64,000 nt of DNA from Reichenbachiella versicolor. Its GTDB lineage: Bacteria > Bacteroidota > Bacteroidia > Cytophagales > Cyclobacteriaceae. Where the stretch lies: NCBI RefSeq assembly GCF_003171675.1, contig NZ_QFZQ01000005.1, positions 434,001 to 498,000 on the forward strand, in the 5' to 3' direction. Positions 1 to 64,000 of this stretch are shown here, piece after piece (positions within the stretch are counted from its first letter, which is position 1; each line of letters begins with the position of its first letter). A model generated the notes under the pieces. It saw only the letters and a list, made by a program, of their open reading frames with translations. It was not told the DNA's origin and searched no databases. The translations under genes were made by a program, and so were the position numbers.

Positions 1-1280
1 TTTCCAGTATTTCCAACAAAGCCGATAATATCACCTTTTTTTACTTTTTGGCCTGCTTGTACCTCAAAGCCATCCATGTGAGCATAGAATGTAGAGACAC
101 CATTTCCATGGTTGATTTGCATATGCTTACCAAATTTATCAAAATCGGACTTTAGCAGAACAATAATTCCATCAGCTGTAGCGTAAATATTTGTGCCTTT
201 AGGAGCAGCAAAGTCTACTCCAGAATGGAATTTTCTTACTTTGAATATCGGGTGAATCCTATATCCATACCCTGAAGAAAGACGAGTAAGATCTTCATCT
301 TTAATAGGAGAAATACTTGGTACAGCATTGTCAGAAATAGCTAACAACTCTTCTACCGAGTCACTTTCTAAGACACTAAACTCTGGCAAATAGTCTTCAA
401 CTTTTGAAATATGACTTTGCTTAAAAGCCATAGTTGACAACATCAATACCGGTATTAAAGAACTATATATACCCAACTTAAGTCTTTTACTCTTTTTCTT
501 CGCCAGCATTTCAACCCTAATTTTCATAGTATTTGAACTACCGAAACTACTTGTCAAACTAAGACGCTCCTCAGGTATTACACTTTTAAGCATTAGTGAG
601 AGATACTCAGATTTGGAAGTTGAATTGGCTATCACCTGCTCGTCTGCTTGAAACTCATGTACAGATCTTAGAAGCCTTCGAAAAAGAAAAACGAAAGGGT
701 TGAACCAAGTGATAGCAATAAATAATTCTGTTGCCAATAAGTCCACTGAATGCTTTAATCTTATATGAGCCAGTTCGTGTTTCATCATTGGATGATCACT
801 ATCGAGATGCTGATTTTCAGGAACGAAAATCCATTTAAAGCATGAAAAAACACTCCGTACATTTGATTTTACTATTGAATATCCTTGAAATGAAGAATTC
901 ACAGAGCTACGCGTATATTGAAAGAGCTTACAAACGCTTACAATGAGTATTAATAGGTAAACCAACAAGCCTATTCCGTAAAAATATTGAAGATACGGCC
1001 AAAACGATATCGAAGCAGATTCAGTCGTTTCTTTGACTTCATTTATTACTGGAAAAAATTCATCCTCGATCCATTCCGTCGCTTCAATTGAATGAATGAT
1101 GGAAGAATGAAAGTCAATATTCAACACTGGTATTAAGAATGAAAGTGGAATTGAAAGCAATAAAATAATTCGATTCAGTCCATGAAAAGTCAGCTTTCTA
1201 AAGAACACTATGTATGTCAATGTGAACAGTGAAAATACCGCGCTCACTTTCAATAAATAGATGATTAGATTACTCATCAT
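1..1280 (-). CDS. BlaR1-like M56 peptidase fused to M23 domain (3' end beyond window)
   Basis: Read on the minus strand from ATG at 1280, which overlaps the end of the BlaI gene by 11 bp; the frame is open for 426 codons to the window edge. The N-terminal half has several hydrophobic segments and the M56 zinc motif HELAH (residues 168-172), with a downstream EFQAD glutamate near residue 209. After another hydrophobic stretch around residue 270 comes an M23 (LytM) peptidase domain from about residue 336, with the first metal motif as HSGVD; the second (HxH) would lie past the edge. M56 proteins of the BlaR1/MecR1 type sense envelope stress and cleave a BlaI-type repressor, so this is probably the sensor partner of the neighbouring BlaI. 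The M23 domain replaces the usual beta-lactam-binding domain and suggests peptidoglycan as substrate or signal. The family is well supported; the signal is inference. Confidence 0.88.
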   Translation of the reverse strand, partial: MMSNLIIYLLKVSAVFSLFTLTYIVFFRKLTFHGLNRIILLLSIPLSFLIPVLNIDFHSSIIHSIEATEWIEDEFFPVINEVKETTESASISFWPYLQYFYGIGLLVYLLILIVSVCKLFQYTRSSVNSSFQGYSIVKSNVRSVFSCFKWIFVPENQHLDSDHPMMKHELAHIRLKHSVDLLATELFIAITWFNPFVFLFRRLLRSVHEFQADEQVIANSTSKSEYLSLMLKSVIPEERLSLTSSFGSSNTMKIRVEMLAKKKSKRLKLGIYSSLIPVLMLSTMAFKQSHISKVEDYLPEFSVLESDSVEELLAISDNAVPSISPIKDEDLTRLSSGYGYRIHPIFKVRKFHSGVDFAAPKGTNIYATADGIIVLLKSDFDKFGKHMQINHGNGVSTFYAHMDGFEVQAGQKVKKGDIIGFVGNTG

Positions 1281-1653
1281 TCTTCTTTAACTCATCAATT
1301 TTAGACTCTAATAGTTCCTTCATCTGCTCTAATTCTTGAATACTCATATCCTGATTTTCGGTAAAAAAAGATGCGAACTTTCTTGATGATCCATCAAAGA
1401 AATTTTTTATCACTCCTCCAAGGTGATCTTTGAAATAGACATCTTTGGATACTTTAGGGAAATACTCATTTACCTTACCATAAGTCTTAAAACCTAAAAA
1501 TTCCTTCTTAACTAAAACCCTAATCACTGTAGAAACTGTAGTATATGCGGGTTTTGGCTCCGGAAATTCCTCCACTACATCTTTCAAAAAAGCGTTTTCT
1601 AGCTTCCATATAATACGCATTACTTGTTCTTCTGCTTTTGTCAACTCTTTCAT
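1270..1653 (-). CDS. BlaI/MecI/CopY-family transcriptional repressor
   Basis: This 127-residue protein has the typical length of the BlaI family, with an N-terminal winged helix beginning MKELTKAEEQVMRIIW and a helical C-terminal dimerisation part rich in Glu and Lys. In the known family the dimer binds a dyad operator and is inactivated by proteolysis by its M56 partner, encoded here immediately downstream with an 11-bp overlap. A dyad around AACTATAGTT lies in the 136-bp gap to the divergent M23/LysM gene, so the repressor probably controls both directions. No beta-lactamase gene is visible in the window. Family assignment is confident; the regulon is inferred. Confidence 0.93.
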   Translation of the reverse strand: MKELTKAEEQVMRIIWKLENAFLKDVVEEFPEPKPAYTTVSTVIRVLVKKEFLGFKTYGKVNEYFPKVSKDVYFKDHLGGVIKNFFDGSSRKFASFFTENQDMSIQELEQMKELLESKIDELKKNDE

Positions 1654-1707
1654 AATACAAGTATATAACGATATAGGTAGTAGTAAAACTATTTTTATAA
1701 TTTTATA

Positions 1708-1727
1708 ACTACAACTATAGTTATAGT
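1708..1727. promoter_or_regulatory. Candidate BlaI operator
   Basis: An imperfect dyad, ACTACAACTATAGTTATAGT, with a perfect 10-bp core AACTATAGTT at 1713-1722, sits midway between the divergent BlaI gene and the M23/LysM gene. BlaI/MecI operators are dyads with TACA/TGTA-type arms, and the left arm here contains TACA. Position and symmetry support an operator for both promoters. No binding evidence is available. Confidence 0.5.
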
Positions 1728-1789
1728 CGTAACAATATATTTATAATTGCTCCGAAATTCAATTTGAATAAATCTAAAACACGACGACT

Positions 1790-2674
1790 ATGAAACTTAT
1801 TAGAAATCTAGCTTTCCTGCTTATTCTACATTCCGTTGTATTTATCAGCTCAGCTCACCCTAAAGACTCAACTAGCTTTTCATTAGACTCTAGTTTACTC
1901 ATTCTTAAAAGAGACACTGCTCAAAAACTAGAAGTAAACTCCGATTTTTGGCAAAATGAAGTTTACAATCCTTATAAATCACATTCTCAAAAATTTCCAT
2001 TCTGTATCTCATTTTTGAGTGAAACCTATGCTTCGCCTATATTAAGGAACAAAGTAATCACCTCTAGATATGGGTGGAGAAATAACCGTGCTCACCGAGG
2101 TATTGACATAGACTTAATAACTGGTGATGATGTAAAATCAATGTTTGAAGGAAAAGTGCGCTATGTTCGTTACCGACGTGGACATGGTAAAATCGTAGTA
2201 ATCAGACATCCAAACGGACTTGAAACAGGATATGCACATCTTTCTAAAACCTTAGTAAAAGCCAATGAATTAGTTAAAAAAGGTCAAGTCATAGGTAAAG
2301 GGGGAAATACTGGCAATTCTAGAGGAAGTCACCTGCACTTAGAAGTTAGCTATCAAGGTGTATTTATCAACCCAGAGTACCTATTCAAGTTTGACAATTC
2401 CAATAAAATTAGGGCTAATAGTATTTGGGTAACTAAAGAGTGGGCTAGTCCTGCTCTTCACAGTTCAAAAAAACAAAGCGAAATCGTAGTCTGTAAATCT
2501 TATGATGAAGCCATGAAAAGCAAGGTAAAAAAAATACACATTATTAGGTCTGGCGATACACTTTGGGACATCTCAATCATGTATGGGGTTACAATTGATT
2601 ACCTATGTAGACTTAATTCAATTGCTAAAAATAGTATACTTAGAATTGGTTATCCAATACTAATATCACGCTAG
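1790..2674 (+). CDS. Secreted M23 peptidase with C-terminal LysM domain
   Basis: A 294-residue exported protein. Residues 1-22 form a signal peptide. Residues about 85-200 are an M23 (LytM) zinc endopeptidase domain with the complete ligand set: H102 and D106 in AHRGIDID, and the HLH pair at 181-183. Residues about 250-293 are a LysM repeat (HIIRSGDTLWDIS), which binds glycan strands. Enzymes of this type cut peptidoglycan cross-links in the periplasm. The gene is divergent from BlaI and the M56-M23 fusion and shares their intergenic dyad, so it is probably induced when that sensor is triggered. Both this protein and the sensor carry M23 domains, which suggests a cell-wall damage or remodelling circuit. 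Confidence 0.9.
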   Translation: MKLIRNLAFLLILHSVVFISSAHPKDSTSFSLDSSLLILKRDTAQKLEVNSDFWQNEVYNPYKSHSQKFPFCISFLSETYASPILRNKVITSRYGWRNNRAHRGIDIDLITGDDVKSMFEGKVRYVRYRRGHGKIVVIRHPNGLETGYAHLSKTLVKANELVKKGQVIGKGGNTGNSRGSHLHLEVSYQGVFINPEYLFKFDNSNKIRANSIWVTKEWASPALHSSKKQSEIVVCKSYDEAMKSKVKKIHIIRSGDTLWDISIMYGVTIDYLCRLNSIAKNSILRIGYPILISR

Positions 2675-2774
2675 AAAATATTCAGCAAAGTAACTTTAAC
2701 ATTTTTTAGCAATCAGATTTACAGTAGCGGCATAGTGTTTGGCATAGGGGTGTTCGTAAACCAAAATTCATCCT

Positions 2775-3296
2775 ATGAATAAGCACATATTAAAAGTCGC
2801 TATCGTATTATTATTTGTTTCATTATTATCTTCTTGCCGTACTTATTTCAATCAAGGAGCAAGAGAAGTCATCCAATCTGATGATGCCAAGAACATAGAA
2901 AAAATTCAATTCTATGTAGATAGAACAATTCTACTAGAAATTCAGTCTCGGTTGGTATCTGAGAATATTTCAGAAGGAATGCTCAAAACCAGAAATGGTA
3001 TCACCTATTATCAAATCAAAATTAAGGGAAACACAAAATGCCTTGCTGAGGACATTGATCCCAAAGTATTGAAAATTCGATTTGACAAAGGAGAAGAGGA
3101 TTATCTCAACTTCAAGGAGACCATTAATGGTTATCAGTTAGTTACTACACAGGAGTCTAACCATCATTACGTCACTTTTAAAGGAAGAAAATTCAAGGTG
3201 ATTGAAGGTCAAGATGCCATGCTCATGATTAAAAAGAAGCATCGACAACGTTCCAAAAAGATGATTCACAAAATGAATGGACTTAGCATAACATAA
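2775..3296 (+). CDS. Hypothetical lipoprotein
   Basis: A 173-residue protein that I do not recognise. It begins with a lipoprotein signal peptide whose lipobox LLSSC places the lipidated cysteine at about residue 21. The mature part is mixed alpha/beta with a strongly basic tail (KKKHRQRSKKM). It lies 100 bp after the M23/LysM gene on the same strand and is followed by a good hairpin terminator, so it may be the second gene of that transcript or have its own promoter. A role in the outer envelope is likely from the signal alone. Confidence 0.75.
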   Translation: MNKHILKVAIVLLFVSLLSSCRTYFNQGAREVIQSDDAKNIEKIQFYVDRTILLEIQSRLVSENISEGMLKTRNGITYYQIKIKGNTKCLAEDIDPKVLKIRFDKGEEDYLNFKETINGYQLVTTQESNHHYVTFKGRKFKVIEGQDAMLMIKKKHRQRSKKMIHKMNGLSIT

Positions 3297-3308
3297 CTCT
3301 ATTAGTTA

Positions 3309-3335
3309 AAGGTTAGCATCGTTGGTGCTAACCTT
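3309..3335. terminator. Bidirectional intrinsic terminator
   Basis: AAGGTTAGCA (3309-3318) pairs perfectly with TGCTAACCTT (3326-3335) across a 7-nt loop. T-rich sequence follows on the plus strand and on the minus strand. It sits between the convergent lipoprotein gene and the DUF5916 gene. Confidence 0.8.
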
Positions 3336-3336
3336 T

Positions 3337-5949
3337 TCATCTTACAAATCTATAAGTATACTTTATCAAAAAAGTGCTACTTCCTCCAAGTTCGAATAGC
3401 TGTGGAGATAAATTTCTAAAATCATTTCTTCTAGAATCTATATCCTCTGAGCCATTAGTAGACCACACCGCAAACAGAGTCGACCCAGGAATATATTCCC
3501 ATCTCAAAACTAAATTGGATCTCAAATTGACAACATTGAAATCTGGATCATCAAATGATGCAAGTTGTTGTCCATTTTCTACCAGAGTTAATACGTCATC
3601 TTCATCTGAACTCGGCTGAACATGCTCTCCTAGGTTTCTAAATCGCTTAGATATTTTATCTGCCTTACTATCCGTCACCTCTTTGTATTGTGTGTATTCA
3701 CCAATAGATATAAAAGGCTGTGCCCACAACTCCAATGTCAAATTGGGAGTTAGGTTATAATTAACTCTAAAAGACGCGCTGTATTCATGCCCATCTATCT
3801 GAGCCATTAGATAAATGGGATCTGTCTCTTCATTTAAGACATCGACATATTGAAGTTTGTCCTGATAAAACCTATAAGTTGGCCTTGCTTCGATCATCCA
3901 TGCATCAGTGGGACGATAAATAACTCTCCCAGATAGCCTGACACTGCGAAACATATCCTTTTCTCCAATGTTGACTCTAGGAGTAAACCCAGCAAAGAAT
4001 TTCTTTCGGTTGTTAGAAAAAATTGAAATCCCGTATCCTCCAATATTAGGCCTTCTCAAAGCTGGCCCTCCTCTAAGGTCAGCGTTTCTAACGACCATAA
4101 TATCTTGCCAAGTATTAATAATAATTCGCCAAAGTGCGTTGGTCTCTAATCTGATATTAGTTCCTACTCCCGTATAAGTTGGGTTACCTCCAAAGTCCCA
4201 GGTTTGTTCAAAACTAAAGTCATAGCTCTGTTGTCTAAAAAAGTTAGTCTGTTTTTGAATACGATATCTATTCCAAGCCCAAGCATTAATATTATCGGTA
4301 TGGGTCAAAAAACCCATATCATTAAGTTCTAGACCAGGTGAACGATGATTAAAACCTACATCCCAAATCCAACTTCCGCTCTTCTTACCAAATTGAAAAC
4401 GGCTAGATGTACCAGTCAAACTTGTTCTTGTAGAATCTACATTTCGATAATCATTATCGGGTCGCTGATAGAGCCTAACATTTGACTCCTGAGTTTTTAA
4501 TATGGCCTCTTTGCTACCATTAACTTGACTACCACTGACTTGAAGTTTAAAACCATATTTCCTATTGAAAATAAAATGAATCAAATCTAATCCTCCTGAC
4601 AAGGCGTTATCATGTAACTTTTCTAAGTCATTACCCTCATTATCAAATCGCTGCATGTAATTAAGCATTGCTCCTGCCACGGTTTGACCTTGATTAAAAT
4701 CTTGCTGTATTCTTCCTGAGTTATACAATGTCAAGGGTTCTACTTTTTGTTTGCTATCCTGACCTAGCGTATCTCTAGTTTCTAATTGAACAGTATTGGT
4801 AAGAGATGTCAAAAATCCCCAAGAAAAGCCCTTACTATTTTTGCCCGTAAGCTTACCAGCACTCAAGATACGGGTCGGAGGTGTACGACTTTCAAACTCT
4901 ATATCATCCCCCACACTACCTTGGGCTGATCTTCCGATTCGACGCGAGTAAAACAGATTATTGGGACCTCCGCTAGTAGGAAAATCGAAGAGGTTATTAC
5001 TTTCCAAAAAGAAAGGTCTTTGCTCTCTAAAGAATTGTTCGAAAGCAGATAAATTAACAACCGACGGGTCTGCCTCAACCTGACCGAAATCTGGGTTAAC
5101 TGTCAAGTCAAGTGTGATATCAGAGGTTATTCCAAACTTAGCATCTATTCCTGCATTGACTTTGAACTCCTGACCACTTTCCAAGAACGGATTCCCTTCT
5201 TCCTTCTCATAAGTATCTAATTGCGTAACAATGTAAGGCTGTACTTCTAGTTGTTTCTGAGGCTTAATCCCTTTAATTCCTCGCAGCTCACCAAAATGAT
5301 GTACCCAACCAATTACATTTGGATCTACTGGCTGCCAAGTTGAACGTTCCTCTTCTCTAAACAGCCTTCGAGTAAGTTGAATACCCCAAACATGCTCTGG
5401 AAGATTCGCAAACCTTAGTTGAGACAATGGAATCTTAAACTCAGCATTCCACCCTTCTCCATCCACCTTGGTAGCTAGATACCAGATTGGATCCCAAGTT
5501 GAATCCCAATTTTCACCATTGTTAGAAACATATTCATCCCCTTTCACACCCGACGCCGAAGCGGAGAAAGAGAATGCTGTTCTTTGGTCATGGTAGCTAT
5601 CAATATTAATTTCTACCCAATCACCCTCAAAACCATCTCGACGGGACATACGCTGAGCTATCAACTCTGGCTGTGTATCCTCTGCTCTAATAGCTACATA
5701 TAGAAATTTAGCATCATATAAAATTTTGAAACGAGTAGCTTGGCTCGGTATGGATCGAAAATTAGGTCTATGACCTGTAAACTCAACAGACCAATCTACT
5801 TGTTGCCAAGCCTGATCTTTGAAGTCACCATCAATCGAAGGTACTTCACCTTCTACCCTTTTTGTAAAGTAAGAATTCTTAGGCTCTTGGGAAGCAAGGG
5901 CACAAAATGCAAAACCAAGTAGAAAAGTGGCTAATGAGAGTTTTTTCAC
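3337..5949 (-). CDS. DUF5916 outer-membrane protein with N-terminal CBM9-like domain
   Basis: An 870-residue protein with a signal peptide (cleavage near CALASQ, residue 20). Residues about 30-210 form a family-9 carbohydrate-binding-like beta sandwich (EGEVPSIDGDFKDQAW, then WVEINIDSYHD). The remainder is the DUF5916 region, rich in alternating aromatic strands and ending in TYRFVR, consistent with an outer-membrane beta barrel with a terminal aromatic. Such proteins are common in Bacteroidota; their substrate is unknown. The gene stands alone, with a terminator shared with the convergent lipoprotein gene. Family is confident, function is not known. Confidence 0.88.
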   Translation of the reverse strand: MKKLSLATFLLGFAFCALASQEPKNSYFTKRVEGEVPSIDGDFKDQAWQQVDWSVEFTGHRPNFRSIPSQATRFKILYDAKFLYVAIRAEDTQPELIAQRMSRRDGFEGDWVEINIDSYHDQRTAFSFSASASGVKGDEYVSNNGENWDSTWDPIWYLATKVDGEGWNAEFKIPLSQLRFANLPEHVWGIQLTRRLFREEERSTWQPVDPNVIGWVHHFGELRGIKGIKPQKQLEVQPYIVTQLDTYEKEEGNPFLESGQEFKVNAGIDAKFGITSDITLDLTVNPDFGQVEADPSVVNLSAFEQFFREQRPFFLESNNLFDFPTSGGPNNLFYSRRIGRSAQGSVGDDIEFESRTPPTRILSAGKLTGKNSKGFSWGFLTSLTNTVQLETRDTLGQDSKQKVEPLTLYNSGRIQQDFNQGQTVAGAMLNYMQRFDNEGNDLEKLHDNALSGGLDLIHFIFNRKYGFKLQVSGSQVNGSKEAILKTQESNVRLYQRPDNDYRNVDSTRTSLTGTSSRFQFGKKSGSWIWDVGFNHRSPGLELNDMGFLTHTDNINAWAWNRYRIQKQTNFFRQQSYDFSFEQTWDFGGNPTYTGVGTNIRLETNALWRIIINTWQDIMVVRNADLRGGPALRRPNIGGYGISIFSNNRKKFFAGFTPRVNIGEKDMFRSVRLSGRVIYRPTDAWMIEARPTYRFYQDKLQYVDVLNEETDPIYLMAQIDGHEYSASFRVNYNLTPNLTLELWAQPFISIGEYTQYKEVTDSKADKISKRFRNLGEHVQPSSDEDDVLTLVENGQQLASFDDPDFNVVNLRSNLVLRWEYIPGSTLFAVWSTNGSEDIDSRRNDFRNLSPQLFELGGSSTFLIKYTYRFVR

Positions 5950-6086
5950 GGCAATATTAAAATTGCCCGCAATTTAGCAATATGAATGAATCACACCTTG
6001 AGAATTTTTCTTTGATCTAGCGTTTTTAAGAAAAATTAAGACGGTAAGACTTTAATCATATTAAAAAGCAAAATTGTGACACAAAA

Positions 6087-6114
6087 AAACCGAGACGATT
6101 ACTCATCTCGGTTT
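6087..6114 (-). terminator. Intrinsic terminator of the DUF6588-like gene
   Basis: On the minus strand AAACCGAGA pairs with TCTCGGTTT over a 10-nt loop and is followed by a T run. It lies 26 bp past the stop codon of the gene ending at 6140. Confidence 0.9.
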
Positions 6115-6139
6115 CAACAAATTTCAATTTTTTGTAGAA

Positions 6140-7294
6140 TTATCTAATTGAAAACCCTAAACCAAATGTCAACATTCCATAATTCTGAAAAGTGTAGTCT
6201 GCATGTAACGTTAATACTGCTAAATTCAACCTAGCTCCCAATTTACCACTCCATGCATTCGCCGTGAAGCTTTCGTTTACGGGGTCAGAGTCTAATTCAA
6301 TGACTACGTTATCATATGATGTACCTGAATCATCAACTATTGATGCTCTTAATTCATAATCTCCCAGTACTTTTAAATCAATAGAAGCTGTACTCAACCC
6401 AAAGCCTCCATAAAGAGTCAGAATTGATATTTTTTTAGAAACTAATAATTGGTAGGTAAATGAATTGATATTGAATTCTCCTTCACCATTTTCTGTGCTT
6501 ACATAAGAAATATCAGTAGTATATTGAGACAAATCAAGCGTATTATAGATTCTGTTATATCCTAATAAAACTGAAATATCTATTGGAACATGTTTAATAC
6601 CCGGAATCCACTGCTTGACATCATGCATCACTCCTAATCCGAACATCCCAGTTTCAAGCCCGATATCGAAATAGTCTCTTGTAGGCATCCATCTAATTTT
6701 TAAATCAGTATTCTTTATCAAACCAATACCTCCTTGTAACATGGGCAATACTGCATATCCTCTAGCCTGTCCAGCTCCAATAGATTCATAGTCTACTCCT
6801 GGAGGAGCTGAAAATGGTTGTCTAACCGTAATATCACCACTCGAAATAACTGTTCCATCAGGTAAAGTATAAGAAGCTCCTTCTATAACATAATCAGTCT
6901 CTAATTCATATGACTGATCAGGGCTTCCGAATATTGTAGCTCCTCTATTACCACTTCGAACATTAAAAGATTCATAGTCATCTGAATCAATGGTGTAATA
7001 CCAATCCTCTTCAGGAGCTTTGACGGCAGATAACGTAATCCCTAAATCAAACCCTAGAGTTTTGTGTGTCTTAGCAGTATTGTACCACCCACCATTGGAA
7101 GCAAAACCAAAGCCTCTCATGAGTGGAGACATATAAGCACCAATCAATTTACTTGCATCTTCTGATGGTACGTTTAAAAATTGAGAAATATCTAGTTCAT
7201 CGGGATCTGGAACGGTAGTCTGAGCGCTAACTGAACCTAAAGTACAAGCTAGAAGCAATGCTCCGAGACTTACCTTTAAAGTCATAGTTTTCAT
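6140..7294 (-). CDS. Exported DUF6588-like beta-barrel protein
   Basis: A 384-residue protein with a clear signal peptide ending SVSAQ (about residue 25). The sequence is dominated by alternating strands and Gly/aromatic residues, and it ends with an aromatic-rich strand (MLTFGLGFSIR), as in outer-membrane barrels. It resembles the Bacteroidota family DUF6588, whose function is unknown. It is transcribed alone: an intrinsic terminator follows it and the next gene is divergent. I cannot name a substrate. The family call is from recognition of its layout and is moderately certain. Confidence 0.75.
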   Translation of the reverse strand: MKTMTLKVSLGALLLACTLGSVSAQTTVPDPDELDISQFLNVPSEDASKLIGAYMSPLMRGFGFASNGGWYNTAKTHKTLGFDLGITLSAVKAPEEDWYYTIDSDDYESFNVRSGNRGATIFGSPDQSYELETDYVIEGASYTLPDGTVISSGDITVRQPFSAPPGVDYESIGAGQARGYAVLPMLQGGIGLIKNTDLKIRWMPTRDYFDIGLETGMFGLGVMHDVKQWIPGIKHVPIDISVLLGYNRIYNTLDLSQYTTDISYVSTENGEGEFNINSFTYQLLVSKKISILTLYGGFGLSTASIDLKVLGDYELRASIVDDSGTSYDNVVIELDSDPVNESFTANAWSGKLGARLNLAVLTLHADYTFQNYGMLTFGLGFSIR

Positions 7295-7412
7295 AATTAT
7301 TTAGTTTAGTTCTATTCTAAATTCGGGTTTAAATCTAATCATAAATATAAAAGGTACTGATCTTACTCGATTAAAGTGACATTAATTCATGATCAAAACC
7401 TATCTATACTTC

Positions 7413-7429
7413 GATAAACAAAATTTATC
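7413..7429. promoter_or_regulatory. Dyad upstream of peroxiredoxin
   Basis: GATAAA and TTTATC form a perfect 6-bp inverted repeat separated by 5 bp, about 32 bp upstream of the peroxiredoxin -7 box. The position fits an activator or repressor site. It resembles an OxyR half-site array only loosely, so the regulator is not identified. Confidence 0.3.
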
Positions 7430-7460
7430 TGATACTAGATGATATGCTAATTGATGCTTC

Positions 7461-7468
7461 TACTTTTG
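7461..7468 (+). promoter_or_regulatory. -7 box of the peroxiredoxin promoter
   Basis: TACTTTTG matches the Bacteroidota -7 consensus TAnnTTTG and lies 34 bp before the ATG. No convincing -33 TTG is seen at the usual spacing, which would suit an activator-dependent promoter. Confidence 0.6.
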
Positions 7469-7502
7469 TATCACAAATTTTAAACACTAAAAAGAAATTA
7501 AA

Positions 7503-8132
7503 ATGTCACTCGTAGGTAAAAAAGCTCCTGTATTCAATGCTCCAGCTGTAATCAATGGAGATGAAATCGTAGAATCATTTTCTTTAGACCAGTATATTGG
7601 TCAAAAAGAAGTAGTATTTTTCTTTTACCCAAAAGACTTCACGTTTGTATGCCCAACTGAAATTTTGGCTTTCCAAGAAAAATTAGCTGAATTCGAAAAA
7701 AGAGGTGTGGCTGTAGTAGGTGCATCTACTGACACTGAGGAGACTCACCTTGCATGGTTGATGACTCCTAAAAACAATGGTGGTATTGAAGGTGTTACTT
7801 ATCCTTTAGTAGCAGATACTAGCAAAACTATCGCTAGCAACTATGGTGTTTTAGCTGGAGACTGGGATTACGATGAAGAAGGTAACTTAGCTTTCACTGG
7901 TCTTCCTATTGCATTTAGAGGATCTTTCTTGATTGACAAAGAAGGTGTGGTAAGACATGAAACTATCAATGACCTACCATTGGGAAGAAACATTGATGAA
8001 ATGATCAGATTAGTAGACGCTCTTCAGTATGTGGAAAAACATGGTGAAGTATGTCCTGCTAACTGGGAAGAAGGTAAAGACGCTATGAAAGCAACTAAAG
8101 AAGGTGTTGCTGATTACCTTTCTAATCACTAA
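7503..8132 (+). CDS. Typical 2-Cys peroxiredoxin (AhpC/Prx1 type)
   Basis: A 209-residue thiol peroxidase that reduces hydrogen peroxide, organic hydroperoxides or peroxynitrite. The peroxidatic cysteine is C50 in FTFVCPTE and the resolving cysteine is C184 in GEVCPANW, so the two-cysteine mechanism is complete. The C-terminal tail past C184 matches the Prx1/AhpC class. It is monocistronic: its own -7 box lies upstream and a strong terminator follows. No ahpF gene is adjacent, so reduction probably uses thioredoxin or an unlinked reductase. Well supported. Confidence 0.96.
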   Translation: MSLVGKKAPVFNAPAVINGDEIVESFSLDQYIGQKEVVFFFYPKDFTFVCPTEILAFQEKLAEFEKRGVAVVGASTDTEETHLAWLMTPKNNGGIEGVTYPLVADTSKTIASNYGVLAGDWDYDEEGNLAFTGLPIAFRGSFLIDKEGVVRHETINDLPLGRNIDEMIRLVDALQYVEKHGEVCPANWEEGKDAMKATKEGVADYLSNH

Positions 8133-8155
8133 GAATTAAGTTTACATATTGATAT

Positions 8156-8186
8156 AAAGCCTTGTTCGAGTATCGAACAAGGCTTT
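8156..8186 (+). terminator. Terminator of the peroxiredoxin gene
   Basis: AAAGCCTTGTTCGA pairs perfectly with TCGAACAAGGCTTT across a 3-nt loop and is followed by T residues, 24 bp after the stop codon. Confidence 0.95.
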
Positions 8187-8347
8187 TTTTGTCTCTAGGC
8201 ACACATTAACCAGTTAAAAGCAAGGTAAATTCAAAGTACTTTTCCTAATCCACTTCACGTCAAGACAACTTTTCGCTTTTGAAACAAATTACAGCTTCAC
8301 TCTCTAGATCAGGAGCAATTTTCTTTTCTTGCTTTGACCTTAAAAAT

Positions 8348-8355
8348 TACCTTTG
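8348..8355 (+). promoter_or_regulatory. -7 box of pyrD
   Basis: TACCTTTG fits TAnnTTTG; a TTG at 8329-8331 lies 16 bp upstream as a possible -33 element. The expected transcript start is about 10-15 bp before the pyrD ATG, giving a very short leader. Confidence 0.6.
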
Positions 8356-8373
8356 CAGCAAATTTGAAAACCC

Positions 8374-9402
8374 ATGTACAAGTCTCTTATCAAGCCATTC
8401 CTTTTCAACTTCAAGCCAGAAAAAGCACACCACATGACTTTTGGTATGTTAAAGTTTTTGAATAGCGTACCTGGAGGATTAAGTATCATAAAAGCTATAT
8501 CCGGTGGCAAATCAAAAAACATGGAAAAGGAGTTGTTTGGTTTAAAATTTCCCAATCCAGTAGGACTAGCTGCAGGACTTGACAAGAATGCAGAGGCTAT
8601 TGACGCTTTCGCTGCTATGGGCTTTGGATTTGTTGAAATTGGCACAATCACTCCTAAAGGTCAACCTGGTAATCCGCAACCAAGATTATTCAGACTCCCA
8701 AAAGATGAAGCTTTAATCAACCGAATGGGTTTCAATAATGATGGTGTTCAAGCTGCTAAGCAAAGATTGTTAAAGAGAAAATCCAATATTCTAGTCGGTG
8801 GTAACATAGGTAAAAACAAAGTCACACCAAACGAAGAAGCTGTCAATGATTACTTAATCTGCTTTAATGAACTTTTTGATGTGGTGGATTACTTTGTCGT
8901 CAATGTAAGCTCACCAAACACTCCGGGGTTGAGAGAACTTCAAGAGAAAAAACCTCTATCTGATATTCTGAATCGCCTAATGGAAGAGAACAATAAACAA
9001 AATACTCCAAAACCAATACTACTTAAGATTGCTCCTGATTTGACTGATGACCAACTAATGGATATAGTAGAGATCGTGGAAGAAACGAAAATCGCTGGTG
9101 TCATCGCGACTAATACAACTATTGACAGAGGAGGTCTACAATCGCCTAAAATCAAGATAGAAGAGATTGGAGCTGGTGGACTTAGCGGAAAGCCTGTACA
9201 AAAAAGATCAACAGAGGTCGTTAGATTCCTCCATGAAAAATCTAAAGGTACTTTCCCAATTATAGGAGTAGGTGGCATTAATTCAGCCCAGTCGGCTCAA
9301 GAAAAAATTGATGCAGGCGCCAGTCTAATACAGGTCTATAGTGGCTTCATATATGAAGGACCAGGTTTAATTCATGATATTCTCAAAAAGATTAAACTTT
9401 AA
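8374..9402 (+). CDS. pyrD: Class 2 (quinone-dependent) dihydroorotate dehydrogenase
   Basis: A 342-residue membrane-associated flavoenzyme that oxidises dihydroorotate to orotate in pyrimidine synthesis, passing electrons to the quinone pool. The N-terminal helical extension (about 40 residues, [20 protein letters not shown]) is the membrane/quinone part that defines class 2. The FMN barrel follows ([15 protein letters not shown] near residue 64). [11 protein letters not shown] near residue 176 carries the catalytic serine of class 2, and GVGGI near residue 297 is the phosphate-binding loop. The next gene, ftsK, starts 87 bp downstream on the same strand. Highly confident. Confidence 0.97.
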
Positions 9403-9489
9403 TCAAAGTCATCAGCAATCCATAGCAGCAATGTTTATCTGTCTTTTGACTCTGTTTTAATTAATTTACAAGCCGTAAAAATCCCCTTA

Positions 9490-12009
9490 ATGGCTAAAAA
9501 TACTTTCAAAAAGAAAAGCAAAGAGAAAAAGAAACTTAGTTTACCGACTTTTTCGATAGAATCTATAGGATTCCTGAACGATCGACGGTTGCATCTTTCT
9601 TTCGGATTATTTCTACTGATCTTCAGTTTATTCTTGTTGACAGCGTTCATATCCTATTTATTCACTGGAAGGGCGGATCAAAGCCTAATAGGTCATGCTG
9701 CCGAACAAGGGTTACAAAATGCTGGACTAGAAGCCGAAAATTGGCTGGGACTTACTGGAGCATATGCTTCACACTTCTTTATTTATCTCTACTTTGGAAT
9801 TGCTTCATTCTTGATTCCCCCACTACTATTTTTCATTGGATATAAGATTGTTTTCAAAGTAGAAATCCTATCTATCTCAAAGACTTTCTGGTTCACTTCA
9901 TTTTTCATTGTTTGGATCAGTACCCTTATTGGCTACTTTATGATCAATTCCGAAGCGCTTTTGACTTGGGGATTTATCGGAGGAGCTACTGGGTTTGAGA
10001 TTGCTCTTTTCCTCTATAGTCTCACGGGTTGGGGAACTTTATTGATTCTAATATTAGGGTTTCTAGTTTTTAATATCTTTTTCTTCAACATTACTGAACT
10101 TGTAGGATTAACCAAGTCTTCTGTAATCAAAGAAAGTATTCAACCTCATTCTACTACTCAAGAAAATGAATCAAACACCATTTCTTCACAAGACTCTCTA
10201 GATGAGGGAGACGAAATGGTTTTAATCACGAAAGAAAACAAGACAAAAGATTCAGTAGATATAGCAGCTGTAGTAGCATCTATAGAGCAAGAAGTTGAAG
10301 AAGAAGAATTGGCTACGACCGATAGAGGGGAAAAATCAGATGAAAACTCTTGGGAAGTCACCAAACCCAAACCCACTCCTAAAATTGAAAAAACTGCGGA
10401 CCTAGAACTAGATGTAGAACTTCCTCCTGCTCCTGAAGAAAAGTTGGAAATGGAAGTCAAAGAGCCTAAACGAGATGAAGTAGTCGTCGAAACGCAAGAA
10501 AATTACGACCCTACTTTAGATCTACCAAGATATCAATATCCGAATCCAGACCTCTTAATAGAATACCCTCCAAAAAACATTCAAGTATCGAAAGAAGAGC
10601 TTGAACTCAACAAAGACAAAATTGTAGAGACGTTAATCAACTTCAAGATTGGTATTTCAAGTATCAAAGCTACGATAGGACCAACGGTAACACTGTATGA
10701 AATCGTGCCTGAAGCTGGTGTCAAGATATCTAAAATCAAAAACCTTGAAGATGACATTGCATTAAGTTTAGCAGCTTTAGGAATTAGAATCATAGCTCCT
10801 ATTCCTGGTAAAGGAACAATAGGTATCGAGGTACCAAACAAAAACCGTGAGATGGTGGATATCAAATCCGTCCTCACCACTGAAAAGTTCATGGAAAGCA
10901 AGGCTGAACTTCCAGTGGTACTCGGCAAGACGATATCTAATGAAGTTTTCGTTACGGATCTTGCTAAAATGCCTCACTTACTGATGGCTGGTGCTACAGG
11001 ACAAGGTAAATCTGTTGGTTTGAATATCATTCTTACTTCGCTGATCTATAAAAAACATCCATCACAGCTCAAGTTTGTATTGGTCGATCCTAAGAAAGTG
11101 GAATTGACACTTTTCAATAAGATAGAAAGGCACTTCCTAGCCATGCTTCCAGACAGTGAAGAAGCTATCATCACAGATACGACCAAGGTAATCCATACTT
11201 TAAATTCACTATGTATAGAGATGGATGCACGCTATGATCTCTTAAAAGATGCTGGCTGTAGAAACCTTAAAGAATATAATGCCAAATTCACACAAAGGAG
11301 GCTTAATCCACAAAAAGGGCACAGGTTCTTGCCGTATATCGTTTTAGTGATCGATGAGTTGGCAGACTTAATGATGACAGCAGGTAAGGAAGTAGAAACT
11401 CCTATCGCTAGACTAGCTCAACTAGCCAGAGCAATTGGTATTCACTTAGTAGTAGCCACTCAGCGTCCTTCTGTCAATGTGATCACTGGTGTAATCAAAG
11501 CAAACTTCCCTGCACGATTGTCTTTCAGAGTTACTTCTAAAATAGACTCTAGAACCATTCTTGACACCGGTGGTGCTGAGCAGCTAGTCGGTATGGGAGA
11601 CATGTTGTTATCACTCGGTTCGGACATCATCCGTCTACAATGTGGATTTGTAGACACTCCCGAAGTAGATCGAATCTGTGAATTCGTCGGAGATCAGCAA
11701 GGCTATGACTCAGCCTATATGCTTCCAGAATATAACGACCCCAATGCTGACGGTGGAGTTGATGCTAGCGTGTTAAGTGATCGTGATGTTTTATTTGAAG
11801 AAGCTGCAAAACTAATCGTCACACACCAACAAGGAAGTACCTCTCTAATACAAAGAAAACTGAAGCTTGGCTACAACAGAGCTGGCCGATTAATCGATCA
11901 ACTTGAAGCCGCAGGTATCGTCGGACCTTTCGAAGGTAGCAAGGCTAGAGAAGTTTTGGTAAGCGATGAATACGCTTTGGAACAATTATTGAATGACCTT
12001 AATTCGTAA
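9490..12009 (+). CDS. ftsK: DNA translocase FtsK/SpoIIIE
   Basis: An 839-residue division-site DNA pump that segregates chromosome termini and activates dimer resolution. Four hydrophobic segments lie in residues about 35-205. An acidic linker rich in Glu and Pro follows (about 215-345). The motor has Walker A GATGQGKS near residue 500 and Walker B (VLVIDELAD) near 615. The C-terminal gamma winged helix (YNRAGRLIDQLEAAGIVG) reads KOPS-type DNA signals. The short linker is usual for Bacteroidota. lolA begins 15 bp downstream, a frequent pairing in this phylum, so the two are probably co-transcribed. Confidence 0.97.
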   Translation: MAKNTFKKKSKEKKKLSLPTFSIESIGFLNDRRLHLSFGLFLLIFSLFLLTAFISYLFTGRADQSLIGHAAEQGLQNAGLEAENWLGLTGAYASHFFIYLYFGIASFLIPPLLFFIGYKIVFKVEILSISKTFWFTSFFIVWISTLIGYFMINSEALLTWGFIGGATGFEIALFLYSLTGWGTLLILILGFLVFNIFFFNITELVGLTKSSVIKESIQPHSTTQENESNTISSQDSLDEGDEMVLITKENKTKDSVDIAAVVASIEQEVEEEELATTDRGEKSDENSWEVTKPKPTPKIEKTADLELDVELPPAPEEKLEMEVKEPKRDEVVVETQENYDPTLDLPRYQYPNPDLLIEYPPKNIQVSKEELELNKDKIVETLINFKIGISSIKATIGPTVTLYEIVPEAGVKISKIKNLEDDIALSLAALGIRIIAPIPGKGTIGIEVPNKNREMVDIKSVLTTEKFMESKAELPVVLGKTISNEVFVTDLAKMPHLLMAGATGQGKSVGLNIILTSLIYKKHPSQLKFVLVDPKKVELTLFNKIERHFLAMLPDSEEAIITDTTKVIHTLNSLCIEMDARYDLLKDAGCRNLKEYNAKFTQRRLNPQKGHRFLPYIVLVIDELADLMMTAGKEVETPIARLAQLARAIGIHLVVATQRPSVNVITGVIKANFPARLSFRVTSKIDSRTILDTGGAEQLVGMGDMLLSLGSDIIRLQCGFVDTPEVDRICEFVGDQQGYDSAYMLPEYNDPNADGGVDASVLSDRDVLFEEAAKLIVTHQQGSTSLIQRKLKLGYNRAGRLIDQLEAAGIVGPFEGSKAREVLVSDEYALEQLLNDLNS

Positions 12010-12024
12010 ACAACACATTAAGCA

Positions 12025-12666
12025 ATGAAAAAGCTAATCACATTAATTACGCTTAGCATATTAGTACTCACTTCGGTATACGCTCAACAACAAGACCCGA
12101 AAGCTGGTAAAATCCTAGATGCCATGAGTGCTAAGTATAGAAAAACTCCAGCTTTCAAAGCTGATTTTTCTTACAAAATGGAAAACATTGAAGAGGATAT
12201 CAATGAAACTTTTGAAGGGACTGTTTTTGTAAAAGGGGATCTTTATAAACTCCTGATGGAAGGTCAAGAGATGAGGTTTGATGGTAAAAATATCTGGACC
12301 TACTCAGCGGAGTTTGAAGAAGTATCCGTTACATCTAGCGAAGATGAAGAAGAGGAAATATCAATCTCCAACATCTTTGATCTTTATAAGACAGGGTATA
12401 AGTATCTATATCTAGAATCTAAAAACAGTGGTAAAACAGACGTTATTGATTTAGTTCCTAACGATCTAAATAAGAGTTTCTTTAAAATCAGAATGGAAAT
12501 CAATGCTACCACTAAGGAACTAAGGAGCTTTAAAGTGTTTGACAAATCAGGCAGTAAATACATTTATACTGTAAAAACTTATCAGGCGCTTTCAACTTTA
12601 AAAGACAATGACTTTACGTTTAGTCAGGCAGAATTAAACGGTAAAGAATTCATCGATATGAGATAA
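12025..12666 (+). CDS. lolA: LolA-like outer-membrane lipoprotein carrier
   Basis: A 213-residue periplasmic protein with a signal peptide ending VYAQQ (about residue 20). The body has the LolA fold pattern: an N-terminal helix (AGKILDAMSAKYRKTPAFKA), then many strands with FEGTVFVKGDLYKLLMEG and FDGKNIWTY. LolA proteins ferry lipoproteins from the inner membrane to the outer-membrane acceptor. The gene lies 15 bp after ftsK and is followed by a terminator, so ftsK-lolA looks like one transcript. An acidic insertion (SSEDEEEEIS) is a local oddity. Confidence 0.88.
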   Translation: MKKLITLITLSILVLTSVYAQQQDPKAGKILDAMSAKYRKTPAFKADFSYKMENIEEDINETFEGTVFVKGDLYKLLMEGQEMRFDGKNIWTYSAEFEEVSVTSSEDEEEEISISNIFDLYKTGYKYLYLESKNSGKTDVIDLVPNDLNKSFFKIRMEINATTKELRSFKVFDKSGSKYIYTVKTYQALSTLKDNDFTFSQAELNGKEFIDMR

Positions 12667-12694
12667 CAACGAAGTTATCTCCTCGATATATAAT

Positions 12695-12733
12695 CGAAGC
12701 AATATTGAATAAAACATGTTCAGTATTGCTTCG
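12695..12733 (+). terminator. Terminator after ftsK-lolA
   Basis: CGAAGCAATATTGAA (12695-12709) pairs with TTCAGTATTGCTTCG (12719-12733) with one mismatch and is followed by TTTTATTTT. Confidence 0.88.
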
Positions 12734-12767
12734 TTTTATTTTCACCATATTCTAATAAAAACTGGCT

Positions 12768-13532
12768 ATGTGTCTAATACTTTTTTCTTGGAAAGATCAC
12801 CCTGCATATGAATTGGTACTTGCAGCCAATAGAGACGAGTTCTACGAACGAGAAACGATACCAGCAGACTCTTGGGAAGAACATCCTAATATAATTGGTG
12901 GTCGTGATTTACTAGGAGGAGGTACATGGCTCGGAATCAATCAAGAGACAGGTAGATTTGCCGCACTAACTAACTATAGAGATCCCGCTAACATCAAACC
13001 TGATGCTCCTTCAAGAGGGAAGCTTACCACTGATTTTATAACCGGAGAAATCGGCCCATCTGAATACCTTAATAAAATAAAAACGGACGCGGATCAATAT
13101 AATGGTTTTAACCTTCTCGTAGGAAACCGAGATAGCCTATGGTATTTCAACAATGTGAACTTCGACTTGAAATCACTTTCACCTGGGACATATGGACTTA
13201 GCAATGCCGTACTCGACACACCTTGGCCAAAAGTTCTAAACGGTAAAAGGAAAATGGAATTTCTCAAGTCAAACGACTCTTTAAGTAGCAAAGAAATCTT
13301 TCCACTTCTTATTGATCATGAACAAGCTGCAGATATAGACTTACCCAATACAGGAGTTCCTTTGTCAGTAGAACGAAATCTATCTCCTATGTATATAGAG
13401 ATGAAAGGTTATGGTACACGTTGTTCTACGATGATCTTAAAAACTGCTGAAGAGACAAAATTTGTTGAAAAAACACACTTTATAAAAGAAACTCAAGAAG
13501 AGGTCATCAAAAGATTCAGTTGGGAAAACTAA
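12768..13532 (+). CDS. NRDE (TANGO2-like) family protein
   Basis: A 254-residue protein starting MCLILFSW with the family signature ANRDEF near residue 20; conserved GGRDLLGGGTWLG and ALTNYRDP follow. The N-terminal cysteine after Met is typical, as in Ntn-type hydrolases, where it becomes the nucleophile. The family includes human TANGO2, linked to heme handling and lipid homeostasis, but the bacterial substrate is unknown. It is the only gene between two intergenic gaps; the 183 bp after it hold no gene that I can see. Family assignment is confident. Confidence 0.9.
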   Translation: MCLILFSWKDHPAYELVLAANRDEFYERETIPADSWEEHPNIIGGRDLLGGGTWLGINQETGRFAALTNYRDPANIKPDAPSRGKLTTDFITGEIGPSEYLNKIKTDADQYNGFNLLVGNRDSLWYFNNVNFDLKSLSPGTYGLSNAVLDTPWPKVLNGKRKMEFLKSNDSLSSKEIFPLLIDHEQAADIDLPNTGVPLSVERNLSPMYIEMKGYGTRCSTMILKTAEETKFVEKTHFIKETQEEVIKRFSWEN

Positions 13533-13715
13533 CTCTTATCTTAAACTTAATTTCCTTGAAAACCCAAGAGCTATGAAGTTATCCATATCAAATTAACGGA
13601 GTATCTAAGGAATTCTATTTAAATGCTCACCCCTCGGTCAGACAATTAAACCCAACAACTGGCCTTCCCATTCCCTTAAAACACCATTTAATTAAGTGAA
13701 TTATATCCCTCAGCC

Positions 13716-15338
13716 TCACAGTTGAAGAATATTCTCGGCCTCATCAAACAGTTTTTGTGCCTCAACATAGATTTCATTCGTCTGATTCCAGATAGGATAG
13801 AAGCCATTGTTATCCCAAATCCCTCTGGCTATTTGTGCCTTAAGGTATATTTTGATTCTGTCCTTTGATTTATCAAATTGACTCTCTTTATACTTGAGAC
13901 CATTTTTATCCGCCAGCTCTATCAAATCATTCAACATCGACTGAGAAACCTCAAATCGATCGAAGTAATGATCATATCCCATATCTTCAAGTCTTGAACG
14001 GTTCTCATTGGCATATTGTAAAGCAAACTCACGAATAGATCCAGAGGTAAACAATCTGTTTAGATATACTGAATTTCCAGTCGTATCTATAGCCACAAAA
14101 TGATCTGGTACGATTCCTCCACCTCCGTATACGATACGTCCTTTAGAAGTCTTGAATGCTAATGAATCAATTACTTTAACACTATCTTCATTATACATTT
14201 CACCACTATTGTAGCGATCATAAATATCCTTGTAATATTCATCTAAGTTCCCATCATACTCTTTCTGAATTGAACGGCCACTTGGCGTATAATACCTAGA
14301 TATGGTAAGTCTTAGCTCAGAACCATCAGATAGATCAATTGGCATCTGTACGAGTCCTTTTCCAAAAGACCTTCTACCTACAATAAGACCTCTATCGTTA
14401 TCTTGTATTGCACCAGAAACAATTTCTGAAGCAGAGGCACTGCCTTCGTCAATCAACACTATGAGAGGTCTCTTTTCAAATATTCCAGTATCACCAGCCC
14501 GATGCTCTTGATTATATCTGTATTCCTTTCCCTTGGTAAATACAATCATTGAATCTCCAGCAACTAACTCATCTACCATACTGATAGCCCTGTCCATATA
14601 TCCTCCTGGGTTTCCTGTCAGGTCTAGCATAAGCTTTTGCATGCCTCGCTCATTGAGATCAACCAAAGCGGTCTTAAACTCATCATAGGTGGTGGCAGTA
14701 AAACGATTAACTTTGATATACCCTACTTCATCATCTATCATATAGTGTGCGTCAACACTAAACTGAGGGATTTTATCACGAACAATAACAAAATCCATAA
14801 GAGAAGTTGAGTTCTTTCTCAGAATTGACACTGTGACTTCGGTACCTTTCGGACCTCTTAACCTGTCAAGTACTCCTCTATTTGTTATGCCTATTCCAGC
14901 CACAAGTTCGTTGTCAACTTCTATGATCTTGTCACCAGTCATCAAACCTACCGCCTCTGATGGCCCTCCACTCAGGGGAGTAACTACATATATGGTGTCT
15001 CTAAAAATACCATACTCAATACCTATTCCATCAAAATTTCCTTTAAGCTCTGCCTGACTATACTCTTTGTCTTTAGCAGGAATATATGTAGAGTGAGGGT
15101 CTAAATCTTCTAGAACGGTAGTGATAGCCGTTTCAACCAATTCATTTGTCTCGACTTCGTCTACATAATTTCGTTGGATGTGATCCATGATCTCTCGAAA
15201 CTTACCTACACTTTTAGAAAAGCTTACAGGTCGAGCTGCATTTCTAGGCATATAAGCACCAAGTACTATTCCTAGAGCAAGTGATACTGCAATAATGATT
15301 GGTAATCGAACTACGAACTTAGAATTCTTTTCACCCAT
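13716..15338 (-). CDS. S41 family C-terminal processing peptidase
   Basis: A 540-residue periplasmic serine protease. One membrane anchor lies at residues 12-29, a PDZ domain at about 98-185 and the S41 catalytic domain at about 195-395. The Ser/Lys dyad is S302 in GSASASEI and K327 in RSFGKG, 25 residues apart as in CtpA enzymes. Such proteases trim or degrade envelope proteins carrying exposed C-terminal tails. The gene is monocistronic and convergent with the NRDE gene. Upstream, on the same strand, is the terminator of a tiny membrane-protein gene, so this gene needs its own promoter, which I could not identify. Confidence 0.94.
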   Translation of the reverse strand: MGEKNSKFVVRLPIIIAVSLALGIVLGAYMPRNAARPVSFSKSVGKFREIMDHIQRNYVDEVETNELVETAITTVLEDLDPHSTYIPAKDKEYSQAELKGNFDGIGIEYGIFRDTIYVVTPLSGGPSEAVGLMTGDKIIEVDNELVAGIGITNRGVLDRLRGPKGTEVTVSILRKNSTSLMDFVIVRDKIPQFSVDAHYMIDDEVGYIKVNRFTATTYDEFKTALVDLNERGMQKLMLDLTGNPGGYMDRAISMVDELVAGDSMIVFTKGKEYRYNQEHRAGDTGIFEKRPLIVLIDEGSASASEIVSGAIQDNDRGLIVGRRSFGKGLVQMPIDLSDGSELRLTISRYYTPSGRSIQKEYDGNLDEYYKDIYDRYNSGEMYNEDSVKVIDSLAFKTSKGRIVYGGGGIVPDHFVAIDTTGNSVYLNRLFTSGSIREFALQYANENRSRLEDMGYDHYFDRFEVSQSMLNDLIELADKNGLKYKESQFDKSKDRIKIYLKAQIARGIWDNNGFYPIWNQTNEIYVEAQKLFDEAENILQL

Positions 15339-15457
15339 ATGTATGTACGTTAATCTTGTGTTAACTCAATAACGAGAGGTTAATGGATAAGATACACTGG
15401 ATATTATTTAAGATTTAAAAATCGGGTGCTGACAAACTATTGTAGACAAGGTGAAAT

Positions 15458-15495
15458 AAAAAAGACTGAAAGAATTAAACCTCCCAGTCTTTTTT
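15458..15495 (-). terminator. Terminator overlapping the end of the 35-aa ORF
   Basis: On the minus strand AAAAAAGACTG pairs with CAGTCTTTTTT, and the run of T continues into TTTTTTATTT. The upstream arm lies within the last codons of the small ORF (Lys-Lys-Asp-Trp), so gene end and terminator are merged. Confidence 0.88.
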
Positions 15496-15582
15496 GTGGT
15501 TGCTTACTTTTTCGTTTGGTAAAACGAACGAACAAACGATTGCTGCTACGAACAATACCACGATCAATCCTAACATTGCCAT
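15475..15582 (-). CDS. Small single-span membrane protein (35 aa)
   Basis: An ATG at 15582 opens 35 codons ending with TAA at 15475. The protein starts MAMLGLIVVLFVAAIVCSFV, one hydrophobic helix of about 18 residues, followed by a polar tail with LPNEKV and ending KKDWEV. It has a -7 box TATCTTTG 27 bp upstream (15609-15616) and an intrinsic terminator that overlaps its last codons, so it is a complete, self-contained transcription unit of about 150 nt. I do not recognise the family. Predicted location is the inner membrane, with one helix and a charged tail. The ORF is short enough to be missed by normal gene calling. The promoter-ORF-terminator order makes me fairly confident that it is real. 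Confidence 0.72.
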   Translation of the reverse strand: MAMLGLIVVLFVAAIVCSFVLPNEKVSNHKKDWEV

Positions 15583-15608
15583 ATCTAATAGATTTATAGT
15601 TTGTGAGC

Positions 15609-15616
15609 CAAAGATA
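15609..15616 (-). promoter_or_regulatory. -7 box of the 35-aa membrane protein gene
   Basis: On the minus strand TATCTTTG matches TAnnTTTG; transcription would start about 20 nt before the ATG. No clear -33 TTG is visible. The flanking 15620-15800 has only an 8-bp dyad (AGCTTTTT/AAAAAGCT, 15669-15690) and no other gene. Confidence 0.6.
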
Positions 15617-15877
15617 GATGAATACCCTAAATATTCCATCTGACAGAAAATCAAATATCGGCGATTTAAGCTTTTTAGGTAGAAAAAGCTATTCTAAGCT
15701 CGTTTTGACAGGATCAGTAAATCTCCTAATTGCTTTTTTCCAAGAATTACTTATTTCAGAGATAACGCGTTGATTATAAATTGAGTAATAATATAATAAA
15801 CAATGTTTAACAGGAAGTACATCACTGAGCCGAAGCTTTCTTCGTTCATTTGTACAACCACCAAAACACTTATAATT

Positions 15878-16054
15878 ATGATTTACCCAGCACTAACTTC
15901 GCAAATAGCAAAGCATGTAAACCGCAGAATTGCTCAAAAAACAGATACTGAAAATTCGTTCACGCACTTTGCGATTGACCCTCGAAACGAGACCTATCGT
16001 AAAGATGCCTTGAAAGAAATAAAAAAGGCGCTCAGAACTTCTATGGAGTTTTAA
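15878..16054 (+). CDS. Small basic hypothetical protein (58 aa)
   Basis: An ORF of 58 codons starting MIYPALTSQIAKHV; the same frame is open back to an ATG at 15803. I prefer the later start because a -7-like TTCATTTG (15845-15852) lies 26 bp before it. The product is rich in Arg and Lys and looks helical (RKDALKEIKKALRTSMEF). Its stop codon overlaps the stop of the convergent ion-channel gene by 3 bp. I do not recognise the family. It could be a chance ORF, but the composition and the tight convergent junction support a real gene. Confidence 0.5.
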   Translation: MIYPALTSQIAKHVNRRIAQKTDTENSFTHFAIDPRNETYRKDALKEIKKALRTSMEF

Positions 16055-17970
16055 TCTTCTGAAAGTACGATGATTTCATCTTCATCAGTGAGATCAATCA
16101 TCTCAGATTTCTTAGGGTTGACTACAACACCATATTGAGCCTCAGCATCCTTGCTTTTTGCTAGGATGCGATACCCTATAGCTACTTGATGTTTTTGAGC
16201 AGCAGATTCTAGTACTGTATAAAAATTAACTGGTTCGTCAGTCTTTACATACTCCTTGGCAGGCTTGATATAGATCTCCGAACCATCTGCATCAAATAGA
16301 TCTTCAAATACTCTCATCAGGTACTTATTCTCTGACACCTGAGTCATCAATAAACTCAACAACTTATCACTTACAATAAAGTCATCGGCACTGGTGATGT
16401 CTGCCAACTGACGGTTTTTCATATCTATCATCTCACTCACGAGATTCAAGTGTTTGTCAGTCTTCTCGGCGATACTTCTAATGTGAAGTAGTGTAATCAA
16501 TGTTTGGGCATCTGCTTCTTGAACTGGATAGTTTTGTTCATAGCATAGAAGCATAATGTAATCGTAAGAAGGAATATTCAACTCCTCCAATGTTTCGCGT
16601 TCTGTTGTTTCAGCTCTTTGAAACTCAACGGTTAAATTTTTCAGCTTAGATTTCAGCTTCTGAATGGCCACTATTGGATCCTCAAACTTAGACACTACCG
16701 TCAATGTCGATCCATTAGGTGCGTATTCATCTAGCTCGCGAATGATATTTTTGGCTCTATCATTCCAACCGATAATTAATATTCTTTCTTCATGTGGGTC
16801 AGGTTCGTTGGCCGTAGCCAACTTATCTACTTCTATTCGATAATCAGGCAGCCTCGATGGAATCAAAGTATCATCATCCTCAGTGATACCTATCACTTGA
16901 TCCCCGTGATTGAAAACTGTTTCCATAGGCGGGTTAATTGCTACAGTTCCATCAGCAAACTGTAAGCCCATGATGGCAGAGTCTTCATAGGCAAAGATTA
17001 CATCTCTAAATGTCTTACCTACCAATGATTCTTCCTCTGTGAAGTAAATTTCATCCCCTCCATAGTCCATCAACTCTATATAGACTACACTCAGACCACT
17101 TTGTCTACTTGTCTGAACCATGATTCTGGAGATAAAGTCATCCGATAAGATCAACTCTACTTCATCCTTACCAACCATTTTGGCTACTTCAAAGTTCTTG
17201 CTATCCTGAATCTCAGCAGTGATATGATATGGCTCTGGTCGCAATTCCTCTCGTGCTGGGTTAGTAACGATTGCTACTATAGTCTTTATGATTTGAGAAT
17301 CCGAATTCTCATTATCCTTGTCAAGAATAATTATTGATTTTGAATCAAATGGATTGGCTATATAAATATCATCAATATCAATAGGATCACCAGTACGGCA
17401 AATTACTCTGGTATTTTTAGTATCTCCTACTTTGAGACGTATCTCGTCTTCCATTTCAATCTTATCCTTATCGGCAAGAATAACAATGGTACCATAGGTT
17501 TGATTTTCATTGGCTATGACTAGCTCTGGAATGATGGTAAATATTTTGGAAGACCAACCGAGGATCAATACGTGGTCTTTTTCTATCACAAAAGATCGTC
17601 CTTTTCTTAGCTCCTGCATTTTCACAAGGATACCATTGGACACCAAACCGATCAAAGTAGAGATAATCACAAGACCGATTACTGTTGTCACCATCATGAA
17701 CAGTCTGAAAGGCCAGTTTTCATCATGATTACCTAATACTCCAGGATCGAGTACGTGTGTGAGGTTGACCCAAACAGAATCTGGGAAACCAAACTCCCCT
17801 TCCGAATTGGGGTGAAGATCTAATAGTAAAAGAAGACCTCCAAAAAGACTAATCACTACTACGGAGAATATTAATAGACCGTAGATCATGGCGGCAGTAC
17901 CCTTCGAGACGTAGTTATCGAACTTATATTTTATTACTGCTGCTAAAGAAACGGGTTTTCTCATTGACAA
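16051..17970 (-). CDS. CASTOR/POLLUX-type ion channel with RCK/TrkA-N domains
   Basis: A 639-residue protein. Two membrane helices lie near residues 27-50 and 85-112, with a pore-like segment between them (LTHVLDPGVLGNHD). Two Rossmann-type regulatory domains follow, beginning VLILGWSSK near residue 133 and ILIIGWNDR near residue 398. This arrangement matches bacterial relatives of the plant CASTOR/POLLUX cation channels, in which RCK domains form a gating ring that senses ions. Bacterial members are little studied; potassium or calcium are possible ligands. The gene is monocistronic. Its promoter has a 12-bp palindrome next to the -7 box. Confidence 0.88.
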   Translation of the reverse strand: MSMRKPVSLAAVIKYKFDNYVSKGTAAMIYGLLIFSVVVISLFGGLLLLLDLHPNSEGEFGFPDSVWVNLTHVLDPGVLGNHDENWPFRLFMMVTTVIGLVIISTLIGLVSNGILVKMQELRKGRSFVIEKDHVLILGWSSKIFTIIPELVIANENQTYGTIVILADKDKIEMEDEIRLKVGDTKNTRVICRTGDPIDIDDIYIANPFDSKSIIILDKDNENSDSQIIKTIVAIVTNPAREELRPEPYHITAEIQDSKNFEVAKMVGKDEVELILSDDFISRIMVQTSRQSGLSVVYIELMDYGGDEIYFTEEESLVGKTFRDVIFAYEDSAIMGLQFADGTVAINPPMETVFNHGDQVIGITEDDDTLIPSRLPDYRIEVDKLATANEPDPHEERILIIGWNDRAKNIIRELDEYAPNGSTLTVVSKFEDPIVAIQKLKSKLKNLTVEFQRAETTERETLEELNIPSYDYIMLLCYEQNYPVQEADAQTLITLLHIRSIAEKTDKHLNLVSEMIDMKNRQLADITSADDFIVSDKLLSLLMTQVSENKYLMRVFEDLFDADGSEIYIKPAKEYVKTDEPVNFYTVLESAAQKHQVAIGYRILAKSKDAEAQYGVVVNPKKSEMIDLTDEDEIIVLSED

Positions 17971-18004
17971 GGATGGTCGCGTTTGATATAATTTATCTCT
18001 CCAT

Positions 18005-18035
18005 TGTGCACATTACCACCAGTGTGAAATGCACA
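18005..18035 (-). promoter_or_regulatory. Inverted repeat in the ion-channel leader
   Basis: TGTGCA (18005-18010) and TGCACA (18030-18035) flank 19 nt within the predicted 5' untranslated leader of the CASTOR/POLLUX-type gene. It could be a protein site or an mRNA hairpin. The support is symmetry alone. Confidence 0.25.
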
Positions 18036-18056
18036 TCGTCCTAGACCTGAACTCGG

Positions 18057-18077
18057 CAAAAATAGTCCAATATTGGA
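18057..18077 (-). promoter_or_regulatory. -7 box and palindrome of the ion-channel promoter
   Basis: On the minus strand TATTTTTG (18057-18064) fits TAnnTTTG. Directly upstream is the perfect 12-bp palindrome TCCAATATTGGA (18066-18077), inside the -10 to -33 spacer where a repressor would block polymerase. The leader would be about 80 nt. Confidence 0.5.
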
Positions 18078-18151
18078 AAATAAAGGAAAATCTTAAAATT
18101 ATATAGACCAGCTTCGCGATTAGTTTTTTAGTAAGGATGGCATATGGTTTG

Positions 18152-18159
18152 TAGATTTG
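18152..18159 (+). promoter_or_regulatory. -7 box immediately before the gene at 18166
   Basis: TAGATTTG matches TAnnTTTG exactly. It ends 6 bp before the ATG at 18166, so a transcript would be leaderless or nearly so. The TTG at 18157-18159, which opens the longest possible ORF, is part of this box. Confidence 0.5.
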
Positions 18160-18165
18160 ATCCGC

Positions 18166-18792
18166 ATGAATAAAAAAAACGCTTTCAAGCATCTTCTGTT
18201 AGGCATCGTTCTATCCTGTACGTTTTGCTCTAATGCCCTGTCTCAGAGGGCAGAAGAATACTACTCTCTCAAAATGTACAACAAAGAGTTTCATGTGGAA
18301 GGAAAGTCTTATGAAGGCGCTAGTACTGCATTACTTCACCCGTACAAGAATGTAAGAAAAGCTTGGTGGAGATATATTAAGTCTAAAGCGTACCTGACCA
18401 ACCATATTTCTCACTATGTATTAAAGGTCCCGTCAAAATCTGCTGAAGAAGAACCTACTTATTTGATCAATACCATTCATCAAAGTGATAATCAAACCAT
18501 CATTCGAATAGCCTATAGAGATGCTGATGATGTCGATAATGAGAGCTTAAAAAATCTACTTCGAGAGTTCAAAACACAATACTTCAGTACCTTATTAGAA
18601 ACACAAATCATCAAACAGGAAAAGGTTTCTAAAAAACTCGGGAATGAGATGGATAGTTATCAGACTTCTAGAAAAATTGCGTCATTGGACAGTATTGAAA
18701 TAAAAAAACAAATCAACGCATTCGAATATCAAATACATCAATCTGACTTGAGGTTAGACTCATTGAAAAGTTTATTAGGTAAGATTAAGTGA
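18166..18792 (+). CDS. Exported coiled-coil hypothetical protein
   Basis: A 208-residue protein starting MNKKNAFKH; the frame extends back to a TTG at 18157, but that codon lies in a -7 promoter box. A signal peptide ends near NALSQ (about residue 27 of this start). The middle is mixed and includes an aromatic patch (RKAWWRYIKSKAYL). The last 80 residues form a charged coiled coil (QIIKQEKVSKKLGNEMDSYQ onward). I do not recognise the family. Its place next to the ion channel (divergent) and before the 21-bp array gives no clear functional clue. Confidence 0.72.
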   Translation: MNKKNAFKHLLLGIVLSCTFCSNALSQRAEEYYSLKMYNKEFHVEGKSYEGASTALLHPYKNVRKAWWRYIKSKAYLTNHISHYVLKVPSKSAEEEPTYLINTIHQSDNQTIIRIAYRDADDVDNESLKNLLREFKTQYFSTLLETQIIKQEKVSKKLGNEMDSYQTSRKIASLDSIEIKKQINAFEYQIHQSDLRLDSLKSLLGKIK

Positions 18793-18870
18793 TTTGTGAT
18801 CGGTCGGAGGTGTTGTATTATGAATAGTCAGATACTCACCTTGTGACCAAAAAGTCACTTCTTTGCTTCA

Positions 18871-19059
18871 ATAATACACCTACTTTCTATCATAATAGAC
18901 TTCTATACTTTCATAATTAACGGAGCGTATCCAATAATATACTTCTCGTCAACAACAATATAAATCTTAATTACCATAATATATTCCTTAAGTATCATAA
19001 CAGACTTTCTTGATATCATAATTCAATTACTGAAATCCATAATGTAATTCTCAACTTCT
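18871..19059. repeat. Nine-copy degenerate tandem array, 21-bp period
   Basis: Nine consecutive 21-bp units begin at 18871, 18892, 18913, 18934, 18955, 18976, 18997, 19018 and 19039 with no insertion or deletion. Eight start with ATAA and seven with ATAAT; ACTTCT-like sequence recurs at unit positions 8-13 and TATC or similar at the end. Weaker units may continue on both sides (18850-18870 and 19060-19122). The units differ by many substitutions but none changes the length. The array fills most of the 404-bp gap between the coiled-coil gene and the gene at 19197; I see no ORF or terminator in it. A period of 21 bp equals two helical turns. Confidence 0.82.
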
Positions 19060-19196
19060 ATACGTCAAGTCCCATTCGTCAAAGTCTACAACTTCTGTTT
19101 GATACATTAAAAAAACGAGTCAATCATTTAAACAAAACCGTTAGGATTAAATAGTTTCGAGTCAAATAAATTAATTGAAACTTAACATATTATTAA

Positions 19197-19880
19197 ATGC
19201 AAAGAAATTTTAACCTCGCCAGTGATGAGCTTCTTCAATATGGAATGACTGTAATAGGTCACCTTGAAGCTAATCTAATTGACTTCACGACTATGGACGC
19301 AGATTTAAATGATGAGAAAGTCAATAATCTGAAGTCCCTAATTGACACTGCCTTAAGAGAAGGTGGAGATGACATGAACAAAGCTGAACTTGGTCAACGT
19401 ACCGAAAAGCTTCTATCGGAAATGAATATCTCACGCCAACTTTTTAATCAACTCAGGTATTGGATTGTTAAAACTTACCCAAATAGTAAAGCGATTCAAA
19501 GACAGTTTGGGATAGGTAGGTATCACAAGGTCACAAAAAGTCAAGCTGGTATGATTAGTTTCCTATTCGAGTTATCTGAAACTATCAGCCAGTACCGTAC
19601 TACGTTGGAAGCTTCTGGTACTCCGAGCACTTTACTTGATACTATAACAGAACAAGCAGAAGTACTTAAATCTGCTCAAACTGATCAAGAGACTTATAAA
19701 GGACAACGATCTGTGGAAACAGTTGAGCGTATAAAACGGCTAAATAGTATCTACGGAATCTTAAGGGAATTCAATGCGGCAGCTGAGTTCGTCTATTTTG
19801 ATAGTCCTGAACTGCGAGAGCACTATCGTACTCCTACAGGCGGTTCATCAGTAGAAGAAGAAGTAGATATAGAGGTTTAA
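19197..19880 (+). CDS. Hypothetical helical protein (227 aa)
   Basis: A 227-residue soluble protein without signal peptide, predicted mostly alpha-helical. It has an aromatic/basic centre (QLRYWIVKTYPNSKAIQRQF then GIGRYHKV) and an acidic tail (SSVEEEVDIEV). I do not recognise the family. It begins 75-140 bp after the 21-bp tandem array and is followed by a terminator, so it is transcribed alone, and the array may act on its promoter. No catalytic motif or zinc ligands are visible. Confidence 0.78.
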   Translation: MQRNFNLASDELLQYGMTVIGHLEANLIDFTTMDADLNDEKVNNLKSLIDTALREGGDDMNKAELGQRTEKLLSEMNISRQLFNQLRYWIVKTYPNSKAIQRQFGIGRYHKVTKSQAGMISFLFELSETISQYRTTLEASGTPSTLLDTITEQAEVLKSAQTDQETYKGQRSVETVERIKRLNSIYGILREFNAAAEFVYFDSPELREHYRTPTGGSSVEEEVDIEV

Positions 19881-19908
19881 AGTCTCTATCATTGGAATAA
19901 AAGGAATG

Positions 19909-19942
19909 AGAGGCTGTCTTAAATAGTCAGTCTCTTTTTTTT
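19909..19942 (+). terminator. Terminator of the gene ending at 19880
   Basis: AGAGGCTG (19909-19916) pairs with CAGTCTCT (19928-19935) with one G-T pair and is followed by a run of T. The next 170 bp show no gene. Confidence 0.82.
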
Positions 19943-20110
19943 GTATATGATAAGAAGATTGTCTGACTGGAAATGTTATATCTCTTCTTAAATCAGTAAA
20001 AACCCTCTCATCGATGCAAGGGCCTTAAACTATTCCTTTTTGATAAGATCTGTACAGTACATCGTCGGTGGTAACGGGTTCTTGTCCGTCCAAGCCATGC
20101 TAGTACGTTT

Positions 20111-20160
20111 CTTAAACAAAAAAGGCAGCCCATTTATTTAAGCTGCCTTTTTTGTTTAAG
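20111..20160 (-). terminator. Strong terminator of the TonB receptor gene
   Basis: CTTAAACAAAAAAGGCAGC (20111-20129) pairs perfectly over 19 bp with its complement at 20142-20160 across a 12-nt loop. The T tract on the minus strand places it at the end of the TonB receptor gene; it can act in both directions. Confidence 0.93.
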
Positions 20161-20170
20161 TTCTCTTGAC

Positions 20171-23014
20171 TTAAAATCTATACGAATATCCAATGTCAAA
20201 TCTTGTACCTGGACTGTATTTAGAAAATACTCTATCCTCTCCATTGAATTTGTACAACATCTCTTTTTGATCATCTAGTATATTTTTAACCGATACACTT
20301 AAACTTGATCTTTCATCCTGTCCCAAAGACTTAGATACTTTTAAGTTCAAGCTTTTAAAAGGCATACTATATACCGATGGCGCACTTGACACACCAATGA
20401 TAGCAATATTTTCACCTTGTACATTGTAAGCGACATTAGCACTAAGACCTGTACTAGGCATATCATAATTCATGAAGATATTTAAAGCATATGGAGACTG
20501 ACCTGTCATAGTTCTGTATCTATCCACTCCTTCTTCAGTCTCTAAAAAGTTCACTTCTGCATCATATTCTGTTATTGGAGTACCATCTCTTTCAAAATCA
20601 ACAACAACTGTTTTTCTATCTACTTCTGACCTTACTATAGAAAGATTCATACCTACTGAAAAGTTTTCAAGGGAAGAAGTAAAACTTCCTAACCCTTTTC
20701 TAACCTCAAACTCAGCTCCCATCACGTTAGCAGATCCTACATTGCGGGGAGTAACCTGCTCTGGTCTCAAAGGTGAAGCAGCTAATGCAATATGATTAGT
20801 AAAATCCTTATAGAAAACAGAGACAGACACCATTTCTGAGGGTGTAAAGTAATATTCCCATCTCAAATCATAGTTTAGAATCTCTGCCATTTCTACATCA
20901 AGATTTCCAGAAAATATTTGAAGATTCAAAGGGTCATCAATAAATGCTGCAGATTTCTCTTTAAAAGATGGGCGCGCCAATGTTTTATTAAAAGAGCCAC
21001 GAATATTCATATCCTCAGTCACACTATATACTAATCCTACCGAAGGAAGAAAACTTAAATCATCAAGTGTCTTCTCTTTATCAAAAGTCTCTGTAGAACC
21101 AGTTTCAGAATCTCTATAATCACCAGAGTAATACATATCCGTTTTCTCTAATCTAACTCCATAAATAGCTCTGAATTTTTCTGTAAACTTCCAATCATTC
21201 ATGACATATCCCGCAGTGACCAATTGGGTTCCTTCATACTCGTTGAAATCATTGTTATTATCAGAAATACGAAGGCCATTTATATTGTCTTCAGAGATAA
21301 GATTTTCTTCTTTTAGCAGGTCATTTGCATCATTTGTCTCTGGCTTATAAAGTTCTTCTGGTTGGTAATTGTATTGAGCAATATCAAAAGTCCTTCCCCT
21401 CCAAGCGGCTTGCCCTCCAACTTTAAGCTTATTGCCTTCTGCCACCTCATAAGTCAAATCTAATTTGAATGTTTCACTTGTTTCATCTAAATACCTCCAG
21501 AACCTATTGATTCCTCCACCATTCTTAAAATCCAGCTGATCATCTTCGGTGTTAATTTTAGTATCCCTATAATCCAAGTCATGAATTTTAGAAAACAATA
21601 ATGAATTAGACCAATCTATTTGTAAATCACCTACTCTATGCTTTCCAGAAAGAATAGCATTACTCATTGAGCGTTGGGTATAGGTTAAAATATCATTGTA
21701 AAATCTTCCAGGATTATTTAGAGACGATCTCGAAATTGTTCTTTCAACGGCGTTTTTTGTTCCGTTTTGAGTATGGAGGAAAGTACCTGAAATCGTGTGA
21801 TTGTCAGTTTTCATTGCTATCGAACCTAGACCACTCCAAAGTGTATTCACTTTACCAACAGAGCCAACACTTGTATAATCTCTGGCTATCTCAGGTGTTT
21901 CATCTGTAATATCAATTAAGAATTGATTTCTCTCATAGTCATCATAAAATGTACTTGTAACCTTGTAGTTTAATATAACATTATATCCGAGTGTCCAATT
22001 TTCTCCAGGTTTTTGATTTCTATGAGCAACCGAAAAGCCATAGTTCATGAAGCTTGTTTGCTTACTAGCTCCCAACGTCGGGTCGAATTCCCTAGTTAAT
22101 GATGATAATGTTTCAATTTTTTCAGAAGAGCCTGGTTGATTAGGAATATCAGCGTTTTGACTAATAGTCAATTCTCTTTGACCATTATCAAACCCAACCC
22201 AATCGGTTGAAGAACTATTATAACTAACGTTATCGCTATTAAAATGCATTGATGGGTTATATCCTAAACTCAATGAAATACTAGTCTCTTCTTCATCAGG
22301 GAAAGATTTAGTTTGAACATCCAATAACCCTCCTGCAAAGTCACCATTTAAATCAGGACTAAAGGTCTTATAAACCATTACGTTCTCTAATATAGCAGTT
22401 GGAAAGATATCCATTTGAACATCATTTCGATCAGGATCTAAACCTGGAACCACCATACCATTCAAAGTAGTCTTGGTATATCTATCACCTAAACCTCTAA
22501 CGTATACGTATTTACCTCCTTGAACCGTAACTCCCGTCACCCTCTTCATTGCTCCAGACAAATTACTATCTCCAATTTTCTTAAAAGCTTGAGAAGAAAG
22601 TCCGTCTACAGTATTAGCTGATTTTTTCTGCACAGAAAGAAGAGCCACATCATTATCTCTAATCTGTTCCGCAGTTACGACTACTGCCTCCAATTGAGCT
22701 ACATTCTCTTCTAATGTTACATCTATACTAGATACTTCGCCTTCCTTCACAACTACACCCTGAATGGTCTGTGTAGTATATGACACGAACGAAATAGAAA
22801 TGTCATGAGTCCCTACCGGTAATGTCAAAGAAAATTTACCATCAAAATCGGTAATGGCTCCCTGAGAAGTACCTGTCTTAGTTACAGTTGCTCCGAAAAG
22901 TCCTTCACCAGTAGCTCCATCAATAATTGTCCCTCTCACGAATCCAGTTTGTGCCATTGCCATTAGAGACATGCAAACTATAACCCCACTTAGAAATATT
23001 TTTTTCATCTGCAT
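20171..23014 (-). CDS. TonB-dependent outer-membrane receptor
   Basis: A 947-residue receptor. A signal peptide ends near MAMAQT (residue 22). A carboxypeptidase-regulatory-like beta sandwich (about 25-110, VRGTIIDGATGEGLFGATV) is followed by the plug (about 120-240) with the motif VYVRGLGDRYTKTTLNG, then a 22-stranded barrel ending in YSYRF. Such receptors import large or scarce substrates with energy from TonB. The RGLGDRY subgroup is frequent in Bacteroidota; the substrate is not evident. A beta-helix lipoprotein gene lies 270 bp upstream on the same strand, with a terminator between, so they are neighbours rather than one tight operon. A second start, at the Met two codons on, is equally possible. 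Confidence 0.94.
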   Translation of the reverse strand: MQMKKIFLSGVIVCMSLMAMAQTGFVRGTIIDGATGEGLFGATVTKTGTSQGAITDFDGKFSLTLPVGTHDISISFVSYTTQTIQGVVVKEGEVSSIDVTLEENVAQLEAVVVTAEQIRDNDVALLSVQKKSANTVDGLSSQAFKKIGDSNLSGAMKRVTGVTVQGGKYVYVRGLGDRYTKTTLNGMVVPGLDPDRNDVQMDIFPTAILENVMVYKTFSPDLNGDFAGGLLDVQTKSFPDEEETSISLSLGYNPSMHFNSDNVSYNSSSTDWVGFDNGQRELTISQNADIPNQPGSSEKIETLSSLTREFDPTLGASKQTSFMNYGFSVAHRNQKPGENWTLGYNVILNYKVTSTFYDDYERNQFLIDITDETPEIARDYTSVGSVGKVNTLWSGLGSIAMKTDNHTISGTFLHTQNGTKNAVERTISRSSLNNPGRFYNDILTYTQRSMSNAILSGKHRVGDLQIDWSNSLLFSKIHDLDYRDTKINTEDDQLDFKNGGGINRFWRYLDETSETFKLDLTYEVAEGNKLKVGGQAAWRGRTFDIAQYNYQPEELYKPETNDANDLLKEENLISEDNINGLRISDNNNDFNEYEGTQLVTAGYVMNDWKFTEKFRAIYGVRLEKTDMYYSGDYRDSETGSTETFDKEKTLDDLSFLPSVGLVYSVTEDMNIRGSFNKTLARPSFKEKSAAFIDDPLNLQIFSGNLDVEMAEILNYDLRWEYYFTPSEMVSVSVFYKDFTNHIALAASPLRPEQVTPRNVGSANVMGAEFEVRKGLGSFTSSLENFSVGMNLSIVRSEVDRKTVVVDFERDGTPITEYDAEVNFLETEEGVDRYRTMTGQSPYALNIFMNYDMPSTGLSANVAYNVQGENIAIIGVSSAPSVYSMPFKSLNLKVSKSLGQDERSSLSVSVKNILDDQKEMLYKFNGEDRVFSKYSPGTRFDIGYSYRF

Positions 23015-23227
23015 TTAAAATTTGCGCAAAGAAGAAGGTAATCAAGGATTTAAATCACAACAGAGCATTTAAGAATAGTTTAAATATTGCCTTATTCTGA
23101 CAGGTTCTTTAACACTTGATTAACAATATTCATTAATGTATAAAGGCGATAAAAACACAAAAGATAGCTATCTCTTCTATTTTAGACTTAATTGCATTAT
23201 ACCGATCTTAACATTGAGGAAACAAAA

Positions 23228-23251
23228 AAGCCTCGGTAATTACCGAGGCTT
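23228..23251 (-). terminator. Palindromic terminator of the beta-helix lipoprotein gene
   Basis: A perfect 24-bp palindrome with arms AAGCCTCGGTAA and TTACCGAGGCTT is followed on the minus strand by TTTTTTGTTT. It ends the lipoprotein transcript 34 bp after its stop. The rest of 23015-23284 holds no visible gene; it must contain the receptor's promoter, which I could not pinpoint. Confidence 0.92.
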
Positions 23252-23284
23252 AAATTTTTACTCAAAGGTTAACTTCGAAGTTTC

Positions 23285-24586
23285 TTATTTTAAAAGAGAG
23301 CTAGTCTCAGTCCAATCTCCTATAAACGAATCATCCGCTCCCGTAGCTGTTGCAGATACTAATTCAGCATCAACTTCAGTTTGAATAGCATCCACTGCAT
23401 CAAGAACCTCCTGAGTAGGAGTGAAGTTCTCGTCTTCATCTACCATAGAAGGAAAATCATCTTGGTCAGCGTATACTGAAGATGATGCAAACATAGTACT
23501 AGTAAAAACCAATGTCTCATCGATTACATTTTTAGCACCGTCCTCTTTGTGAGTTGTAGGATCCTCTTCAGCGAAAGAAGCTCTTAGCTTGATTTTACCT
23601 CCATCAAACAAAAGATTAGATACAGTACCAGTAGCTTTTGATTTAAAATCAGCAGTAAGAGAAGCATCAGAAGATGCTGTCTTAGCAATAGAAGCAGTAC
23701 CGTTCATTAAATTAAAGCTTCCTTCCAAATCATCCTCTCTACCATCGATTTCAAGAGCCTCATCAGAGTTCTCATCTACATATACCACATAGTTTTTAAC
23801 AGTTCCAGTATAAGACTGATCGATATCTATAGCGTCATCTCCAACAGAAGTAACTACAAGATTAGTAACGTTTACAGATCCACCGAAAAACTCAACTCCA
23901 TCATCTGAGTTACCTACAACTTCGATATTTTCGATTACTGTTTTGTTACCAACACCTCCTAAAGTCAAACCGTTAATCTCAGAACCTTCAGCTATTTCAG
24001 CTCCACCGTATCTGATAGAAACGTACTTAAGGATACCTGAATTATCCGCAGCGTTGTCTCCACCATAAAGACCATTTTGATCATTTGCATCTACACCTTC
24101 GATTTGCGCAGTAGCTCCACCAGTCTTAGGGCTAATAGGAGCTTTACCTAGAATTACAACTCCTCCCCATAGGCCTTTAGCACCAGCAGCAATTCCTGAG
24201 CTAACAGTCTCACCTGGCTCAATTTCATCTTCTGTAGTAGTGAAAATGATAGGTTCATCAGCAGTACCTTGAGCGTCGATATAACCTCCTTGAGCTACCA
24301 TTAAAACAGCAGCTTGAGCACCAGAAAGGTCAGCATCTCCTTTAATAATTGTACCTGGTTCAATGGTTAATTTAACTCCGTCAAGAACTGTAACTCTTTG
24401 CTTAAGAACATAAACTTTTCCTGATTCCCAAGTTACATCTTCAGAAATATTAGCTGTAATTTCAGTTTCAGAACCTTCTCCTCCACCGTTATTTGAACCA
24501 TTGTTATCTTCGTCATCGTCACAAGAAACGATAGTTGCCATAGCTAGAACAGCGAACAACAACTGTAGTAAATAATGTTTTTTCAT
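23285..24586 (-). CDS. Surface lipoprotein with right-handed beta-helix
   Basis: A 433-residue lipoprotein. The lipobox TIVSC is followed by the acidic run DDDEDNN and a Gly/Asn/Ser linker, which resembles the lipoprotein export signals that send proteins to the cell surface in Bacteroidota. Residues about 45-400 show repeated short strands with LTIEPGTIIKGD, IEGVDANDQNGLYGG and IENIEVVGNSDDGVEFFGG, the pattern of a parallel beta-helix. I infer that it is the surface partner of the TonB receptor encoded next to it, perhaps binding a polymer or mineral substrate. No hydrolase motif can be assigned. Confidence 0.82.
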   Translation of the reverse strand: MKKHYLLQLLFAVLAMATIVSCDDDEDNNGSNNGGGEGSETEITANISEDVTWESGKVYVLKQRVTVLDGVKLTIEPGTIIKGDADLSGAQAAVLMVAQGGYIDAQGTADEPIIFTTTEDEIEPGETVSSGIAAGAKGLWGGVVILGKAPISPKTGGATAQIEGVDANDQNGLYGGDNAADNSGILKYVSIRYGGAEIAEGSEINGLTLGGVGNKTVIENIEVVGNSDDGVEFFGGSVNVTNLVVTSVGDDAIDIDQSYTGTVKNYVVYVDENSDEALEIDGREDDLEGSFNLMNGTASIAKTASSDASLTADFKSKATGTVSNLLFDGGKIKLRASFAEEDPTTHKEDGAKNVIDETLVFTSTMFASSSVYADQDDFPSMVDEDENFTPTQEVLDAVDAIQTEVDAELVSATATGADDSFIGDWTETSSLLK

Positions 24587-24717
24587 CTTTCTATTGTGTT
24601 TTGAAATTCAATATTGTTCCGCAAAACTGCCAGTCACTTATTAACATCGATGAACTGAAGGATTAACTTTATGTTAAAGAAAGATGATATCGTATTATGC
24701 AAATATTACGATCAAAA

Positions 24718-24747
24718 AAGGGAGTGCCAGTTACCTGACACTCCCTT
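24718..24747 (-). terminator. Terminator of the MoxR gene
   Basis: AAGGGAGTG (24718-24726) and CACTCCCTT (24739-24747) pair, with an inner CAG/CTG pair, and the minus strand continues TTTTTTG. It ends the MoxR transcript 27 bp after its stop. Confidence 0.92.
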
Positions 24748-24773
24748 CTCTAATAAAACAATGATTCTTTGAT

Positions 24774-25763
24774 CTATCTATTGATATTAACCTTATTAAG
24801 AATAGTGTTAACAATATCATGAGTGGTAACACCATCAGCTTCTGCCTCATAGTTGAGTATAATTCTATGATTTAGTACATCTGCTGCGATTTCTTTAATG
24901 TCCTCTGGTAATACGAAGTCTCTACCATCTAAGAATGCCACAGCCTTTGCTGCTAAATTCATATTAATAGATGCACGAGGAGATGCTCCAAATTGGATAT
25001 AATGTGCTTCTTCTTTCAACCCGTACTCTGCAGGCTGACGTGTCGCAAAAATTAACTCTATTATATATTTCTCTAGTGACTCGGATAGATTCACCTCATT
25101 GATTTCTTTCCTAATTGCGAAAACATCTTCTTTAGTTAAGATTGTTTTCACTTCATTATCAAATGACATATTTGACATCCTGCGCATGATCTCAAGTTCA
25201 TCTTCCTTAGTCGGATAATCGATATGAATCTTCATCATGAATCTATCAACTTGTGCTTCAGGTAGCGGATAGGTTCCCTCTTGATCAACTGGGTTTTGTG
25301 TTGCTAATACCAAGAATGGCTTATCAAGCTTATAAGTTTCTTCACCTATTGTCACTTGCTTCTCTTGCATTGCCTCAAGTAATGCAGACTGAACCTTTGC
25401 TGGAGATCTATTAATCTCATCTGCAAGTATTAGGTTTGAGAATACTGGCCCTTTTTTCACTTCAAAGTTTGAAGCTTTCTGATTGTAAATCATAGTACCA
25501 ATCAAATCAGCAGGTAATAAGTCAGGCGTAAACTGAATTCTCTTAAAATCTAAATGAAGAACGTTCGCTAGAGTATTTACTGTTAATGTTTTTGCTAGTC
25601 CAGGTACGCCTTCTAATAAGATATGTCCTTGTGTAAACAGACCAATCATCAATCTATTGACCATATAACTCTGCCCTACTACAACTTTTCCTACTTCAGT
25701 ATATACTTCTTTGACTTTTGCTTGATGTTCTTTTTTTAAATCCGTGTTTACCGTTGCTTCCAT
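24774..25763 (-). CDS. MoxR-family AAA+ ATPase
   Basis: A 329-residue AAA+ ATPase. Walker A is seen as the variant LLEGVPGLAKT near residue 55, Walker B as LILADEINRSPAK near residue 112, and sensor 1 as VLATQNPVDQEGTYPLPEAQ near residue 152. MoxR proteins act as chaperones that insert cofactors or assemble complexes, usually with von Willebrand A (DUF58/BatA) proteins encoded next to them. None is adjacent here: neighbours are the beta-helix lipoprotein (terminator between) and DUF4301. The -7 box TAGTTTTG of this gene lies inside the terminator of the upstream gene. Confidence 0.93.
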   Translation of the reverse strand: MEATVNTDLKKEHQAKVKEVYTEVGKVVVGQSYMVNRLMIGLFTQGHILLEGVPGLAKTLTVNTLANVLHLDFKRIQFTPDLLPADLIGTMIYNQKASNFEVKKGPVFSNLILADEINRSPAKVQSALLEAMQEKQVTIGEETYKLDKPFLVLATQNPVDQEGTYPLPEAQVDRFMMKIHIDYPTKEDELEIMRRMSNMSFDNEVKTILTKEDVFAIRKEINEVNLSESLEKYIIELIFATRQPAEYGLKEEAHYIQFGASPRASINMNLAAKAVAFLDGRDFVLPEDIKEIAADVLNHRIILNYEAEADGVTTHDIVNTILNKVNINR

Positions 25764-25788
25764 ATTGTGATATGATTTATACCAAAAA

Positions 25789-25817
25789 CAAAACTACGAG
25801 AAGTTCCCGTAGTTTTG
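25789..25817 (-). terminator. DUF4301 terminator containing the MoxR -7 box
   Basis: CAAAACTACG (25789-25798) and CGTAGTTTTG (25808-25817) pair perfectly across a 9-nt loop, and the minus strand continues TTTTTGG. The distal arm reads TAGTTTTG on the minus strand (25789-25796), a perfect TAnnTTTG box 26 bp before the MoxR ATG. One element thus seems to end one transcript and begin the next. Confidence 0.7.
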
Positions 25818-25901
25818 TTTTGTTCGTTTTTTAATAGGTGTTAAAAAATGTTAAGCCTAAGCTGTAATGACTTTACTTTCATTAAAACTTCAAATTATTA
25901 A

Positions 25902-27398
25902 CTATTGATGTGCTTCTTTCAAAAGGTCATTTACAGTCTTTACTGGATTGAAGGTTGAAATTGGCACTTCTATAAAGAAAGTAATCCAATCTGCCATTGC
26001 GCCATTCCATAATCCTGGCAACTCCATAGCTTTTAAATCATTACCATTCTTTGACTTTTCACTGATAAAACCTGTTGTATCATCTCTGTATTTCAAAAGA
26101 TCAAATGAGTTTCCTTCGAAATCTTTAGTAGCACATACCAAATCTACCGGATTAAAATGGGTGGAGTTCTTTAGCATATCAGCTTTCAGAGAATCTCCCA
26201 TATCTATTTGGGCTGTTTCAGCTATTTGCAATGTAAAGGAACCATCCTTCTCTTTAATCCAAAACGGCCCTCCTCCAGGTTCTCCAGTATTCTTGACCAT
26301 TCCACAAACCCTAATTGGTTTATTTAACTTGGATTTTAAAGCTTCAACTTTCTCAACCTTGGTCAATTTCTCAAACCCAACAGACATTTCTATAAAGTAC
26401 TTCTGTTTTAATCTAAGCGCTACGGTATCTGGGTCAGAGATTTCATTTTTCAATATTCCATGAATCTCTTCTTGACAGTCTATTAATAAGGAAGCCAAAG
26501 CCTTCTTGTAGTTAATTGTATCACCCTTAAGATCATCGGTAACGACATTATCAATATTCTTAATGAAAATAATATCTGCATCTAGGTCATTAAGATTCTC
26601 CAACAATGCACCATGACCTGCTGGCCTGAAAAGAATAGATCCATCTGGCTCTCTAAAAGGTTCATTCTTATCATCAACAGCAATAGTATCAGTAGATGAC
26701 TTTTGCTGAGAAAAAGTCACACTATAAGAAACCCCATATGTTTTTTCATATTGAGTTTTTACTTGGCTAAACAATAATTCAAACTTTGGTTGATGTTCGG
26801 GTGAAACTGTAAAATGCAAGTTTACTTGCCCAGTTTCGTTCTTTGCATAAAGTGCCCCTTCTACTAGATGTTCTTCAAAAGGAGTTCTTGAGTTTTCATC
26901 ATACTTATGAAATGAGAGCAAAGCTTTTGGTAAACTTCCATAGCCAAGACCTTCTTCTGATAGAAGCTTATCAGCTATGACGTCATATTTTCCTTTAGTA
27001 ATTTGCGACTCGATACTACTCCCGTTGTTTCCAAACTTTCCTTTTAGCTCTTTGTAAAAAGCGAATTTCTTCAAACCTTCTACAAAGGTAGATGCTGATT
27101 TGTTTGAAGTTAAATCTGGATTATCAACGTAAGCAAATAAATCCTTAAACATTCTCGTTGCGGCACCAGAAGCTGGCACAAACTTCAAAATAGATTTTCC
27201 AGCTATTTTCTGTTCATAATTAGCCTTAAGAATATCAATCTGCTCGGAGGGAAGCTGAATAATTCCATCGCCTATAGTAGCAGCTTTTTGAATATCTAAA
27301 AAAGGAAACCCTGTTTTGAAATTTTCAATTTGTTTTTCTATATCGCCGAGCGAACTACCTCGGTCAGCAATCTGTTTATGGTCTGAATCATTAAACAT
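25902..27398 (-). CDS. DUF4301 family protein (nucleotidyltransferase-like)
   Basis: A 498-residue cytoplasmic protein of the DUF4301 family. Two segments resemble sugar-nucleotide pyrophosphorylases: FVPASGAATRMFKDL near residue 73, like a glycine-rich nucleotide-binding loop, and FRPAGHGALLENLNDLDADI near residue 260. The family is common in Bacteroidota and has no established reaction. It is 42 bp downstream of the glycogen synthase gene on the same strand, so the two are probably one transcript ending at the hairpin at 25789-25817. A sugar-nucleotide role in glycogen synthesis is a reasonable inference, not shown. Confidence 0.85.
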   Translation of the reverse strand: MFNDSDHKQIADRGSSLGDIEKQIENFKTGFPFLDIQKAATIGDGIIQLPSEQIDILKANYEQKIAGKSILKFVPASGAATRMFKDLFAYVDNPDLTSNKSASTFVEGLKKFAFYKELKGKFGNNGSSIESQITKGKYDVIADKLLSEEGLGYGSLPKALLSFHKYDENSRTPFEEHLVEGALYAKNETGQVNLHFTVSPEHQPKFELLFSQVKTQYEKTYGVSYSVTFSQQKSSTDTIAVDDKNEPFREPDGSILFRPAGHGALLENLNDLDADIIFIKNIDNVVTDDLKGDTINYKKALASLLIDCQEEIHGILKNEISDPDTVALRLKQKYFIEMSVGFEKLTKVEKVEALKSKLNKPIRVCGMVKNTGEPGGGPFWIKEKDGSFTLQIAETAQIDMGDSLKADMLKNSTHFNPVDLVCATKDFEGNSFDLLKYRDDTTGFISEKSKNGNDLKAMELPGLWNGAMADWITFFIEVPISTFNPVKTVNDLLKEAHQ

Positions 27399-27440
27399 GC
27401 AATTAATTATTTTTATTAGTTAAGTAGTTTATTTTCAATA

Positions 27441-29279
27441 TCAGCCCTCAACAGGGTATTTAGAACAAGCAATTTCATAAGCATCTTCATAATTGGAAAC
27501 TAAATTCTTCCAATCAAACTCCTCCGAAAGATCCTCTGATTTATTGCGCATATTAATTCTTTCTTTTCTTGTTGTTTTAACGAACTCCAAAAGCTTTTCG
27601 CATAATTGTTCAGCAGATGAATGAAAGTCCTTACCTTCTCGTTCAATCATATACAAACCATGCCTCTCATCTCCATTTTTCAAATCCTTTGCATAATTAC
27701 CGAATCCAGATAAATCAGAAGTAACTGCTGCTACTCCACGAGCCAAACACTCTACAGGAGTATACCCCCAAGGTTCGTAGTAACTAGGGAACACTCCCAA
27801 ATGACAACCTCTTACAAACTGGCTATAATCCATGCCGAATAATGGAGATGTGGATGAAATAAAATCAGGGTGATAAACAATTTTCACTTTATCGTGAGCA
27901 TAGTTAAGCAAGTTGGCACTTCGAACAAACCCTAAAATAGGATCGGCTCCATCATTTTCTAAATTATGAGTAACTACACTTGGGAGCTTGTGTGTCTTCC
28001 AAGACTGAATAGTCCTTCTATATCTTAATTTCCAATAGTCATCTACCATAGTGGACAAATCAGGAAGTCTATGATCTGAATTAGTCGCAGCATCAGTAAA
28101 AAGTCGCTCTTTTACCTGCTTCAATATTTCATCACAATTATCCTCGATCTCTTCCATCACAGCTCTTGTATTCAACACTTCTGGATTGATACTGTGAAAA
28201 GGTTGCTTTGTAACGAAAAACATGACAACAGTCATATCAATCCCTTCCTCGTGCATCCTATGATTGAGTCTAGCTAAAGCCTCCAACGTCAGGTCATATC
28301 CTTTATTCTTGTATTCAAACCTTCCAGATGTAAAGAAGTATAGTGTCTTACCTAAATCAAATGAGTAAGACTGAAAGAAATGCCCCATCACAAAGTGATT
28401 TATCTTTTCTTTATACTGATGGTGTCTATTTTGTACTTCGTGCAATACAGAAAATCTTTCAATATTCAACCCATTCGGTAAAATAGTTTCCGGATTTCGC
28501 CCCAATAGATGAACACACTCTTTAGCCGTCACTTCACTGACCGTACTCAAAACGTTGGCACCATGTGCACAGGCACGTTCTAATTTTGCTATTGCCTCTA
28601 CATTGAAGTTTTTAGCTTCATCTTCCCAATTCAGAAAGGGTAAATGATCATAGAACTGTGGGTCATTCATCGCTAAGTATCTACCCAATAACGTTGCGTG
28701 TGTGGTAAAGACTGTATTGACTGGTATCTGCTCTCGACCAAGATCAGGAATACAAGTACCTGCCATCCACTCATGGAAATGAGAAATAAACTCAAAATCA
28801 TTATCATGACACACCCTAGCATATCTTGAAATAAACTCCTTTACCATATAGCCAAAAGCCAGCACTTGATCCATCAAAGGATCATGGTTTTTAAAATCTA
28901 TAAAATGGTTTTGCCAGTAGAAGTACTTTATATCTCCTAGTAATGGAAAGACACTATATGGGTTAAACAAAACTGTTTGTGGGCGACCAGAAACGAGCCA
29001 TCTTCCATACTGAACATCCCAACCTAGTTCTTCACGCATTTCTCTGGCTACTTGGGAAATACTGTTTTCAACATTAGACTTTGGTTCGAAGTCTGAAACT
29101 ACATTAGGATTAATGTTGGGACCGAGCAATACATAATCATCTCCCCATCGTCTTACCATCTCTGGTACTTTAGATCTAATAACGGTATAAATACCTCCTA
29201 CTTGATTACATACTTCCCATGCGACCTCTGCTAGGACTCTGTTTTTAGTACTGAATTTCTTACCCTTCTTTCGGTTCAT
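27441..29279 (-). CDS. Glycogen synthase, GT3 (eukaryotic) type
   Basis: A 612-residue glycosyltransferase of family GT3, which elongates alpha-1,4-glucan from UDP-glucose in fungi and animals; in bacteria it is found mainly in Bacteroidota. The N-terminus EVCNQVGGIYTVIRSK near residue 20 is the family signature, followed by a central histidine-containing region (ISHFHEWMAG) and a C-terminal donor-binding region with VFPSYYEPWGYTPVECLARG and a paired glutamate. It is shorter than the roughly 700-residue eukaryotic enzymes, lacking their phosphorylated tails. It is divergent from the GH31 gene and upstream of DUF4301. Confident on family; the donor (UDP- or ADP-glucose) is not certain. Confidence 0.93.
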   Translation of the reverse strand: MNRKKGKKFSTKNRVLAEVAWEVCNQVGGIYTVIRSKVPEMVRRWGDDYVLLGPNINPNVVSDFEPKSNVENSISQVAREMREELGWDVQYGRWLVSGRPQTVLFNPYSVFPLLGDIKYFYWQNHFIDFKNHDPLMDQVLAFGYMVKEFISRYARVCHDNDFEFISHFHEWMAGTCIPDLGREQIPVNTVFTTHATLLGRYLAMNDPQFYDHLPFLNWEDEAKNFNVEAIAKLERACAHGANVLSTVSEVTAKECVHLLGRNPETILPNGLNIERFSVLHEVQNRHHQYKEKINHFVMGHFFQSYSFDLGKTLYFFTSGRFEYKNKGYDLTLEALARLNHRMHEEGIDMTVVMFFVTKQPFHSINPEVLNTRAVMEEIEDNCDEILKQVKERLFTDAATNSDHRLPDLSTMVDDYWKLRYRRTIQSWKTHKLPSVVTHNLENDGADPILGFVRSANLLNYAHDKVKIVYHPDFISSTSPLFGMDYSQFVRGCHLGVFPSYYEPWGYTPVECLARGVAAVTSDLSGFGNYAKDLKNGDERHGLYMIEREGKDFHSSAEQLCEKLLEFVKTTRKERINMRNKSEDLSEEFDWKNLVSNYEDAYEIACSKYPVEG

Positions 29280-29429
29280 TGGTTTTGTTTGAAGTTAAAA
29301 ACTGCTATTTGACAGGCTTTATTGAAATATCCTTGATTTTGATGTTTGCTATTGAACAAAATCACAATAATTCAATTATATTATTGAAAATTAATTAAAG
29401 ATCCTACTTGATGATATTACAACTCATAT

Positions 29430-29451
29430 CAATGAAACACCTCTTTCATTG
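29430..29451. promoter_or_regulatory. Dyad between divergent glycogen genes
   Basis: CAATGAAA and TTTCATTG form a perfect 8-bp inverted repeat with a 6-bp spacer, midway in the 307-bp gap between the glycogen synthase and GH31 genes. It could be an operator serving both. Apart from this and the GH31 promoter the gap shows no gene. Confidence 0.4.
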
Positions 29452-29553
29452 CAAAACTTGAAGTCATATTATCTGGTTTTTAAATTAAATGAAAATTTTA
29501 AAGTCGAAGCCTTCTAATATGGTTTTTTCGCACCCTATAGTTTAGTCAATATC

Positions 29554-29561
29554 TATATTTG
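29554..29561 (+). promoter_or_regulatory. -7 box of the GH31 operon
   Basis: TATATTTG is a perfect TAnnTTTG box 25 bp before the GH31 ATG. No standard -33 TTG is seen at 17-21 bp. Confidence 0.6.
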
Positions 29562-29586
29562 TTTAACAAACAACTGGTTAAAGTTC

Positions 29587-32028
29587 ATGTCAGATACAGT
29601 AGAAGAAATCCAAAACACCGAAGAGACCCAAGACTTTTCGGGTAATTATATAGACAAATTCGAGGACAAGAATTTAGAAGAATTTTTTTGTGGTAAACTT
29701 GAAAGCTGGGAGAAGATAGAAAATACATTTTTGTTCCATGGTGAGAATGCTACTTTGGAACTAGCAATCTTTAGTTCTCACATTTTAAGGTTTAGATATG
29801 GACATGATGGTTATTTTGAAGATGACTTTTCATACGCCATTGACCCCAACTATCAACCTCAAGACACTCATTATATATTCGAAGAAGATGAAGATTTGAT
29901 ATCCATCAAAACTGATGTCGTAGAATGTGTAATCAATAAAGCCGACCTCAAGACCAAAATCAAAGACCTTAAGGGAACTGTCATTCAAGAGGATGAAAAA
30001 GGGTACCACTGGCAAGATCATAAATACTATGGTGGCACAATCAACATCTCTACCAAAGTACTTCAACCATATGAAAAGTTCTTTGGTCTAGGAGACAAGT
30101 CTGGTAGGCTCAATATGATAGGTCAGAGAAAGGAATTGTGGGGAACGGATTGCTATGGGTACGGTGCAGATACTGACCCTGTTTACAAGAACATACCATT
30201 CTTCATGGGACAACATAGTAAAATAGGCTATGGAATCTTTATGGATAATACTTTCCGAAGCTTCTTTGATTTTGGGAAAGAAAGAAATGAGGCTTGTAGT
30301 TATTGGGCGCAAGGCGGTGAAATGAGATACTACTACATCCACGGGCCTAAGCTAATTGATGTAATAAAACGATATGCTGAACTAACCGGAAAGCATGCCC
30401 TTCCTCCAAAATGGGCACTTGGGTATCACCAAAGTAAGTGGAGCTACTATCCTGAATCCGTTGTACGAGAACTGGGTGCTGAGTTTAGAACACGAAAGAT
30501 TCCTTGTGATGTTATTCACTTGGATATAGACTACATGGATGGCTTCAGGTGTTTCACTTGGGACAAAGATAGATTTCCAGACCCTAAAAAGATGATCTCG
30601 GAAATGAAAGATGATGGTTTTAAAACCATAGTGATCATAGATCCAGGGATCAAGGTGGACAAGAAATATTGGGTATATCAGCAAGGAATGGAAGGTGATT
30701 ACTTCTGTAAAAGAATGGACGGACCTTTATTAAAGGCTAGTGTATGGCCTGGTCTATGTCATTTCCCTGATTTTACAAACCCTGAGGCAAGAGCCTGGTG
30801 GGGAACACTGTATGAAGGACTTGTTGAGACAGGCGTAGATGGAGTATGGAATGACATGAATGAACCTGCGACATTTGAAGAAGGAACTTTTCCAAATGAT
30901 GTTAGATTCGATTTTGATGGTCATCCTTGCAGCCACAGGAAAGCCCATAACGTTTATGGTTCTCTAATGGCGAGAGCTACATCTGAAGGACAAAAAATGT
31001 TCCTAGACAATAAAAGAGACTTCACTATATCTAGATCTGCCTATGCTGGTATTCAGAGGTACGCTTCTGTTTGGACAGGTGACAACTCTGCAAGTTGGGA
31101 ACAATTAAGAATCGCTAATATACAGTGTCAAAGACTTAATGCGTCGGGAATTTCTTTTGCAGGATCTGATGTTGGGGGATTTATTGGTTCCCCAGATGGA
31201 GAACTTTACACTAGATGGGTACAAATGGCCGTATTTCACCCATTCTTCAGAACGCATTCCTCTGGTGATCACGGAGACAAAGAACCTTGGACTTTTGAAG
31301 AAAAATATATTGACATCGTTAGGAAGTTTATAGAGATGAGATACGAGATACTTCCTTATGTTTACACTACTTTCTGGCAGCATAGCACTACAGGAGCTCC
31401 TATGCTTCGCTCGCTTCACTTAGAAGTACATGATGATCCTGAGTCTTTCTTTAGAGAAGAAGAGTTCTTTTTAGGAGACCATATATTGGTATGTCCAATA
31501 TCAGAGGCTGAGGCAACGAGCAGAAGAATGTACCTTCCTCAAGGTGTTTGGTTCAACTACTGGACAAATGAAGAGTTGACCGGGAAAAAAGAAATTAAAG
31601 TAAAGGCTCCTCTTGATCAAATACCACTATTCGTAAGAGCAGGTGGTATCATACCGATGCAGCCAAAAATGCAGTACGTAGATGAGTTCGAATTTGACAC
31701 TTTGACTTTGAAGGCATATAAACCTGTAGGAACAACAGAGTCATACTTATATGAAGACAAAGGTGACGGATACGAGTATACTCAAGGTGATCAGTCAGTA
31801 AAAACTTTCATTGCAGAACTGGAAGCCGACAAATGGAAAATCACACAGAAAGTAAAAGGAGACTTTGAAGTGTGTTATAAAAAATACGAATTAAAACTGC
31901 ATGGAATAGAACAAGCTCCAACGTCAATTCTTCTTGAAGGAGAAGAGGTAATTAAGAAAGGTAGATATGCTAAAAAAGTATTGACAATAGAGCTACCAAT
32001 TGATTTTAAAGAAATTATTATAACTTAA
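29587..32028 (+). CDS. GH31 alpha-glucosidase
   Basis: An 813-residue glycoside hydrolase of family 31, without signal peptide and therefore cytoplasmic. The barrel contains the nucleophile motif GVWNDMNEP near residue 423 and other family stretches (HLDIDYMDGFRCFTWDKDRF near 311, FAGSDVGGF near 525, HPFFRTHSSGD near 550). Family members release alpha-linked glucose from the ends of oligosaccharides. It starts a run of four genes (GH31, CBM48, GT4, GH57-like) divergent from the glycogen synthase, so internal glycogen or maltodextrin is the likely substrate. An N-terminal acidic extension of about 25 residues is extra. High confidence on family, moderate on substrate. Confidence 0.95.
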   Translation: MSDTVEEIQNTEETQDFSGNYIDKFEDKNLEEFFCGKLESWEKIENTFLFHGENATLELAIFSSHILRFRYGHDGYFEDDFSYAIDPNYQPQDTHYIFEEDEDLISIKTDVVECVINKADLKTKIKDLKGTVIQEDEKGYHWQDHKYYGGTINISTKVLQPYEKFFGLGDKSGRLNMIGQRKELWGTDCYGYGADTDPVYKNIPFFMGQHSKIGYGIFMDNTFRSFFDFGKERNEACSYWAQGGEMRYYYIHGPKLIDVIKRYAELTGKHALPPKWALGYHQSKWSYYPESVVRELGAEFRTRKIPCDVIHLDIDYMDGFRCFTWDKDRFPDPKKMISEMKDDGFKTIVIIDPGIKVDKKYWVYQQGMEGDYFCKRMDGPLLKASVWPGLCHFPDFTNPEARAWWGTLYEGLVETGVDGVWNDMNEPATFEEGTFPNDVRFDFDGHPCSHRKAHNVYGSLMARATSEGQKMFLDNKRDFTISRSAYAGIQRYASVWTGDNSASWEQLRIANIQCQRLNASGISFAGSDVGGFIGSPDGELYTRWVQMAVFHPFFRTHSSGDHGDKEPWTFEEKYIDIVRKFIEMRYEILPYVYTTFWQHSTTGAPMLRSLHLEVHDDPESFFREEEFFLGDHILVCPISEAEATSRRMYLPQGVWFNYWTNEELTGKKEIKVKAPLDQIPLFVRAGGIIPMQPKMQYVDEFEFDTLTLKAYKPVGTTESYLYEDKGDGYEYTQGDQSVKTFIAELEADKWKITQKVKGDFEVCYKKYELKLHGIEQAPTSILLEGEEVIKKGRYAKKVLTIELPIDFKEIIIT

Positions 32029-32054
32029 TACAAATAATAAATCCCTAGACTACT

Positions 32055-32360
32055 ATGAGTATCAAAAAACAATTTCTTAAGTCAAAAGATCTTTACAAGG
32101 TAACTTGGAATATTGACAAAAAAATAGCTGACGGAGCCGAAAGCATTGCTTTAGCTGGTGATTTCAATGGCTGGAATGAAACCACCGATCAATTTACCAA
32201 AATGAAAAGTGGTGGATTCAAAATCACTTTAGAACTACCAAAGGAAAAACAATACCAATTCAGGTATTTAGTTGATGGTACTACTTGGGTTAATGAAAAG
32301 GAGTGTGACGGATATACCCCTAATGAATTCGCAGAAGAAAACTGCGTTTTATCTCTTTGA
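32055..32360 (+). CDS. Stand-alone CBM48 (isoamylase N-terminal) domain protein
   Basis: A 101-residue cytoplasmic protein that is essentially one early-set/CBM48 glycogen-binding domain: ALAGDFNGWNE near residue 37, YQFRYLVDG near residue 72 and DGYTPNEF near residue 85. These are the usual signatures of glycogen-binding modules and of AMPK-beta-type domains. It carries no catalytic domain, so it probably recruits enzymes to glycogen or regulates them. It lies 26 bp after the GH31 gene and before GT4, consistent with one operon; the hairpin after it could attenuate transcription. Confidence 0.9.
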   Translation: MSIKKQFLKSKDLYKVTWNIDKKIADGAESIALAGDFNGWNETTDQFTKMKSGGFKITLELPKEKQYQFRYLVDGTTWVNEKECDGYTPNEFAEENCVLSL

Positions 32361-32367
32361 TCCAGAT

Positions 32368-32405
32368 ATAATGTGGCCTCTTTAGTAAATAAGAGACCAC
32401 ATTAT
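32368..32405 (+). terminator. Hairpin between CBM48 and GT4 genes
   Basis: ATAATGTGG with an inner CTCTT (32368-32382) pairs with AAGAG and CCACATTAT (32391-32405). No T tract follows, so it may be a weak or mRNA-stabilising hairpin rather than a full terminator. Confidence 0.5.
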
Positions 32406-32428
32406 CAAACCAACTAATATACCAGCAA

Positions 32429-33634
32429 ATGACTAAAACTAGAGTATTAATGCTAGGACCAGGAGAACCTAGTATACTGAATAGTGGACTTGGTAAAGCG
32501 GCTTTCCACCTTGCTGATTCTATTTCCAAAAATGTAGAATTGACGGTTGTCCAACCGGAAAAACTAGAAGAGTTTAACGAGTCTGTACAACAACGAGAAT
32601 TTGAGCCTCAGCATAGAACTGAAGAGTTTACCGACTATCAAGTACTTTCGGATATTGCGAAATTTGAAATCACCAATATTATTGCACCATATTGGTATCT
32701 AGGAGGCACTGAAAAAGTAACCCATGAGTATACAGAGTCAGTGGTTCGAATCAAGGCTGAAACCTACACCAAAGAAATTATAGAGATTGTAGATGAGATT
32801 GAATATGATGTCATCTATGCGCACGATTGGTTGACTTTTCAAGCTGCGATCGAACTGAAAGAAAAGACAAAATTACCCCTAGTGCTGCATGTTCACTCTT
32901 TGGATCATGATCGCAATCCTAACATGGATAGATCTTGGGTCTTTGAGTTGGAACAAAAAGCATTTTGTATAGCTGATAAAATCATCTGTGTCAGTAACTA
33001 TTCTAAAAGCATCATTAGATCAGTTTATGGAATTGATGGAGGTAAAATAAATGTGATATATAATGGTTTTACCAATAGACAATATAAAGACCACCAAAGC
33101 CCTTTTAAAGAAAAAGTGATTTTGTTTGTTGGTCGACTGACCAATCAAAAAGGTCCAACGGAGTTCTTAAAAATCGCTGAACACGTACACAAGCATTATC
33201 CTAATAGTAGATTTATAATGGCTGGTGATGGTGAGTTATACCAGTCTCTTATAGAAGCTGGAGCACATTCAAGAATTGCACATAAATTCCATATGACCGG
33301 CCACTTATCTGATGATGAATTAAACAAGCTCTATGCCATGGCAGACATATACTGTATGCCTTCCGTTTCAGAGCCGTTTGGATTATCAGCTTTAGAAGCT
33401 GCTGGTGCTGGCCTACCTATGGTAATTAGTAATAACTCTGGTGCATCAGAAATACTAGAAGGAGCAATTTCATTGGACTATAACGACACCTTAGGCTTCG
33501 CTAATGAAATCGTAAAGTTGCTCAAAAACGAAAAAATGAAGCATTATTACTCTACCAAGAACCAAAAAGTGGTACACTCTATGACTTGGAAAGAAGCTGC
33601 TGATCAAATTACTAATATCTTCGAAACTGTATGA
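32429..33634 (+). CDS. GT4 glycosyltransferase, glycogen synthase-like
   Basis: A 401-residue family 4 glycosyltransferase. It begins with RVLMLGPGEPSILNSGLGKA, a donor-domain opening with the usual conserved Gly-rich stretch. Domain 2 has ILFVGRLTNQKGP near residue 230 and PSVSEPFGLSALEAAGAG near residue 311, the C-terminal nucleotide-sugar site with the retaining-enzyme glutamate pair. The genome already encodes a GT3 glycogen synthase, so this may prime or extend alpha-glucan or make maltose/other glucosides. It overlaps the GH57-like gene by 4 bp (ATGA), so the two are translationally coupled. Acceptor unknown. Confidence 0.92.
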   Translation: MTKTRVLMLGPGEPSILNSGLGKAAFHLADSISKNVELTVVQPEKLEEFNESVQQREFEPQHRTEEFTDYQVLSDIAKFEITNIIAPYWYLGGTEKVTHEYTESVVRIKAETYTKEIIEIVDEIEYDVIYAHDWLTFQAAIELKEKTKLPLVLHVHSLDHDRNPNMDRSWVFELEQKAFCIADKIICVSNYSKSIIRSVYGIDGGKINVIYNGFTNRQYKDHQSPFKEKVILFVGRLTNQKGPTEFLKIAEHVHKHYPNSRFIMAGDGELYQSLIEAGAHSRIAHKFHMTGHLSDDELNKLYAMADIYCMPSVSEPFGLSALEAAGAGLPMVISNNSGASEILEGAISLDYNDTLGFANEIVKLLKNEKMKHYYSTKNQKVVHSMTWKEAADQITNIFETV

Positions 33635-34641
33635 AGACAGCATTCTTATCGCTAATCTTTGATTACACTCCTGTCTTAAGTACCTTCTCTATTTTTGATA
33701 TTGGATCAGATAAACACTATGTAGATTGGGAACAAACTCAGAGCTCCTTCAATAGGGAGTACTTTTCCGAATTCAAGAGATATTTGGAAGAAATGCTCCA
33801 TGAATCTCAAGATAAGGATACACCTATATCTGTTTATTTTTCTGGTTTTTTCATCAAGCTACTCGAAAAAGCAGATGAGAAAATGATTCATGAAATCAAA
33901 ATAGCAGTCAATAATAGAAAATTGGAGCTATTGGGAGGAACTATTAACAATTCTTTGTCTTCTCTTTATTCTCAAGACCAGTTTACTGAAGAAGTCAAAG
34001 CACACAAGTCAGTTCTAAAAAAAGTTTTTGATTATAAACCTGTCTCTTTTTATAACACGGAAAGCATATACTGCAATACGCTTGCTGATCTTATTAAAAG
34101 CCTTGGTTTTAAACGAACCTTTGCCGGAGCTATTTCATGGTACATGGGTAGTAACAAAAAGGATAGGGTTTTTATTCCTAAAAACATCCAATCATTCAAC
34201 ATTCTAATTTTAGACAAAGACAATTCTTTATTTGACAACCCAGATCAAAAAGCTCATTTCTTACTATTTGACATTAAAAGGTTAAGAGAGCATAAGGGTG
34301 TAAGTCGAGTACTTTTAGCTACAAGAACAAAAGCTAAAATAAAATCGCTTACAGATAGTGGTAAACTAAATTCAAAGAAGCTTTACTACATCAAAACTCC
34401 AACGATGGGTAGTTTGAATGGAAAGACTTTTAGTTCATTCAATGGTCAAGCTATGCAGACCAATACACTTGATATGTACTATAACATTTCTGAGCAAGCC
34501 GGTGTTATATCTGATAGTCAATTTTTGGACTTAGGTGCTGCTTCATTGTATTTGAACCTTGGAAAAAAAGATGATTCTACTGCTTTTGATAAGTACTCTA
34601 ATATGATGAACATTTTGAATGATGCCGACTTAAAGGCTTAG
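33631..34641 (+). CDS. GH57-like protein, partly degenerate
   Basis: A 336-residue protein that shares the outline of bacteroidotan GH57 alpha-amylases: SIFDIGSDKHYVD near residue 20, VYFSGFFIKLLEKAD near residue 70, GGTINNSLSSLYS near residue 107, VSFYNTESIYC near residue 138 and LLFDIKRLREHKG near residue 208. The glutamate of the TE-S-IY segment (nucleophile position in related enzymes) and a possible acid aspartate in FDI remain. However, the family's N-terminal HQP motif reads DYTP, and the ETH-SLSSL histidine has become asparagine. It is also shorter than usual (about 400 or more). It may have low activity or a non-catalytic glycogen-binding role. Confidence 0.7.
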   Translation: MKTAFLSLIFDYTPVLSTFSIFDIGSDKHYVDWEQTQSSFNREYFSEFKRYLEEMLHESQDKDTPISVYFSGFFIKLLEKADEKMIHEIKIAVNNRKLELLGGTINNSLSSLYSQDQFTEEVKAHKSVLKKVFDYKPVSFYNTESIYCNTLADLIKSLGFKRTFAGAISWYMGSNKKDRVFIPKNIQSFNILILDKDNSLFDNPDQKAHFLLFDIKRLREHKGVSRVLLATRTKAKIKSLTDSGKLNSKKLYYIKTPTMGSLNGKTFSSFNGQAMQTNTLDMYYNISEQAGVISDSQFLDLGAASLYLNLGKKDDSTAFDKYSNMMNILNDADLKA

Positions 34642-34684
34642 AAAACTGAACTTTTCAGTATGATTGATAAATAAGAGAAAACAA

Positions 34685-34708
34685 AAAAGGAGCTCAAAAG
34701 CTCCTTTT
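34685..34708 (-). terminator. Terminator between GH57-like and typA genes
   Basis: AAAAGGAGCT (34685-34694) and AGCTCCTTTT (34699-34708) pair with a 4-nt loop; T or A runs flank both sides, so it can terminate both converging transcripts. Confidence 0.93.
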
Positions 34709-34730
34709 CCTTCAATATTTTTATCAGCTC

Positions 34731-36503
34731 TTAAGCCTTAAAATCTATTTTTCTCATTCTAAGAGATGTAGGTGTTACTTCTACATACTCATCTTCATTA
34801 ATATATTCCAGTGCTTCTTCTAAAGAAAATTTCTTGGCTGGAGCAATTTTAGAATTATTGTCAGACCCCGCCGCTCTCATATTCGTTAGCTTCTTTCCTT
34901 TCTGAACATTGACAGCGAGATCATTAGCTCTAGAGTGCTCTCCTATGACTTGACCTATATAAAGGTCTTCTCCTGGGTCTACAAAGAATATACCTCTATC
35001 TTGTAGTTTGTCAATAGAGTAAGCCGTTGAAGCTCCCATTTCCATTGATACCAATGAACCATTTTGTCTACCAGGCATTTCTCCTTTGAATGGTTCATAA
35101 CCTTGAAATCTATGAGTGATAACCGCTTCACCTGCTGTAGCTGTCAATATTTGATTTCTCAAACCAATCAAACCTCTTGCTGGTATATTAAACTCAAGAT
35201 GTTGAACATCTCCTTTAGGTTCCATTACAGTCAGCTCTCCTTTTCTTTTGGTTACTAGCTCGATTGCCTTTCCAGAAGTTTCTTCTGGTACATCAATCAC
35301 TAATAGCTCTACAGGTTCATTCTTTTGCCCATCGATCTCCTTGAAGATAACCTGTGGCTGACCTACCTGAAGCTCATACCCTTCTCTTCTCATAGTTTCT
35401 ATCAAAACAGATAAGTGAAGAACTCCTCGTCCATATACTAAGAATCTATCTTCAGAGTCGGTTTCTTGTACTCTTAGAGCAAGATTCTTTTCAGTCTCTT
35501 TAAATAACCTATCTCTTAAGTGACGGGAAGTAACGAATTTTCCTTCCTTACCAAAGAATGGTGAGTTATTGATACAGAATAGCATATTCATAGTAGGTTC
35601 ATCTACTGCTACTCTTTCCATAGGCTCAGGATTGTCAAAATCTGTAATAGTGTCTCCGATATCAAAATCTTCAAGTCCAGTCACAGCGCAGATATCTCCA
35701 CAACCTACAGATTCCACTCTTCTCTTACCTAAACCTTCGAAGATATGAAGTTCCTTAATTCTAGCTCTCTTAACAGAACCATCAGCCTTGGTTACTCCAA
35801 TGCTTTGTCCTTCCTTCAGCTCGCCTTGATATATTCTGCCAATTGCAATACGGCCAGTAAATGAAGAGAAATCAAGAGATGTAATTTTCATTCTAGGTAC
35901 ACCGTCTCTTTGAGTTGGAGGAGGAATCACCTTGATGATTGTATCTAAGAGCGGAGTAATACTATCCGTCGGTTCTTTCCAATCATGTCCCATCCAGCCA
36001 TTTTTAGATGAGCCATATAATGTCTCAAAATCAAGTTGCTCTTCCGTAGCCTCAAGGTTAAACATTAAGTCGAAGACTTCTTCATGCACCTCATCAGGAC
36101 GACAGTTTTCTTTATCAACCTTATTTACCACGACGATAGGAGTCAATCCAATAGAAAGCGCTTTACTCAATACAAAACGAGTCTGAGGCATTGCTCCTTC
36201 AAAAGCATCTACCAAAAGAATCACTCCATCAGCCATACTCAATACACGTTCTACTTCTCCTCCAAAGTCGGCGTGACCCGGAGTATCGATAATATTGATT
36301 TTTACTCCTTTATACTCACAAGAGACATTTTTAGACAAGATAGTGATACCTCTTTCTCTTTCGAGATCATTACTATCTAGAATCAACTCATCGTTATTTT
36401 GCTCTCTTTTTAAGTCTTGAGTGGCGTAGATGATTTTATCGACTAGGGTTGTTTTACCATGGTCAACGTGAGCGATGATCGCTACATTTCTAATTTCTGA
36501 CAT
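34731..36503 (-). CDS. typA: Ribosome-associated GTPase TypA/BipA
   Basis: A 590-residue translational GTPase. The G1 motif is AHVDHGKTT (residues 11-19), G3 is DTPGHADFGG near residue 74 and G4 is NKVDKENCR near residue 128, followed by EF-G-like domains II, III and V and the unique C-terminal domain with AYSIDKLQDRGIFFVDPGED. It binds ribosomes and aids 50S assembly and stress growth, notably at low temperature. The length matches the family. It is monocistronic, with its own TACATTTG box and a terminator. Highly confident. Confidence 0.98.
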   Translation of the reverse strand: MSEIRNVAIIAHVDHGKTTLVDKIIYATQDLKREQNNDELILDSNDLERERGITILSKNVSCEYKGVKINIIDTPGHADFGGEVERVLSMADGVILLVDAFEGAMPQTRFVLSKALSIGLTPIVVVNKVDKENCRPDEVHEEVFDLMFNLEATEEQLDFETLYGSSKNGWMGHDWKEPTDSITPLLDTIIKVIPPPTQRDGVPRMKITSLDFSSFTGRIAIGRIYQGELKEGQSIGVTKADGSVKRARIKELHIFEGLGKRRVESVGCGDICAVTGLEDFDIGDTITDFDNPEPMERVAVDEPTMNMLFCINNSPFFGKEGKFVTSRHLRDRLFKETEKNLALRVQETDSEDRFLVYGRGVLHLSVLIETMRREGYELQVGQPQVIFKEIDGQKNEPVELLVIDVPEETSGKAIELVTKRKGELTVMEPKGDVQHLEFNIPARGLIGLRNQILTATAGEAVITHRFQGYEPFKGEMPGRQNGSLVSMEMGASTAYSIDKLQDRGIFFVDPGEDLYIGQVIGEHSRANDLAVNVQKGKKLTNMRAAGSDNNSKIAPAKKFSLEEALEYINEDEYVEVTPTSLRMRKIDFKA

Positions 36504-36525
36504 ACCTTATTCCAAAATTAAGCGG

Positions 36526-36533
36526 CAAATGTA
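36526..36533 (-). promoter_or_regulatory. -7 box of typA
   Basis: On the minus strand TACATTTG is a perfect TAnnTTTG box, 22 bp before the typA ATG. Confidence 0.65.
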
Positions 36534-36640
36534 ACTGGAATAATCTAGAACTGCGATAGGTCAGTTTTTTATTAACAGAAGCTTATTTTAATAAGGAACT
36601 TCCTGATTGATAGGCTTTGAAAATATTTTTTAAAATAAAC

Positions 36641-37312
36641 TTAAGCTTCTGTATTTGCTTCGGCGATTGCATCTGCTATCTTCTTTTTAGCAGTTTTACT
36701 CGTTGTTATATTCCAATAGGGATCACTGAGCTCAAAGAACTTATTATTGTATTGTGTAAGCATAATTTTCACTGCATAGTTTAGTCGATTAACAGCGTCT
36801 TTTTGATAGTCGATTCTATTGCATGGATGAAACAGAAAGAACTCTACAATGGGAAATGTCTTACGTCTCAATTCTCCTAACACCTTAGCTATATCATGAA
36901 CTTGACTTCCCTCACCTATTTCTACAAGTTTATCAATTGCTTCTTGACAAAACTTTGAAACCCCTTGAAGTAAAACAAAAAATGGCCACGATTTTAATCC
37001 TTCCTTTTGTGAAAACTCTGCTTCAAACTCTTCACAAAAGACTTTTAAAATGTTGAGCTGTGGAATACAAAGCTGCGGATTTGCATAAACATTTGGCTGC
37101 CAAAGGATCTCACGAAAAGTAAAAATTGAAGGAAGCAACTCAGTATCATAGTAATCAGAGTTTTTCAAACTCTCAATATCCGAAGTCTTTAGGTCCTTTA
37201 CAATAATCTCTCCTACTACCAGTTCATAACTCCACTGAACTCCTTTACTTCCGGCATAAGGTTCTGGAGCCATCTCCATAAATTCCCATATTTCATTTAA
37301 ATCGAGTTTCAT
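36641..37312 (-). CDS. Hypothetical protein (223 aa)
   Basis: I chose the ATG at 37312 (MKLDLNEIWEF) over a GTG 18 bp upstream. The product is 223 residues, cytoplasmic, rich in aromatic and charged residues and predicted helical (FFVLLQGVSKFCQEAIDKLV). I do not recognise the family and see no catalytic motif. It begins 42 bp after the lipid-kinase stop on the same strand, which itself is 14 bp after the DUF3078 gene, so the three probably form one transcript. Function unknown; membrane-lipid context is the only clue. Confidence 0.75.
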   Translation of the reverse strand: MKLDLNEIWEFMEMAPEPYAGSKGVQWSYELVVGEIIVKDLKTSDIESLKNSDYYDTELLPSIFTFREILWQPNVYANPQLCIPQLNILKVFCEEFEAEFSQKEGLKSWPFFVLLQGVSKFCQEAIDKLVEIGEGSQVHDIAKVLGELRRKTFPIVEFFLFHPCNRIDYQKDAVNRLNYAVKIMLTQYNNKFFELSDPYWNITTSKTAKKKIADAIAEANTEA

Positions 37313-37354
37313 TGTTCGCTCAATATACACCTAAACCCCGATTTTGAAGAAATA

Positions 37355-38233
37355 TCAACAAACCATCTGTAAAGATTGGGGGTTAACTTTTATCTCATAA
37401 TGATTTTGACAGCTGAAAGGCTCTCCATCCACCTGAGCGACTGTATTCTCATTTGATTTTATCACTACTTCATCTATAGAGATAGTCTCTGTAAATCGTG
37501 ACTTATGAATTGTACCATTAAAAAGCCTGACACCTATTGATATTGCAGCCCAAAACGGAAACGGTTTTAACACTACTAGTTCAAGCTTCCCATCAGCAAT
37601 ATCGGCATTAGGAGCAATATGAGCATTATTGCCGAACTGAGTGGAATTAGCAGCTGTAATTAGCAACCCAATTACTTCCTGAGACAAGTCTTTATACTTT
37701 ATATGATATGTCGCAGGCTTGTAATTTAGGTACTCTTTTAAAGTAAGCTGAATATAAGATAAAAACCCTCGCTTATGATGATTATCAAATGCGTACGCAA
37801 CTTGGGCATCAAACCCGACTCCAGCTACACATAAAAACAACTTATCATTGAATCGACCTGTATCAATCTTTTTTAGAGATAGATTGTTAATAACGCCAAT
37901 CGCCTGAATTGGGTCTTTAGGTATTTTAAAATAATTGGCAAATCCATTCCCAGAACCTCTTGGAATAACCGCCAGAGCAGTTTTAGAGCCTACAAGACCT
38001 CTTGCCACTTCATTGATAGTACCATCACCACCAACCGCTACTACGACGGTAAAATTGTCTATAACTGCTTCTCTACTCCATATTTCAGCATCACCTTGCT
38101 GTTGGGTTCTCTTCAGAGACCAATCAAATTGATCAAGATCAAGATGATACGGAATAATATCCTCCAACTTGACCTTGATATTGTGACCAGAAACTGGATT
38201 TACAATAAAAAGTATCTTCTTTTTATTTGACAC
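37355..38233 (-). CDS. Diacylglycerol/lipid kinase (DAGK catalytic family)
   Basis: A 292-residue lipid kinase of the YegS/DgkB type. The N-terminus has KILFIVNPVSGHN, and GGDGTINEV at residues 68-76 is the ATP-binding core shared with NAD and sphingosine kinases. PRGSGNGFA near residue 93 and AGVGFDAQV near residue 136 complete the signature, and a beta-rich C-terminal domain ends with VAQVDGEPFSC. These enzymes phosphorylate diacylglycerol or related lipids to recycle them. The gene lies 14 bp after DUF3078 and upstream of a hypothetical gene. Family confident; exact lipid unknown. Confidence 0.94.
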   Translation of the reverse strand: MSNKKKILFIVNPVSGHNIKVKLEDIIPYHLDLDQFDWSLKRTQQQGDAEIWSREAVIDNFTVVVAVGGDGTINEVARGLVGSKTALAVIPRGSGNGFANYFKIPKDPIQAIGVINNLSLKKIDTGRFNDKLFLCVAGVGFDAQVAYAFDNHHKRGFLSYIQLTLKEYLNYKPATYHIKYKDLSQEVIGLLITAANSTQFGNNAHIAPNADIADGKLELVVLKPFPFWAAISIGVRLFNGTIHKSRFTETISIDEVVIKSNENTVAQVDGEPFSCQNHYEIKVNPQSLQMVC

Positions 38234-38247
38234 TTTTAGATCCGAAA

Positions 38248-39147
38248 TTATCCTCTTTGTCCTCCAAATTTATAAGAAATGCCCAGTCCAAGAATATTCT
38301 TGAATTGTACTCTTTCTTCTTGAACTACGTTCCCTTGTTCATCAGTCACATCGAATTTGATATCATAATCATAAATCAACTGATTGTAAAGGTTGGCTGT
38401 CAAAAAGCTATTGATCTTCATTACTAAAGTATTTTCCCAGTTGACATCGATCTTATCTGGATTCTCAACATAATTAGAGAATAGAACAAGATTGGATGTA
38501 AACGTAGTATTCTCAAATATCTCTTTGTTGAAATTGGCTGCAAATGTACCCCCGAATTCACCTCGAAACATTTTACCTTCATCTACTCCGAAAGCTCCAC
38601 GATCTGCAAGGGTTTGGTCATTTACGAAAGTCATTTTACTAGAAACCAGACCAAATTTAAACGAAAGGAAACTAAAAGGTTTGTAATCAAGACCAATGGA
38701 AGTTAAAAGATATGCTGGTGCCGCAAATTTCGAAATCACAGAATCTGGATTATCTGTAGAAAACCCATCAGTAAACTGGGTTCTAAAATCTAGTAGCGCA
38801 CTAAAAAACCATTTATCATTTTGTGGTGAAAGTTGAGCCCCGTAGTTTGACACTAATACTATTTTATCCTCAGTTTTTCTTGTACCTTGTCCTTCTTCTT
38901 TTAGAAGTCCATATCCTAAATCGAGGCTATTATTCCAGTAAACCCGACTCTTAGCATAATCTGCTAGTAAAAACATCACGCCAGTACCAGATACAGAACT
39001 TGTACCTCCTGCCGACCAGTTTGAGAGAGTTGATTGGTTAAAATTAATTCCAATATTACCCCCAGTATTCCAGTAGGTAGTATCTGTTTGTGCGTAGACG
39101 GTGGAAACGCTAATTAATAAAGTTAAGATTAAAGGTATTGTTCTCAT
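38248..39147 (-). CDS. DUF3078 outer-membrane-type protein
   Basis: A 299-residue exported protein starting MRTIPLIL at 39147; the frame runs back to a TTG at 39168, which lies in a perfect -7 box. The signal peptide ends near VYAQT (residue 20). The rest is made of amphipathic strands typical of the DUF3078 family (WNTGGNIGINFNQSTLSNWSAGG) and ends LGISYKFGGQRG, consistent with an outer-membrane barrel. The function is unknown. It heads the DUF3078-lipid kinase-hypothetical operon. Confidence 0.88.
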   Translation of the reverse strand: MRTIPLILTLLISVSTVYAQTDTTYWNTGGNIGINFNQSTLSNWSAGGTSSVSGTGVMFLLADYAKSRVYWNNSLDLGYGLLKEEGQGTRKTEDKIVLVSNYGAQLSPQNDKWFFSALLDFRTQFTDGFSTDNPDSVISKFAAPAYLLTSIGLDYKPFSFLSFKFGLVSSKMTFVNDQTLADRGAFGVDEGKMFRGEFGGTFAANFNKEIFENTTFTSNLVLFSNYVENPDKIDVNWENTLVMKINSFLTANLYNQLIYDYDIKFDVTDEQGNVVQEERVQFKNILGLGISYKFGGQRG

Positions 39148-39165
39148 AGTTAAGGGATTTTGATG

Positions 39166-39173
39166 CAAAGCTA
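39166..39173 (-). promoter_or_regulatory. -7 box of the DUF3078 operon
   Basis: On the minus strand TAGCTTTG is a perfect TAnnTTTG box 18 bp before the ATG at 39147. It also forms the loop of a dyad, AGGGATTT/AAATCCCT, that spans 39153-39182 and may terminate the upstream acyl-CoA ligase transcript. Confidence 0.6.
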
Positions 39174-39208
39174 TAAATCCCTACTTCACTTTATAAGTTA
39201 TTTACTAC

Positions 39209-40894
39209 TTAATCGTATGAATTATCTTTCAAATCGTTTTCTTTTAAAATCCTCCTTAAAATCTTACCGACATTTGATTTTGGTAACTCATCAACAAATT
39301 CAATATACTTAGCGCATTTATAGGCTGTCAAATGTTCCTTAGCATATGATCTCAGTTCCTCTTCGGTCAATGAATCATCTTTCTTGACTATAAAGGCCTT
39401 CACAGCTTCAGTTGTTTTAGAATTAGGTACTCCTATTACTCCAGCTTCAAATACTTTAGGGTGCTTCATGAGAGCTTCCTCCACTTCGTTTGGATAAACG
39501 TTGAACCCAGATACTAGAATCATTTCTTTCTTCCTATCAACAATACTCGGAAAACCATCTTCTGTCATCGTAGCGATATCTCCTGTTTTGAACCAATCAC
39601 CTTCCATGACTAATGCGGTTTCCGCATCATTATTCCAGTAGCCTTTCATAACCTGAGGCCCTCTAGCCCAAAGCTCTCCCGGCTCTCCATATGGAACTTC
39701 ATTGCCTTCATCATCCATAATTTTGACTTCTGTACTAGATACAGGCAACCCAATAGTACCTATTCTGTCATGTCCATCAACTGGATTAATACATAAGACT
39801 GGAGATGTTTCTGTTAACCCATACCCCTCAACCAATACGGATCCAGTAATAGAGTTCCACTTTTCAACAACGGCTCGTTGCAAGGCCATACCTCCACCAA
39901 AAGCCATTTTTAGATTACTAAAATCTACTTTCTGAAAGTCTGGATGATTTAACATTCCGTTGAAAAGAGTATTTACTCCAGTAATTACGGTGAACTTAAG
40001 ATTTTTTATCTCTTTGAGATATCCTTTCATATCTCTAGGATTAGTGATCAAAACATTTTTGGCACCTAGTTTAAACATCGTCAGGCAATTACTGGTCAAA
40101 GCAAAGACGTGATATAGTGGCAATGCCGTGACTACTATCTCTTCTCTATCTACTAATAGTGTTCGAAGCCATGCACAAACCTGTTCTAGATTTGCAACGA
40201 GATTTCTATGAGTCAGCATTGCTCCTTTAGAAACACCAGTAGTACCACCTGTATATTGAAGAAAAGCAATATCATCCGAAGATATTTCTACCCGAGTAAA
40301 CAAATTCTTCTTTCCCTCGGACAATGCATAGTTGAAAGTATTAGCTAAAGGTAATGAGTAAGGCGGTACCATTTTCTTGACCTTTTTCACAACAAAATTG
40401 GTAATGACTTTCTTCAAACCTCCTAGTAAATCACCTATTTCAGTAGTAATAATCGTTTCAACTGAAGTCTCATGTAGGATTTCTTGAAGGTTATGTGCAA
40501 AATTGGTTAAAATGATAATCGCTTTAGCTCCACTATCATTGAGCTGATGTTTCATTTCATCAGGAGTATAGAGAGGATTTACATTTACTACTACCAAGCC
40601 ACTTTTCAAAGCAGCAAACATTGCTACAGGATATTGAATTAAGTTCGGAAGTTGAATAGCAATTCTATCCCCTTTTTTTAAATCCGTGCAGTTCTGAAAA
40701 TAAGCCGCAAGCTGTCGAGACATCTCTCCTATTTCACTGTAAGTGTAACACTTACCCATATTTTGCATACATGGTCTATCAGCAAACTCCGAAAAACCAA
40801 ATTCTAGCAGGTCTGCAAGTGATGAATAATGATCAGGATCTATCTGGTGTGGAACACCTTTAGAATAGCTTTGATGCCATGGGTAATTACTCAT
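39209..40894 (-). CDS. Long-chain fatty acid-CoA ligase (FadD-like)
   Basis: A 561-residue AMP-forming acyl-CoA ligase. The P-loop-like motif LQYTGGTTGVSKGAMLTH lies near residue 210, the A5 motif VEGYGLTETSP near residue 356, and the A8/A10 signatures WFKTGDIATM and ILRRILKEN are towards the C-terminus with the catalytic lysine. It activates fatty acids with ATP and CoA. It has a 59-residue N-terminal extension characteristic of FadD proteins. A perfect dyad, TTGTAC-N6-GTACAA, lies 90 bp upstream. The gene is separate from the tRNA-like unit by a terminator. Confident. Confidence 0.95.
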   Translation of the reverse strand: MSNYPWHQSYSKGVPHQIDPDHYSSLADLLEFGFSEFADRPCMQNMGKCYTYSEIGEMSRQLAAYFQNCTDLKKGDRIAIQLPNLIQYPVAMFAALKSGLVVVNVNPLYTPDEMKHQLNDSGAKAIIILTNFAHNLQEILHETSVETIITTEIGDLLGGLKKVITNFVVKKVKKMVPPYSLPLANTFNYALSEGKKNLFTRVEISSDDIAFLQYTGGTTGVSKGAMLTHRNLVANLEQVCAWLRTLLVDREEIVVTALPLYHVFALTSNCLTMFKLGAKNVLITNPRDMKGYLKEIKNLKFTVITGVNTLFNGMLNHPDFQKVDFSNLKMAFGGGMALQRAVVEKWNSITGSVLVEGYGLTETSPVLCINPVDGHDRIGTIGLPVSSTEVKIMDDEGNEVPYGEPGELWARGPQVMKGYWNNDAETALVMEGDWFKTGDIATMTEDGFPSIVDRKKEMILVSGFNVYPNEVEEALMKHPKVFEAGVIGVPNSKTTEAVKAFIVKKDDSLTEEELRSYAKEHLTAYKCAKYIEFVDELPKSNVGKILRRILKENDLKDNSYD

Positions 40895-40983
40895 TTGGGT
40901 CGTCTTATCTTAATTAAAAAAGTAATGTACTTATAAATATGCCTAATGATGAGCGATAATCAAATCCGAACTTGACTAAAAAA

Positions 40984-41001
40984 TTGTACAAAAGTGTACA
41001 A
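40984..41001. promoter_or_regulatory. Dyad upstream of the acyl-CoA ligase gene
   Basis: TTGTAC and GTACAA form a perfect 6-bp inverted repeat with a 6-bp spacer. It lies 90 bp before the ligase ATG and directly beyond the tRNA-like terminator, so it is most likely an operator for the ligase. The arrangement suits a TetR- or GntR-type regulator; which one is not known. Confidence 0.45.
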
Positions 41002-41009
41002 AGCAAAAA

Positions 41010-41029
41010 AGTCTGGCGCAAACCAGACT
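41010..41029 (-). terminator. Terminator of the tRNA-like unit
   Basis: On the minus strand AGTCTGG pairs with CCAGACT over a 6-nt loop and is followed by TTTTTT. It lies 35 bp past the third tRNA-like copy and ends that transcript. Confidence 0.93.
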
Positions 41030-41063
41030 CTTTCATTAAACAACATTAACCCAAAAATGATTG

Positions 41064-41172
41064 CTGTAGGAGAAGGATTCGAACCTCCACGAGGCGGTTA
41101 GACACAAAGTTTTATCCCTTTCCCTCACCCTCGAGACAGGAGGGCATGGCTGCCAAGTTTCATCACCCTACA
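41064..41172 (-). ncRNA. tRNA-like RNA copy 1 (class II, anticodon GUC)
   Basis: Last of three copies on the minus strand. TGTAGGG (positions 1-7) pairs with TCCTACA (66-72), and G73 follows. The T arm is GGAGG-TTCGAAT-CCTTC, the D stem ATG/CAT and the anticodon stem CCCTC/GAGGG around the loop CTGTCTC (anticodon GTC). Between the anticodon and T stems lie 39 nt instead of the usual 4-24. Within them GAGG pairs with CCTC around a conserved GGGATAA...CTAAC. A C before position 1 could pair with G73. A 6-nt linker and a 7-bp hairpin precede it. It could be a tRNA of aberrant shape or a structural RNA mimicking one. Length 109 nt. Confidence 0.72.
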
Positions 41173-41178
41173 GTGTAT

Positions 41179-41197
41179 GATTACTCTTCAAGTAATT
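41179..41197 (-). ncRNA. 5' hairpin of tRNA-like copy 1
   Basis: ATTACT pairs with AGTAAT across CTTCA on the plus strand, extended by a G-T pair to 7 bp. The stem ends 6 nt before the first base of the tRNA-like fold, the same distance as in the other two copies. Confidence 0.6.
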
Positions 41198-41211
41198 AAG
41201 AATTTCAAAAG

Positions 41212-41327
41212 CTGTAGGAGAAGGATTCGAACCTCCACGAAGCAGTTAGCTACATCCAAAAATGTGTTTATCCCTTATCTTCACCCTCGAGACAGGAGGG
41301 CACGGCTGCCTATTTCATCACCCTACA
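41212..41327 (-). ncRNA. tRNA-like RNA copy 2 (class II, anticodon GUC)
   Basis: The same fold as copy 1, 116 nt. The acceptor, T arm, anticodon stem and loop are identical in sequence. The D stem is ATG/CGT, with a G-T pair in place of A-T. In the variable region the short stem is GAAG/CTTC where copy 1 has GAGG/CCTC, a compensatory change; inside it a further ACAT/ATGT hairpin replaces the different loop of copy 1, while GGGATAA and CTAAC are kept. This pattern indicates selection on RNA structure rather than recent duplication alone. Confidence 0.72.
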
Positions 41328-41333
41328 GTGTAC

Positions 41334-41352
41334 GATCACTCTTTCAGTGATC
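41334..41352 (-). ncRNA. 5' hairpin of tRNA-like copy 2
   Basis: GATCACT pairs perfectly with AGTGATC across a 5-nt loop. It ends 6 nt before copy 2. Compared with the hairpin of copy 1, a T-A pair is replaced by C-G, so pairing is kept while sequence changes. Confidence 0.65.
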
Positions 41353-41367
41353 CAATATTTCAAAAAG

Positions 41368-41486
41368 CTGTAGGAGAAGGATTCGAACCTCCACGAAGCA
41401 GTTAGCCACTCTAAATGAAGAGCGTTTATCCCGTTGTCCTCACCCTCGAGACAGGAGGGTATGGCTGCCTATTTCATCACCCTACA
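41368..41486 (-). ncRNA. tRNA-like RNA copy 3 (class II, anticodon GUC)
   Basis: First copy in the transcript, 119 nt. Acceptor, T arm, anticodon loop CTGTCTC and anticodon stem are as in the others. The base before the anticodon stem is A (copies 1 and 2 have G). The variable region is the longest (49 nt): a GAGG/CTTC stem with one G-T pair, then GGGATAA, a hairpin GCTCT/AGAGT with a 6-nt loop, then CTAAC. The apical hairpin differs in sequence from copy 2, yet both pair. Aspartyl-tRNA synthetase identity bases G34, U35, C36, C38, G73 and G2-C71 are present in all three; G10 is A. Confidence 0.72.
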
Positions 41487-41492
41487 GTATAT

Positions 41493-41510
41493 AAAAGAAC
41501 TTTTTCTTTT
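41493..41510 (-). ncRNA. 5' hairpin of tRNA-like copy 3
   Basis: AAAAGAA pairs perfectly with TTCTTTT across a 4-nt loop and ends 6 nt before copy 3, matching the other two copies in stem length and spacing but not in sequence. Confidence 0.6.
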
Positions 41511-41523
41511 GCTTTTGTGATGA

Positions 41524-41531
41524 CAAAGGTA
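41524..41531 (-). promoter_or_regulatory. -7 box of the tRNA-like unit
   Basis: On the minus strand TACCTTTG is a perfect TAnnTTTG box. Transcription would begin near 41518, just before the first hairpin, and end at the terminator at 41010-41029, giving a primary transcript of about 510 nt. Confidence 0.6.
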
Positions 41532-41641
41532 AGGCAATCGCTCGGATTATTAAAAATATTTCATTAAAATAGAGTAATAATTAGACCTCATCTAACAAAT
41601 ATTATATTCCATTGAGTATTTCATAAAAACTGCTATAAAAC

Positions 41642-42118
41642 ATGTCTAAAAATTACGAAATTGATGAGATCGACTTAAAAATTCTTTCCCACCTTATGGA
41701 AGACGCTAAAACTCCTTACACTGAGATTGCTAAGAAAGTGTTCGTTTCAGGAGGAACTGTTCACGTTAGAATGAAAAAATTAGAAGAGATGGGAGTAGTG
41801 TTAGGAACTACGCTACAGCTAGACTACACTAAGCTAGGCTTTGATGTTACTTGTTTCTTAGGAATATATTTAGAGAAGAGTTCATTATATGACAAAGTGG
41901 TAAAGGAACTTAATCAAATACCCGAAATCGTAAAAGTTCACTACACTACTGGTAACTACAATATATTTATTAAGATTCATTGTAGAGATACGAATCATCT
42001 TAGAGAGGTCCTTCATGATAAAATTCAGATGGTAGAAGGTATCGACCGTACTGAAACCATTATATCCTTAGATGAAAGCCTAAGTAGACCGATAACCTTG
42101 ATAGATGACAATAAATAG
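41642..42118 (+). CDS. Lrp/AsnC-family transcriptional regulator
   Basis: A 158-residue regulator. The N-terminal helix-turn-helix (DEIDLKILSHLMEDAKTPYT and EIAKKVFVSGGTVHVRMKKL) is followed by a C-terminal ligand-sensing domain (about residues 70-145) of the RAM/AsnC type. Family members bind DNA as dimers or octamers and respond to amino acids. The long divergence from the tRNA-like unit (about 110 bp) suggests its own promoter. The next gene is pyrH, with its own promoter, so it seems monocistronic. The target genes are not evident. Confidence 0.94.
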   Translation: MSKNYEIDEIDLKILSHLMEDAKTPYTEIAKKVFVSGGTVHVRMKKLEEMGVVLGTTLQLDYTKLGFDVTCFLGIYLEKSSLYDKVVKELNQIPEIVKVHYTTGNYNIFIKIHCRDTNHLREVLHDKIQMVEGIDRTETIISLDESLSRPITLIDDNK

Positions 42119-42142
42119 TTAAGAGCATTTTCAAAATTGTAA

Positions 42143-42172
42143 TTGATGAATTCAAAGAGGGGTCTATATTTG
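42143..42172 (+). promoter_or_regulatory. Promoter of pyrH-frr
   Basis: TTG at 42143-42145, 19 bp, then TATATTTG at 42165-42172: both elements of the Bacteroidota promoter are at normal spacing. The box ends 30 bp before the pyrH ATG. Confidence 0.75.
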
Positions 42173-42202
42173 TAAAATTTTTTTTAGTTACAATCCCAGA
42201 AA

Positions 42203-42907
42203 ATGAAATACAAAAGAATACTCCTTAAGCTAAGCGGCGAAGCTTTGATGGGTGAAAATCAGTACGGCATAGATGCTGCTAGACTGGATCAATACGTACA
42301 AGACATCCAAAAGGTACAAGAAACAGGTGTAGAAATAGCCATCGTAATAGGTGGTGGAAACATCTTTAGAGGAGTAGATGCCGAAAAATCTGGAATTGAC
42401 AGAGTTCAAGGCGATTATATGGGTATGTTAGCCACTGTAATTAATGCCATGGCTCTACAATCTGCTCTAGAAAAGGCGGGACTATATACCAGACTTATGT
42501 CAGGTATCAAAATCGAAGAAGTCTGTGAGCCATTTATCAAGAGAAGAGCTGTTCGACACTTAGAAAAAGGGAGAATAGTAATTTTTGGGGCAGGTATCGG
42601 AAATCCATACTTTACTACAGATTCTACCGCTAGCTTAAGAGCTATTGAGATTGAGGCTGACGTAGTTTTAAAAGGAACTAGAGTTGACGGAGTATATACA
42701 GCTGACCCCGAAAAAGATCCTACAGCCACTAAATTCTCTAATATTTCATTCCAAGAAGCTTATGAAAAAGGTCTGAAAGTAATGGATATGACTGCATTTA
42801 CATTATGTCAAGAAAACAAACTACCGATTGTAGTATTTGATATGAATAAGAAAGGCAACTTGGAGAGTATTGTATCTGGTGCAGAGGTTGGTACATTGAT
42901 CAACTGA
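42203..42907 (+). CDS. pyrH: UMP kinase
   Basis: A 234-residue bacterial-type UMP kinase of the amino-acid kinase fold, which makes UDP from UMP and ATP. The phosphate-binding start [14 protein letters not shown], the GGGNIFRG loop near residue 50, [14 protein letters not shown] near residue 130 and [13 protein letters not shown] near residue 160 match the family along its whole length. frr begins 48 bp downstream, an order conserved across most bacteria. Promoter with both elements lies upstream. Highly confident. Confidence 0.98.
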
Positions 42908-42955
42908 ACCTAAATTCACGGAAATATTTTAGAAGTAAGAAAACAGCAATAAACC

Positions 42956-43516
42956 ATGGAAGAAATAGAATTGTTTTTGGAAGAGGCGAAAGAGCTGATG
43001 GACAAATCAGTTTCTCATACTCAGCAAGAACTTAATAAAATCAGAGCTGGTAAAGCGATGCCAAACATGCTGGATGGGCTCATGGTTGACTATTATGGTA
43101 GTCCAACTCCGATTCAGCAAGTATCTTCAATCACTACTCCAGACGCTAGAACACTTTCAGTAAAACCATGGGAAAAAAACATGATTGCTGAAATTGAGAA
43201 AGCTATTATCAATAGCGATCTAGGTCTGAATCCTCAAAATGATGGAGAGCAAATCAGAATCAATATTCCTGCACTGACTGAAGAAAGAAGAAAAGACTTG
43301 GTAAAACAGGCTAAATCTGAAGGAGAAAATGGAAAAGTTTCTGTTAGAAATGTAAGAAAAGACACTAACGACTCTTTGAAAAAATTAAAAGGAGACGGTG
43401 TATCTGAAGACGCTATCAAAGGTGCTGAGGAGGATGTTCAAAAATTAACTGACGCACATGTCGCTAAAATTGATCAATTGCTAGTCGAGAAAGAAAAGGA
43501 CATTATGACGATTTAA
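42956..43516 (+). CDS. frr: Ribosome recycling factor
   Basis: A 186-residue ribosome recycling factor of normal length. It has KIRAGKAMPNMLDGLMVDYYG near the N-terminal third and the long helical bundle (IPALTEERRKDLVKQAKSEG then VRNVRKDTNDSLKKLK) that mimics a tRNA and, with EF-G, splits the post-termination ribosome. It follows pyrH and is ended by a terminator at 43538-43566. Highly confident. Confidence 0.98.
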   Translation: MEEIELFLEEAKELMDKSVSHTQQELNKIRAGKAMPNMLDGLMVDYYGSPTPIQQVSSITTPDARTLSVKPWEKNMIAEIEKAIINSDLGLNPQNDGEQIRINIPALTEERRKDLVKQAKSEGENGKVSVRNVRKDTNDSLKKLKGDGVSEDAIKGAEEDVQKLTDAHVAKIDQLLVEKEKDIMTI

Positions 43517-43537
43517 TCTCTTTTTATAAATAACCTG

Positions 43538-43566
43538 AACGGCCCGAAGTTTTACTTTGGGCTGTT
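43538..43566 (+). terminator. Terminator after frr (also nadD end)
   Basis: AACGGCCCGAAG (43538-43549) pairs with CTTTGGGCTGTT (43555-43566) with two mismatches or wobbles and a T-rich end. It lies 22 bp past frr and 6 bp before the convergent nadD stop. Confidence 0.85.
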
Positions 43567-43571
43567 TTGTT

Positions 43572-44144
43572 TTACACAAATAGCTTTCTACTGAGAATTA
43601 GTTCCTCGACTTCTTTTGGAACTAAATATCTAATAGAATAACCAGACCTAATTCTATCTCTGATGAAGGTAGCTGAAATTTGCATCTGAGGAGCATCTAT
43701 AAACTTGACAGTATCTGGACATTCAAAAGAAGGAGTTTTAGCACTTGGTCTCGGGTATACCAACAGTTCATATTGCTTCAATATTTCTTTATAGTTTTTC
43801 CACTTATGAAAGTGAGTTAAATTGTCTCCTCCTATAATCAACTTAAAATCGTACGATCTGAATTTGTCACTTAATACTGTCAAAGTATCAATAGTATAGC
43901 TTGGCTTGGAAATATGAAATTCAACATCACTTACTTTAAACCTAGGATTATCAAAAGTAGCGGCTTGTACCATGTCAAACCGTTCAAATTCATGAAGTAA
44001 ATTGGTATTCTTTTTAAATGGATTTTGTGGAGAAACAACAAACCACAATTCATCAATGTTACCAGATTCTAGCATTGTCTGAGCTATAATCATATGTCCC
44101 ACATGGATGGGATTGAAAGAACCAAAAAACAATCCTACTTTCAT
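43572..44144 (-). CDS. nadD: Nicotinate-nucleotide adenylyltransferase
   Basis: A 190-residue adenylyltransferase that makes deamido-NAD from nicotinate mononucleotide and ATP. The nucleotide-binding motif GSFNPIHVGH is at residues 8-17, and ISATFIRDRIRSG near residue 155 is the second signature. It is 3 bp downstream of gmk on the same strand and belongs to the run sigma factor, anti-sigma, gmk, nadD. The length is normal. Confident. Confidence 0.96.
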   Translation of the reverse strand: MKVGLFFGSFNPIHVGHMIIAQTMLESGNIDELWFVVSPQNPFKKNTNLLHEFERFDMVQAATFDNPRFKVSDVEFHISKPSYTIDTLTVLSDKFRSYDFKLIIGGDNLTHFHKWKNYKEILKQYELLVYPRPSAKTPSFECPDTVKFIDAPQMQISATFIRDRIRSGYSIRYLVPKEVEELILSRKLFV

Positions 44145-44147
44145 CTG

Positions 44148-44717
44148 CTACTTAGACAAAAAGTTCATGTACAACTTTTCGCTTTCAGGTAATGATACTT
44201 CTAGATTATCATTAACAATAGTGGTGTCAAATTGATCTTCAAAACTCATCTCATACTCAGCTTTGTCAATTCTTTTTTGAAGACTCTCAGGGGTTTCGGT
44301 TCCTCGATTTTTGAGCCTAGAGGATAAAGTAGTCATGTCTGGTACCTTGACAAAAATGGCAAGGGCTTTGTCCCCGAAAAATTTTTTGATATTCAAGCCT
44401 CCTTTCACATCTACATCAAAAATCACATGATGTCCTTTAGCCCATATTCTATCTATCTCTGATTTTAGTGTGCCATAGTAACTTCCTTCATAGACTTCTT
44501 CGTACTCGATAAACTCATCATTTTTTATACGCTCCTCAAAGTCCTGCTGAGAAAAGAAGTAATAGTCCTTTCCATTAACTTCTTCTGGACGTTTTTGGCG
44601 TGTAGCTGCGGAGATAGAAAATTCCAGCTCTGGATATTTACCGAGAAGATACTTAACTATAGTTGTTTTCCCAGATCCAGATGGAGCTGAAAAAATAAAG
44701 GCTTTACCTGATTGCAT
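44148..44717 (-). CDS. gmk: Guanylate kinase
   Basis: A 189-residue GMP kinase that makes GDP. The P-loop APSGSGKTT lies at residues 10-18; GMP-binding SAATRQKRPEEVNGKDYYF and the lid region are intact. It begins 5 bp after the anti-sigma-like gene and ends 3 bp before nadD, so it is tightly coupled in the operon. Highly confident. Confidence 0.97.
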   Translation of the reverse strand: MQSGKAFIFSAPSGSGKTTIVKYLLGKYPELEFSISAATRQKRPEEVNGKDYYFFSQQDFEERIKNDEFIEYEEVYEGSYYGTLKSEIDRIWAKGHHVIFDVDVKGGLNIKKFFGDKALAIFVKVPDMTTLSSRLKNRGTETPESLQKRIDKAEYEMSFEDQFDTTIVNDNLEVSLPESEKLYMNFLSK

Positions 44718-44722
44718 TGAAT

Positions 44723-45028
44723 TTAAACTGAATTCGAAATCTTCTTACGAATCGAATTTGCTAGCCCCACAGGCACATCCTTGTACCGAACCTTGTGTTG
44801 AATAGCCTTTTTCAATTCGAGATCCAAATTTAGTTTATTCAAGCATTTTAAACACATTTTGAGGTGACGCTTAAGATATAGTTCTTGTTCAGGAGTAGAT
44901 CTATTATCTACTACATTCTGGATCAATTCAATATACTCCGAACAATCAGCCGTACCAGCCTCGAACCTTGCTTGTAGAATATCTTTGTTCAATCTTTTAA
45001 TTCTTGTTATATCCCATGCTTTTAGCAT
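44723..45028 (-). CDS. Putative zinc anti-sigma factor
   Basis: A 101-residue cytoplasmic protein with the ZAS-type motif HLKMCLKC (H-x3-C-x2-C) near residue 54 in a helical context, which fits zinc anti-sigma factors. It has no membrane segment, unlike most anti-sigma factors of this size class. Its start overlaps the end of the ECF sigma gene by 32 bp, so the two are probably translationally coupled. I infer that it binds and inhibits that sigma factor. The stimulus that releases it is not evident; the motif could sense redox or zinc. Confidence 0.72.
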   Translation of the reverse strand: MLKAWDITRIKRLNKDILQARFEAGTADCSEYIELIQNVVDNRSTPEQELYLKRHLKMCLKCLNKLNLDLELKKAIQHKVRYKDVPVGLANSIRKKISNSV

Positions 45029-45584
45029 AGACTTCTAACTTGATCTTCAATACATTTCGTGCTCTGTGTAATCTAGACCTTACAGTACCAATTGGAATAT
45101 CTAAGATTTTAGACATCTCCTCATAGGTAAACCCTTCTAAATCGCACAAGATTATCACCGTCCTAAAATCTACGTCTAGAGAGTTGAGCGCTATAGTGAT
45201 CTCATCTCCGATCATATTTTTAACAGTATCAACTCTAAGGTCTACAGTCGCTTCTGACTCAGTTTTTTCAGAGTTATAAAAACCTTCCACATCCTGATAA
45301 TCTACCTTAGAAGGCTGTTTGCTTTTCTTACGGTAGTCATTAATGAAACTATTTTTCAATATTCGAAACAACCATGCTTTCGCATTAGTTCCACGCTGAA
45401 ATGAATTGATGAAACGAAATGATTTCATAAAAGCATCTTGTACTAAATCATTAGCATCATCTGCATCATATGTGAGTCGATAAGCGAAATTGTACATAGC
45501 ATCAAGATTAGGCATAAACTCTTCATTAAAAAGACGATGCTTCTCTTTGTCAGTATACTTCCCATTAACAGGAGGTTTTTCCAT
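44997..45584 (-). CDS. ECF sigma factor (sigma-70 family)
   Basis: A 195-residue sigma factor starting MEKPPVNGKY at 45584. The frame runs back to a TTG at 45653, but that codon lies within the -7 promoter box TACGTTTG, so the later start is preferred. Region 2 is MYNFAYRLTYDADDANDLVQ near residue 30 and AKAWLFRILKNSFINDYRK; region 4 is LEGFTYEEMSKILDIPIG, the helix-turn-helix. It is followed by the overlapping zinc anti-sigma gene, then gmk and nadD. It probably autoregulates, though no ECF-type promoter is seen. Confidence 0.92.
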   Translation of the reverse strand: MEKPPVNGKYTDKEKHRLFNEEFMPNLDAMYNFAYRLTYDADDANDLVQDAFMKSFRFINSFQRGTNAKAWLFRILKNSFINDYRKKSKQPSKVDYQDVEGFYNSEKTESEATVDLRVDTVKNMIGDEITIALNSLDVDFRTVIILCDLEGFTYEEMSKILDIPIGTVRSRLHRARNVLKIKLEVYAKSMGYNKN

Positions 45585-45650
45585 CAACAATATCCCTGAG
45601 TCATTTATGGAGTTTAACTGTGTATGCAATTGTCTAAAAATTTGATTCAA

Positions 45651-45658
45651 CAAACGTA
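45651..45658 (-). promoter_or_regulatory. -7 box of the sigma-factor operon
   Basis: On the minus strand TACGTTTG fits TAnnTTTG; the leader would be about 60 nt to the ATG at 45584. Upstream, 45660-45920 shows no gene, but holds a 7-bp dyad TAACTTG-AAA-CAAGTTA (45797-45813) and a 9-bp inverted repeat TAGGAGTAT (45812-45820) / ATACTCCTA (45897-45905). Confidence 0.55.
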
Positions 45659-45923
45659 TCAGCTTATATACTGAAACGACACTTGTTTTAAGTGATAATC
45701 AAATAGACGAAAAGAACTGATGGAAGTCGATTTTTAAAGTTCAACGTTCCTAAACATAAATATCACAAAAGTATCACAGCCTCAAATTGACATTGTTAAC
45801 TTGAAACAAGTTAGGAGTATCAAAAAGTTCCGCAAATGGATCAAAACCATTCTAGTCATAATTTTACAAAGGTTAACAGATCAAGTTTACATGAACATAC
45901 TCCTAGAATGTAAAATCATAGTA

Positions 45924-46382
45924 CTATTCTAAATCCTGAATCATTTTAGCTATTCTTTTCTCTTTGACAGCATTTGATTTGGCTTCGTATATCCAATCTA
46001 CATATGCTTTACGAGAAGAATCGTTTAGTTCGTCAAATGACCTTTTCACTTCCGCCCCAATCAAACTTAGACAGTCATATATTTCTTTAGGAACTTTAAC
46101 GGGAGTGTTATCTATAAAAAGCTGTAATAAAACTGTATCTCCTGCTTCCTTATTAATCTTCTTTCTAATCATAGACTTGACAGGAAGAAATAGCTTACCA
46201 TCACCCATCGGCAGAAGCTTTATTTTCTTTAGCTCATATTCATCAATATACCCACTGACAGTAACCCACCCAAACGGAGCATCTGAGCTAGGCATTATCT
46301 CAGGAACCTCGGCATACGTCCAACCTCCTTTACCTGGAAACTTCTTTAATACACGATCCTTAATTATTCCAGATTTCGTCAT
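45924..46382 (-). CDS. DUF1905 and YdeI/OmpD-associated domain protein
   Basis: A 152-residue cytoplasmic protein. I chose ATG 46382 (MTKSGIIKD); the frame extends back to a GTG at 46454 without homology. Residues about 10-90 match DUF1905 (FPGKGGWTYAEVP, FGWVTVSGYIDEYE). Residues about 90-150 match the helical YdeI/OmpD-associated region (LNDSSRKAYVDWIYEAK, KRIAKMIQDL). The pairing is common; some members were linked to bacteriocin protection, but the molecular role is unknown. It appears monocistronic. Confidence 0.85.
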   Translation of the reverse strand: MTKSGIIKDRVLKKFPGKGGWTYAEVPEIMPSSDAPFGWVTVSGYIDEYELKKIKLLPMGDGKLFLPVKSMIRKKINKEAGDTVLLQLFIDNTPVKVPKEIYDCLSLIGAEVKRSFDELNDSSRKAYVDWIYEAKSNAVKEKRIAKMIQDLE

Positions 46383-46612
46383 ATTTAACAAAGCTAATTG
46401 CTCAAATAAAAAGGGAAATAAATTCAACATTGTGGATAAACAAAAATGATCCACATATTATTCACACTTTATCAAGATAGTTTCCTTTTCAATTCTTTAC
46501 ATCACTACAGAAAGAATGTACAGTTTCATAGGCCACTATCAATCAGTACTTAACATCAAAACACTTAAATATTTAAATCTAAAAACAGGCTTAACTCAAT
46601 AAAAATGGATTC

Positions 46613-46650
46613 ATGATGAGGATCAACTTTTCCTACATGATGCAAATCAA
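46613..46650 (+). promoter_or_regulatory. Two FNR/CRP-type boxes upstream of nrdGD
   Basis: ATGATGAGGATCAA (46613-46626) and ATGATGCAAATCAA (46637-46650) each match TTGAT-N4-ATCAA with a single mismatch at the same place, and their centres are 24 bp apart. The nearer one is centred 60 bp before the start expected from the -7-like box TACTTTTA at 46690-46697, a normal activator distance. Control of an anaerobic enzyme by an FNR-type factor is biologically sensible. The rest of 46455-46776 contains no other gene. Confidence 0.65.
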
Positions 46651-46689
46651 GATGAGAATAATCATTCCAAGTATCTTATTTGGAGACGC

Positions 46690-46697
46690 TACTTTTA
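46690..46697 (+). promoter_or_regulatory. Likely -7 box of nrdGD
   Basis: TACTTTTA matches TAnnTTTG in all but the last base. It lies 80 bp before the nrdG start codon, with the FNR-like boxes upstream, and a weak core box fits activator dependence. Confidence 0.45.
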
Positions 46698-46776
46698 TAA
46701 TGTTTTTAAAGTTATCCACTTCTTAGGTTTATTGAAGTAGAGACTTTAAACCCCAGCATAATTCAACTGTAAATCT

Positions 46777-47232
46777 ATGCGTAGTACAAATGTAGATATC
46801 ACTACTCAGGAGGTTCCTGGAGAACTCTGTATATGTTTCACAATCACTGGATGCCCTCTTAAATGCAAAGGTTGTCACTCAGAGTTTTTATGGGATAGCC
46901 ATAACGGAAAACTCTTATCAAATGAACAATACACAAATTACTTAAATCAATATCAAAATCTCGCCACTTGTGTCTTATTCATGGGTGGAGAGTGGTATGA
47001 ACAAGACCTAGTTAATAAACTCAGAATAGCAAAAGCTAGAGGCTATAAGACCTGTCTCTATACAGGTCTGACACGTATCTCTAAAGAAATCAAACAAGAA
47101 TTAACATGGCTCAAAACTGGACCTTGGATTGAAAAAAAAGGTGGACTTGAATCACCTATTACCAACCAGTTGTTCATTGAGGTAAAAACAAACAAAACGC
47201 TTAATTCTCTATTCCTAAATAAATCAATATGA
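46777..47232 (+). CDS. nrdG: Anaerobic ribonucleotide reductase activating protein
   Basis: A 151-residue radical SAM activase. The cluster motif CPLKCKGC (C-x3-C-x2-C) lies near residue 26, after FTITG, and the Gly-rich LFMGGEW is near residue 68. It generates the glycyl radical on NrdD using S-adenosylmethionine. The stop overlaps the nrdD start by 4 bp, so the two are translationally coupled, with nrdG first. Together they make deoxyribonucleotides without oxygen. Confident. Confidence 0.95.
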   Translation: MRSTNVDITTQEVPGELCICFTITGCPLKCKGCHSEFLWDSHNGKLLSNEQYTNYLNQYQNLATCVLFMGGEWYEQDLVNKLRIAKARGYKTCLYTGLTRISKEIKQELTWLKTGPWIEKKGGLESPITNQLFIEVKTNKTLNSLFLNKSI

Positions 47233-49049
47233 TCACTCTTTCAAACACCCAACTTCAAGATAAAATAAACTTCATCGAAAACTATATAGGATCTGCCAAC
47301 GCAGCTGATGGATCAATTCTAGATGCTAATGCGAATGTCTCTACAAAAAATATCGCTACAATGGAGGCGGAACTCAACAAGGATATCAATATCCAAATCA
47401 ACCGCCAGCTAGTCAAAAAACGAATCGAAACACTTTTTGGTCAGGAACTCGCAGAGGAATATATTCGTCAAATTGAGAGCCATGAGATTTATGTCCATGA
47501 TGAGACCTCGCTCAAACCCTATTGTGCCTCAATCAGCATGTATCCTTTTTTATTTGATGGTTTGTTGAAATTAGGTGGCGAAAGCAAAGCCCCTCAGCAC
47601 TTAGAAAGCTACTGTGGTGAGTTTGTAAATTTAGTCTTTGCAGTCAGTTCACAATTTGCCGGAGCTCTAGCAACGGTAGAATTCTTGTTATACTTCGACT
47701 ATTTCGCCCGCAAAGATTATGGTTCAGATTACCTTCAAGACAATGAGGAATTAATTGGAAATCACTTACAACATGTGGTATATGCCATTAATCAACCAGC
47801 AGCTGCTCGAGGATATCAATCTGTATTCTGGAATATATCACTTTATGATGAACCTTATTTCAATAACATGTTCCATGATTTTGTGTTTCCAGACTACAGC
47901 AGACCCAATTGGACAAGCTTAGATAAATTACAGCGTTTTTTTATGCATTGGTTTAATCAGGAAAGAAACAAAGCTATTCTTACATTCCCTGTTGTCACTG
48001 CAGCAATGTTAGTAAAAAATGGTAAGCCAGTAGATGAGCAATTCGCTGATTTATGTGCACAAGAACTAAGCGAAGGAAATAGTTTTTTTATCTATCAATC
48101 CGAAAATGCGGATAGTTTAGCCTCATGCTGCAGACTAAGAAATGAAATCGCCGATAATCAATTTAGTTACTCTCTAGGAGCTGGCGGAGTGTCTACAGGA
48201 TCTATTAATGTTATCACCATTAATATGAATCGTCTAATTCAAAATGGAGCTGATTTAGAACGAGAAGTAACTAAAATTCATAAATATCAAGTGGCATACA
48301 GAAGTTTAATAGATGAATATCATCGAGCAAAACTTTTACCTGTTTATGACGCTGGATTAATTTCACTTGACAAACAATTCTTGACAATCGGCATCAATGG
48401 CATGGTAGAAGCTGCCGAATATCTGGGCTTTACAGCCAGCAATAATAATTCCTATATTGACTGGGTCGCTAGTCAACTAAAAGTAATATTCGATGCTAAT
48501 AAAGAAGCTAAAGAAGAGTATGGTTTTAAATTCAATACTGAATTTGTACCAGCAGAAAACCTTGGTGTAAAAAATGCTAAATGGGATAAACAAGATGGTC
48601 TTTTCTCTCCAAGGAATTGTTATAACTCCTATTTTTACCCTGTAGAGAATGATCAAGTCAACACACTCGACAAAGTAATCTTGCATGGAAACCAAACCAT
48701 AAAGTATCTTGACGGTGGGTCTGCACTACATATTAACTTAGAAGAAACTCCAAGTAAGAGCTCTTTCCGAAAACTATTAAATGCTACTGCTAAAGCAGGT
48801 TGCAATTACTTTTGTTTTAATATCAAAATCACGATTTGTAACCACTGTAAACACATTGACAAGAAAACGCAACACCACTGCAGTAAGTGTGGTTCAATCG
48901 ATGTAGATCACGGTACTAGAGTAATAGGCTACCTCAAACGAGTCTCTAATTTCAGTAGTGCTCGTCAAAATGAGGAAAGTCTAAGACACTACCATCTGGA
49001 CAAAAGTGAAAAACAACAAAATGTCACAAAGGAATTTTGCACAGTGTAA
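47229..49049 (+). CDS. nrdD: Anaerobic ribonucleoside-triphosphate reductase
   Basis: A 606-residue class III reductase. The active-site cysteines are in KPYCASIS (near residue 98) and LASCCRLRNE (near residue 300). The C-terminal zinc site has CNHC and CSKC, and the glycyl radical site is RVIGYLKRV (Gly about 567). It lacks the N-terminal ATP-cone found in longer homologues, so allosteric control by ATP/dATP is probably reduced or different. The gene is coupled to nrdG and behind two FNR-like boxes, so anaerobic or microaerobic DNA synthesis is expected. Confidence 0.96.
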   Translation: MITLSNTQLQDKINFIENYIGSANAADGSILDANANVSTKNIATMEAELNKDINIQINRQLVKKRIETLFGQELAEEYIRQIESHEIYVHDETSLKPYCASISMYPFLFDGLLKLGGESKAPQHLESYCGEFVNLVFAVSSQFAGALATVEFLLYFDYFARKDYGSDYLQDNEELIGNHLQHVVYAINQPAAARGYQSVFWNISLYDEPYFNNMFHDFVFPDYSRPNWTSLDKLQRFFMHWFNQERNKAILTFPVVTAAMLVKNGKPVDEQFADLCAQELSEGNSFFIYQSENADSLASCCRLRNEIADNQFSYSLGAGGVSTGSINVITINMNRLIQNGADLEREVTKIHKYQVAYRSLIDEYHRAKLLPVYDAGLISLDKQFLTIGINGMVEAAEYLGFTASNNNSYIDWVASQLKVIFDANKEAKEEYGFKFNTEFVPAENLGVKNAKWDKQDGLFSPRNCYNSYFYPVENDQVNTLDKVILHGNQTIKYLDGGSALHINLEETPSKSSFRKLLNATAKAGCNYFCFNIKITICNHCKHIDKKTQHHCSKCGSIDVDHGTRVIGYLKRVSNFSSARQNEESLRHYHLDKSEKQQNVTKEFCTV

Positions 49050-49078
49050 ATCAATTTTACCAAGGCACTTAAATGATC

Positions 49079-49110
49079 TTTGAGATTCATAGATCACCCC
49101 CCTAATTTTG
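49079..49110 (+). promoter_or_regulatory. Promoter of the first TerB-like gene
   Basis: TTTG at 49079-49082, 20 bp, then TAATTTTG at 49103-49110: both promoter elements with near-canonical spacing. A TTG that opens a longer ORF at 49080 is the -33 element itself, which supports the ATG at 49173 as the start. Confidence 0.75.
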
Positions 49111-49172
49111 TTGTTTTATCAGGCTATGTTTTGAGTTCGGGGAATTTCATTAATTTTAATGGCTCATATATT

Positions 49173-49721
49173 ATGATTCTAATGACACACCCAAATTACC
49201 CATACTTGTTATTGCGAACTGCATTTTCGTTCATGACTTGCGATGGACACATTGATAAGAGCGAAGTTCTGAAGATCAAGGACATGGACAAAGCCAATAA
49301 GCTTTTCGGTGATATTGATATTACCAAAGAGCTGGAAACCATGCTTGAGAAAATTAATCTAAAAGGCATGGACTTTTTGAAAGACTATTTTCGAAGAGTC
49401 AATAAGGCTGAACTTTCTGTTGACGAAGAATTAGATTTAATTCAAGTAGCTGTGGATATAATCTATGCCGATGATGAAGTAAAAAGTGAGGAAGTAAGAT
49501 TTCTGAGAGTTTTAAGAACTATGCTAAAGGTATCGGATGAAAAGATCATATCAAGATACCCCCAATTAGCCAAAGACTTTATGTGGGATGATGAATTCAC
49601 TGAAGAATATGTAAAAGTCTTGTATAGTAACTATTTCAAAAATCAGTCTCTTCCTGAATTTGACGTATCAGATGTGCATGACATTTCAGAAGATTCAAAC
49701 CTTGGGGATATAGCTGAGTAA
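49173..49721 (+). CDS. TerB-like protein
   Basis: A 182-residue cytoplasmic protein from ATG 49173; ATG 49182 is also possible. The region LRTAFSFMTCDGHIDKSEV and a second copy of the acidic motif, IIYADDEVKSEEVRFLRVL, resemble the TerB/DjlA-type helical domain with acidic metal-binding patches. TerB proteins are linked to tellurite resistance and stress, but bacterial roles vary. It has its own promoter and terminator. A longer paralogue is encoded 204 bp downstream and shares the FSFMTCDG and FRxLRTxLxVSDE motifs. Confidence 0.75.
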   Translation: MILMTHPNYPYLLLRTAFSFMTCDGHIDKSEVLKIKDMDKANKLFGDIDITKELETMLEKINLKGMDFLKDYFRRVNKAELSVDEELDLIQVAVDIIYADDEVKSEEVRFLRVLRTMLKVSDEKIISRYPQLAKDFMWDDEFTEEYVKVLYSNYFKNQSLPEFDVSDVHDISEDSNLGDIAE

Positions 49722-49760
49722 TATTTAGAGAAAGATTGTATCCGAAAAATATAAGATGTT

Positions 49761-49789
49761 ACAAACGCCAGATAAGCTCTGGCGTTTGT
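49761..49789 (+). terminator. Terminator after the first TerB-like gene
   Basis: ACAAACGCCAG (49761-49771) and CTGGCGTTTGT (49779-49789) pair perfectly, then TTTTTT follows. Confidence 0.95.
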
Positions 49790-49925
49790 TTTTTAAACAC
49801 CTACAATTACACACACTCCAACACTAAATACAATTATCAACTACCTTATTCCCTAGACACTATCAAATGATTAACTTTAACTCACAATTCCTCTGCAACT
49901 AGGCTCATAGCCAAAAAAAATCACC

Positions 49926-50855
49926 ATGGAAGAACTCGTTAATCACGTCACAAAAAAAGTAGAAGAGAATAAAAGTCAAAGAAGAGCAGATAAATCGAAG
50001 GCCTATCAGTTAGGAATTGATCTATATGAGAGCACTAAAGATTATATAAATAGTCTTCAAGCTAATGCCGACTTTTCTGACAAAAAGGTTATTAACACAT
50101 GTGATAACTTGGCAAAAGAGATACTTCAATGTGCAGTTGATTATTTCAAAACAACCTACCGTACTTCAAATGATGCAAGGGACAAATCTTTGAAACTTAT
50201 CAGATATGCTGCACATATACCTTCATCCACATCTACGAAACATAGAATAGATGACAATGTACAAGGTATAGAAGACTGGACATTTAATAGCATGGCTGAT
50301 GAAGATGAGCAAAGTATTTACAACTTTGACAAGATACGGTTACAAACAGCCTTTTCCTTTATGACTTGTGATGGTAACATAGACCAAAACGAAGTGGCAT
50401 TAATAAAAGGAATGGCTAACGACAAGAAATTTTTTGGAGATATTGATATTGACACTGAATTAGACTTTTTGGTTGAGATAATCAATCAAAAAGGAATTGG
50501 ATATCTAAAAGATTATTTCAAAGTTCTCAAGAATGCAACCATTGATAAAGATCAGGAGATTCAGTTGATCGAAATTGCCATCAATATTCTTAATGCTGAT
50601 GGTTTTTTGGACTACAATGAAACTAAATTCTTTAGAATATTTCGAACACTGCTAGAAGTGTCAGATGAAGAAATGAAGGCAGCCCTACCCAATATCCCGG
50701 AAGATTTTCTAGAAGATGATATCTTCACTAATTCTTACTTAGAGACTCTCTTTGATGATTATTTCGAAAATATTGAAATGCCTGTCTTCGATAAACTAGA
50801 AGTTCAAACCGACGCTGATTTTATTAGTCCCACAATATATAGTAGAGATAAGTAG
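49926..50855 (+). CDS. Second TerB-like protein, longer paralogue
   Basis: A 309-residue cytoplasmic protein. The first 130 residues are an extra helical segment (VEENKSQRRADKSKAYQLG onward). The last 180 form the TerB-like region, with LQTAFSFMTCDGNIDQNEV near residue 140, INILNADGFLDYNETKFFRI near residue 220 and FRTLLEVSDEEM. It is the paralogue of the preceding TerB-like gene. It ends 4 bp before the start of the PLP enzyme gene, so they may share a transcript. Function unknown. Confidence 0.78.
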   Translation: MEELVNHVTKKVEENKSQRRADKSKAYQLGIDLYESTKDYINSLQANADFSDKKVINTCDNLAKEILQCAVDYFKTTYRTSNDARDKSLKLIRYAAHIPSSTSTKHRIDDNVQGIEDWTFNSMADEDEQSIYNFDKIRLQTAFSFMTCDGNIDQNEVALIKGMANDKKFFGDIDIDTELDFLVEIINQKGIGYLKDYFKVLKNATIDKDQEIQLIEIAINILNADGFLDYNETKFFRIFRTLLEVSDEEMKAALPNIPEDFLEDDIFTNSYLETLFDDYFENIEMPVFDKLEVQTDADFISPTIYSRDK

Positions 50856-50859
50856 TCGA

Positions 50860-51741
50860 GTGTTTGAGCAATTTCAAGCTACACCTATTGTAGAAATCAA
50901 AGATGATCTTCTCGACTCAAAAGATATACAACTTTGGATAAAAAGGGATGACATCATCCATCCAGAGATTTCAGGTAACAAATGGAGAAAACTCAAATAC
51001 AACCTTATTGATGCGCAGAAAGAAGGTTATCAAAACATCTTAACCTTTGGTGGTGCATACTCAAATCATATTGCTGCAACTGCAGCTGCATGCAAGCGAT
51101 ATGGGTTCAAATCCATCGGTATCATTCGCGGAGATGAACTCAGCGAAAGCTCAAACCAAACGTTGTCAAAAGCTCATAACAATGGAATGGAGCTTCGATT
51201 TGTAACAAGATCAGGTTACCGAAAACGTATCGATAATTTATGGCTAAGAGAACTAGCCTCTGAATTTCAAGCATTCATCATTCCCGAAGGAGGAAGCAAT
51301 GTATCAGCAACTAAAGGAGTTGCTGAATTAGTAACCGAAATAGAAATTGATTTCGATTATATATGTAGTGCGGTTGGCACAGGAGGTACTATTGCTGGAA
51401 TATCCAATGAACTGAAACCTTACCAAACAGCACTGGGTTTTGCTGCACTAAAAGGAGAAGATTATCTTAAAAAGGAAATAGCCTTTTTAACTAGTTCAAA
51501 GCAATGGAAGCTAATTAATAATTATCACTTTGGTGGATATGCCAAACTCGATAATCAACTTATTCATTTTATTCAAAACTTCTACACTAAGCATCAAGTA
51601 CCCTTGGATCATATCTATACTGGAAAAATGCTCTTTGGGCTTTTTAACATGATACAAAAAGACCAATTCCCTAAGGGAACAAGAATCATTGCGGTTCATA
51701 CTGGTGGCTTACAAGGAAGCAACTTTTACAAACAAGCTTAG
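50860..51741 (+). CDS. PLP enzyme: ACC deaminase/D-cysteine desulfhydrase family
   Basis: A 293-residue fold-type II PLP enzyme. The lysine that binds the cofactor is in SGNKWRKLKYNL near residue 41, and the phosphate-binding loop and the Gly-rich VGTGGTIAGIS near residue 172 fit the family. Members open the ring of 1-aminocyclopropane-1-carboxylate or remove sulfide from D-cysteine. In bacteria without plant partners the D-cysteine reaction is the more likely. A GTG start 4 bp after the TerB-like gene suggests co-transcription. Confidence 0.88.
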   Translation: MFEQFQATPIVEIKDDLLDSKDIQLWIKRDDIIHPEISGNKWRKLKYNLIDAQKEGYQNILTFGGAYSNHIAATAAACKRYGFKSIGIIRGDELSESSNQTLSKAHNNGMELRFVTRSGYRKRIDNLWLRELASEFQAFIIPEGGSNVSATKGVAELVTEIEIDFDYICSAVGTGGTIAGISNELKPYQTALGFAALKGEDYLKKEIAFLTSSKQWKLINNYHFGGYAKLDNQLIHFIQNFYTKHQVPLDHIYTGKMLFGLFNMIQKDQFPKGTRIIAVHTGGLQGSNFYKQA

Positions 51742-51754
51742 CTTAATAAAAACA

Positions 51755-51793
51755 AAAGCCTCCAGTTACAATTCCATTGCGACTGAAGGCTTT
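51755..51793. terminator. Terminator between PLP enzyme and M1 peptidase
   Basis: AAAGCCTCCAGT (51755-51766) pairs with ACTGAAGGCTTT (51782-51793) with one mismatch in the middle, separating convergent genes. Confidence 0.85.
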
Positions 51794-51819
51794 CATCGTA
51801 TAAAGTCACATTTATTGAC

Positions 51820-54060
51820 TTATCCTTCCTTCTTTACCTCATCAAATTCAGATTCATAAAGTGACCTTGGGAAGAAGTTGTTCTCTGGGTTGACATCAGC
51901 AGTTTCTTCCAGTGGGTCAATCTGAACTCCCACGACTTTCTTATCCTTAATAAAGACCTTAGTAAACTCCTGTTCGTTCATTCTCCATACTTCAGCAGGA
52001 AGTTTTTCAGTTTCTTCAGTTCCATCTTCATATGTCCATTTGATAATTACTGGCATTACTAGACCTCCTTGATTGCTAAACTTCACTTCATAAAACTGCT
52101 TATTTTCATGATTCATCATGATTTTCTTGTCATCAATCACGTTCATAAATTCACCATAATATTTCTTATCAGTGTCTTTTACTGAAAAAGTTTTTGGTTC
52201 ATCATTGATTTGTGTGGTCATACTTTCAGTTTCTCCACCTGACTTTTTGATTTTGCGACTTCTCTTAGCTTTATTTTCTAGTTCCTCTGGTTCAGGGATT
52301 CCCATTTGGAACCAAGTTACTTTATCTACTGAGATATCAACATTGTCTGTAGTATAGAACCACCCTTTCCAAAACCAATCTAAATCGATCGCTGAAGCAT
52401 CTTCCATAGTTCTGAAAAAATCTGCCGGTGTAGGATGTTTAAATGCCCATCTGGTAGCGTATTCCTTAAACGCATAGTCGAATAATTCAGGCCCCATTAC
52501 AGTCTGACGAAGAATATCCAATCCTGCAGCAGGCTTTCCATAAGCATTATTACCAAACTGAATAATCTGCTCCGAATTCGTCATAATAGGACGCATCATC
52601 TCTTTATCGCTCTTCATGTACTTTACAATAGTCTTAGCCGGGCCTCTTCGTACAGGCATGTCTGGATAGCACTCTCGCTCGGTAACTGACTCAACAAAAG
52701 AATTTAGTCCTTCATCCATCCAAGTCCATTGTCTTTCGTCAGAGTTGATAATCATAGGAAAGAAATTATGACCTACTTCATGGATTATAACCATAATCGT
52801 TCTCCATTTCTTAGCGTCAGTATATTTCCCGTCTGCATCAGGACGTCCCCAATTGAAACAAATCATTGGATACTCCATTCCTATAGACGCTGAATGAACC
52901 GAAATTGCCACTGGATAAGGGTAGTCAATGGTATACTTTGAATAAGTTTTCAAAGTATTAACCACAGCCTTAGTTGATTCTAGCTCCCAAAGAGGGTTTC
53001 CTTCCTTAGGGTAGAAAGACATAGCCATTGGAGTTTTATCCCCGATCTTAACAGCTTGGGCATCCCAAATAAACTTTCTAGAAGCTGCGAAAGCAAAGTC
53101 TCTTACATTTTCAGCTTTAAACTTCCATGTTTTTGACTCCTTAGATCTTGAGCTTTCATTAGCCTTAGCTTCTTCTTCTGTGATAATGAAAAAAGGTTTT
53201 TCAAATGATTTACGCGCTTTTTTCATTCTGTCCATTTGCTTCATAGTAAGAACATCAGTCTCATTCTGCAAAGAACCTGTCGCCGCCACTACAAAATCAG
53301 CTGGTACTGTCAGGTCAACTTCAAAATCACCAAACTCAAGGGTAAACTCACCATTTCCAAGAAACTGCTTGTTTTGCCATCCTTCTACATTATCATATAC
53401 AGCCATTCTAGGATAGAACTGAGCAATCGTGTAGAGATAATTTTCATCTTCTGGAAAATACTCGTACCCTGAACGACCTCTCATATTCATTCTATCCTGT
53501 ACGTTGTATTTCCATTTGATATTAAAAGACACTTCCCCTTGCGGAACAAGCGGTTCTGGCAAGTCAATTCTCATCATCGTTCCATTGATTAAATTTGGAA
53601 GATCCTTACCTTCTGAATCCGTAACAGAAGTGATTTTAAAACCGCCATCGAAATCAAAGTCACGACCCAAAGCTTGAAGTTGCTTGCCCGACAACTCTTT
53701 TTTCATCTGAGAAACTCTATTGAGTCCATCACTATCTATCTGAACTGCCTCAGAGTTTTGGTCTCTTATGTTTTGATCCAGTTGTACCCATAAATACTTA
53801 AGATCATCTGGAGAATAATTGTAATAAGTGATAGTCTCTTCTCCCTCAATGGATTGTGTTTCATCCTTAAGAGTAACCGCTATTTTGTAGTCAGCTCTTT
53901 GCTGCCAATAGTCTTTCCCTGGCGCACCAGAAGCAGTTCTATAAGTATTTGGAGTAGGTAGATCCGTACCTAACTGTTCAAACTTTTGATTCCATTCTCC
54001 CTGCGAGAATACACTCAAAGGTGCCAATACTGCAATTAAAATTATTAATCTTCTAATCAT
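51820..54060 (-). CDS. M1 family zinc metallopeptidase
   Basis: A 746-residue exported aminopeptidase-type protein, starting MIRRLIILIAV at 54060; the frame continues upstream into the HupE gene, so the later start is preferred. A signal peptide ends near SVFSQ. The zinc site is HEVGH (427-431) with E450 in WMDEGLNSF, 18 residues on, complete for the family. A C-terminal extension with several charged stretches follows. Such enzymes clip N-terminal residues from peptides in the periplasm. It is 11 bp downstream of the HupE-like gene. Confidence 0.93.
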   Translation of the reverse strand: MIRRLIILIAVLAPLSVFSQGEWNQKFEQLGTDLPTPNTYRTASGAPGKDYWQQRADYKIAVTLKDETQSIEGEETITYYNYSPDDLKYLWVQLDQNIRDQNSEAVQIDSDGLNRVSQMKKELSGKQLQALGRDFDFDGGFKITSVTDSEGKDLPNLINGTMMRIDLPEPLVPQGEVSFNIKWKYNVQDRMNMRGRSGYEYFPEDENYLYTIAQFYPRMAVYDNVEGWQNKQFLGNGEFTLEFGDFEVDLTVPADFVVAATGSLQNETDVLTMKQMDRMKKARKSFEKPFFIITEEEAKANESSRSKESKTWKFKAENVRDFAFAASRKFIWDAQAVKIGDKTPMAMSFYPKEGNPLWELESTKAVVNTLKTYSKYTIDYPYPVAISVHSASIGMEYPMICFNWGRPDADGKYTDAKKWRTIMVIIHEVGHNFFPMIINSDERQWTWMDEGLNSFVESVTERECYPDMPVRRGPAKTIVKYMKSDKEMMRPIMTNSEQIIQFGNNAYGKPAAGLDILRQTVMGPELFDYAFKEYATRWAFKHPTPADFFRTMEDASAIDLDWFWKGWFYTTDNVDISVDKVTWFQMGIPEPEELENKAKRSRKIKKSGGETESMTTQINDEPKTFSVKDTDKKYYGEFMNVIDDKKIMMNHENKQFYEVKFSNQGGLVMPVIIKWTYEDGTEETEKLPAEVWRMNEQEFTKVFIKDKKVVGVQIDPLEETADVNPENNFFPRSLYESEFDEVKKEG

Positions 54061-54071
54061 ATTATATCTGT

Positions 54072-54653
54072 TCAAAACCATACGTCCAATAATAAGGTAA
54101 TAGACACGCCTCCTACTGCTGAAGACACTGCCAATACCCAATCTGGTTTATTAAGTAATTTAAATCTCTCTACTATAAAAACTATTCCAAAGAACCCAAA
54201 TACAATGAACACTTGTCCAAGTTCAAGCCCTACATTAAATGCCAAAAGTTGATTAACTATAGAAATATCACTTCCGAGTAGACTTTTCAAATAATTTGAA
54301 AAACCCATACCATGAATAAACCCAAACACAAGCGCTAGAGTGTAATTCAATTGCAAGTTTGATTGATTTTGCTGTTTATTCCGAAAATGGATATTAGATA
54401 ATGCTGTCAATAAAATAGTAATCGGTATTAGTGTCTCAACAAGTGCTGCGTTAATCTTAATGACGTCAAGTACTACCATCGCTAGTGTTACTGAATGACC
54501 AGTTGTGAACGCTGTAACCAATATCAAAACTCTCTTCCATTCTGATAATCTAAACGCGGCACATAATGCTACCACAAATAGAACATGATCATACGCCTTT
54601 ATATCTAAAATGTGATCTCGTCCAAGATCAAAAAACAACCAAAAGTCAGACAT
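54072..54653 (-). CDS. HupE/UreJ-like membrane protein
   Basis: A 193-residue integral membrane protein with about six hydrophobic segments and the family pattern AYDHVLFVVALCAAFRL, TTGHSVTLAMVV and GFIHGMGFSNYL, with histidines that could bind metal. HupE/UreJ members are linked to nickel supply for hydrogenase and urease. In Bacteroidota this cluster (HupE, DUF6702, M1 peptidase) occurs without such enzymes, so the metal is not certain. It begins divergently from DUF6702 and is followed 11 bp later by the M1 gene. Confidence 0.88.
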   Translation of the reverse strand: MSDFWLFFDLGRDHILDIKAYDHVLFVVALCAAFRLSEWKRVLILVTAFTTGHSVTLAMVVLDVIKINAALVETLIPITILLTALSNIHFRNKQQNQSNLQLNYTLALVFGFIHGMGFSNYLKSLLGSDISIVNQLLAFNVGLELGQVFIVFGFFGIVFIVERFKLLNKPDWVLAVSSAVGGVSITLLLDVWF

Positions 54654-54689
54654 TAATGTAGATTTAAGCTAATAAATGAAAGGGATATT

Positions 54690-54697
54690 TATTTTTG
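54690..54697 (+). promoter_or_regulatory. -7 box of the DUF6702 gene
   Basis: TATTTTTG is a perfect TAnnTTTG box 40 bp before the ATG at 54738. No convincing -33 is seen. Confidence 0.55.
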
Positions 54698-54737
54698 GCT
54701 AAATTCTTGACGGCAAACATACCATAATATAATCAGC

Positions 54738-55229
54738 ATGCATACAACCTTTTTAACAGCCTTTCTTATGCTATTTGGCTGGAATCATAGCTATCACCTG
54801 TCAGTCTGCGAAATTAATCACATCCAACAAGAAAAAGCTATTCAAATTTCGCTTAAAGTTTTCGCCGACGATCTCGAAGAGGTTTTGCTTAATTCCTCAC
54901 CGAATCTACCAATTGACATTCTTAATTCATCTGATGATGTTGGAATAAAGCGGTTAATTATCAATTATGTAAACAAGAACTTATCTGTCAAAGTCAATGG
55001 CAAATATATTGAGTTAGTTCATATTGGTAATCGACTTAAAGAGGATGTAATGGTAATTTACCTAGAGGGTACGGGCATCAATAAGGTTAAAGAAATAGAG
55101 GTAACTAATAGTGTTTTTGTATCCTCATTTAATGATCAAGTAAATATTGTTCATGTCAAAAAAGATGGTAACACAAAATCCTTAAAACTAGACAAGAATA
55201 ACATTAGTGAGACCATAAAATATGAATAG
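54738..55229 (+). CDS. DUF6702 family protein
   Basis: A 163-residue exported protein with a hydrophobic N-terminus (MHTTFLTAFLMLFGW). The body begins HSYHLSVCEINHIQ and continues with AIQISLKVFADDLEEVL, the signature layout of DUF6702, a family found next to HupE-like and M1 genes in this phylum. The fold appears all-beta. It is divergent from hupE and probably belongs to the same function. Function unknown. The signal looks short but plausible. Confidence 0.82.
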   Translation: MHTTFLTAFLMLFGWNHSYHLSVCEINHIQQEKAIQISLKVFADDLEEVLLNSSPNLPIDILNSSDDVGIKRLIINYVNKNLSVKVNGKYIELVHIGNRLKEDVMVIYLEGTGINKVKEIEVTNSVFVSSFNDQVNIVHVKKDGNTKSLKLDKNNISETIKYE

Positions 55230-55416
55230 CACAGTACTATAGACAATTGGACTTTCGACTGAAATGATTATTTAAATCTCTTGTTCGATTCAGTCTTAGC
55301 CTTGTTAAATAACCGAACAATAATCCAATAAAACACAACTGTTTAATTGTTAGTTTTCAAAAACAGTTGAACAACAACAAGTTTTAAATTTGAAAGATCT
55401 GATTTCAACTTATAAT

Positions 55417-55974
55417 TCAAGATGAATTATTGATATGAAAAAATCGAAACGGGTTCCATTTTCTGCCATCATGTTTTAAAATCCAAAAACCATCCACAAA
55501 AAATCGAGCCTCGAAAACCTGCCTATCAAAATAATCTTTGGCTTCAAAAAACTTGGGCTTCTTGAGATCTCTGAAAGCAATAGTCACATGAGGTTGAAAA
55601 CCTCTCGACTTGTAATCAGCATTAACAAGTTTTAGTTCCTTTCGAATATGCTTAGAAAGCTCAGTAAAGAGACTCCTAAGCACAGGATTTTCAATCACAT
55701 CAATAAAAACTACTCTTGGTTCAAAAAAATCAAAGTTTTTTAGTTGGATTTCAAATGAGCTCCCTGAAAAATGAAACTCTGTTAGTTTTTCTAATAATGG
55801 CCCTTCTCTATCTGATCGCCATTTGAAAGGCATATGTAAAGTGATATGCGGTGGTGAATTTAAAGCTGCTTTGGACTGAAAATGATCAGCTACAAAACGC
55901 TTTTGCCACATTAGTTCCTCATATAATGGGGCCTCTGGAACGATAGCAATAAAATAAAGGCCTTTATCAGACAT
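55417..55974 (-). CDS. 2'-5' RNA ligase family (2H phosphoesterase)
   Basis: A 185-residue protein with the two HxT/S motifs of the 2H superfamily: PPHITLHMPF near residue 42 and QPHVTIAFRDL near residue 130. Members hydrolyse or form 2'-5' bonds and cyclic phosphates in RNA. The start overlaps the end of the radical SAM gene by 8 bp, so they are translationally coupled. The biological substrate is unknown. Family is confident. Confidence 0.9.
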   Translation of the reverse strand: MSDKGLYFIAIVPEAPLYEELMWQKRFVADHFQSKAALNSPPHITLHMPFKWRSDREGPLLEKLTEFHFSGSSFEIQLKNFDFFEPRVVFIDVIENPVLRSLFTELSKHIRKELKLVNADYKSRGFQPHVTIAFRDLKKPKFFEAKDYFDRQVFEARFFVDGFWILKHDGRKWNPFRFFHINNSS

Positions 55975-56989
55975 CTGTCAAAGATACGTCTAACCCCTCC
56001 GAACAATTTTTACAAATGTCAATCTTAGAACGCGAAGTCAGAATAGCCTTTCTAAACGTTTGATATCTGTTCGAATACCAAATTTCCTCTAAGGATTGTT
56101 TTTTCAAATCCCCCATTACATGTTCAGCATCTTTATCAAAACAACAAGGTACAACTTTACCATCCCAAGTAATTACACAGCTTTGCCACATTTTCCAGCA
56201 TTGATTATCCAAAGGGTTTTTCAAGGAATATTTACCTTCTGAATTTCGGAAATAGCGCGAGTATTTTTGATTTTCGGGGATAAGCCGCGAACCAATTTCA
56301 AAATCATAAACCTGAGCCGATTTGAATTGAATTTCATCAACTCCAATCTCTTTTGCCAACAGCTTCGCATCTTCAATTTGATGTTCATTTGGTCGAACTA
56401 CCAGGAATTGAAAAATGAGATAAGGAATTTTCGATTTTAATCTCTGCTTCCACTTCACGATATTCCGTGTACCTTCTAGCACTTTTTCAAGTTTACCACC
56501 TACTCGATACTGCTGGTAAGTATCTTCACTAGTGCCATCTATTGAAATAATCAATCGATCCAACCCTGATTTCACAGTAGCCTCAGCTTTTTCATCATTT
56601 AAATAATGAGCATTAGTACTAGTGGCAGTATATATTCCTCTTCGCCCAGCATAATTAACCATATTCAAGAAGTCTGGATGCAGGTAAGGTTCTCCTTGAA
56701 AATAGAATGTTAAATACCACAAATGACTCTTCATTTGATCAATCTGACTCTTGAAAAAGTCTACATTTAACATACCTGTGGCTCTAGTAAACGATCTTAA
56801 ACCACTCGGGCATTCAGGACATCTAAGGTTACATGAAGTGGTAGGTTCAAAAGCTATACTAATAGGAAGAGCAGGATCTTGATAATAACCATTTTTAGAA
56901 CGGTAATAACTTCTTAACGTGCGTAAACTACTCTTTCCCTTGAGAAGGGTTAATTTGGAAATTAAGTTGATATGATCGTGAAAAGACAA
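55967..56989 (-). CDS. Radical SAM/SPASM domain protein
   Basis: A 340-residue radical SAM enzyme. The cluster motif CNLRCPEC (C-x3-C-x2-C) lies near residue 53 after FEPTTS. A SPASM-type C-terminus has CWKMWQSC, then VPCCFD and ICKNCSEG, with cysteines for one or two additional iron-sulfur clusters. SPASM enzymes often modify peptides or make cofactors, but this one has no peptide gene nearby that I can see. Its neighbour is a 2H phosphoesterase (8-bp overlap), so an RNA or nucleotide substrate is possible. Reaction unknown. Confidence 0.9.
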   Translation of the reverse strand: MSFHDHINLISKLTLLKGKSSLRTLRSYYRSKNGYYQDPALPISIAFEPTTSCNLRCPECPSGLRSFTRATGMLNVDFFKSQIDQMKSHLWYLTFYFQGEPYLHPDFLNMVNYAGRRGIYTATSTNAHYLNDEKAEATVKSGLDRLIISIDGTSEDTYQQYRVGGKLEKVLEGTRNIVKWKQRLKSKIPYLIFQFLVVRPNEHQIEDAKLLAKEIGVDEIQFKSAQVYDFEIGSRLIPENQKYSRYFRNSEGKYSLKNPLDNQCWKMWQSCVITWDGKVVPCCFDKDAEHVMGDLKKQSLEEIWYSNRYQTFRKAILTSRSKIDICKNCSEGLDVSLTDV

Positions 56990-57071
56990 TTCGGGTCGTT
57001 AACTTGGTGCGCTTATTTGCGTGTCTTTAGACTCGTACTGTAGACTGTTTCACACAAACCATGACATCCAA

Positions 57072-58271
57072 ATGCGCAATATACTAGGTGCCATTTTTCT
57101 ATTTACAATATTAGTCAATTCGATTCCATCTCAAGCTGTCGAATATATTACTCTGTCCGATAGCGTCGAAGTTTCTTTATTGACTATGGGGCCAGGACAG
57201 GAAGAACTCTATTCTGCTTTTGGACATAGTGCATTAAGATTCAAAGACCCTATGCGTCGTGTAGATGTGGTATTTAACTACGGCGTTTTCCATTTTAATC
57301 AACCCAACTTTTACCTCAATTTTACTCGAGGCAAACTGTATTATGAGCTGGGTGTGAAACAATATAAAAGGTCAGTCAGATATTATTATAAACATAATCG
57401 TACTATCACAGAACAAGTTCTCAACTTGACACAAGAAGAAAAACAACAACTGTTTGTCATGTTAATGGTTAATTCTGAACCAGAAAATAAAAACTACTAT
57501 TACAACTATTGTTATGATAACTGCTCCACTCGAATACGAGATATGATAGAAAAGCTACTGGGTAGTCAAATTAACTATGATTATTCCTATGCCAATGATT
57601 CTCTATCCTATCGAGATTTGATGGATATGTATTTGGGTCAGCAACCTTGGGGTGATGTAGGTATTGATTTCTGTTTGGGAAGTGAAATCGATCGGCTAGC
57701 TGATGGTGAAGCATACATGTATATGCCAGAATACCTTATGAAAGCTTTCGACGGTGCCTCTATTTCACGAGGCGACTCTACAGTCAGCTTTGTAAAAGAA
57801 ACTCGAATTCTGAATAAAGAAGCTCCTATGCCTGATGCCTCGAGCCCAATTAAACCTTTACACTTTAGTATCGCTTTGTTTGCTATTATAGGACTAGCTA
57901 CACATCGCGGTTTGAAATATGGCACCCGATATAAAATTCTTGACTATATTCTTTTTGGTTCTACTGGTTTATTAAGTGTTGCACTTCTACTACTATGGGT
58001 AGCTACAGATCATCTTTCTCAGTGGAATCTAAATATTCTTTGGTGCACACCATTGAATATGGTAGTCGTCTACTTCTTAGCAACTAATAAATTTCCGCAT
58101 ATCCTAAAGTACTATTTCATAGTATACGTAGCGACTTTAACAAGCATTATAATATTTCGAGAGACTATCCCTCAAGAACTTCATATTTCCTTTATCCCTA
58201 TAGTGCTTGGGTTGATTCTTAGGTCAAGTTATTGGATTTATCAATTGGGAAATAAAACAGAAAATAATTAA
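57072..58271 (+). CDS. DUF4105 membrane protein
   Basis: A 399-residue protein from ATG 57072 (MRNILGAIFLF); an in-frame GTG at 57021 adds 17 residues and would overlap the region upstream of the radical SAM gene, so it is less likely. A signal peptide ends near PSQAVE. The DUF4105 domain follows, with SAFGHSALRFKDP near residue 50 and CYDNCSTRIRDM near residue 150, which resemble a thiol/His catalytic pair. About four membrane helices form the last 130 residues. The family is common in Bacteroidota and Proteobacteria and its function is not established. Confidence 0.88.
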   Translation: MRNILGAIFLFTILVNSIPSQAVEYITLSDSVEVSLLTMGPGQEELYSAFGHSALRFKDPMRRVDVVFNYGVFHFNQPNFYLNFTRGKLYYELGVKQYKRSVRYYYKHNRTITEQVLNLTQEEKQQLFVMLMVNSEPENKNYYYNYCYDNCSTRIRDMIEKLLGSQINYDYSYANDSLSYRDLMDMYLGQQPWGDVGIDFCLGSEIDRLADGEAYMYMPEYLMKAFDGASISRGDSTVSFVKETRILNKEAPMPDASSPIKPLHFSIALFAIIGLATHRGLKYGTRYKILDYILFGSTGLLSVALLLLWVATDHLSQWNLNILWCTPLNMVVVYFLATNKFPHILKYYFIVYVATLTSIIIFRETIPQELHISFIPIVLGLILRSSYWIYQLGNKTENN

Positions 58272-58306
58272 CTCTACGATCAGAAAAGCAATTGACCAAC
58301 TTTGTT

Positions 58307-59317
58307 TTATATCAAAGCAACTTGGGAGTATTTTTCAACAAAATCCATAACCTTAAGAACCATATTTCGACTACCCAAAATAATTGGAGTACGCTGATGC
58401 AATTCTGTTGGCTTAATGTCTAGAATTCGATTTACTCCATCTGTAGCCATACCACCAGCTTGTTCAATGATATAAGCCAATGGGTTACATTCATAACTTA
58501 GTCGAATCTTACCTTTCGGATTATTGTGATAACTCGGATAAATGTATATGCCTCCGGCTAACAAGTTTCTATGAAAATCTGAGACCATAGAACCTATATA
58601 CCTCGAAGTATAAGGCCTTTTAGTAGGCTCATCTTCTTCTTGACAATATTTAATATATTTTTTTATTCCCTCTGGGAATTTTTGGTAATTTCCTTCGTTG
58701 ACAGAATATATATGTCCGTCTTCTGGAACCTTGATATCAGGATGGGACAAACAAAACTCCCCAATTGAAGGATCATATGTAAAGCCATTCACTCCTCTTC
58801 CAGTAGTAAAGACCAACATAGTACTAGACCCATAAACAATATATCCAGCAGCTACTTGATTTTTCCCAGCCTGTAAACAATCCTCCAATTGTCCAGCACC
58901 AGACTCTGATGTCCTCCTATATATACTGAAGATAGTGCCTATTGACACGTTGTACTCAATATTTGATGAACCATCCAATGGATCGAATAAAACCACATAC
59001 TTAGCACCTTTAGAAATATTATGCTCCACAGGAATATATGAATCATTTTCCTCGGAGGCTACTACACAGCATTCATCTCCAGACGTCAAAGCATTGATCA
59101 ACTGTTCATCAGCAAAAACATCAAGTTTCTTTTGGTCCTCGCCTTGAATATTTGTGTTCCCATTATATCCAAAGATATTAGCTAAGCCAGCTTTATTGAC
59201 TTCACGGTTTATAACCTTAGCAGCAATTCCTATATCCCTCAACAATCTAGAAAGTTCGCCTTTGGCGTATGGAAAATCTTTCTGTCTTTCAATGATAAAT
59301 TGCCCTAATGTCTTCAT
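58307..59317 (-). CDS. fbp: Class 1 fructose-1,6-bisphosphatase
   Basis: A 336-residue sugar phosphatase that runs gluconeogenesis. The metal and substrate motifs [13 protein letters not shown] near residue 118 and the C-terminal [20 protein letters not shown] are those of the class 1 (FBPase I) family, and the length is normal. It is monocistronic, convergent with DUF4105 and divergent from leucine dehydrogenase. Highly confident. Confidence 0.97.
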
Positions 59318-59553
59318 ATTCTGTAGGTAAATTGGTTTCCGTTAACGAACACGAATCTAAAATAAGAAAATACTTGGAAACGGAGAGCACTGAATTGAAC
59401 AAAGAATCAAAATTTAGATTAATTAATTGAAAGACTAATCTGATTCTATAGAAACAAAACCATTCACAGAAATTTAAAGAAGTACTGAACCAAAACTAAT
59501 TTTACACGAAATTTAACAGAGAATAAAGAATCTATTATTTCTTGAATACTCGC

Positions 59554-59582
59554 TTGAAATGTTCAAAAACAAAATAGATTTG
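59554..59582 (+). promoter_or_regulatory. Promoter of leucine dehydrogenase
   Basis: TTG at 59554-59556, 18 bp, then TAGATTTG at 59575-59582, both elements at normal spacing. It ends 17 bp before the ATG. The remaining part of the 282-bp gap to fbp shows no gene or other convincing site. Confidence 0.75.
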
Positions 59583-59599
59583 CGCAACAACAATTCAAG

Positions 59600-60700
59600 A
59601 TGATTGCAACGGAACACATCGATAAGACAAACGAGTCTTTATTCTCCAGCATGGCTGATACTAATCATGAACAAATCGTATTTTGTCATGATGAACCTAC
59701 AGGGTTAAAAGCCATCATTGCCATTCACAATACAGTATTAGGTCCATCAATGGGAGGGACCCGAATGTGGCATTACACTAATGAACAGGACGCAATTACC
59801 GACGCCCTTCGACTTTCGCGAGGAATGACATTAAAAAACTCTATCGCAGGTATCAATGCCGGCGGTGGTAAAGCTGTTATTATAGGTGACGCTTCTCAAA
59901 TCAAAAATGAAACACTGATGCGTCGATTCGGTCAATTTGTCAATTCGCTCAATGGTAAGTACTATACTGCCGAGGATGTCAATATGACAACTCGTGACAT
60001 GGAATATGTTCACATGGAAACGCCATATGTCACAGGGTTGCCTGAGTCTATGGGAGGAGCCGGTGACCCTTCTCCATATACGGCATTTGGAGTATACATG
60101 GGAATGAAAGCAGCTGCAAAAAAAGCTTATGGCAGCGACAGTCTTACTGGTAAAAGAATTTTAGTACAAGGAGCAGGAAATGTAGGCGGATATTTAGTTG
60201 ATCTATTAGCTAAAGAAGCGGCCGTAGTTATGATTTCAGATATCTTTGAGAATAAGGCCTCTTCTATTGCACAAAAACACAATCTAGAAATAATACCTCC
60301 TGACAAGGTTTATAAAACACCTACAGAAATTTATTCCCCATGTGCTCTTGGTGCTACTATTAATGATGAAATGCTTCATTTAATGGATTGTGACATTATA
60401 GCAGGTGCAGCTAATAATCAACTTCATGATGAAATTCACCATGATCAAGAAGTATCTAAAAAAGGTATCTTGTACGCTCCTGACTTTCTAATCAATGGAG
60501 GCGGTATTACTAATGTATACTACGAATACGAAGGCAATCACAACAAAGAAAGAGTACTAGCACAAGTAGAAAAAATATACGATACAACCTTAAAGGTTTT
60601 CAAAACTTGTGAAGACGAAAATACGACTCCACAAGCTGCAGCGATTCACTTAGCAGAAAAGCGAATCAAGGATATTGGAAACCTGAAACTAAGAAATTAA
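59600..60700 (+). CDS. Leucine dehydrogenase (Glu/Leu/Phe/Val family)
   Basis: A 366-residue NAD-dependent branched-chain amino acid dehydrogenase. The substrate part contains AGINAGGGKAVIIGDA near residue 83 with the catalytic lysine, and PSMGGTRMWHY near residue 50. The Rossmann motif VQGAGNVGGYLVDLLA is near residue 188. It deaminates leucine and similar amino acids to 2-oxo acids, for energy or branched fatty acid precursors. It is 24 bp upstream of nusB, so both may share transcripts from the promoter at 59554. Confident. Confidence 0.94.
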   Translation: MIATEHIDKTNESLFSSMADTNHEQIVFCHDEPTGLKAIIAIHNTVLGPSMGGTRMWHYTNEQDAITDALRLSRGMTLKNSIAGINAGGGKAVIIGDASQIKNETLMRRFGQFVNSLNGKYYTAEDVNMTTRDMEYVHMETPYVTGLPESMGGAGDPSPYTAFGVYMGMKAAAKKAYGSDSLTGKRILVQGAGNVGGYLVDLLAKEAAVVMISDIFENKASSIAQKHNLEIIPPDKVYKTPTEIYSPCALGATINDEMLHLMDCDIIAGAANNQLHDEIHHDQEVSKKGILYAPDFLINGGGITNVYYEYEGNHNKERVLAQVEKIYDTTLKVFKTCEDENTTPQAAAIHLAEKRIKDIGNLKLRN

Positions 60701-60724
60701 CAATATTAACTAGTTTAGAGTACT

Positions 60725-61867
60725 ATGCTCAACCGACGTTCATTAAGGATTAAAGGCATGCAAGCCTTATTTGCCTACCAAACCAACAAAGTGGCTGAAT
60801 ACAATATCCACAAAAAGAAAGCTCAAGACCAATTCTTGCCAGACCTAGATTCTATGGAGGAGCAGGATAAGGAAGCACTGGCTCTAGATCGAGACACTAC
60901 AGCTAAAGTGTTTGATATCATTCATGATAAAGGTATAGAAGCTGTACCTGAGGATACGAAAGAGGAAATCATCAAAGAAGCCAAGTTTTTCTTATCAAAA
61001 TGGGAGGATAAAGCCCAAGAAATGATTCTACCGGTTAAAAAGAAGATGGTTAATGATTTACAGTCTATTTATGACGAGTATATCAAGTTACTGGTATTGA
61101 TAATTTCTGTAGAAAATGAGATCGGAAGACAAAAACGCAAACGTAATATTACACATAACAACTTTGCTAAAAGTGGTATCATCAAGGCTCTAAAAAACTT
61201 TGAAGAACTGGAAGTAGAGCGTGTAAAAAAGAACATTTCATGGGATGACACGTTAATCAACACTTGGTACAAGGAAATCTTGAAAAATGAAGAGTTCTTT
61301 CAAGAATACGACGACTTGAACAATCCAAAAATTGAAGATGACATAGAGTTCGCTTTGACTTTCTATAAGCAGTTCATTTTCAAGAATGAGGACATCAACA
61401 ATTATTTTGAGTCTGATGATCTCAATTGGGCAGAAGACAAAACGATCTTGAGAAGTATGGTCTTAAAGACTATAAAATCAATAGAGAACGAAAATTCCAC
61501 ACCTCTACTTATGGAATTGTCAAAAAACTGGGAAGAGGACTTAGAATTTTTAAAAGAGCTTTTTGATTTGGCTTTGGAACATGAAGATGAATATCTAGAT
61601 AGAATCCAATCCAAATCAAAAAACTGGGAAATTGAACGCGTAGCTATCACTGATCGTATATTGTTGGAAATGGCTATAGCTGAAATGACTCACTTTCCGT
61701 CTATACCTGTCAAAGTAACCATTAATGAATATATTGAACTTTCAAAGCAATACAGTACACCGAAAAGTAAACAGTTTGTGAATGGTCTACTCGACGTACT
61801 TTCTGTAGATTTACAAAAAGAAGGGGCGATAAAGAAGAGCGGACGAGGACTTCTAGACAATAAATAA
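60725..61867 (+). CDS. nusB: Transcription antitermination factor NusB (extended form)
   Basis: A 380-residue NusB. The classical NusB fold (about 140 residues) is at the C-terminus, with ERVAITDRILLEMAIAEMTH near residue 303 and the end KSKQFVNGLLDVLSVDL; residues 1-210 are an N-terminal helical extension typical of Bacteroidota. NusB with NusE/S10 binds rRNA leader boxA sites and prevents early termination. It is the first of the conserved run nusB-ytxH-DUF1573-yajC-ybbR. Confidence 0.93.
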   Translation: MLNRRSLRIKGMQALFAYQTNKVAEYNIHKKKAQDQFLPDLDSMEEQDKEALALDRDTTAKVFDIIHDKGIEAVPEDTKEEIIKEAKFFLSKWEDKAQEMILPVKKKMVNDLQSIYDEYIKLLVLIISVENEIGRQKRKRNITHNNFAKSGIIKALKNFEELEVERVKKNISWDDTLINTWYKEILKNEEFFQEYDDLNNPKIEDDIEFALTFYKQFIFKNEDINNYFESDDLNWAEDKTILRSMVLKTIKSIENENSTPLLMELSKNWEEDLEFLKELFDLALEHEDEYLDRIQSKSKNWEIERVAITDRILLEMAIAEMTHFPSIPVKVTINEYIELSKQYSTPKSKQFVNGLLDVLSVDLQKEGAIKKSGRGLLDNK

Positions 61868-61868
61868 A

Positions 61869-62174
61869 ATGAGTAAAAATTCGAATTCACTTTTAGCGTT
61901 TTTGACGGGAGCAGCAACAGGTGCTGTCATGGGTATCTTATACGCACCTGACAAAGGTGAAAATACTAGAGATAGATTGTCTTTCTTACTTGATAAGTAC
62001 AGAAAGAAACTTGACGAAGTTTTGGATGAGTTCATGGAAGGCAAAGAACAATTATCCGAAAACAGTAACGAAGCCAAAGAAGAAGGGCAAAAGATCGTTA
62101 ACGATGCTAAAGAAAAGGCAGAAAAGCTACTAGACGATGTCAATGGTTTGCTTGATCAAATCAAAGCGGACTAA
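61869..62174 (+). CDS. YtxH domain protein
   Basis: A 101-residue protein beginning 1 bp after nusB. One membrane segment (LLAFLTGAATGAVMGILYAP, residues about 8-27) is followed by DKGENTRDRLSFL and a long charged coiled coil. YtxH-type proteins are envelope stress-associated with unknown molecular role. Tight junction with nusB implies co-translation. Confident of family. Confidence 0.9.
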   Translation: MSKNSNSLLAFLTGAATGAVMGILYAPDKGENTRDRLSFLLDKYRKKLDEVLDEFMEGKEQLSENSNEAKEEGQKIVNDAKEKAEKLLDDVNGLLDQIKAD

Positions 62175-62266
62175 TTTCTTTCCGTTCTATATAATATTCA
62201 AAATTTTATTTCATTGGGACTTTTCTATTTTTACATCCCATAATTCAACGTTTTCAAAACATAAAC

Positions 62267-62785
62267 ATGAGAAATTTTAAGTTTATCGCTATAGTTGCCG
62301 TGTTAGCAACAGTAGCATTTGGATGCTCAAACAAAGCACAAGAAAAGAAAATAGCTGATCTAGAAGAGCAAGTTGCTCAGTTAAAAAGCAATACTTCATC
62401 TACCGTTAAAGCAGCTACTCCAGAACCAGAAGTAAAACCTGAAGGTCCACTTCCATCTTTTAAGTTCGAAGAAGAACTACATGATTTCGGAACCATCAAT
62501 GAAGGAGATATAGCTGAACACGTTTTCACTTTTGTAAACGACGGAGAAGCTCCATTAATAATCTCTAATGCTAAAGGATCATGTGGATGTACTGTTCCAG
62601 AATGGCCAAAAGAGCCTATCGGTGTAGGTGAAAAAGGGCAGTTGAAAGTTAAATTTAACAGTAAGAAAAAGCCTGGTGCTCAAAGTAAAACAGTAACAAT
62701 TACTGCTAATACATACCCTAGCCAGACTAAGATAAAGATCAAGGCACAAGTGACTCCAGCTCCTAAAGAGGAGGAAGCTATTTAA
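62267..62785 (+). CDS. DUF1573 lipoprotein
   Basis: A 172-residue lipoprotein with lipobox AFGC near residue 20, a short coiled coil (KIADLEEQVAQLKSN) and a DUF1573 beta-sandwich at about residues 75-165: FEEELHDFGTINEGDIAEHV, ISNAKGSCGCTVPEWP and VKFNSKKKPG. It has a typical ASH/PapD-like immunoglobulin fold of uncertain function. It lies 92 bp after ytxH, where a weak -7-like TATTTTTA (62226-62233) may add an internal promoter, and 9 bp before yajC. Confidence 0.92.
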   Translation: MRNFKFIAIVAVLATVAFGCSNKAQEKKIADLEEQVAQLKSNTSSTVKAATPEPEVKPEGPLPSFKFEEELHDFGTINEGDIAEHVFTFVNDGEAPLIISNAKGSCGCTVPEWPKEPIGVGEKGQLKVKFNSKKKPGAQSKTVTITANTYPSQTKIKIKAQVTPAPKEEEAI

Positions 62786-62794
62786 ATCATAATA

Positions 62795-63106
62795 ATGTTA
62801 CAATTCATTTTATTACAAGCAGCAGGTTCTGAGAATGGTTATTCAAGTTTCATAATGCTTGGGGTGATGGGAGTAGTATTCTACTTTTTCTTCATCAGGC
62901 CTCAACAGAAAAAACAAAAAGATCAGAAGAACTACGCTGAAGAGATTAAAAAAGGTCAATTAGTGGTGACTCTTGGTGGAATTCATGGAAAAGTAGCCGA
63001 AGTCAATGACACTACAGTGACTTTGGATATAGACAGAGGAACTAAAATCGTACTTGAAAAAAGTTCTATTTCTATGGAATTGTCTAAAAAAGCAAATGAA
63101 AGTTGA
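62795..63106 (+). CDS. yajC: Preprotein translocase subunit YajC
   Basis: A 103-residue protein with one membrane helix (residues about 18-38, MLGVMGVVFYFFFIRPQQKK) and a cytoplasmic tail with IKKGQLVVTLGGIHGKVAEV, the YajC signature. YajC joins SecDF in the Sec translocase. It is in the nusB to ybbR run typical of this phylum, between DUF1573 and YbbR. Highly confident. Confidence 0.97.
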   Translation: MLQFILLQAAGSENGYSSFIMLGVMGVVFYFFFIRPQQKKQKDQKNYAEEIKKGQLVVTLGGIHGKVAEVNDTTVTLDIDRGTKIVLEKSSISMELSKKANES

Positions 63107-63127
63107 TACACTCAAAGCCATTAGCTA

Positions 63128-64000
63128 ATGAGTATATTTAGGTTTTTATCACCTGGTATCAAGGAAAATTGGAAGGTAGTCATGCTCTCAGCAGTAGGAG
63201 CGGCTACCTTCTGGTTTTTTAATGCCATGAATAAAGACTATGAAACCAGTCTTAATTACCCTCTCGATTATGATTTTGTCAGAGATAGTGTGGTAATTAT
63301 TACTCCCTTACCTGAGTATATCAAAATCGATGTAGCAAGTGGTGGATGGAATTTGATTCGTCGAACATTAAGAATAAATGCAGCTCCGATTCTTATTCCA
63401 CTTGAAAACCCAAGTGCTATTAAATTCCTAACCAGATCAAGTCTGACTCCAATCGTCAAAGAACAACTCAGCGGTCTTGATGTCACGTTTGTAGTTACAG
63501 ACACTTTGTATTTCAATATTGAGGAAAAGGTTATCAAAAAACTCCCGGTGATAGTTGATAGCTTGACTATTCCGCTACGAAACAACTATCGAATTACCTC
63601 TCCTATCAAAGTCTATAATGACTCTGTAACATTAACTGGTCCAAAGTCTATAATGTCTAAAATCGAGAACAATGTAGAAATTGCTTTTGCAGACAAGGAA
63701 ATAGACAGCGACTTTGAAGAAGACCTTAAATATAGAATCGACCCTTTAATTAAAGCTAGACCTTCTCGAACGACTATTGAATTTGATGTCCGAAACTTCG
63801 TCCTAAAGGAAGTTGATGTACCTATAGAGTTCTTAAATTTCCCTAGAGACTCTTCAGTTATTGCAACTCAAAAAAATATTCGAGTTTATTATACCATAGA
63901 CGAAGATCATGAAAATGAAGTTGATAAAAATGACTTCAGTATCACTCTCGATTATAGTATGTTAAATTCACGAGACTCAACTATTGCTCCTATCTTAATG
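63128..64000 (+). CDS. YbbR/CdaR-like protein (3' end beyond window)
   Basis: An open frame starts at ATG 63128 (MSIFRFLSPGIKENWKVVML) and runs without stop to the window edge (291 codons seen). A membrane helix lies near residues 18-35, then the extracytoplasmic part has the repeating strand pattern of YbbR domains (NYPLDYDFVRD, VDVPIEFLN). In firmicutes YbbR (CdaR) regulates the diadenylate cyclase CdaA, while in Bacteroidota the gene lies after yajC and before coaE. The C-terminal half is missing. Confidence 0.88.
   Translation, partial: MSIFRFLSPGIKENWKVVMLSAVGAATFWFFNAMNKDYETSLNYPLDYDFVRDSVVIITPLPEYIKIDVASGGWNLIRRTLRINAAPILIPLENPSAIKFLTRSSLTPIVKEQLSGLDVTFVVTDTLYFNIEEKVIKKLPVIVDSLTIPLRNNYRITSPIKVYNDSVTLTGPKSIMSKIENNVEIAFADKEIDSDFEEDLKYRIDPLIKARPSRTTIEFDVRNFVLKEVDVPIEFLNFPRDSSVIATQKNIRVYYTIDEDHENEVDKNDFSITLDYSMLNSRDSTIAPILM

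What the first reader, a model, noticed from the sequence alone, without database searches (positions are those of the whole stretch)
41010..41531. Transcription unit of three tRNA-like RNAs, each behind a 5' hairpin
Three units on the minus strand each consist of a 7-bp hairpin, a 6-nt linker (ATATAC, GTACAC, ATACAC) and a 109-119-nt class II tRNA-like cloverleaf. Pairing of the hairpins and of the variable-region stem (GAGG/CCTC, GAAG/CTTC, GAGG/CTTC) is kept while the sequences change, the pattern expected for a selected RNA structure. The set is bracketed by a -7 box and an intrinsic terminator. Hairpin stem length and linker length are identical in all three. I know of no described RNA with this layout, although known Bacteroidota RNA motifs such as Flavo-1 must be excluded.
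Basis: partly seen in the sequence, partly recalled or inferred. Interest (0 to 1): 0.9.

Follow-up and report, generated by a model that had tools for sequence, protein, structure and literature searches.

The report
Non-decoding tRNA linked to asparagine making
A family of tRNA-shaped RNAs in one branch of the Bacteroidota combines the aspartate tRNA's anticodon loop with the asparagine tRNA's acceptor end and occurs with the enzyme that turns RNA-bound aspartate into asparagine, which suggests an RNA used to make asparagine rather than to read codons.

Summary
Window 41010-41531(-) holds three tandem tRNA-like units. ARAGORN finds no tRNA there and Rfam no family. They belong to a conserved RNA family: 31 of 296 Bacteroidota genomes, 176 distinct copies, with named hits mainly in Cytophagales, Chitinophaga and Saprospiraceae. 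Covariation supports the cloverleaf. The 5' hairpins are strong only within the genus.

In 67 copies not selected by the loop pattern, U1, A72, G73, U35, C36 and C38 are invariant and G34 occurs in 59. That joins AspRS determinants to the U1:A72 pair by which GatCAB picks substrates (PMC9976931). Position 33 is not U in 29 of 176 and 37 is a pyrimidine in 174 of 176, so decoding is unlikely.

Among 53 genomes with GlnRS (52 with AsnRS over cut-off), GatB is present in 35 of 35 with the RNA and 0 of 18 without. An AsnC-like regulator lies divergently upstream in 50 of 99 loci.

Best explanation: AspRS charges the RNA with Asp and GatCAB amidates it, giving Asn-RNA for asparagine supply. Charging, expression and the long arm's role are untested; most carriers also have an asparagine synthetase.

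The parts
41524..41531 (-). -7 promoter box TACCTTTG of the Bacteroidota type (TAnnTTTG; type recalled)
   Evidence: TTG-N17-23-TAnnTTTG found in 54 of 138 distinct upstream regions of the family versus 3.2 in shuffles, TAnnTTTG alone in 103 of 138 versus 22.3
41493..41510 (-). leader hairpin 1 (AAAAGAA/TTCTTTT), linker ATATAC 41492-41487
41367..41486 (-). tRNA-like unit 1 (U1:A72, G73, C74; anticodon loop CTGTCTC; variable arm with GGGATAAA...CTAACTG)
   Evidence: 120.9 bits
41334..41352 (-). spacer hairpin 2 (GATCACT/AGTGATC), linker GTACAC 41333-41328
   Evidence: read from the sequence
41211..41327 (-). tRNA-like unit 2
   Evidence: 121 bits
41180..41196 (-). spacer hairpin 3 (ATTACTT/GAGTAAT), linker 41179-41173
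41063..41172 (-). tRNA-like unit 3
   Evidence: 113.1 bits
41030..41062 (-). 3' trailer (AATCATTTTTGGGTTAATGTTGTTTAATG...), alike in the genus and in part in other families (by eye)
41004..41029 (-). intrinsic terminator (AGTCTGG-TTTGCG-CCAGACT + T tract)
41642..42118 (+). divergent AsnC-like regulator gene (Lrp/AsnC family)
   Evidence: best NCBIfam model AsnC NF008384 174.5 bits (its cut-off of 227 not reached) versus Lrp 56 bits; divergently upstream of the RNA in 50 of 99 named loci

Best explanation
The units are copies of a dedicated, non-decoding tRNA-like RNA that carries an amino acid for metabolism rather than for codon reading.

Proposed mechanism:
1. The transcript is cut like a tRNA precursor and completed with CCA (inferred: the units end in discriminator G plus C, as the ordinary tRNA genes of this genome also end in discriminator plus C).
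2. The ordinary bacterial AspRS charges it with aspartate, because it carries U35, C36, C38 and G73, and usually G34 (inferred from published identity rules).
3. GatCAB amidates Asp-RNA to Asn-RNA, because it carries U1:A72, the pair by which GatCAB tells tRNA-Asn from tRNA-Asp (inferred from published rules; supported here by genome co-occurrence).
4. Asn is released or handed on, which supplies asparagine; the AsnC-like regulator encoded divergently probably controls the RNA gene (inferred).

The conserved extended variable arm probably keeps the charged RNA away from the ribosome or binds a partner (speculative). A compact copy in G090 lacks it.
For: Identity letters: in 67 copies (65 distinct) not selected by the loop pattern, U1, A72, G73, C74, U35, C36 and C38 are invariant; 59 of 67 have G34. 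Over 176 distinct copies U1 holds in 175, A72 in 176, G34 in 167. Published Asp identity is G73, G34, U35, C36, C38; [quoted passage not shown] In this genome tRNA-Asp has G1:C72, tRNA-Asn U1:A72 with G73, and tRNA-Glu A73 with U38, so the set is an Asp/Asn hybrid.

Co-occurrence: GatB in 41 of 41 RNA+ and 5 of 23 RNA- genomes. All five exceptions lack GlnRS and so should need GatCAB for Gln-tRNA; one of the five, G090, carries a compact copy. Among 53 genomes with GlnRS: 35 of 35 versus 0 of 18. AsnRS is over the family cut-off in 63 of 64. Inside family f10, two genomes lack both RNA and GatB and five have both; inside f11, two and eight.

Not decoding: U33 in 147 of 176, U or C at 37 in 174 of 176; the genome has its own tRNA-Asp(GUC) twice.

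AsnC-like neighbour in 50 of 99 loci. AspRS of this genome matches the bacterial model far over its cut-off, while the non-discriminating model's cut-off is not reached.
Against: No aminoacylation, expression or genetics data. Five genomes (G002, G004, G006, G012, G184) hold, in the loci read, only copies with C or A at position 34, which breaks one AspRS determinant; the compact copy of G090 also has A34. Position 10 is A or U in 167 of 176, not the G10 listed for bacterial tRNA-Asp, and G1:C72, which helps AspRS, is absent.

Most RNA+ genomes have an asparagine synthetase: only 5 of 41 lack both AsnA and an AsnB over cut-off. The window's genome has an AsnB-type gene, so the RNA need not be its only route to Asn.

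Presence/absence is shared by descent; the Fisher p of 1.5e-14 ignores that, and the independent contrasts number only a few. G059, G172 and G220 have GatB without a detected RNA; G059 lacks GlnRS, and GlnRS was not tested in G172 and G220. The 23 non-carriers were my choice, though the unchosen class sample agrees (29 of 29 versus 4 of 44). Carrier G009 has no AsnRS over cut-off. No AsnC-like gene lies upstream in 39 loci that had room for it.
Confidence: 0.6

Rival explanations
1. The RNA is charged with Asp and amidated as above, but the Asn on it is not for free asparagine: it is donated to a lipid, peptide or cell-wall acceptor by an unknown transferase, or serves as a signal of Asn/Gln status read by the AsnC-like regulator.
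For: Most RNA+ genomes keep an AsnB-type gene, so free Asn should be obtainable otherwise; the conserved extended arm (CUAA near its 3' side in 171 of 176 copies, UUGACC-like motif in 55 of 176) suggests a protein or ligand partner.
Against: No transferase-like gene recognised, by my reading, among the 25 commonest neighbour groups printed; compact copy without the arm in G090; an AsnC-like neighbour fits asparagine supply.
Confidence: 0.2
2. The RNA is a structural or regulatory tRNA mimic that is not aminoacylated; the match to GatCAB is inherited coincidence within one clade.
For: Conserved internal loop and arm motifs; species relatedness; no member of the large families f12 and f13 in the sample has the RNA at 76 bits or more, and only two f13 genomes (G172, G220) have GatB.
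Against: Invariant or near-invariant U1:A72, G2:C71, U3:A70, G73 and U35/C36/C38; matched absence of RNA and GatB inside two families; the five exceptions all lack GlnRS.
Confidence: 0.15
3. A Y RNA-like tRNA mimic that tethers Ro60 (TROVE protein), as YrlA does.
For: Long-armed copies carry GNCGA and UUGACC motifs resembling recalled Ro60-binding motifs.
Against: No TROVE match in this genome, and one in only 4 of 45 genomes tested; of the 16 genomes there with UUGACC-like arms 15 have none. No YrlA match at E up to 5 in 12 long-armed loci.
Confidence: 0.02
4. A decoding tRNA (tRNA-Asp GUC with a long arm) or a decaying tRNA gene.
For: Cloverleaf, T loop and CCA-ready end; the best ordinary tRNA listed for this genome by the model is tRNA-Leu(GAG) at 55.7 bits; ARAGORN calls the compact G090 copy tRNA-Asp.
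Against: Position 33 is not U in 29 of 176, 37 is a pyrimidine in 174 of 176, 34 varies; ordinary tRNA-Asp present; covariation and conservation speak against decay.
Confidence: 0.03

Closest known systems
tRNA-dependent asparagine synthesis on tRNA-Asn (Deinococcus, Thermus, Bdellovibrio; ND-AspRS + GatCAB) (PMC4206432, passages read)
   Same: Same two enzymatic steps proposed; same GatCAB determinant U1-A72; same genomic setting (AsnRS + GlnRS + GatCAB).
   Different: There the carrier is the decoding tRNA-Asn and the synthetase must be non-discriminating; here the carrier would be a separate non-decoding RNA with the Asp anticodon loop, so an ordinary AspRS would do.
tRNA-Leu / class II tRNAs (Rfam RF00005)
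   Same: Cloverleaf, Leu-like D arm, T loop, long variable arm; 20 of 20 lower-scoring hits of the model that were fetched (51-62 bits) are ordinary tRNA-Leu.
   Different: G73 where the tRNA-Leu of this genome have A73, U1:A72, non-Leu anticodon loop, 28-119 nt above the basal stem of the variable arm with conserved internal-loop letters; not found by ARAGORN or Rfam.
Pseudo-tRNA tRNA-Other of Bacillus cereus (PMC3399842, abstract read)
   Same: tRNA-like, not used in translation, may sit in a larger regulatory RNA.
   Different: There a single pseudo-tRNA beside a genomic island; this family is in many genera, often multi-copy, and tracks GatCAB.
YrlA / bacterial Y RNAs (recalled; Chen 2014 not held)
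   Same: tRNA-like module plus a stem with UUGACC in some copies.
   Different: No Ro60 match in most of the carrier genomes tested.

Membership tests
transfer RNA (Rfam RF00005) | reaches Rfam gathering score / ARAGORN call | tested here: not met
   no tRNA match in the window; of the copies given to ARAGORN only the compact G090 one is called
transfer RNA (Rfam RF00005) | cloverleaf with covarying stems | tested here: met
transfer RNA (Rfam RF00005) | U33 and purine 37 (needed for codon reading; recalled) | tested here: not met
   U33 147 of 176; purine at 37 in 2 of 176
substrate of AspRS | G73, U35, C36, C38 | tested here: met
   67 of 67 copies not selected by the loop pattern
substrate of AspRS | G34 | tested here: inconclusive
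   59 of 67, 167 of 176; five genomes with no G34 copy in the loci read
substrate of AspRS | aspartylation in vitro or in vivo | not testable with these tools
   needs enzyme assay
substrate of GatCAB | U1:A72 | tested here: met
   67 of 67, 175 of 176
substrate of GatCAB | occurs only where GatCAB occurs | tested here: met
   GatB in 41 of 41 long-form carriers and in G090
substrate of GatCAB | amidation of Asp-RNA in vitro or in vivo | not testable with these tools
   needs enzyme assay
YrlA Y RNA | Ro60 (TROVE) in the genome | tested here: not met
YrlA Y RNA | Rfam match | tested here: not met
Flavo-1 or other Rfam Bacteroidota motif | Rfam match | tested here: not met

The most novel reading that the evidence does not exclude
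A dedicated RNA cofactor for an amino acid pathway: bacteria that already have AsnRS and GlnRS keep GatCAB only to work on this non-decoding hybrid RNA (Asp-type anticodon loop, Asn-type acceptor end), making asparagine on an RNA that never enters the ribosome, with its extended arm as the release or sensing element and an AsnC-like regulator as feedback.
Probability: 0.45. Interest if true: 0.95.

Novelty: new variant of a known kind. Interest (0 to 1): 0.85.

Why it matters
Why bacteria with both AsnRS and GlnRS retain GatCAB is not settled: PMC4206432 counts 67-68 such genera of 547, 49 of the 67 in its table with an asparagine synthetase, and calls the enzyme possibly vestigial in some (passages). 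In the genomes tested here GatCAB in that setting goes with this RNA (35 of 35 versus 0 of 18), which would give the enzyme a substrate. If right, it is a tRNA-shaped RNA kept for amino acid metabolism alone, a rare direct trace of RNA-bound amino acid chemistry, and it can be tested with purified AspRS, GatCAB and a transcript. At the least it is an RNA family without an Rfam entry in many cultured genera.

Tried and rejected
Ro60/Y RNA reading (from UUGACC in long arms): rejected by the lack of TROVE matches and of a YrlA match.

Unrecognised essential tRNA that fills a gap in the tRNA set: rejected; 38 ordinary tRNAs were found in the genome (which scored 150 of 390 candidates), all read. 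By my count Ala(TGC) and Ile(GAT) are missing, which I take (recall) to sit in rRNA operons missing from the assembly.

Conserved C74 as a special feature: rejected; every ordinary tRNA gene listed also has C after the discriminator.

Mobile-element origin: no match among phages or plasmids.

SerRS, LeuRS, GlnRS or GluRS as the charging enzyme: disfavoured against the identity table in PMC9976931 (passages). Leu and Glu tRNAs here have A73, Gln identity has G36 and U38, and Ser does not explain the invariant anticodon letters.

AsnA/AsnB missing from carriers as proof of need: only partly borne out. AsnA in 5 of 41 carriers versus 4 of 23 others. A short AsnB alignment (profile about 1-385) in 1 of 41 versus 15 of 23; a long AsnB-type in most carriers (the short/long split is my reading of the alignment coordinates).

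Literature: eight paper searches for this or a similar RNA or route turned up none in their listings; subscription papers are mostly not held.

Limits: the 119 named loci were selected with a pattern that fixes most anticodon-loop letters, so loop statistics rest on the 67 copies of alignment A2, which came from DNA similarity and the covariance model. misread the loop of one copy (L041) as C34; the column-based recount gives G34 there, and I use its numbers. In one search I gave 64 genomes: the 31 long-form carriers, 10 further carriers (5 carriers of that call left out) and 23 chosen non-carriers. G013, G014 and G018 were searched for the RNA by DNA similarity only, so compact or diverged copies there are not excluded. 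One search used 100 of the 119 named loci, and one truncated match (L171) was dropped from the counts. The E-value cut-off also admits ordinary tRNA-Leu; carriers are those at 76 bits or more.

Full report
WHAT IS THERE. Three units on the minus strand at 41486-41367, 41327-41211 and 41172-41063 can be drawn as cloverleaves with a long variable arm (the minimum-energy folds differ from it in part, and the support is comparative). Acceptor TGTAGGG/TCCTACA, G73, C74; D arm ATG..CAT with loop GAAA..GGCAG; anticodon stem CCCTC/GAGGG with loop CTGTCTC; T arm GGAGG-TTCGAAT-CCTTC. The variable arm has a 4-bp basal stem, an asymmetric internal loop (about NNGGGATAAA on the 5' side, CTAACYG on the 3' side) and an apical hairpin of free sequence. 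A Bacteroidota-type -7 box (TACCTTTG, 41531-41524) and a terminator (41029-41010) bracket the set. ARAGORN reports no tRNA in the window; Rfam reports nothing at gathering and no tRNA or Flavo-1 hit at E up to 10 for 40900-41650.

FAMILY. DNA similarity finds copies in 16 of 19 genomes, own included. A covariance model from 24 copies run on 296 Bacteroidota genomes gives a clear gap: 31 genomes with copies of 76-121 bits, then one hit at 64.6 and a continuum from 62.4 bits down. Twenty of the lower hits (51-62 bits) were fetched and all 20 are ordinary tRNA-Leu. The hit at 64.6 bits, in G090, is a 77-nt member that lacks the long arm but keeps U1:A72, G2:C71, U3:A70, G73 and U35/C36/C38. No phage or plasmid matches.

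STRUCTURE SUPPORT. On 119 distinct rows 94.5% of cells pair (83.9% in shuffles, 50-57% when slid), 17 pairs change on both sides and the covariation score is 0.362 versus 0.166 (the alignment was fitted to the model, so it leans towards the structure). The MAFFT alignment of 24 copies gives the same picture (the structure was drawn on it by me). Variable-stem types include GGAG/CUCC, GGGG/CCCC, GAGG/CCUC, GAAG/CUUC and GGUG/CACC; D-arm sequences show AUG/CAU, UUG/CAA, GUG/CAC and ACG/CGU. The anticodon stem hardly varies and so says little; the apical helix pairs in 68.8% and 73.2% of cells only.

FIVE-PRIME HAIRPINS. In the genus, 10 of 11 distinct upstream contexts have a stem of 6 or more pairs just before the unit (shuffled mean 1.3); elsewhere 40 of 169 (shuffled mean 18.2, maximum 28). 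They are real but mainly local, probably leader or spacer elements.

IDENTITY LETTERS. In the 67 copies (65 distinct) not selected by the loop pattern, positions 1, 72, 73, 74, 35, 36 and 38 are U, A, G, C, U, C, C without exception; 34 is G in 59, C in 5, A in 3; 33 is U in 55. Over 176 distinct copies U1:A72 holds in 175, G2:C71 and U3:A70 in all, 34 is G in 167 and 37 is U or C in 174 (loop counts there are affected by the pattern). PMC9976931 (sections 29 and 48 read) gives Asp identity as mainly G73, G34, U35, C36, C38, and states that amidation of Asp-tRNA-Asn is conferred by U1-A72 and prevented in tRNA-Asp by G1-C72 and U20a. In this genome tRNA-Asp has G1:C72, tRNA-Asn has U1:A72 and G73, and tRNA-Glu has A73 and U38. 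The RNA therefore looks like an Asp/Asn hybrid on a Leu-like body. Ordinary tRNA genes here also end in discriminator plus C, so the 3' end is that of a tRNA gene.

GENOME CO-OCCURRENCE. GatB (PF02934) is present in 41 of 41 carriers and 5 of 23 non-carriers. In the phylum sample, within the class (73 genomes, counted), 29 of 29 long-form carriers have GatB; of 44 others 4 have it (G090, which carries the compact copy; G059, G172, G220). Outside the class GatB is common and the RNA was seen only in f53 (G293, G301). AsnRS (TIGR00457) is over cut-off in 63 of 64 genomes (the exception is carrier G009). GlnRS (TIGR00440) has no match in six carriers and in all five GatB+ non-carriers. So in the 53 genomes with GlnRS, where GatCAB should not be needed for Gln-tRNA, GatB is present in 35 of 35 carriers and 0 of 18 non-carriers (Fisher p 1.5e-14, not corrected for descent). 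Families f10 (five with both, two with neither) and f11 (eight with both, two with neither) give the within-family contrasts. In the two f10 genomes without the RNA (G020, G140) the AsnC-like gene, a promoter-like box, the trailer and a terminator-like hairpin remain but no unit lies between them (read by eye).

NEIGHBOURS. An AsnC-like gene lies divergently upstream in 50 of 99 named loci (53.8-80.6% identity to the window protein; 85 loci had 900 nt or more upstream; 39 with room have none). The window protein's best NCBIfam model is AsnC (174.5 bits, cut-off 227 not reached; Lrp 56 bits). SufB-like genes lie further on in 23 loci and acyl-CoA ligase-like genes nearby in 18 (names from my reading; the window's ligase is confirmed by Pfam). 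This genome's AspRS is the bacterial type (TIGR00459, 707.6 bits; the non-discriminating model scores 218, below its cut-off of 368), and gatA, gatB and an AsnB-type gene are present. gatC was not searched for.

HOW IT MAY WORK. Shown: the RNA family, its fold by covariation, its identity letters, and its genome association with GatB. Inferred: charging by AspRS, amidation by GatCAB, use for asparagine, control by the AsnC-like protein. Known precedents make asparagine on tRNA-Asn with a non-discriminating AspRS (PMC4206432, passages). Here a hybrid RNA would let a discriminating AspRS feed GatCAB. Because 33 and 37 are unsuited to codon reading, the product would not enter translation.

AGAINST. 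Loss of G34 in all copies read of five genomes and in G090; A or U at position 10 in 167 of 176 copies; asparagine synthetases present in most carriers (no AsnA and no AsnB over cut-off only in G017, G168, G208, G267, G287: 5 of 41); few independent contrasts; no wet evidence; three class genomes with GatB and no RNA found. The role of the extended arm, with CUAA near its 3' side in 171 of 176 copies and a UUGACC-like motif in 55, is unknown.

NOVELTY. No Rfam family, and nothing like it in the listings of eight searches of an open-access library. The chemistry proposed is known; a separate non-decoding RNA for it would be new.

Noticed in passing
L220 and L221 (G020, G140), divergent side of the AsnC-like gene: A promoter-like box, a trailer like AGGTTTATAATTGGTTAG and a terminator-like hairpin remain where the RNA unit is missing; both genomes also lack GatB.
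   Followed up: partly
long-armed copies such as L025, L040-L046, L048, L252: A second conserved arm element, about GGGUUGACCACUAA, often after a hairpin with GCCG..CGAC; a UUGACC-like motif is in 55 of 176 distinct copies; function unknown.
   Followed up: partly
L247 8543-13245 (G000 contig C4): The AsnB-type gene and gatA lie about 1.4 kb apart, near a tRNA-Ala gene.
   Followed up: no
L217, L223, L126: In some Chitinophagaceae-type loci a gene that reads like tRNA m7G methyltransferase TrmB follows the RNA on the same strand (5 of 99 named loci; also seen; name from my reading).
   Followed up: no
L253 138-214 (G090): Compact 77-nt member called tRNA-Asp(ATC) by ARAGORN; such copies may be annotated as ordinary tRNA-Asp in databases.
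   Followed up: partly
L051-L057 (G009, G184, G016, G301): TROVE (Ro60-like) genes in four of 45 genomes tested, with no visible tie to the RNA's distribution.
   Followed up: no
L041 2259-2443 and 2918-2984: Repetitive self-complementary DNA that gives microRNA-like hits in Rfam below gathering, probably spurious.
   Followed up: no
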